Assembly: GCA_022925895.1 (NCBI GenBank)
Contig: JAKSYS010000766.1
Span: 1-26,856 of the forward strand
From: Fragilaria crotonensis
Lineage: Eukaryota > Bacillariophyta > Fragilariophyceae > Fragilariales > Fragilariaceae
Length of the DNA: 26,856 nt
Reading direction: 5' to 3'
The notes under the pieces were generated by a model that worked only from the letters and a program-made list of their open reading frames with translations, ran no database searches and was not told where the DNA came from. Below are positions 1 through 26,856 of this stretch, in pieces. Position numbers and translations under genes: made by a program. Position 1 is the stretch's first letter. Each line of letters starts with the position of its first letter.

Positions 1-166
1 GGCAAAATATTTGTCCTACAAAAAAAGCTAGCGACATTTTTGTGCGACAAATGTTTTCAGTGATTCTTGTCGATTGCAAGCAACTGAAGGCAACGTTGTC
101 GCGAAGGTATCCAGAGCCCAGTTGTGCACCCAATCCTATTACTAGAACACACATCTGAAGCAGTAT

Positions 167-1030
167 ATGAAGGAGCGGAAGAATTGGAACGAAGATACAT
201 GGAACACAATCGATTTCGGAATGTTTGGACGACCCTGTCGCAAGCTGTCAACATCACACAGAGCATTTAACATGAAACTTGTTCATAATCAACTTCCACT
301 TGGCCTTCGACGACATCAACGATCAACCAGCAAGGACGAATCTCTAAAGAAGTGTCCCTGTTGTGGCATGGTCGACGAAGACGAACACCATTTGTTCCGA
401 TGCATCGCAAACCCATGTCAGGCGACAGGAATGACGCATCTACGACGAGATAAAGTGAGTGGAACTCATCCATTAAGAAAACTCCTGACGGAAGGTATCA
501 CGCACAGGGTGAACACCGGATCTTCCAATTTTCAGGTACGCATAACCGATTATCCACCCCATATGCGAGAAGCGGTTCGAACCATTACAACAGAGCAAGC
601 GGCGATTGGCTGGGAGAATGCCATCAAAGGGTTTTTAAGCAAATCTTGGATAGACATCGCATCGATGGAGTATGAGCATACACAAAAGTCGATCACAGAG
701 GGGGAAAGCCGCATGCGTCGGTGCATGGATGCATTGTTCAACTTTTCGCACGGTATATGGAAATCCAGTAACTCCGCACTCCACGAATCGGAAGAGGCTG
801 CAACCCAGCGAATGCGATCAGCGACGGCGGATACTATCATACATCTGCATTCACAGGCGGATCAAATATGCCATGACGATCGATACTTATGTGAGCTTCC
901 CCTCAAAAATATACTGAGGAGTTCTCCGTCAACTCAACGCCGATGGCTTAAAAGAATGCAGGACTCAAAGAAACTTCACACACGACTGGGTGAACGCCAA
1001 ACGCTGATAACGTCTTTTTCCGCCGATTGA
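167..1030 (+). pseudogene. C-terminal fragment of a retroelement protein with a zf-RVT-like zinc site
   Basis: The open frame encodes 287 residues. Near residues 63-79 it has a CxxC-x8-H-x4-C pattern (CPCC...EDEHHLFRC) like the zinc-binding segment after reverse transcriptase in LINE-type elements. It is basic and ends in a helical segment with the stretch RRWLKRM. A second copy of its C-terminal half lies at 3607-4095: both have a GW-N-x-KG-x-L-K-W block, a G-E-x-R-M-(R/K) block, and an RRWL...RQTL end. An in-frame TAG sits at 143-145 and no reverse transcriptase domain is present upstream, so this is a 5'-truncated remnant. The ATG at 167 is probably not a native start. The element class is inferred from the zinc motif only; it could be another family of diatom mobile element. 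Confidence 0.6.
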
Positions 1031-1170
1031 CCCACCGTCATAATCTTCGAATATTATTAGAGTAAAATACCTTGCGCTGCGGCGCCGGGTAGAGGTACAC
1101 ATTCGAGTCCGTGCGGTCTTGAAATGGTGAAAACCCAATAATTAGGTTTTGTTTTGTTTTGTTTTGCCTA
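1031..1170 (+). repeat. 3' tail of the retroelement remnant with a (GTTTT)4 run
   Basis: Downstream of the stop the sequence shares the exact 13-mer ATGGTGAAAACCC (1124-1136) and a nearby GGTACAC with the tail of the second fragment (13-mer at 4185-4197). It ends in four GTTTT units at 1146-1165. Non-LTR elements often end in a short simple repeat, so this may mark the 3' end of the insertion. A (CAA)5 microsatellite follows at about 1275-1289. I see no gene in 1171-1569; a 64-codon open frame at 1325-1519 resembles nothing I know. Confidence 0.5.
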
Positions 1171-1569
1171 CTACTAGAACGCAAGCACTGCGTTCTCTGT
1201 AGGTTCTACAAACGGTGAGAAGTGCTTGTACAGCACCCCCATACAAGCATGGAATTTGTGATTTGCGAAGCGCACAACAACAACAACAACATCTTCTGTT
1301 GATTGCAACTCCTTTCAGGCATCAATGGCGAAAATATTGACCGTACTAGCTGCAGAGAAACAGTGTTTTTCATGTATGCTTATATCTGCGGATTTGGATG
1401 AGGATGCCCAAGTGTTGGCCCTTTCCTGCTTCTGCTGTGGGATACGAAAACAACGCTTGCAATCATGCGCATGGGATCCCATGCCTCTGATGCCTGACCA
1501 GCGGAAAGTGAAATACTAACTTTGAGGATGTGCCTACTGATGACCTTATTGGCTGCTGCTGGGTGTTTG

Positions 1570-2027
1570 ACCCCTACCAAGCAAACTACTTCTTGTCATT
1601 AGTAGTAATCTACCTCCGACAACAGGCTCCTTCTTGTTGTAAGCACCAGCTTGCACCCACCAAGGCAGCTCGCAAGACTGCTTCTGCCACTGGAGGCATA
1701 ATGAAGCCTCACAAAGACTGTCCTGGAACCATTGCTCTGCATGAGATTTGTCATAACCAGAAGACTTCCGAACATTTGATCTGCAAGAAGGTTCCTTTTC
1801 AGTGTCTTGCCCGTGAGGTTGATCCTCAGGATTTCAAGTCTGACGTTTGCTTCCAACAACAATCTGCTCTCCTTGCCCTGCAGGCTAATTCCTTCTTGAG
1901 GAAGAAATAGCACAATGAATGGTTTCAGAGCAATATCGAATACAGTAATGTTTTCTCTCTGCACATCAACATTGCTGCTGTTAATGGACAATGCAATGAG
2001 CGAGCAACATCTTACGGAGTACGAGCT
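1570..2027 (+). pseudogene. Histone H3 pseudogene, heavily decayed
   Basis: Read in one main frame, the segment follows histone H3 almost end to end. The start TKQT is at 1576-1587. Then come KxQLA-TKAARK, SATGG, KPH-x3-PGT-x-AL-x-EI, QK, PFQ-x-L-x-RE, QDFK-x-D-x-x-FQ-x-x-(A)-x-ALQ, and past a TAG at 1908-1910 the C-terminal part E-x-x-N-x4-H ending GVRA at 2016-2027 (GERA in H3). Breaks include about 12 extra bases with stops near the N-tail, a one-base shift near 1624, an inserted Pro codon and the internal TAG. Most conserved arginines are gone, replaced by Cys or His. Intact H3 is about 135 residues and among the most conserved proteins known, so this copy cannot be functional. It carries no visible intron, as expected of either a normal H3 gene or a processed copy. 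Confidence 0.85.
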
Positions 2028-2123
2028 ATTTGTATAAGAAAAACTCATTATGGGCAGTATGTTTGTGTGTTTTGGGCGATGTTCATCGTCGTGTAATGAC
2101 TGCTATTTTTTTAAATCCCCTTT

Positions 2124-2156
2124 TTTGTCGCATGCTAGGTTTTTTCATGCGACAAA
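2124..2156. repeat. Perfect 11-bp inverted repeat (hairpin)
   Basis: TTTGTCGCATG at 2124-2134 is matched exactly by its reverse complement CATGCGACAAA at 2146-2156 around an 11-base T-rich loop. Half-copies of the arm occur near 2336 (TTTGTCGCAC) and inverted near 41-50. It may be the foot of a small transposon or a transcribed hairpin. No coding sequence is recognisable between 2028 and 2501. Confidence 0.6.
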
Positions 2157-2501
2157 CTGGATCAAACTCTGTAAAAAATTGACGGAGTTCGTGATGTTGT
2201 AAATTTGTGAACATCATGATTGAGAAGCAATCGTCACAGCTTTAGGTGGTCTGTCAAAAGGACTACAGATTGCACTTTTCAGAATCAAATGCGAGTTGGT
2301 TGCTGTTCTGTTATGGCGTCGTAACTTTTTGTCGTCTTTTTTGTCGCACGTTTTTTTCACACTGGGGTTATTGTCATTTAAGGAATTGGTTGAAATTCCG
2401 GATTGCACAAAAAATGACCATTAACCCTTTTTAAATAAGACTCCTTACATACGTTGTTAAACTGTGATATTTGAAACCGTGGTATCACGTTGACACGACA
2501 A

Positions 2502-2539
2502 GATCGGGCTGCTCCTCCAGAGCCCGAATGGTCTCTAGT
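2502..2539 (+). repeat. 38-bp interspersed repeat, copy A
   Basis: The segment runs from GATCGGGC to TCTCTAGT. It recurs inverted at 22134-22171 and direct at 23747-23784 with a handful of substitutions and the same length each time, while the flanks differ. In this copy CGGGCT and AGCCCG form a perfect 6-bp stem around a 10-base loop. Confidence 0.7.
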
Positions 2540-2593
2540 AGTGGACTCAATCGTGAATGAAGAAAAAATCGCGCCGGCCGCTGACGTGTGCAA

Positions 2594-2986
2594 AAATTGC
2601 TTACAGTAAGACAAATTTGCTGACAGAATAGAATTGCATGAATAATTTGCTTAGTAGTCAGCGAAAAAATTGCTTACACAGAATCAAATTAGCTTTGTCA
2701 GCAAAAATTTTGTTTAGAGGATTGGCTTTGTTGTTAGCAGAACAATAGTATGTGTTGTCCTGGTCACGGGAATCCTCCATTAACGTTTTTCTTCAAGGGG
2801 TAATCTGCTGAATTGCTCATACAATTTGCTTTCGACAATCAAATTTTCTGAATTGCCGACCTTTGACACAATTTGCTTACGACAATCTGATTTGCTCACA
2901 GCAAAAAAATGCTGACACGATTTGCTGAAATTTAGAATTTGCTTACGGAATTTGCTGACAGAATGCAAGAATTACTGACAACAATC
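2594..2986. repeat. Cluster of ATTTGCTKAC-like motifs
   Basis: About fourteen variants of ATTTGCT followed by TAC, GAC or CAC occur in under 400 bp, for example near 2596, 2611, 2645, 2669, 2826, 2870, 2889, 2920, 2938 and 2950. They are separated by irregular spacers of roughly 10-35 bases and interrupted around 2720-2820. There is no fixed period, so this is a motif cluster rather than a tandem satellite. Many copies are followed by CAGAAT or GACAAT. No protein-coding frame is evident. The rest of 2987-3606 shows no recognisable gene. Confidence 0.55.
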
Positions 2987-3350
2987 AACCATGCCGGTTG
3001 TCAAAAGAATGCCACTCATTTTCTTTTATACTCTACTAGTAGTTTACTAATCTCTTCATACATATATCTTCACGAGTTTTACTGGGCAAGGCATTTCTTG
3101 TTGATGGAATGATGCAAGCAGGCACTGTGTCTCCTTTCTTGTGATGATGTATCTCTGCCTCTGACTTACCTGCTCACAGGAGGCGGTTGTGCTACAGTAG
3201 GATCTGGGTCATGGGCATCAATGGTGGTGAGTCATTTACTTAAGTCTTCCATCCAGATCTGATCACATAGTACATCCAGGAGTAGCTTTCATTGAGCTCT
3301 ACAAGAATGACTTGTCATCTTCTGAGACAACCAGAATAATTCCTTACTGA

Positions 3351-3367
3351 GGGGGGGGGGGGGGGGG
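3351..3367. repeat. Poly-G run of 17
   Basis: A pure run of seventeen G residues lies in non-coding sequence. Its exact length is likely to be uncertain in any assembly, and it could form G-quadruplex structures. Confidence 0.9.
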
Positions 3368-3606
3368 CAGTGCTGGCATCCTCATAGATAAGAGATAGAG
3401 GACAGCTGAGGGGCGACGACAGTTCGGTTCACTGACCATAACCTCATAATGCAACCACTACTGAAAGGCGCAGAAGCTCGGTCCAGAGTCCCAAGTCCCG
3501 AGTCGAGACTCGAGACCCCTCCAGCACTGACTGTATAACTGATCGTACCACGCCGGTACCTGGTAAAAATCATAATCGAGGAGCAAACTTCTGACATTTC
3601 TCAAAA

Positions 3607-4095
3607 ATGGATACTCCATACTCCCCGACAATTTCTCAATTTCCGGCCCACTTCGGTCTTCTCCCAGAGGCGCTGTTGACTCAAGATCTTGTTGGCTGGA
3701 ATAATTCAATGAAAGGGTATCTTGCAAAACAGTGGGGAATTTTAGCACAACGCAACATGCACAGAGATACTCGGGATCCACGCAAAGGTGAGACAAGAAT
3801 GAAACAGATCATCAGCGCTCTAAGCGCTCACTCTCGAAGACTCTGGTTATCGCGAAATGAGGCTTTGCATTCCTTAGCTGAATCGGTGGAAATATCCTGC
3901 TATCACAGCAGGCCCCATTTCCTCCGCACTGGAGACCAACACTATTGTCCTCAACGACCACTGTCAAAGATCTTGGCTGGTCCTCCGGCTACTAGAAGAC
4001 GGCGGTGGCTTCGCAAAGAAGTTAAGAAATCTTCTGCCAAACTAAGAAAGGATGGGACAACTCGACAGACGTTGATGACAATTTTTTCGCAGTAA
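3607..4095 (+). pseudogene. Second retroelement C-terminal fragment, related to 167-1030
   Basis: The open frame encodes 162 residues that align with the last ~160 residues of the first fragment. It has a shared block before GW (I-x-x-(Y/F)-P-x-H), then GW-N-x-x-KG-(Y/F)-L-x-K-x-W, the G-E-x-R-M block, S-x-N-x-ALH, and a basic end RRRWLRKE...RQTLMTIFS. The zinc-binding segment of the first copy is absent here, so this fragment is shorter at the 5' side. The ATG at 3607 is the first in frame but is unlikely to be native. The tail downstream shares the 13-mer ATGGTGAAAACCC at 4185-4197. The two copies are clearly divergent, so they are separate old insertions or members of different subfamilies rather than a recent duplication. 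Confidence 0.6.
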
Positions 4096-4225
4096 GTGAG
4101 TTTCGTCTTGAATAGCTAAATTTCTCGCGGGTGACCGCTGGAAAGTGGTACACAGTAAGCGACCTGCCGCCTGCCGGTCGGTACATGGTGAAAACCCTCA
4201 TAACTAGTTCACGTTTTACGTTTAA
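4096..4225 (+). repeat. 3' tail of the second retroelement fragment
   Basis: The tail contains GGTACAC (4148-4154), the shared 13-mer at 4185-4197 and the string AGTTCACGTTTTACGTTTAA, about 4204-4223. A near copy of the last string occurs at about 5350-5369, suggesting another tail remnant there. Confidence 0.45.
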
Positions 4226-6263
4226 TCGTGGAGGAAAAATGCCCGATAATTGGTGATCATGACGATAAACATATGATTGTTGTACTACCTACTTCATACT
4301 ATAGGCGTTAGGGGCTACTGGGCGCATCAGGGAAGGCAAATTCTTGGTTTCCACATATTTGTTTTCAATCTTTTGTAAATATTTCTTTGGAAAATTCAAG
4401 AAGAATTTCCCCGTCTTTATTTAGAAATTTCTCAAGATTTCTTTTCACCGGAGAATATTTCTATTTAGAAAGTTTGCCAAAAACTCTTACACATGTTATG
4501 CGCCAGCTATAAATTTCAAATCTTCAGGCGCCAAATTTTCTGGGTGTCCTCACAACTTTACTGTTGTAATTATGTACTGTACCATTCTACAAGGCCACCG
4601 TGTTGGCATCTTCATCAACTGCTACATCAGTTTCATGTTGCTGCTGCATTAGATATCATCCTTGCAATGCTTTCCGATTGAAATCCTCCACGTGTTTCAT
4701 CTAGTTTCTTATCGGTGGGTTGTTGGTTATCTCTGTTAGAAAAGGTAGGTGCAATTTCAAATCTTACGGCCCAAATCGTGCCTTACCTTTGACTATGTTC
4801 TTAATTGTTTTGATCCCATTGTTTCTGATGTCAAAATAGGGAAGTACTCCAGTATGTCTTATGTCGAAACACTGGCAGCTCCGGGTGCACCTTTTATAAA
4901 TTCTATTGGAAGGTCCGGTCTAAGCACATTCCAGCCGTTATTTGTGATACTGTAGCTAGCGCGCGGGCGCCTGCCGTCCTCCGATTGGCGGAACGCAAGA
5001 ATTTTAACCATCGTCTTGATCCAATTTTTTTTGTCAAACCTGGTGATCGCAAAATGAGATTTGGGCACACCCATTTAATGTGGTGCTACAGTAATAGCTT
5101 AAACAAATCTTTCCATTATGATGTCATGTTTACCATGTGTGTTGGTGAGACAGCAGGCCTGATCACAGCATTGGCAGAATTTCCATCAAAAAGTGTCAGT
5201 TGTGTACATGCAAACTACTATAGCACTGTCAGGGTAGACACCAGCATTTCAGGACCTTCAGGGTCTGAATGTGCTGTAGTAGCCTCCTCATGGGCTAGCC
5301 TACTAAATTAAAGGTGTTGTCGTGCTATGGTGACAGCCTTTACTTTAATAAGTTCACGTTTACGTTTAACACTGGCATGACAATCAAACCTGATCCAATC
5401 TGTGCTAGTCTGGGAATGGTGGTGTATTGCCTAGTAGCAGCAGCAGAACCAACAAGCAAGTTGCCGAATACGATGACCAGACACATAAAGAGGCATGTGA
5501 AGTGAGAAGCAAGGCAATTGAAGGAGATTTATTGCCACCATAAAACGCATTAGTGCCAGTCGTTAGCTGTCACCAGGAATTGATGATTGATCGATGCAAA
5601 TGTTTTCAAAGAAAGTTGCGGCCAGGATAAGCATTGTGCTCCAAGTGGAATGCATTTGATTTGAACGCATTTTAGAACCTGTTCATAAATAAATCCGGAT
5701 ATTCCATGACAATAGCTGCAACATGACTCAATGTGGTAGGAGTGCCCATTCATGTGAGCCGAATGTCTCATAAATTGACATCATAAGAACAGCACATGCT
5801 TATAAATACTAGATTTCATGTGGACTAAAATCTTGCTCGCTAACTCTCTGATTTCATTCTGATTCACTTTTAGAAGTACTGAGTACTTTGTCATGCTTGT
5901 AACTAACTACAATCTACACCAAGTACTCCGAGTAAAAGCAAGCTTAGTTGCGTAGTGTCGTCTTGGGCTGGATGCTGGAGGCTACATGCGACTACGTATA
6001 CGACTAGTAAAGCGCATCTATTAGCGACCATCTGATGCCATGGAAGATCCGACAAATGAGGGTTTCAAAGTTGAGAGAAAATAGCTAAATAAATCTCAAG
6101 GATCATGCAAAATCATTTCTCAGTCCTGGTCCGCGGCATGTCTTTCCCTCACGATTTCGAAGTTTCTCCAGGACCTTACCCCTAACGACAGCTGTTATCG
6201 CAGGAACACTTTCGAACAAATTGAATTTCCGAATCTCCTGCCATTTTTCTTGACGCCGCAATC
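4226..6263. other. Long region without a recognised gene; transketolase 5' flank at its right end
   Basis: Short open frames occur (for example 108 codons ending at 5311 and 73 codons at 5550-5771 on the minus strand), but none starts convincingly or resembles a family I know. The first ~1.2 kb is probably decayed mobile-element sequence. The last ~400 bp should hold the transketolase promoter. It contains the 15-bp palindrome AAGTACT-G-AGTACTT at 5874-5888 and a related GTACTCCGAGTA at about 5927-5938. No TATA box is evident. Confidence 0.5.
5874..5888. promoter_or_regulatory. AGTACT palindrome upstream of transketolase
   Basis: AAGTACT and AGTACTT are exact inverted repeats around a single G. 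It lies about 375 bp before the transketolase ATG. Similar GTAC-rich palindromes occur in the other intergenic regions of this block (13557-13578; TACCGGTA at 10650 and 10740). A regulatory role is inference. Confidence 0.35.
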
Positions 6264-8587
6264 ATGTCGCATCCAAGCAGAGCTTCACATGATCCGAAAG
6301 GGTCCAATGTCATGAATGATACCTACCAGAAGATTGAGAACACAGTGGTTGATACCATTCGTTGCCTTTCGATGGATGCAGTTCAGAAAGCAAACTCGGG
6401 ACATCCTGGAACTCCGTAAGCGTGAAGTAGTGCCTTTTGGTTCCTCGTTAAGAGTACTTTGACTGTCAACTAACTGAGCCCTATATCTTTGTGTTTATCT
6501 ATAGAATGGCAATGGCACCGGTCGCATACACCATTTGGTCCAAATTCCTTCGCTTCGATCCAGAAGATCCCATATGGCCAAATCGTGACAGATTTGTCCT
6601 CTCCATGGGTCATGCCTCGATGCTCCTGTACTCGACCCTCCATTTGGCGGGAGTTAAGGAAGTTGCTGGAAACTACACCATTGGAGATCGCGATTCTGTC
6701 ACCATGGAAGACATCAAATCCTTTCGCCAGCTCCATTCTCGATGTGCTGGGCACCCAGAGTACGTAGTCACTCAAACCTCATGTAATCAGGAAGTGATAC
6801 CAGTCAGAAGTACGTCTTTCTCACCATGAACGCGCAACTACGACAGATATCACTGGACTTCAGGTGTCGAAACCACTACTGGTCCACTTGGAAACGGAGT
6901 CGCGACTTCGGTCGGAATGGCCATTGCCAGCAAGTTCCTCGGCGCCACGTACAACAAACCTGGATATGAGCTCTTTGATTTCAATGTATATGCCTTGGCT
7001 GGTGATGGATGTTACCAAGAAGGAATATCTCATGAGGCTGCCTCTATTGCCGGTCACTTGCAGCTTGACAATCTTTGCTGGATTTGGGACAACAACCACA
7101 TCACCATCGAGGGCAACACTGCTTGGTCATTCAGTGAGGATGTTGCCACTCGGTTTGTCGCATACGGTTGGAATGTTACTCGCGTGGTGGATGCCAACGA
7201 TTTGCAGAGACTTCATCACGCCTTTGAGGTTGCTCGCCAGGAATCGAAGCGTCCGACACTGGTTGTTGTCGACTCGCACATTGCGTGGGGTTCGCCCAAC
7301 AAGCAAGACACCCATGGAGCTCATGGTGCACCGCTTGGAGATGCTGAAATTGCCGCCACCAAGACGTTTTATGGTATGCCCCCGGACAAGACATTCCATG
7401 TCCCAGATGGCGTGTATGAGCACTTCCGATCTCAGCTCAAGGCTAATGGTGGCGCCAAGCGTCTCGCCTGGCAGGAAATGTTTGTCGCATACAAGCAAGA
7501 GTACCCTGAGCTAGCTCATCAGATTGAGATGATGCATGCACGAGAGATGCCAGCAAACTGGGACTCGAACCTTCCAATTTTTCCTGCCGACCCCAAGGGC
7601 ATGGCGTCCCGCGAATCGAACGGCAAAATCATGCAGTTCGTCGCGGATGCTGTTCCATTCATGTTGGGTGGTTCCGCAGATCTTGCTCCGTCCACACTTA
7701 CTAGGTTGATTGATCCCAAGTTTGGAGACTTTATGCCCCCGTCGTCAGGATGGGGCAACTACGGCGGCCGTAACTTCCACTTTGGAATCCGTGAACATGC
7801 CATGGGTGCGATTGCCAATGGCATGACCTTATCCAAGCTCCGCGCCTTCACTTCTGGCTTCTTTGTCTTTGCCGACTACATGAAGCCGGTACTGCGTCTT
7901 TCTGCCTTGATGGAAATACCCGTGTGTTGGATCTTCACTCACGACTCCATTGGCGTCGGCGAAGATGGGCCAACGCATCAGCCCATTGAACACTTGGCCA
8001 TGCTCCGCTCGATTCCTGGTCTCGTCGTCTTCCGACCAGGCGATGCCAACGAGAACGTGGAGGCATGGCGTTGGATCATGAATCAAAAGCACACCCCATC
8101 TGCCCTGGTGCTGTCACGTCAGCCGATTCCCACCCTCGATCGTACCGTGTTTGCTGCCGCGAGCGGTACGCAAATGGGGGCCTACGTTCTTAAATGCTGG
8201 ACCGATGGCAACCCTGATGTTATATTGATTGCCACTGGGTCGGAGGTGCCACTCATTGTTGCTGCCTTTGATTTGTTATTGGCCAGGGGCATCAAGCCGC
8301 GCATTGTGTCCATGCCTTCCATGAATCTCTTTGAACGTCAATCTCAAGAATACAAGGATTCGGTCCTTCCTCCTCACGTTCGGGCCCGTGTGGCTGTCGA
8401 ATTCGCGGGCGACTTTGGTTGGTTCAAATATGTAGGATTAGATGGGCAGTTTGTCGGCATGAACACCTTTGGCGAATCCGCACCGCTGCAGCGATTGTTG
8501 GAAAAATTCAACTTTACACCAGAGCGTATTGCCGACGTGGCCATGAGTGTCTATACGAAACAGCAACAGCATCAGCAACGCGCTTAA
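6264..8587 (+). CDS. Transketolase
   Basis: The enzyme transfers two-carbon ketol units between sugar phosphates with thiamine diphosphate and Mg2+, in the Calvin and pentose phosphate pathways. Exons are 6264-6415, 6505-6759 and 6847-8587; the 89- and 87-nt introns have GTAAG and GTACG donors and TATAG and GACAG acceptors. The joined frame gives 715 residues, normal for the family. Visible motifs are SGHPGTP (45-51), GHASMLLY, the ThDP-binding GDGCYQEGISHEA (from ~188) with DNNHITIEG, and HDSIGVGEDGPTHQP (~501-515), then SRQPIP and ATGSEV in the C-terminal domain. The start is the only ATG after an in-frame TGA at 6222-6224. The N-terminus has no signal peptide or ASA-FAP motif, so a cytosolic isoform is more likely than a plastid one unless a 5' exon was missed. 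The next gene is convergent, with a 164-bp spacer. Confidence 0.96.
6416..6504 (+). other. Transketolase intron 1
   Basis: GTAAGC donor and ATCTATAG acceptor. Splicing joins ACTCC to A to restore the Pro codon of SGHPGTP followed by MAMAPVAY. Confidence 0.9.
6760..6846 (+). other. Transketolase intron 2
   Basis: GTACGT donor and ACGACAG acceptor. Splicing restores GHPEYHWTSGVETTTGPLG, the expected transketolase core. Reading through meets a stop at 6827-6829. Confidence 0.88.
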
Positions 8588-8751
8588 TTGAGCCGTGGCT
8601 TGATGCGAGGAGGGTGAAGGAAGTGTGTTTAGTCAAGTAGAGTGTTATAAATCAGCGAAACGGTTGAATTGTCAAACTTGTAGGACGTGTTCAGATGTCG
8701 TTCTTGCTGCGTAATCATTCAGTGGATCCAGTCAAATCATCCGCTCGTACT

Positions 8752-10218
8752 TCAACATTTGAATGGTGGCGGCAAGCCCTCCAGGGGTTGTATGCCTGTG
8801 GGAGTGAATTCATAATTCGGCAGTCCTCGGTAGTGTCGTATTTTCCACACCGACATGCTCCAACTTGAGACTCGCGTACCAATAAAGACATTGGCCTGGC
8901 AGGCCAATTCCATATTGACAACCGACGCCAGTAGTGTTAGCATGCAATGATTAATTCGATGTTCGAGGGATGCTTCACCTGCGGTCCAGACTCGTAACTG
9001 CGAACCATCAGGGTTAGCCATGCCGTCCTGAAAGAGCGTTTGGAGGAGTTGTACATTTTCGGTATGATCCTTATACCATGATTCACTGGGACGTTGACGT
9101 TCCAACATTTGAGGCATGGCCACGGCCACAAACAGTTGCTGAAATTGAGCAAACGCGGGATAATGTGTCACATGATGTAATATTTCTTGCAGACGACGAA
9201 CTTTACCAACTTGACAATAACGATAGTGCAACATTTCTGGTTCAATTCGTGGATGGAGCGCCATGTAGGGTTCCGTCGGTTTCAGAGAATTGACCAATTC
9301 TTGAACCGCTGAAGAGGGTGTCATGCTCATGAGAATCCATTCCTCCAATTGCTGTAACGATATGGAAACGCCATCTTTTTGTCGCTCCAACATGAGTCCA
9401 TATTTGTCATGCTTACGATAGTAGTCCCACAAATTTCCTGGTTGATTTGGGCGGGCTCCACCAGCAGGATAGGGAGCCGTCATGGATGTCAGCTCTGGGA
9501 CAAAGGTTGTGTACTGCGACGATTGGTACCATGCAATAACCGTCGGGCAGGTACCATAAAACATGGTTGTTTTTGGGTTCCACTGGGAATGTTCCTTGGG
9601 AGAATAGGATACTAATTTCGGAAGATTTGGATTCGCATTCCATGTATCAACGTCAAATAATAATTGAAATGGGATCCCATTGTGGGATGATCTCATACTC
9701 CACTTGACACTTTCCAACAGTATCGTTTGATTTGCGGACAGTGCCATGGCGACAAGTGCCACAAAACTCATGTACTGCTTGCGATAACCACCCTTGAGGA
9801 CTGGCAGTGCCATTGCGAGTGATGGTTCCAGAGGTGGTACCTTCTGTACCTTTGGCTTTTGTTCTGCCTTGTGTCGAGAACATCTTCGTACCAAATCAAT
9901 GCACCACAATCCTTCCATCACCTCTGTTTGTTGTGTTGTATTGGAATGTGTACTTGTATATCTTGATGCTGCGATTTTCTGGTCATCCGAATGCATGAGA
10001 AAGCCGTCCAATATCTTTGAATCAACATTGCTGACAGACTTTGCTGAAAGAGAATGCAACCAGGATCGTTTGCGCATGGAAATCTGCAAGGCGATTGCAA
10101 TTACGAGTAATATGACAATCACAAGTTGAATCTTCGTCTTGAGATTTCGAATCGATGCAACCGCCATGATGATTGTCAATGTCTTTACTACAAGTACTTT
10201 GCAAGTGCTGATGCTCAC
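8752..10218 (-). CDS. Type II membrane protein, O-fucosyltransferase-like (putative Golgi glycosyltransferase)
   Basis: Single exon, 488 residues. A short N-terminal tail is followed by one strongly hydrophobic helix (about 30-47), a low-complexity stem and a globular domain, the layout of a Golgi type II glycosyltransferase. Features resembling the O-FucT family are KGGYRKQ with a following hydrophobic helix (142-165), FDVDTW (188-193), MALHPRIEPEM (319-329, compare the ALHxRxExDM of plant O-FucTs) and VFIGTRVSSWS (444-454) near the C-terminus. These place a GDP-fucose site by analogy only; similarity is at motif level and the acceptor is unknown. Met18 (10167) is an alternative start that keeps the membrane helix. 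The gene is convergent with transketolase and divergent from phytoene desaturase with 1,021 bp between the start codons. It could belong to another GT-B family. Confidence 0.6.
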   Translation of the reverse strand: MSISTCKVLVVKTLTIIMAVASIRNLKTKIQLVIVILLVIAIALQISMRKRSWLHSLSAKSVSNVDSKILDGFLMHSDDQKIAASRYTSTHSNTTQQTEVMEGLWCIDLVRRCSRHKAEQKPKVQKVPPLEPSLAMALPVLKGGYRKQYMSFVALVAMALSANQTILLESVKWSMRSSHNGIPFQLLFDVDTWNANPNLPKLVSYSPKEHSQWNPKTTMFYGTCPTVIAWYQSSQYTTFVPELTSMTAPYPAGGARPNQPGNLWDYYRKHDKYGLMLERQKDGVSISLQQLEEWILMSMTPSSAVQELVNSLKPTEPYMALHPRIEPEMLHYRYCQVGKVRRLQEILHHVTHYPAFAQFQQLFVAVAMPQMLERQRPSESWYKDHTENVQLLQTLFQDGMANPDGSQLRVWTAGEASLEHRINHCMLTLLASVVNMELACQANVFIGTRVSSWSMSVWKIRHYRGLPNYEFTPTGIQPLEGLPPPFKC

Positions 10219-13312
<3,094 letters not shown>

Positions 13313-13877
13313 ATTGATATACATTATGAGTTATGATGTATATAGAGAGAGAGGGACATTGGAGTGTTGCAGCTTGTCGATTGTATCCATTTGGCATATA
13401 TGATAGTAGCTACAAGGAAGGGGCAGCAATACCGGTAGTAGAATACTCGGAGTACTAAATTGGTGGAGTTCCAGAAGGTTCAATTTCCACGTGTAGGGCT
13501 GACGTACTGTGAATTGGATACAAAGGGGCTCCTCAGTACGAGTAGTGCAGAGTACCGTAGTACCAGGTACTACCTGGTTCTATGATCGTATGATCACGGG
13601 AGTTTCCCGCCACCTTCAATCAAACCTCTCAAGTTCCTACCCGAATCTCTCCACCATTCAGCGTGAAAAGTGTCTGTATTTCATACGTCTGCAGTTCGAA
13701 ACCCGAATGATGTATCATAGTGGTGTATGGATACAGAAAAAAAAGGGCCGACCATCGCAGACACAAACGTCTAACTTGTTGTCTTGTCTCTTGTCCAATT
13801 CACACATACTCTCTCTCGGACGCGGAGCACCATCAAGAATAACAGCATCAATAACAATACCATCAATTCTTTGAAAA
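13313..13877. promoter_or_regulatory. Intergenic region before the ABC-F gene with overlapping palindromes
   Basis: No gene is seen. At 13557-13573 GTAGTACC and GGTACTAC form an inverted repeat around one A. Overlapping it, at 13562-13578, ACCAGGTA and TACCTGGT form a second one around one C, so the same bases can adopt two alternative hairpins. TGACGT occurs at 13500-13505 and GAGTACT-type motifs near 13448. A regulatory role is not shown. Confidence 0.4.
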
Positions 13878-16800
13878 ATGGCACGAGGCAAGGGCAAAAA
13901 GGGTCGTAAGAACGATGATTGGTCATCTGATGAGGAGGGAGGTGATGCACCAGTCAACAAGAATAAGAACACCAACACGAACAGCAAAGTGACCAAGCCA
14001 GAAGCAACTGCAGGAGCACCAGCAGGAGCATCAGCAGCAGCAGGAGCAGCAGCAGGAGCAGCAGAAGGATTGTCTCGTAAACAAAAGAAACTACAAAAAC
14101 AACAACAAAAACAAACAACAGCATCGCACAATAAAAAGGGTGGCAGTGATTCGGACGATGACGATGACAAGGACGATATTCTTGCCATTATTTCAGGAGG
14201 TAAAAAGGGAAAGAATAATCATATTGCTGTTGATGATGATGACGACGATGATGATGATGATTACAATCGCCGCAATGTGGCACCTGTTGGTGGGAAAAAG
14301 AAGACGAAGAACAGCAAGGGAGGAAGACCAGCCATGGCATTGTCCCATCATGAGGACAAGGGTGACGACGGTGGGGATGATGATGATGATGAGGAAGATG
14401 AGGTGGAAGAAAAATACACCAAGCCAATCCCCAAAAGAAAGTCTGCTTCGAAAAAAGAGGACCACCGTGTCTCGTTCCAGGAGAAAAACGAAGTCGACGA
14501 CGAGGACGATGACGTCGACTTTGACGAGGAGGAGGAAGACGATGACGATGAAGAAGTGGAACAAATTACGTACGCCATCATTGATGACGATGACGGCGCG
14601 AAGAAAAAGAAGAAGAAAAAGGACAAGGATAAAGATAAGGACAAGAAGGAAAAGAAATCAAAGAAGGACAAGAAGGAGAAAAAGAAGGATAAGAAAGAGA
14701 AAGGTGCCGATGACGACGAACCTGTTGTTCAATCACAACCCAGTCAAGAGGATCGAGGAGTACACTCCGACAAGGAAGAGGTGGAGGTCGCAAAAGTGAC
14801 GGAAAAAGTGGCCACTCTCGCAGTCACTGAACCCGAACCACCAGCTCCACTTGCCCCGGCACCTCCTCCTGCTGCCGCGGCGAAACCGGCAGTACCTAAA
14901 GCTCCAAAGCCACATGCCAAAACAAAGCTGGAATTGCAAATTGAAGAAGCCATGCGAAAGAAAAAGGAAGCAGAACAAGAGGCAGCATTCAAGGTTCAAG
15001 AAGCGGCGCGTCTTGCTGCGGAGAAGGAACGCCAGGAAGCTGAAGAATACGATCGCATGGAAAAGGAGGCGGATGCAATTAGAAAACGAATGGAAGAAGA
15101 AGAACAGCAAGAGTTGGAACAATTTTACGGGCATGGAGATGAAGCGTGGAATGATAAAAGTGCTGCGCAGCGTGCAGCGGAACTCAGTGCCTTGAGTGGG
15201 CCGGACATGACGGTACGTTTCAATCAATTTCGAAATCCATATCTGTACATTCTCGCTGTAAATATCTTGCTGAACAGTTGCCACACTATATTCTTACCCG
15301 CAAAACATTTAATGTATACAGCTCACTCATGGCCCCGACGGCAAGAAGTTAAGCAATAAGGAACGAAAGAAGCTCCTCAAGGATCGTGAGGCCGCTGCTC
15401 GTATGGCAGAATACGAATTGGTGGCAGCCAAGGCCTCCCAAGAGGGAGCACAGTTTGCCTGTTCTCAAACTGCAGTCAACGAGAAAGATCCACAATGGGA
15501 GAACTCCCTTGACATCAACATTCCGAATTTCAGTATCTCCGCAGCTGGAAAAGTCCTCTTCAAAGATGCTGTCTTGTCGATTACCAAAGGAAGGCGCTAC
15601 GGATTGGTTGGTCCCAATGGAAAGGGAAAGAGTACCCTGCTCAAAATGATTGCATCGGGCGACCTCAAGATTCCACCGCGTGTCGATTTCCTTTACGTGG
15701 AGCAGGAAGTTGTTGCCGACGATACCCCTGCTGTGGAGGCAGTCCTTAAGGCAGATATGAAGAGATGGAGTTTACTCAAGGAAGAAGAGACATTGATGAA
15801 GGCCCTTGACGCTGGCGACGAGGACATGGCCAAAATTGAACGCCTCCAAGTTGTCACGGGGGAGCTCGTCAGTATGGGAGCTGATTCCGCCGAGGCGAAG
15901 GCAAGACGAATTCTTTTTGGACTTGGCTTTGATATGGATATGCAAGTCAAGCCCACCAAAATGTTCTCGGGTGGTTGGAGAATGAGAATATCGTTGGCTC
16001 GCGCACTCTTTGTGGAACCAACACTTCTGATGCTTGATGAACCGACAAATCATCTTGATTTGAATGCTGTCATTTGGCTTGATGATTATTTGCAACGTTG
16101 GAAAAAGACGCTCTTGGTCGTCTCGCATGACCAAGATTTCCTCAACAGTGTCACCCAAGAGATCCTTCACATTGAAGACCTCAAGCTTGTGTCGTACAAA
16201 GGAAACTACGACAGTTTCAAGAAGGCTGAAAAGATTAAATTCGAGCAAACAGTCAAGGCATGGGAGAAGCAAGAGAAGCGCCTTCGCGAGCTCAAGCGAT
16301 CTGGCCAGTCAAAGCAAAAGCTCAGGAGAGTGTCATGAAGAACGCCAAGCGCGAGCCTGGTGGTCGGAACAATAAAAAGACGAACGATGCCATTGCCTCT
16401 GGATCGCAGACAGCTACGCAGGCAGCCCTTATCAATCGCCCGAAGGAGTATCACGTGCAATTTCATTTCACGGATGTGGCGGATATCGGTCGTCCAGTAA
16501 TGGAAATCAACCAGGTTCATTTCCGGTACTCTCCAAAGTATCCTGTCATCTTTGATAAAGTGGACTTTGGTATCGATATGGACAGCCGTATTTGTATTGT
16601 TGGTCCTAACGGAGCTGGAAAGAGTACGCTACTGAAGCTCATGACAGGCGAGATTGAACCAACCCGTGGTGAAATCAGGCGCAACCCTCGTCTGAGAATG
16701 GGTGTGTACAATCAGCACTTTGTCGACAAACTTCCAATGAACAAGACTCCTGTGGAATTCCTAAGGGATAGGTTCCAAAGCGAAGACTACCAAAGTGTGC

Positions 16801-17246
16801 GAAACCGCCTCGGCAAGTACGGGTTGGAAGGGCATGCCCACGAAGTTGTCATGCGAGACTTGAGTGGAGGGCAGAAGGCTCGTGTTACCTTTGTTGAGTT
16901 AAGCCTCCAAGAGCCGCACCTACTGCTTCTCGATGAACCAACTAACAACTTGGACATTGAAAGTATTGATGCTTTGATTGATGCCATCAATGAGTTCTCC
17001 GGCGGTATTATTGTTGTCACGCACGATCAGCGGCTCATCGAAAATTGTCAGTGTAATTTATGGGTTGTCGAGAAGCAGAAGGTGACTCCCTGGGAGAAGG
17101 GCTTTAGTGATTACAAGGAAACATTGTTGACTGAGATGGAGGAACAGATTGAGAAAGAGTCCATGTTGCGACAAAAGAAATTGGAGGAAGCTGCCAAGGT
17201 CAAGGCGGAGAAGTTGGCTCTGTTGGCAAGCAGGCTAAAGCGTTAG
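13878..17246 (+). CDS. ABC-F family ATPase (ABCF1/GCN20-like) with long charged N-terminus; frame broken at 16320/16321
   Basis: ABC-F proteins are soluble twin-ATPase factors acting on ribosomes; ABCF1 and Gcn20 work in translation initiation and its control. Exons are 13878-15212 and 15322-17246 (109-nt intron, GTACGT...ATACAG). The first ~445 residues are runs of Asp/Glu and Lys plus an Ala/Pro linker and a coiled coil rich in E, K and R, as in ABCF1. ABC1 has Walker [10 protein letters not shown] (542-550), signature FSGGWRMR (660-667), Walker [13 protein letters not shown] and VSHDQDF. ABC2 has GPNGAGKST (nt 16602), [20 protein letters not shown] and VTHDQR. There is no transmembrane segment. 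In the linker after SGQSKQK the frame shifts by one base. A single missing G between 16320 and 16321 would keep [12 protein letters not shown] in frame and give about 1,086 residues. As read, the protein would stop at 16336-16338 and lose ABC2. Confidence 0.92.
15213..15321 (+). other. ABC-F intron
   Basis: GTACGT donor and TGTATACAG acceptor, phase 0. Splicing joins GPDMT to [17 protein letters not shown]. The last is a typical pre-ABC1 basic helix. Confidence 0.85.
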
Positions 17247-17408
17247 AAATTATTCGAAATCGAACTTGACTTCGCGTTTTTCTCGGCGAGCGTATCTTAT
17301 TTCCAAGCTGCCAAGGTCAAGGCAGAGAAGTTGGTTCTATTGGCATGCAGGCTAAAGTGTTAAATACGTTTCAGTGTCGAACGCGAGTTCGCGTTTTTCC
17401 ACGTCGAG
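17188..17408 (+). repeat. 117-bp-period tandem duplication of the ABC-F 3' end
   Basis: Unit 1 (17188-17290) covers the last 19 codons, the TAG and about 45 bp of 3' flank; unit 2 (17305-17408) repeats it with substitutions. The coding part [22 protein letters not shown] recurs as [22 protein letters not shown] with no indel. The period is 39 codons, and the 38 codons from the TAG (17244-17246) to the second stop TAA (17361-17363) are open. Confidence 0.85.
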
Positions 17409-17545
17409 GGTGTCGCATGTCCATGTCAGTTTTGGAGCACCGTGGAAGTGACGTGCAAAAAATGGTCCGTTTCGTCAACGTATTGAACGTTGAACGTAGG
17501 CGTTTGCACTGGACAGTAGACCTAATTCACCATTCGCAATCACAA

Positions 17546-17860
17546 TTACAAATAGAAGTACTCATTGAATGTCATTAAAAAATTGACTCGAATCCCGATG
17601 ATCGATTGTGGCTCATATTCGTCGACGCACATGAAGTCCGTACATGACGAAAGAACAACGTTGAGATTGTTCATCAATTCGTACATGGATTCATCAAATC
17701 GGTTGAAACCTCGTGTGCCAAGTTTGGGTGCAGAACCTATCATCCTGATGAATCGGAGTATGCTGTAGAAGGTATGCTTTCCCTCACGAAAACGGCTCAT
17801 TTGATCATACAGTAGCTCAGGCAAATGGGCTATTTTTACTTTATTACCCCTTACCAGCAT
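17546..17860 (-). pseudogene. Possible piggyBac-like transposase fragment
   Basis: The open frame of about 104 residues contains LYDQMSRFREGKHTFYSILR, then FIRMI, a spacer with FDESMYELMNNLN, and CTDFMCVDE. This resembles the order in piggyBac-type DDE transposases: a 'MSRxRFexIlRflrF' block, a block around the region leading to the first catalytic Asp, and a 'xSVDE' block. No other catalytic block follows and the start is weak, so it is at best a fragment. The assignment rests on pattern similarity only. The remainder of 17409-17975 has no other recognisable gene. Its right part (about 17825-17960) is related to the flank at 20070-20160. Confidence 0.35.
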
Positions 17861-17975
17861 ATTGGTACTGCATCTTGAAGTCCGCCGCGCCGCACAGGTT
17901 GCCTGACAAAACTATTCATTCCGTTATCTTGAACGCGACAGGTTCGTACAAAGTGAGTGACGGATCCTGTATCCT

Positions 17976-19133
17976 TTATCCTATCACTTGTTCCTTTGAA
18001 CAAAAGGGATATGGACTATAACCGGACTTGCAACAACCTGAATTACATTTGACTTCATCACAGTCAATATAGACAGATGTTTGGCCTGCGCAGAGGGATG
18101 GCGGAATTGTCCCCGACAACAGATTGCTAGAAAAACCCAATTCACTTAATTGTGTCAAGAGCCCGATCTCGCTTGGGATTTTAGAAGTCAACTTATTCCT
18201 GGAGAAATCCAACCCAGTGAGCTTTACCAAGCGCCCGATCTCACTTGGAATCTTGCCAGTCAACAAATTTCCAGTATTCAGCTCAAAGTCGATGGGTATC
18301 ATGAGTATGATTGCCCCACCGAAATCCAACCGAGTCAACTTTGCCAAGCGCCCGATCTCACTCGGAATTGTTGAAACCAACTCATTGCCTGCAAAACTCA
18401 ACCGATCGAGCTGTGTTAGGCGCCCGATCACACTCGGAATCTTCCCAGTCAAATGATTGAAGTCGAAGCCCAATGCAATCAGCCTTGTCAAGCGCCCGAT
18501 CTCATTGGGAATTGATGAAGTCAATGCATTCAAAAGGAAATCCAAACCTGTTAGCCGTGTCAAGAACCCGATCTCAGAAGGAATTGTTGAAGTCAATCCG
18601 TTGCCGGCGAAACCCAAGTACTCAAGATCGGTCAAGAGTCCAATCTCAGATGGAATTGTCGAAGACGTCGTCATGAAGGAAATATCCAAATACGTCAGTT
18701 GTGTCAAGAGCCCAATCTCACTTGGAATTTTTAAACCCTGCGTTGGCGAGTCTTGGTTTGGGTTTATAAAGGACCTTGCCTCCAGGCATGCAGCCAATGG
18801 TGTGAGGGAGAGGAAATTACAGGCGATTATGAAGTGTTCGTTAAGGGACGGCGTTGGACGACGAGTCGTTGGACGGCGCGTTGTTGGACGGCGCGTTGTT
18901 GGACGGCGTGTTGTTGGACGACGAGTTGTTGGGCGGCGAGTTGTTGGACGGCGTGTTGTTGGACGACGAGTTGTTGGACGGTGTGTTGTTGGACGACGAG
19001 TTGTTGGGCGGCGAGTCGTTGGACGGCGCGTTGTTGGACGAGACGATTGTGGCTGCGTGGGTAGAGCTGCTGCTCCTGACGACAGCAACGTGGTCAGCAA
19101 CGTCAACCAGTACAATGAAAAGATCCTCATCAT
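17976..19133 (-). CDS. Secreted LRR protein 1 with PTTRR repeats and Cys-rich C-terminal cap
   Basis: Starting at the tandem ATGs 19128-19133, aligned with the start of the third paralogue (MRI-x-SLY-x-LTLL), the protein is about 385 residues. It has a signal peptide ending near SSGAAA, twelve xTxRP pentapeptides, an N-cap with two Cys (IACNF...AACLEAR), eight plant-type 24-residue LRRs (I-P-S-E-I-G-x-L-T-x-L-x-x-L) and a C-cap C-x7-IDCDEV-x-C-x2-CC-x-SG-x3-P-x2-C. The sixth LRR carries an extra ~10-residue insert (18262-18320). There is no transmembrane segment or kinase domain, so it is predicted to be extracellular or wall-bound. Function is unknown. The frame stays open upstream to 19226, but that part lacks a signal peptide. 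Flanks on both sides are related to those of the third locus. Confidence 0.8.
   Translation of the reverse strand: MMRIFSLYWLTLLTTLLSSGAAALPTQPQSSRPTTRRPTTRRPTTRRPTTHRPTTRRPTTRRPTTRRPTTRRPTTRRPTTRRPTTRRPTTRRPTPSLNEHFIIACNFLSLTPLAACLEARSFINPNQDSPTQGLKIPSEIGLLTQLTYLDISFMTTSSTIPSEIGLLTDLEYLGFAGNGLTSTIPSEIGFLTRLTGLDFLLNALTSSIPNEIGRLTRLIALGFDFNHLTGKIPSVIGRLTQLDRLSFAGNELVSTIPSEIGRLAKLTRLDFGGAIILMIPIDFELNTGNLLTGKIPSEIGRLVKLTGLDFSRNKLTSKIPSEIGLLTQLSELGFSSNLLSGTIPPSLCAGQTSVYIDCDEVKCNSGCCKSGYSPYPFCSKEQVIG
18854..19033 (-). repeat. 15-bp minisatellite coding PTTRR, 12 units
   Basis: Twelve 15-bp units, read on the plus strand as variants of TTGGACGGCGAGTTG. Units differ at silent positions (GGCGCG, GACGAG, GGCGTG) and one encodes TTHRP. 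The third paralogue also has twelve units. Confidence 0.95.
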
Positions 19134-20251
19134 CGAGTTGATGTAGTTGTGTAATGGTAGTTCAGCGTTTTCAGTATGATCAGTGTGAGAAATCCAACGG
19201 AAGCGATAGTGTTCTGATAACAACAACTGGAGGATGGCCTTGGAATCGATACAACCGGAGTTATCGACAAGGGAATGAAAGAGGCAGTGACTTTGATCTT
19301 CGTCGAGATCAAGATTGGAACCGCGAGAAATTGAACTTAAGAAAAAAGTACTTCGGTAAAAATTGTGATGTTAAAGAGCGGTAAAAGTGGATTTAATCAT
19401 GACGTGAGATGCAGTAGGGGAGCTGTAGCCGTTGGGACGGTTTTTAGTTTTGTGGATGATCATTCCGCCAAGGAGGGACTGAGAGGCAGAATACAAGCGA
19501 CTTCCATCCGCGGATAGGTGCATTCCGATAACTACTAGCTAGCACATGGATTTTGGATTTACGCTTTACTGTAACAGACGCGTTTGGTGTCATCCCTGTT
19601 CAGGTGATGCCACAGGAAACTGGACACTTGGCGTGATGTTGCAAGAATATGCTGCAACCGGTGCGTCATTTAGAGAGTTCTGGGTTCTGGGCTTTTGGAA
19701 ATCTCTATGAACATAATACATAAATCCATGGAGTGAATTCAAGCAAGAATTGGGAAAAGTTTTGCGTGCACGACGCTATCATTCGTCGAGTACCGCATTG
19801 TGTGCTCCGGCCCTCGGACGTTTGGTTACAACAAGCAGAAAGCAGAAACGAGATTTTCCAGTCTTTAGGCAGTCATCGCATGACCTTCATTCAGGTCATT
19901 CTTTATATATATCGTATACCCCCGTTACCGAGCATGGCATGCATGATTTCACGCATTGCATACCTGAAATCAATTGCAGAACAGCGACGGGCAACGCAGG
20001 CCCTGGATTAAAATCTGAAACGCTTACGACGTAGAACAGGTTTGTGAACTGTGTAGAGAGGCGCACTCGCTTATTTTTACTCCGTTATCTTGACCATAGC
20101 ATTGGCATTGCATGTTGCGTTCCAAGTTCCAACGCACTGCGCAGATTTTAATTCGTCAGATGTGAAACAATTCATTTCATGATCTAAAAAAAACACTATC
20201 GTTGAAAATGATTAAAGGATCGGTGTCCTGTCACTTGGTCCTACTAACTTA
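19134..20251. other. Region between LRR loci 1 and 2: duplicated flanks, no intact gene
   Basis: Around 19546-19596 the sequence matches 26666-26706 upstream of the third LRR gene (ATGGATTTT..., then GCGTTTGGTGTCAT shared by both), so the upstream flank was copied with the gene. The last part (about 19925-20190) matches the 3' flank of the third gene at 24380-24665. It includes ACGCAGGCCCTGGATTA and CAATTCATTTCATGAT, and on the plus strand ends the remnant frame ...AEQRRATQALD-stop at 20009-20011. A 92-codon open frame at 19733-20011 contains that remnant and is not otherwise recognised. Confidence 0.55.
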
Positions 20252-21079
20252 CTAACAATACCCGAATGGCGATTTACCTGAGCCGCAACAATTCGATGAA
20301 CAAGTGACTTCATCGCAGTCAATGTAGACATAAATTAGGGATGGCGAGCAGATGGACGATGGAATAGTCCCCGACAACCGATTGTTGTACAAGGCCAACA
20401 TATCTAGTCGAGTCAATCGCCCAATTTGACTCGGAATCCTACCAGTCAACTGATTGTCGGCCATGTACAACTGATCGAGCTGTGTCAAGCGCCCGATCTC
20501 ACTCGGAATACTTCCAGTCAACTGATTGATGCGATTGGTGGTGGGATAGGCAAAATTAAAATAGGGATCGCTGAAAGACAACCTTACGAGTTTTTCCAAG
20601 CGCCCGATCTCACTCGGAATGCTCCCTGTCAACGAATTCACTGAGAAATCCAACGAATCCAGCTGAGAAAGTCGTCCAATCGCACTCGGAATGCTGCCCG
20701 TCAACTTATTGAAGCTGAAATCCAAAACAATCAGCTCTATCAAGCTCCCGATCGCATTCGGAATGCTGCCCGTCAACTTATTGTAGTTGAAACCCAAGTA
20801 CGTCAGCTTTGTCAATCGCCCAAGCTCTCTAGGAATTGTTGATTTCAATTTCAAAGCACTCAGGAAAGGACCCGAGAAACTCAAATGCTCCAAATTTGTC
20901 AAGAGCCCTATCTCACTTTGAATAGGGCTAGACACATTAGAAAAACTCAAAGATGTCATCTGTGTCAAGATCCCAATCTCACTTGCAATTGGAGAAGAAA
21001 TACCGACAAAATCAGTTTTCCTTCGACATTCAGCCAATGATTGGACGTAAAAGCAATTGCAAGCAATCCTGTACTGTTC
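20252..21079 (-). pseudogene. LRR protein 2, lacking its 5' end
   Basis: The frame encodes the N-cap (IEQYRIACN...LAECRR, matching the other two paralogues), about eight LRRs of the [11 protein letters not shown] type, the variable insert (20524-20575), two more LRRs and the Cys cap (IDCDEVTCSSNCCGSGKSPFGYC, ending at the stop). Upstream, an in-frame TAA lies seven codons before the conserved IACN segment. No signal peptide, no PTTRR repeats and no usable ATG are present within about 200 bp. Either the 5' part was lost, making this a pseudogene, or an unrecognised upstream exon exists. The LRR part itself has no stop or frameshift, so the loss may be recent. Confidence 0.65.
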
Positions 21080-21378
21080 AATAACTTGTTATAGTTGGCT
21101 TACTCGCTGTATGTCACGGATCGGGCTGTATGACTCACTGTACGTTGCCTTTGTTGTCATCTACAGCTCTGCGTACTCAGATTTGACGTCAGAGCATAAG
21201 ATGGAACGTTGCTTCGAATTACATAATCCACATGGTGTCGGCAGCAAGTTTTAGCGATAACAAGACCCAAAAAAGCAAAACACGACTTGTTTTTTACGAA
21301 CACACCCGGAGATGATCAACAACTAACCCGGAAATTGTCAAGATTTGGCGTGATTTGGCGTTGTTTGGCGTTGACCAT
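21080..21378. other. No gene seen
   Basis: Short open frames only. Three imperfect 10-bp copies of (A/G)TTTGGCGTT lie at 21343-21373, immediately before the tandem repeat. Confidence 0.5.
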
Positions 21379-21752
21379 GACAAAAGTGCCTATTGTGCAG
21401 TCACTTGATGCCGGACAGCAAGAAGGTGATTGCAAGACCCAAAAGGTGGACAAGACAGAGCCTTTGATGTGATTGAAAGGGTTCTTGTCGGTGTTTTTGG
21501 GGACAGGGGACATGATCATTGTGAAGATGATATTTAACACGGCAATTTAACACGTGAAAATCTAAAATTGACAAAAGTGCCGATTGTGCAGCCATTAGAT
21601 GCCAGACCACAAAAAGTGATCACAATTCAAGATGGGCATGACAGAGCTTTTGTTGTGATAGAAAGTAGTGTTGTCGGTAAATTCAGAGATAGCAGTCATG
21701 ATCATTGTGAAGATGAGATTTAACACGGATTTCACCACGTAAAATCCGAAGA
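21379..21752. repeat. Tandem repeat, two units of 191 bp
   Basis: GACAAAAGTGCC, ATTGTGCAG, GATGCC, GACAGAGC, TGTGAT-GAAAG, TGTCGGT, CATGATCATTGTGAAGATGA, TTTAACACGG and CACGT-AAAATC occur in the same order from 21379 and again from 21570. Units are perhaps 70 percent identical. The minus strand of both units carries related peptide frames (LN-x-IFTMIM...), too degraded to call a gene. Confidence 0.7.
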
Positions 21753-22133
21753 TTGATTTTTGTACGGTGAATTTTTGGATAATTTGTCCTTTCCAGAGCG
21801 ATTCATTTAGGACAAAAAGTTTTGCGACGACCACAAAATTGGTCTTTCTTTGCATCAATGTATCTCCACCATTTTTAGGACAAAATAGGAAAGCAGCACT
21901 GATTTGGAAAGGTCATGAAGTCAGGAACAGGATTTACGACTACGATTTTAGTGGTATTGGAAATCTGGAGATAGCGAGGATCGCCAAAAATTGTCCTTTT
22001 TTTGTCCTACACTTTTCAATGTTTGGGGTTATTATTTCTCAGAACGTACTTTGTGTGAAACCTTCCTACAGTAATTTACCTACGGTACTACGTACTATTT
22101 TCTACGATTAGAGTATCATCTCCGGTGATAGCC
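21753..22133. other. No gene seen; TTTGTCCT inverted repeats
   Basis: TTTGTCCT near 21784 and AGGACAAA near 21810 form an 8-bp inverted repeat, and the same octamer or its complement recurs near 21877, 21990 and 22000. The window begins with a similar TTTGTCCTAC. This may be decayed transposon end sequence. Confidence 0.35.
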
Positions 22134-22171
22134 ACTAGAGACCATTCGGGCTCTGGAGCAGTGGCCCGATC
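22134..22171 (-). repeat. 38-bp interspersed repeat, copy B (inverted)
   Basis: Reverse complement of the unit at 2502-2539, with GGCCACTGCTCCAG in place of GGCTGCTCCTCCAG in the loop region. It lies 57 bp downstream of the stop of the remnant frame 22229-22438. Confidence 0.7.
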
Positions 22172-22228
22172 CAGCCAGCCCCTCGTTAAAGTGCCGTTAC
22201 TATTCTTATTTTTGTATGATCGAAAAAC

Positions 22229-22438
22229 TCATTCTTCATTACAGAGTAGATAACGGTTTCTCAGTTCATGTAAAGCTTGATTTCTCAACCAATTCCTCAA
22301 ACGACGCTGAGATAGTGCATCGTTATGCTCCTTGGGTTGGCTTGTACACTGTACCACGAGATGCACGGACTCATCGTTGTTCGGCTTTTTGGTGAAGTCG
22401 ATTTGAGGCCTGAAATTGACCTTCCACGTGGACGAAAA
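22229..22438 (-). pseudogene. C-terminal remnant of an unrecognised protein
   Basis: A 69-codon open frame without Met runs to a TGA at 22229-22231. It reads FSSTWKV, then DFTKKPNNDESVHLVVQC and a helical, arginine-rich end ALSQRRLRNWLRNQALHELR. Codon use looks protein-like, and the frame is closed upstream by TAA. It may be the last exon or the tail of a mobile-element protein. I do not recognise the family. Confidence 0.35.
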
Positions 22439-23746
22439 TTAGAAATGTACTAATTCCCATGTAGGCTGTACGAGGAAAAAAAATCTGAATTGCAGAGAAT
22501 TTCGAAGTGCTCTGTCACCAAACGCACTCGCACCACTATCTGACAATGAGAAATCCGTCCATGAAGTGATCCATTGTCATCAAGATGATGCTGGTGGTGC
22601 CTGCAAAGCCATGTTCAAAAACGTCACAGGCAGTTGATGGATGGTTGGGATCGACGATCGGTGGTTGTTGACACTCCTGATTCACATACTTCGTGTCGCA
22701 AACAGAATTCAACACTTAACTTCAATTGACGACTCTTCTTCTCGTTCTGCCTCCCTTTTCAACAACAAGGAACAATGTGAAAGTGTGGATATGCTCATGA
22801 ATGACGGCCACAGTTTTGCTGAGTGCAATGGTTGCACTACTCTCGCAGTTTTTCTGGAGGTATGTGAAATGCTATGAACTATCGATCATTTCACTTCAAA
22901 ACTTGTCCTCTGGTTGTATCTCACGCCTTTGTTTCAGGCATAATCTCCTGTCTATTAGTTGTTGATTACAGTTCAAGAAGCTGTATCAAAGCTCTCGATA
23001 AAAAAATTTCGATTGCAGGTTGATTCTATCGCTTGTGTTTTTGAGGAGGCGGTGCATCAAAGTTTTATGATATGCTGGAAGATAATTTTGATCCAAATGA
23101 AGCGTGTGTCTGCTATTTCTGATTTGGACGAGGTGGAGACGCATCAAACCTGTCAAATATGGACAACATCGTTGGCCCTGATGCAGGTTGTGTCCGCTGT
23201 GTCTGCAGCAATAGTAGAGGCGGAGCTTGCGTGTGCATCAACCGTGTCGGATGACAGCCATTGTCCGAATGTATCAGGTTGTGCCTCCTAACCTTTCTGT
23301 TTTGCACGGAGGAGTAGCTGTGTCTTCAAAGCTGCCAAATGTGGACGACAACCTTGTCGCTCCAGTTGCAGATTCTGAATGCTGCTTTGAAGGAAGAAGA
23401 GCAACTCCCTCACTTCTGCTAAAGACGACAGAAGAGGATGCTTTGTTGGGCAGTTCGGAATTTTGCTTGCCTTTTGAAGGAGCCGCATTTTAGTGCTTGT
23501 TGTAATTGTGAGCCGTCGACAGCGGCTGCCTCCTTTGTGTCATCATCGTTGTCTGTCAACGCACTTAAGTAGATCAACAACGTGAGATTAGCTCGAGAGC
23601 TCGAGTATACAAAATGCGCGCCAACAATAGATCGTTTGTGCCGGCGATTTACTTAAATGATTTTTTTATATGTTGAGTAGAGTGGATGGATAATGCATTT
23701 CGGTGAAGACGTTAAAAATAGTATCGAATTTGTGCTCATAACCAGA
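22439..23746. other. No recognised gene
   Basis: Open frames of 60-110 codons occur on the plus strand (22641-22877, 22959-23291, 23227-23493), with plausible but unproven splice signals (GTATGT at 22860, TTTCAG at 22938). Several phrases such as AGGCGGTGCATCAAAG, GGTGGAGACGCATCAAAC and AGTAGCTGTGTCTTCAAAG look like diverged internal repeats. This may be a decayed repetitive gene; nothing could be assigned. Confidence 0.3.
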
Positions 23747-23784
23747 AATCGGGCCGCTGCTTCAGAGCCTGAATGGTCTCTAGT
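23747..23784 (+). repeat. 38-bp interspersed repeat, copy C
   Basis: Same 38-bp unit as at 2502-2539, with CAGAGCCTGAATGGTCTCTAGT at its 3' part. The CTCTAGT end is followed by an extra CTCTAGT. Confidence 0.7.
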
Positions 23785-23883
23785 CTCTAGTGCTCAAGTC
23801 GGAGCATGTCGGTTCAAGAAATTCTCTGAGCTAAAGTTGCACCCCCTTCCCCCTTCCTGTCCGAAGCGTTGCAACCGGTAGCA

Positions 23884-24225
23884 TTATGAAAGAGTTGGGC
23901 ACAGTCGCATCGATCTGTTAAGACTTTTGATGTAGAAGGGTCTGAGTATTACATTCTCGAAGGTGTGATCGACAGTGGCATGATGTGCAACGTGATTCAA
24001 CACACAAACACACATGACATTGAAGGCATCACTAGTGCGCCGATGATGCTCGAGATAAACCCGATCCCCGTACCACATTTGAACGTTTTCACAAGACTCT
24101 TGTAGAAGAAGAAATGCGGTTTGTCTCTGCTTCACATTCGCTACCCCACAGGATGGCTGGCCTGCCAACGATGAATTGTTTCTGAATATAAAACTCGATG
24201 TCACGTATAACATTGCCTCGTTCAT
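23884..24225 (-). CDS. Hypothetical 113-residue frame, doubtful
   Basis: ATG at 24225, Met-rich start MNEAMLYVT, Cys/His scattered through the second half (VMCVCVLNHVAHHATVDH). It has no recognisable domain. An overlapping minus-strand frame (24089-24283) joins it in a different phase, so a frameshift in an older gene is possible. It may not be coding. Confidence 0.2.
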   Translation of the reverse strand: MNEAMLYVTSSFIFRNNSSLAGQPSCGVANVKQRQTAFLLLQESCENVQMWYGDRVYLEHHRRTSDAFNVMCVCVLNHVAHHATVDHTFENVILRPFYIKSLNRSMRLCPTLS

Positions 24226-24315
24226 GCAAGTTGAGGCAGTGAAGGTATGACGGCTGAAAATTGATAAATGCTGGCGAAATCATGCCGTATTTCCTGATGC
24301 TATATAATGGCTTGA

Positions 24316-24603
24316 GAAGCTTATGCTCGCCGTCGTATTGACGAACTTATGTTTGATGCCATCGACCAGTGTCGTTCCAGAGGAGGGACGCCTTCCGGCG
24401 GAATGCTTATCGAATAGTACATCATATACGACGTCGCACAACGGCAGGGTTCGTAGGCCAACTTCAACGAGTTCGCACAACGGCGAGCAACGCAGGCCCT
24501 GGATTATGATCCAAATAGCGAAGAACAGAGTTGTGAACAGTATAACGAGGAACACTTTATTGTTTTCCACGATCTTTACAATAATTACATCATTGAATCA
24601 TGA
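24316..24603 (+). pseudogene. Remnant of a protein gene with two in-frame stops, convergent with LRR gene 3
   Basis: The frame reads EAYARRRIDELMFDAIDQC, then GGTPSGGMLIE-stop, YIIYDVAQRQGS-stop, ANFNEFAQRRATQALDYDP and continues to YNNYIIES-stop. The end of the same protein (P-S-x2-M-x3-I-x-Y, then AEQRRATQALD) is present on the plus strand downstream of LRR gene 2 at about 19925-20011, showing it was a real conserved gene rather than a chance frame. A 39-bp internal tandem duplication (TCGCACAACGG at 24434 and 24473) is specific to this copy. The family is not recognised. Confidence 0.5.
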
Positions 24604-24732
24604 GTTCCAAATGCGCCTCACAGATTGTTGCTACTTGCCAGATACGCAACAATTCATTTCATGATGTCATGCTCAAACAAGACGCACACCTTCAAATGAT
24701 TGTAGGATCCTGTATCGCGCTTCTTTCTCCTT

Positions 24733-26445
24733 TTAACATAACGGGTAAGGTTTAGCACCTGATCTGCAACAACCTGATTTACAGGTGACTTCACTACAGT
24801 CAATTTTGACAGCAGCCCCGTCTGAGCAGAGGGACGATGGAATAGTCCCCACCAAGTGATTCTCGGAGAAATCCACATTATAAAGCTCTGTCAACAGTCC
24901 GATCGCAGTCGGAATGCTACCAGCCAACTGATTTTCGGAGAAATCCATAATACCAAGCTGTGTCAACAGTCCGATCGCAGTCGGAATGCTACCAGCCAAC
25001 TGATTTTCGGAGAAATCCAAATTACCAAGACGTGTCAACAGTCCGATCGCAGTCGGAATGCTACCAGCCAACTGATTTTGGGAGAAATCCAAAACACCAA
25101 GCTGTGTCAACAGTCCGATCGCAGTCGGAATGCTACCAGCCAACTGATTTTCGGAGAAACTCAAATAATAAAGCTGTGTCAACAGTCCGATCGCAGTCGG
25201 AATGCTACCAGCCAACTGATTTTCGGAGAAATCCAAATTACCAAGTTGTGTCAACAGTCCGATCGCAGTCGGAATGCTACCAGCCAACTGATTTTGGGAG
25301 AAATCCAAAACACCAAGCTGTGTCAACAGTCCGATCGCAGTCGGAATGCTACCAGCCAACTGATTTTCGGAGAAACTCAAATAATAAAGCTGTGTCAACA
25401 GTCCGATCGCAGTCGGAATGCTACCAGCCAACTGATTTTCGGAGAAATCCAAAGTAAGAAGCTGCGTCAAGAGCCCGACCTCACTCGGAATCTTGCCAGT
25501 CAACGCATTTTTGAAAGGATGCGGAACGATTATGCCAAACAAACCGCGACGTACCCCCCCGAATTCCAAACTCACGAGGTCTGCCAAGCGACCGATTTCA
25601 CTCGGAATTGTTGACGTCAACTTGTTACCTGCGATTCTAAAGGACTGAAGACGAGTCAAGCGACCGATCACGCTCGGAATACTGCCAGTCAAATGATTGA
25701 ATGAGAGTTGCAAAAAAGATAGCTGTGTCAAGCGTCCAATCTCCGTAGGAATTCTTGAAGTCAAGTTAGAACCGTAGAAAGACAAGGCCTGAAGCTTTGA
25801 CAACCCCCCGACTGCACTCGGAATGGTGCCCGTCAAGGATGTATCGCCGAAACCCAAATCCGTCAACTTTGTCAAATGGAAGATCTCATCAGGGATTGTT
25901 GAAGTCAACTCCGGACAGAGGGTGAAAAACAACCCCTCCATGTTTGTCAAGAGCCCTATCTCACTTGGGATTGTGAAAGGGTTTTGAATCAAATTCAAAG
26001 ACAAACGTGTCATTTTAGTCAAGAGCCCAATCTCAGTTGGAATTGTTACATCACTCAAGTATATGATTTCAAATTCCCTTTGCTCTTGACATTCAGCCAA
26101 TGATGGGGCGGAAAAGAAATTGCAGGCGATCATGTACTGTTGAATAAGGGACGATGTTGGACGGCGAGTTGTTGGACGGCGAGTTGTTGGACGGCGAGTT
26201 GTTGGACGGCGAGTTGTTGGACGGCGAGTTGTTGGACGGCGAGTTGTTGGACGGCGAGTTGTTGGACGGCGAGTTGATGGACGGCGAGTTGTTGGACGGC
26301 GAGTTGTCGGACGACGTGTTGTTGGACGGCGAGTTGTTGGACGAGACGTTGGTGGTCTTGTGGGTGCTGCGACGACTCCTGTCAAGAGGAGCACCGACAG
26401 CAACGTCAACGAGTACAATGACAAGATCCTCATCGTCAAGCGCAT
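24733..26445 (-). CDS. Secreted LRR protein 3 with PTTRR repeats and an expanded LRR array
   Basis: A single exon of 570 residues. Signal peptide [20 protein letters not shown], cleaved near VVA; twelve PTTRR units (one STRRP); N-cap [17 protein letters not shown]; about seven degenerate LRRs; the variable insert (25508-25562); nine LRRs, eight of them nearly identical [13 protein letters not shown] units; and a C-cap SLC-x7[17 protein letters not shown]3-P-x2-C at the stop. It has no transmembrane helix or kinase domain, so it is predicted to be secreted. The Arg/Pro/Thr segment is strongly basic and could be O-glycosylated or bind anionic wall polymers; this is inference. Met5 is an alternative start that matches paralogue 1 better. 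Ligand and function are unknown. Confidence 0.85.
24897..25472 (-). repeat. 72-bp LRR-coding tandem array, 8 units with 216-bp higher-order period
   Basis: GATCGCAGTCGG recurs at 24901, 24973, 25045, 25117, 25189, 25261, 25333 and 25405, exactly 72 bp apart. Three unit types, YYLSFSE, GVLDFSQ and GNLDFSE, occur in that order twice. The segment around 25160 recurs at 25376, giving a 216-bp period with only a few differences. Confidence 0.95.
26157..26336 (-). repeat. 15-bp minisatellite coding PTTRR, 12 units
   Basis: Twelve units, most of them exact TTGGACGGCGAGTTG on the plus strand, one ATGGACGG and one TCGGACGACGTGTTG variant. It is far more homogeneous than the array in paralogue 1. Confidence 0.95.
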
Positions 26446-26450
26446 GAACG

Positions 26451-26831
26451 ATGTGCGATGTAGAAGTATTCAATGAGCCAGCTTTGCAGTTTTGTGGACA
26501 ATTTCACAAGGAAGACGGATGCAATGAATTTTCCGCCAGGAAGGTCCGGCCATGCACCTCTGCTTGGTATAAATTGCATGTAGAAGCTACGAGAAGAACC
26601 GTCATTTTACCGGACCTCCCACAGGAGAGGACATTGAAGCAGAAGATGAGACGTGCATGCTTACTAATGGATTTTCCCTTTTCTACAGCAGGCGCGTTTG
26701 GTGTCATGAAGCCTGACTGGCATAAAGATTCGTTCCGGTCGAGACTTGAGACAAGACAGCACGATTGTTATGTTCCGAACAAACTAATACCAGGGTACGT
26801 ACATATAGCACACGACACACGACGGATTTAA
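26451..26831 (+). CDS. Hypothetical 126-residue frame divergent from LRR gene 3, doubtful
   Basis: The ATG at 26451 starts six bases from the LRR gene 3 start, on the other strand. The protein is basic with several Cys; no domain is recognised. The segment [20 protein letters not shown] has a frame-shifted counterpart upstream of LRR gene 1 (near 19546-19600), so the flank is shared between loci. The region must also hold the LRR gene 3 promoter, which makes coding doubtful. Confidence 0.25.
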
Positions 26832-26856
26832 ACAATACTAGTGGGTACCTCACATT

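What the first reader, a model, noticed from the sequence alone, without database searches (positions are those of the whole stretch)
17976..26445. Family of secreted LRR proteins with PTTRR stalk and a Cys cap, in a three-locus cluster
Three same-strand loci share signal peptide, twelve-unit PTTRR stalk (two copies), N-cap IACN, LRRs and a C-cap C-x7-IDC-x-EV-x-C-x2-CC-x-SG. The combination of a basic Arg/Pro/Thr stalk with plant-like LRRs and no membrane anchor is not one I know as a characterised family. It may be a wall-bound recognition or adhesion protein. Flanks on both sides are also related, so entire loci were copied.
Basis: partly seen in the sequence, partly recalled or inferred. 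Interest (0 to 1): 0.7.

Follow-up and report, generated by a model that had tools for sequence, protein, structure and literature searches.

The report
Secreted diatom LRR proteins, basic stalk
A freshwater diatom seems to make secreted recognition-type proteins that carry a leucine-rich-repeat domain on a long, strongly positive stalk; they look like a soluble offshoot of a large membrane-anchored family whose ligand-facing surface is evolving fast.

Summary
The feature is real. Two window genes (24733-26445 and 17976-19133, minus strand) are single open frames: signal peptide, exactly twelve PTTRR-type units, a two-Cys N-cap (IACN), 17 and 9 LRRs, a Cys-rich C-cap. The third locus (20252-21067) has caps and LRRs but neither signal peptide nor stalk. 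The assembly fits the diatom Fragilaria crotonensis.

The LRR part is not stand-alone. Of 21 other readable relatives among the closest matches fetched, 16 look membrane-anchored: one transmembrane helix, neutral Pro/Thr stalk, same caps. The window genes fall in a soluble, basic-stalk branch (UFBoot 95). The stalk is translated (25 silent to 4 amino-acid variants). It is also shuffled: leader plus stalk precedes a PLC-like domain elsewhere, and PTTR[RK] stalks follow a trypsin and a cytochrome-b5 domain.

New here: LRR units multiply as 72-bp repeats, and recent copies differ mainly on the ligand-facing strand (dN/dS about 1.85 against 0.32 elsewhere; weaker by one simpler count).

Best reading: secreted, probably wall-tethered ligand-recognition proteins working like plant LRR-extensins. 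Secretion is predicted from sequence; wall binding and ligand are inferred. Verdict: new variant of a known kind.

The parts
24733..26445 (-). Gene A: PTTRR-stalk LRR protein with leader peptide, 570 aa, single ORF
   Evidence: ORF; Pfam LRR; AlphaFold model m3011632f86c6
26365..26445 (-). A: signal peptide region (about 27 aa)
   Evidence: two Arg, weakly hydrophobic core (recalled scale, best 19-mer -1.0), small residues before the stalk; 96/98 nt identical to the same region on contig C224
26161..26340 (-). A: twelve PTTRR-type units (15-bp repeats)
   Evidence: TRF; unit count; nearly all residues under pLDDT 50, no regular structure
26089..26127 (-). A: N-cap IACN...C
   Evidence: Cys 108 and 119; same pattern in relatives
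24844..25419 (-). A: eight near-identical 24-aa LRR units (72-bp repeats) with variation mainly at the strand positions
24736..24828 (-). A: Cys C-cap
17976..19133 (-). Gene B: PTTRR-stalk LRR protein with leader peptide, 385 aa, single ORF
19062..19133 (-). B: signal peptide region (about 24 aa, ends AAAL)
18858..19037 (-). B: twelve PTTRR-type units
18786..18824 (-). B: N-cap IACN...C
17979..18092 (-). B: Cys C-cap and short tail
20252..21067 (-). Locus M: N-cap + LRRs + C-cap only; no signal peptide, no stalk (ATG ORF 20252-20959)
20255..20350 (-). M: Cys C-cap

Best explanation
A and B encode secreted ligand-recognition proteins of a pennate diatom. The signal peptide sends them through the ER. 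The 60-residue PTTRR stalk (about one third Arg, net +23 to +26, Pro/Thr-rich and disordered) tethers them ionically, or through O-glycans, to polyanionic wall or mucilage polymers and holds the LRR solenoid away from the wall. The LRR concave face binds a protein or peptide ligand. Specificity diversifies by amplifying 72-bp LRR units and changing the strand residues. They are the soluble branch of a large type II membrane-anchored diatom LRR family, made when a signal peptide replaced the cytoplasmic-plus-transmembrane part and a short PTTRR seed in the stalk was amplified. Functionally they would act like plant LRR-extensins: wall-held LRR sensors or decoys for the same kinds of ligand as the membrane-bound relatives. 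Shown by sequence: architecture, coding constraint on the stalk, relation to the membrane-anchored family, unit amplification, excess amino-acid change on the concave face. Inferred: secretion as a fact, wall tethering, ligand binding, the evolutionary order.
Against: No expression, proteomic or ligand data. The leaders are not cleanly separated from TM segments on the recalled scale: A scores -1.0 and the C224/C746 copies -2.1, while the weakest relative counted as TM scores -2.0 (L038); an uncleaved anchor is therefore not excluded for A, less likely for B (+1.8). Five of the 21 relatives show no TM in the piece read, so the contrast is not complete. A count of single-nucleotide codon differences gives concave 72 N: 14 S, which does not exceed the neutral share (p 0.16); per gene the all-pairs ratio is below 1 in 3 of 16 rows. 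All five PTTRR-LRR places outside the window (three on C398, C224, C746) are interrupted by a stop or frame change: decay, errors of a nanopore-based assembly, or small introns. The LRR part of A carries -15, so the stalk might pair with its own domain instead of the wall.
Confidence: 0.53

Rival explanations
1. Structural or adhesive wall protein: the basic stalk binds silica or acidic polysaccharide and the LRR domain acts as a generic protein-protein glue (for example for colony cohesion), without specific ligand recognition.
For: Basic stalk (+23 to +26); the same kind of stalk is attached to unrelated domains, as for a generic tether; Fragilaria forms ribbon colonies (recalled).
Against: Excess amino-acid change at the concave strand positions is expected for ligand recognition and not for passive glue; plant-receptor-like LRR consensus.
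Confidence: 0.2
2. Signal-anchored membrane protein: the N-terminal hydrophobic segment is not cleaved, so A and B are short-tailed type II membrane proteins like most of their relatives, with a more basic stalk.
For: 16 of 21 other relatives read are membrane-anchored by prediction; A's segment is about 20 residues and moderately hydrophobic, and the closely related C224/C746 leader scores -2.1, as low as the weakest TM segment counted (-2.0).
Against: The LRR leaders of this group score -2.1 to +2.1 on the recalled scale, against -2.0 to -9.0 for the relatives' TM segments; they sit at the extreme N-terminus, with small residues before the stalk; the related leader before the PLC-like domain scores +6.2, far from a TM segment.
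Confidence: 0.17
3. Secreted inhibitor or decoy (PGIP-like): a soluble LRR that blocks microbial enzymes or effectors, the stalk being only a carrier.
For: Soluble Cys-capped plant-type LRR with a fast-changing concave face.
Against: No homology test to PGIP caps was made; a strongly basic 60-residue stalk is not a PGIP feature (recalled).
Confidence: 0.07
4. Decaying gene family: copies are mostly broken, and the window ORFs are relics.
For: All five PTTRR-LRR places outside the window carry a stop or frame change, and M lacks its 5' part.
Against: A and B are intact, with coding constraint on the stalk; the assembly is Nanopore-based with Illumina polishing (PMC9476933), so isolated frame changes may be errors.
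Confidence: 0.03

Closest known systems
Membrane-anchored diatom LRR proteins (such as MRP2 and MRM2 of Pseudo-nitzschia multistriata, PMC6261938; LRR tandem duplicates of Seminavis robusta, PMC7335047)
   Same: LRR domain without a recognisable kinase domain (MRP2/MRM2); LRR genes are a main class of tandem duplicates in S. robusta. Relatives in this genome share both Cys caps with the window genes.
   Different: MRP2/MRM2 have a transmembrane region; A and B have a leader peptide and a strongly basic PTTRR stalk instead. The sequences of those proteins were not at hand, so homology to them was not tested.
Secreted LRR proteins of the diatom Nitzschia putrida (PMC9054022)
   Same: Predicted signal-peptide-bearing LRR proteins in a diatom, said there to be the most common secreted proteins of that species.
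   Different: The paper reports only very few such proteins in photosynthetic diatoms and, in the passages I saw, mentions no PTTRR stalk or Cys cap.
Plant LRR-extensins (LRX; PDB 6qxp is LRX2)
   Same: Works-like: secreted LRR domain joined to a Pro-rich repetitive region that anchors it in the wall; LRX bind RALF peptides (abstract of PMC12759080). A matches 6qxp at E 1.2e-29 over the LRR part.
   Different: Stalk is N-terminal, Arg-rich PTTRR rather than C-terminal Ser-Hyp repeats (recalled); Extensin_1 scores 27.2 bits in A against a cut-off of 105.
Brown-algal LRR-ROCO proteins (PMC11378527; Zambounis et al. 2012 as cited there)
   Same: 72-bp LRR units multiplied within genes, with positively selected sites on the concave face; also stramenopiles.
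   Different: There each unit is an exon of a ROC-COR GTPase gene; here the units are tandem repeats within one ORF of a protein with a leader peptide.
Polygalacturonase-inhibiting proteins and plant LRR receptor-like proteins (recalled)
   Same: Extracellular plant-type LRRs with Cys caps.
   Different: No basic repeat stalk; caps not compared here.

Membership tests
Diatom Cys-capped LRR family (as seen in this genome) | N-cap [IVLAT][AG]C[NDEAQST][FCLI]...C before the first LRR | tested here: met
   24 N-caps found with the pattern: A, B, two C398 copies and 20 others; M and two more stalk copies read from the outputs by eye
Diatom Cys-capped LRR family (as seen in this genome) | C-cap C-x(7-13)-IDC-x2-[VI]-x-C-x(1-3)-CC | tested here: met
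   23 C-caps found with the pattern: A, B, M, four other stalk-group copies and 16 others
Diatom Cys-capped LRR family, membrane-anchored form | Longer N-terminal part and one TM helix before a Pro/Thr stalk | tested here: not met
   16 of 21 relatives have it; A and B have only a short N-terminal leader, of which A's (-1.0) is near the weakest TM segment (-2.0) on the recalled scale
Plant LRR-extensins | C-terminal extensin domain with Ser-Pro(n) repeats | tested here: not met
   stalk is N-terminal PTTRR; Extensin_1 far below cut-off
Plant LRR-extensins | Secreted LRR domain held in the wall by its repetitive region | not testable with these tools
   leader peptide predicted only; localisation not testable
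LRR receptor-like kinases | TM helix and cytoplasmic kinase domain | tested here: not met
   no kinase family in the Pfam scan at E up to 1 and no further hydrophobic segment in A or B
Brown-algal LRR-ROCO | ROC-COR GTPase domain after the LRRs | tested here: not met
   no such Pfam match in A, B or M
GPI-anchored LRR surface proteins | C-terminal hydrophobic GPI signal | tested here: not met
   A and B end in the Cys cap with a short tail; the hydropathy scan shows no segment there

The most novel reading that the evidence does not exclude
Diatoms run an extracellular recognition repertoire in which tandem 72-bp LRR units are copied within genes and then diversified on the ligand-facing strand, displayed in two formats from one family: membrane-anchored on neutral stalks, and secreted, held in the silica wall by a shuffled, strongly basic PTTRR stalk. 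It would be the unicellular, extracellular counterpart of the brown-algal LRR-ROCO repertoire.
Probability: 0.28. Interest if true: 0.78.

Novelty: new variant of a known kind. Interest (0 to 1): 0.52.

Why it matters
How single-celled diatoms recognise partners, bacteria or parasites through a silica wall is open. A family that comes both membrane-bound and (by prediction) secreted on a basic stalk, with a ligand face that changes faster than its scaffold, gives concrete candidates and testable residues. The PTTRR stalk, attached to an LRR, a PLC-like, a trypsin and a cytochrome-b5 domain in one genome, is a candidate wall- or silica-binding tag.

Tried and rejected
Rejected: stalk as intron (codon pattern; no transcripts seen); stand-alone family without relatives; LRX or LRR-kinase membership. 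A positive-selection claim from single-nucleotide counts alone: not significant; kept only with the codon-based counts. The minimum-change count hides synonymous changes in codons that also change residue; it is support, not proof. Prokaryotic or viral relatives: 4 stretches in viral contigs (query B) and 16 in GTDB genome contigs (query alignment A2) matched a short pattern, none was confirmed by tblastn; these collections are not of diatoms, so this says nothing about other diatoms. Literature: 'PTTRR' is in 19 papers, none recognisable as diatom-related from the listing. Listings for secreted, wall, frustule or receptor-like LRR proteins of diatoms gave no description of this architecture (20 of 94, 20 of 95, 3 of 3, 12 of 339 and 10 of 62 papers listed).

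Led nowhere: N-terminus of the long-stalk LRR gene on C176 (701 bases read, still PT repeats); a structure of B and Foldseek searches (not completed). The VIA list is a second look at Foldseek's matches; families missing from it are not excluded.
Full report
Organism. The window is the whole contig C742 (26,856 bases) of an unnamed assembly of 62,107,879 bases in 881 contigs. It is a diatom: the silicic-acid transporter family PF03842 has 19 matches, 18 over cut-off, with three transporter units in one 1,456-aa frame (C97) and two in one 1,008-aa frame (C771). Concatenated silicon transporters are described for the araphid Synedra (PMC6114903, abstract and outline seen). Size and contig number fit Fragilaria crotonensis SAG 28.96, 61.85 Mb in 879 contigs, an Illumina plus Nanopore assembly (PMC9476933, first of two parts of the text seen). 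The name is my inference.

What is in the window. Gene A (24733-26445, minus) and gene B (17976-19133, minus) are single ATG ORFs of 570 and 385 aa. Each has an N-terminal leader, then twelve five-residue units (11 PTTRR + 1 PSTRR in A; 11 PTTRR + 1 PTTHR in B), an IACN...C N-cap, LRRs (17 and 9 by an IPxx[IVLF] count; 8 in M with a slightly looser count) and a Cys C-cap. Pfam finds only LRR models above cut-off in A, B and M; Extensin_1 is far below its own. Locus M between them has caps and LRRs but no leader and no stalk, with a stop just upstream. In a tree of cap segments M falls on the stalk side, so it most likely lost both. The 3' flanks of all three loci are related; of the 5' flanks only A-B is clearly so.

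Is the stalk translated? Unit by unit, six PTTRR-LRR genes (A, B, three on C398, C224; the near-duplicate C746 left out) show 25 distinct synonymous and 4 distinct nonsynonymous codon variants; with a third of changes expected to be silent the binomial p is 6e-9 (units in an array are not fully independent). All ten stalk genes together give 49 to 15; the three non-LRR genes are less constrained (raw counts 18:7, 14:9, 25:9). Unit number varies from 5 to 12 among the LRR genes. I had no transcripts, so splicing is not formally excluded.

The stalk is a module. A genome search with A's leader plus stalk gives 134 places at E up to 10; ten stand out (E below 1e-12): seven LRR places (A, B, three on C398, and the C224/C746 pair, 96.9% identical over 3.6 kb) and three others. 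Those three are a leader + PTTRR stalk + PI-PLC-X-like domain on C94 (22.6 bits, just under the cut-off of 23.1; PDB PI-PLC at E 0.004), a cytochrome-b5-like domain (26.3 bits, cut-off 23.7) followed by PTTR[RK] units on C100, and a trypsin (137.8 bits) followed by PTTRx units on C50. The leader DNA of the C94 gene is related to those of A and B (65/95 and 71/103 identical positions, 0 of 200 shuffles each); a 42-bp block upstream of B and the C94 gene only just exceeds the best shuffle (44 against 41). I infer that leader and stalk moved together at least once. The C-terminal stalks on C100 and C50 could be independent. Of the other 20 loci cut out, my filtered print-outs showed PT-repeat proteins in L067 and L069, a short leader-plus-PT frame in L074, unrelated frames in L058 and L066, and nothing for the rest; places beyond the 30 cut-out loci were not read.

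The family. A protein search with A gives 120 places on 44 contigs by my count (577 candidates, only 76 scored, so a lower bound). The fetched loci, which are A's best matches and not a random sample, show a consistent plan. Of 25 distinct N-cap contexts readable in one frame (M apart), 4 are PTTRR genes and 21 are not; 16 of these 21 have a strong TM segment (recalled hydrophobicity scale, -2.0 to -9.0) after 70 or more residues of open frame, then a Pro/Thr stalk with net charge -2 to +2. The other five (L015, L019, L021, L028, L035) show no TM in the open piece that I had. The four PTTRR genes have a short N-terminal leader (-1.0 to +2.1) and stalks of +17 to +26. The interrupted C398:40.3k, C224 and C746 copies are not in that count; their leaders score +0.5, -2.1 and -2.1. 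Both cap patterns recur through the fetched loci (24 N-caps, 23 C-caps). Three membrane-anchored members (L012, L013, L026) carry one PTTRRPTT in their stalk just before the N-cap, a plausible seed for the amplified stalk (inference). In a tree of 22 members from N-cap and C-cap segments (about 100 columns), the split of PTTRR genes plus M (7) from the other 15 has UFBoot 95; the segments are short, so this is moderate evidence.

Intactness. A and B are intact; the copies on C398 (three), C224 and C746 carry a stop or frame change. The assembly type makes isolated frame changes uncertain, and small introns were not tested, so I do not call them pseudogenes.

Diversification of the ligand face. 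A contains eight 24-aa units whose DNA is almost identical outside positions 10, 12-15, 18 and 20 (the last unit also differs at 22 and 24); a block of three different units is itself duplicated with one later change. In the model the strands lie on these positions (e.g. residues 355-357 = unit positions 13-15). Across fetched family members, taking non-overlapping closest unit pairs of at least 80% identity (36 pairs from 14 loci; 24 genes had three or more units), positions 12, 13, 15, 17 and 18 have dN/dS 1.85 (pN/pS 1.65, bootstrap over loci 1.07-2.42; 1.1% of 2,000 replicates at or below 1), the rest 0.32; with positions 10 and 20 added, 1.53 against 0.23. All-pairs counts agree (1.45 against 0.33, 147 pairs), though per row they run from 0.14 to 5.12, with 3 of 16 rows below 1 and one without silent changes; A's array alone gives 1.23. 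A minimum-change count gives 82 N:12 S against 39 N:38 S, Fisher 2e-7. Against: single-nucleotide codon differences alone give 72 N:14 S, not above the neutral share (p 0.16), although 48 of the 60 codons with several changes also lie at these positions. A similar pattern is published for brown-algal LRR-ROCO genes, whose LRR exons are 72 bp with positively selected concave sites (PMC11378527, passages seen). In P. multistriata two sexual-phase LRR genes had Ka:Ks above 1 (PMC5485032, passages seen).

How it probably works. Leader to the ER; a stalk of +23 to +26 beside an acidic LRR part (-15 in A, -5 in B) binds polyanionic wall or mucilage; the LRR face binds a ligand shared with membrane-bound relatives, so that the soluble form is a wall-held sensor, co-receptor or decoy. 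This is the logic of LRX-RALF signalling in plants (PMC12759080, abstract in listing). TM-LRR proteins without kinase were proposed as pheromone receptors or adhesion molecules in P. multistriata (PMC6261938, passages seen). For N. putrida secreted LRR proteins are reported as the most common secreted class, with very few in photosynthetic diatoms (PMC9054022, passages seen); A and B would be such a case in a photosynthetic diatom.

Novelty. Diatom LRR proteins, their tandem expansion (PMC7335047, passages seen) and secretion are known. The basic PTTRR stalk as a shared module, the soluble branch of the capped membrane family, and the concave-face pattern in tandem units within one ORF were not seen in the listings. 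Hence: new variant of a known kind.

Noticed in passing
C94 (L045:3319-4203 and downstream): Leader + PTTRR stalk before a PI-PLC-X-like domain; a PLC-like reading seems to continue in another frame downstream, perhaps after an intron.
   Followed up: partly
C50 (L055:1489-2703) and C100 (L052:530-1120): Trypsin-family and cytochrome-b5-like proteins with C-terminal PTTR[RKT] stalks.
   Followed up: partly
C176 (L015, L018, L078): LRR protein with the same C-cap preceded by a very long PTGVPTAVPT stalk in a 1,680-aa open frame; its N-terminus was not found.
   Followed up: partly
window 17188-17399: 117-bp tandem duplication (1.8 copies) covering the 3' end of the ABC-ATPase gene.
   Followed up: no
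window 167-1030 and 3607-4095: Two ORFs with similar C-termini (RRRWL/QRRWL...QTL), no Pfam match; a similar piece lies beside the C398 LRR cluster (L039:8376-8573). Possibly a mobile-element remnant.
   Followed up: no
window 8752-10167 (-): O-fucosyltransferase-like protein (PF10250, 34.0 bits, cut-off 31.5).
   Followed up: no
window 6917-8587; 11240-13312: Transketolase; amine-oxidase-family protein (scanned 11792-13309; phytoene-desaturase label recalled) with a plastid-type SAFAP leader (motif recalled) in the ORF just upstream.
   Followed up: no
C97 and C771: Three and two silicon-transporter units in single open frames.
   Followed up: no
C224:36000-42000 and C746:5500-11500: 3.6 kb at 96.9% identity; the C-cap differs by an in-frame length change (CSVERPLYLSIYIDC against CSVESPTYLIYIDC). 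Alleles or recent duplicates.
   Followed up: partly
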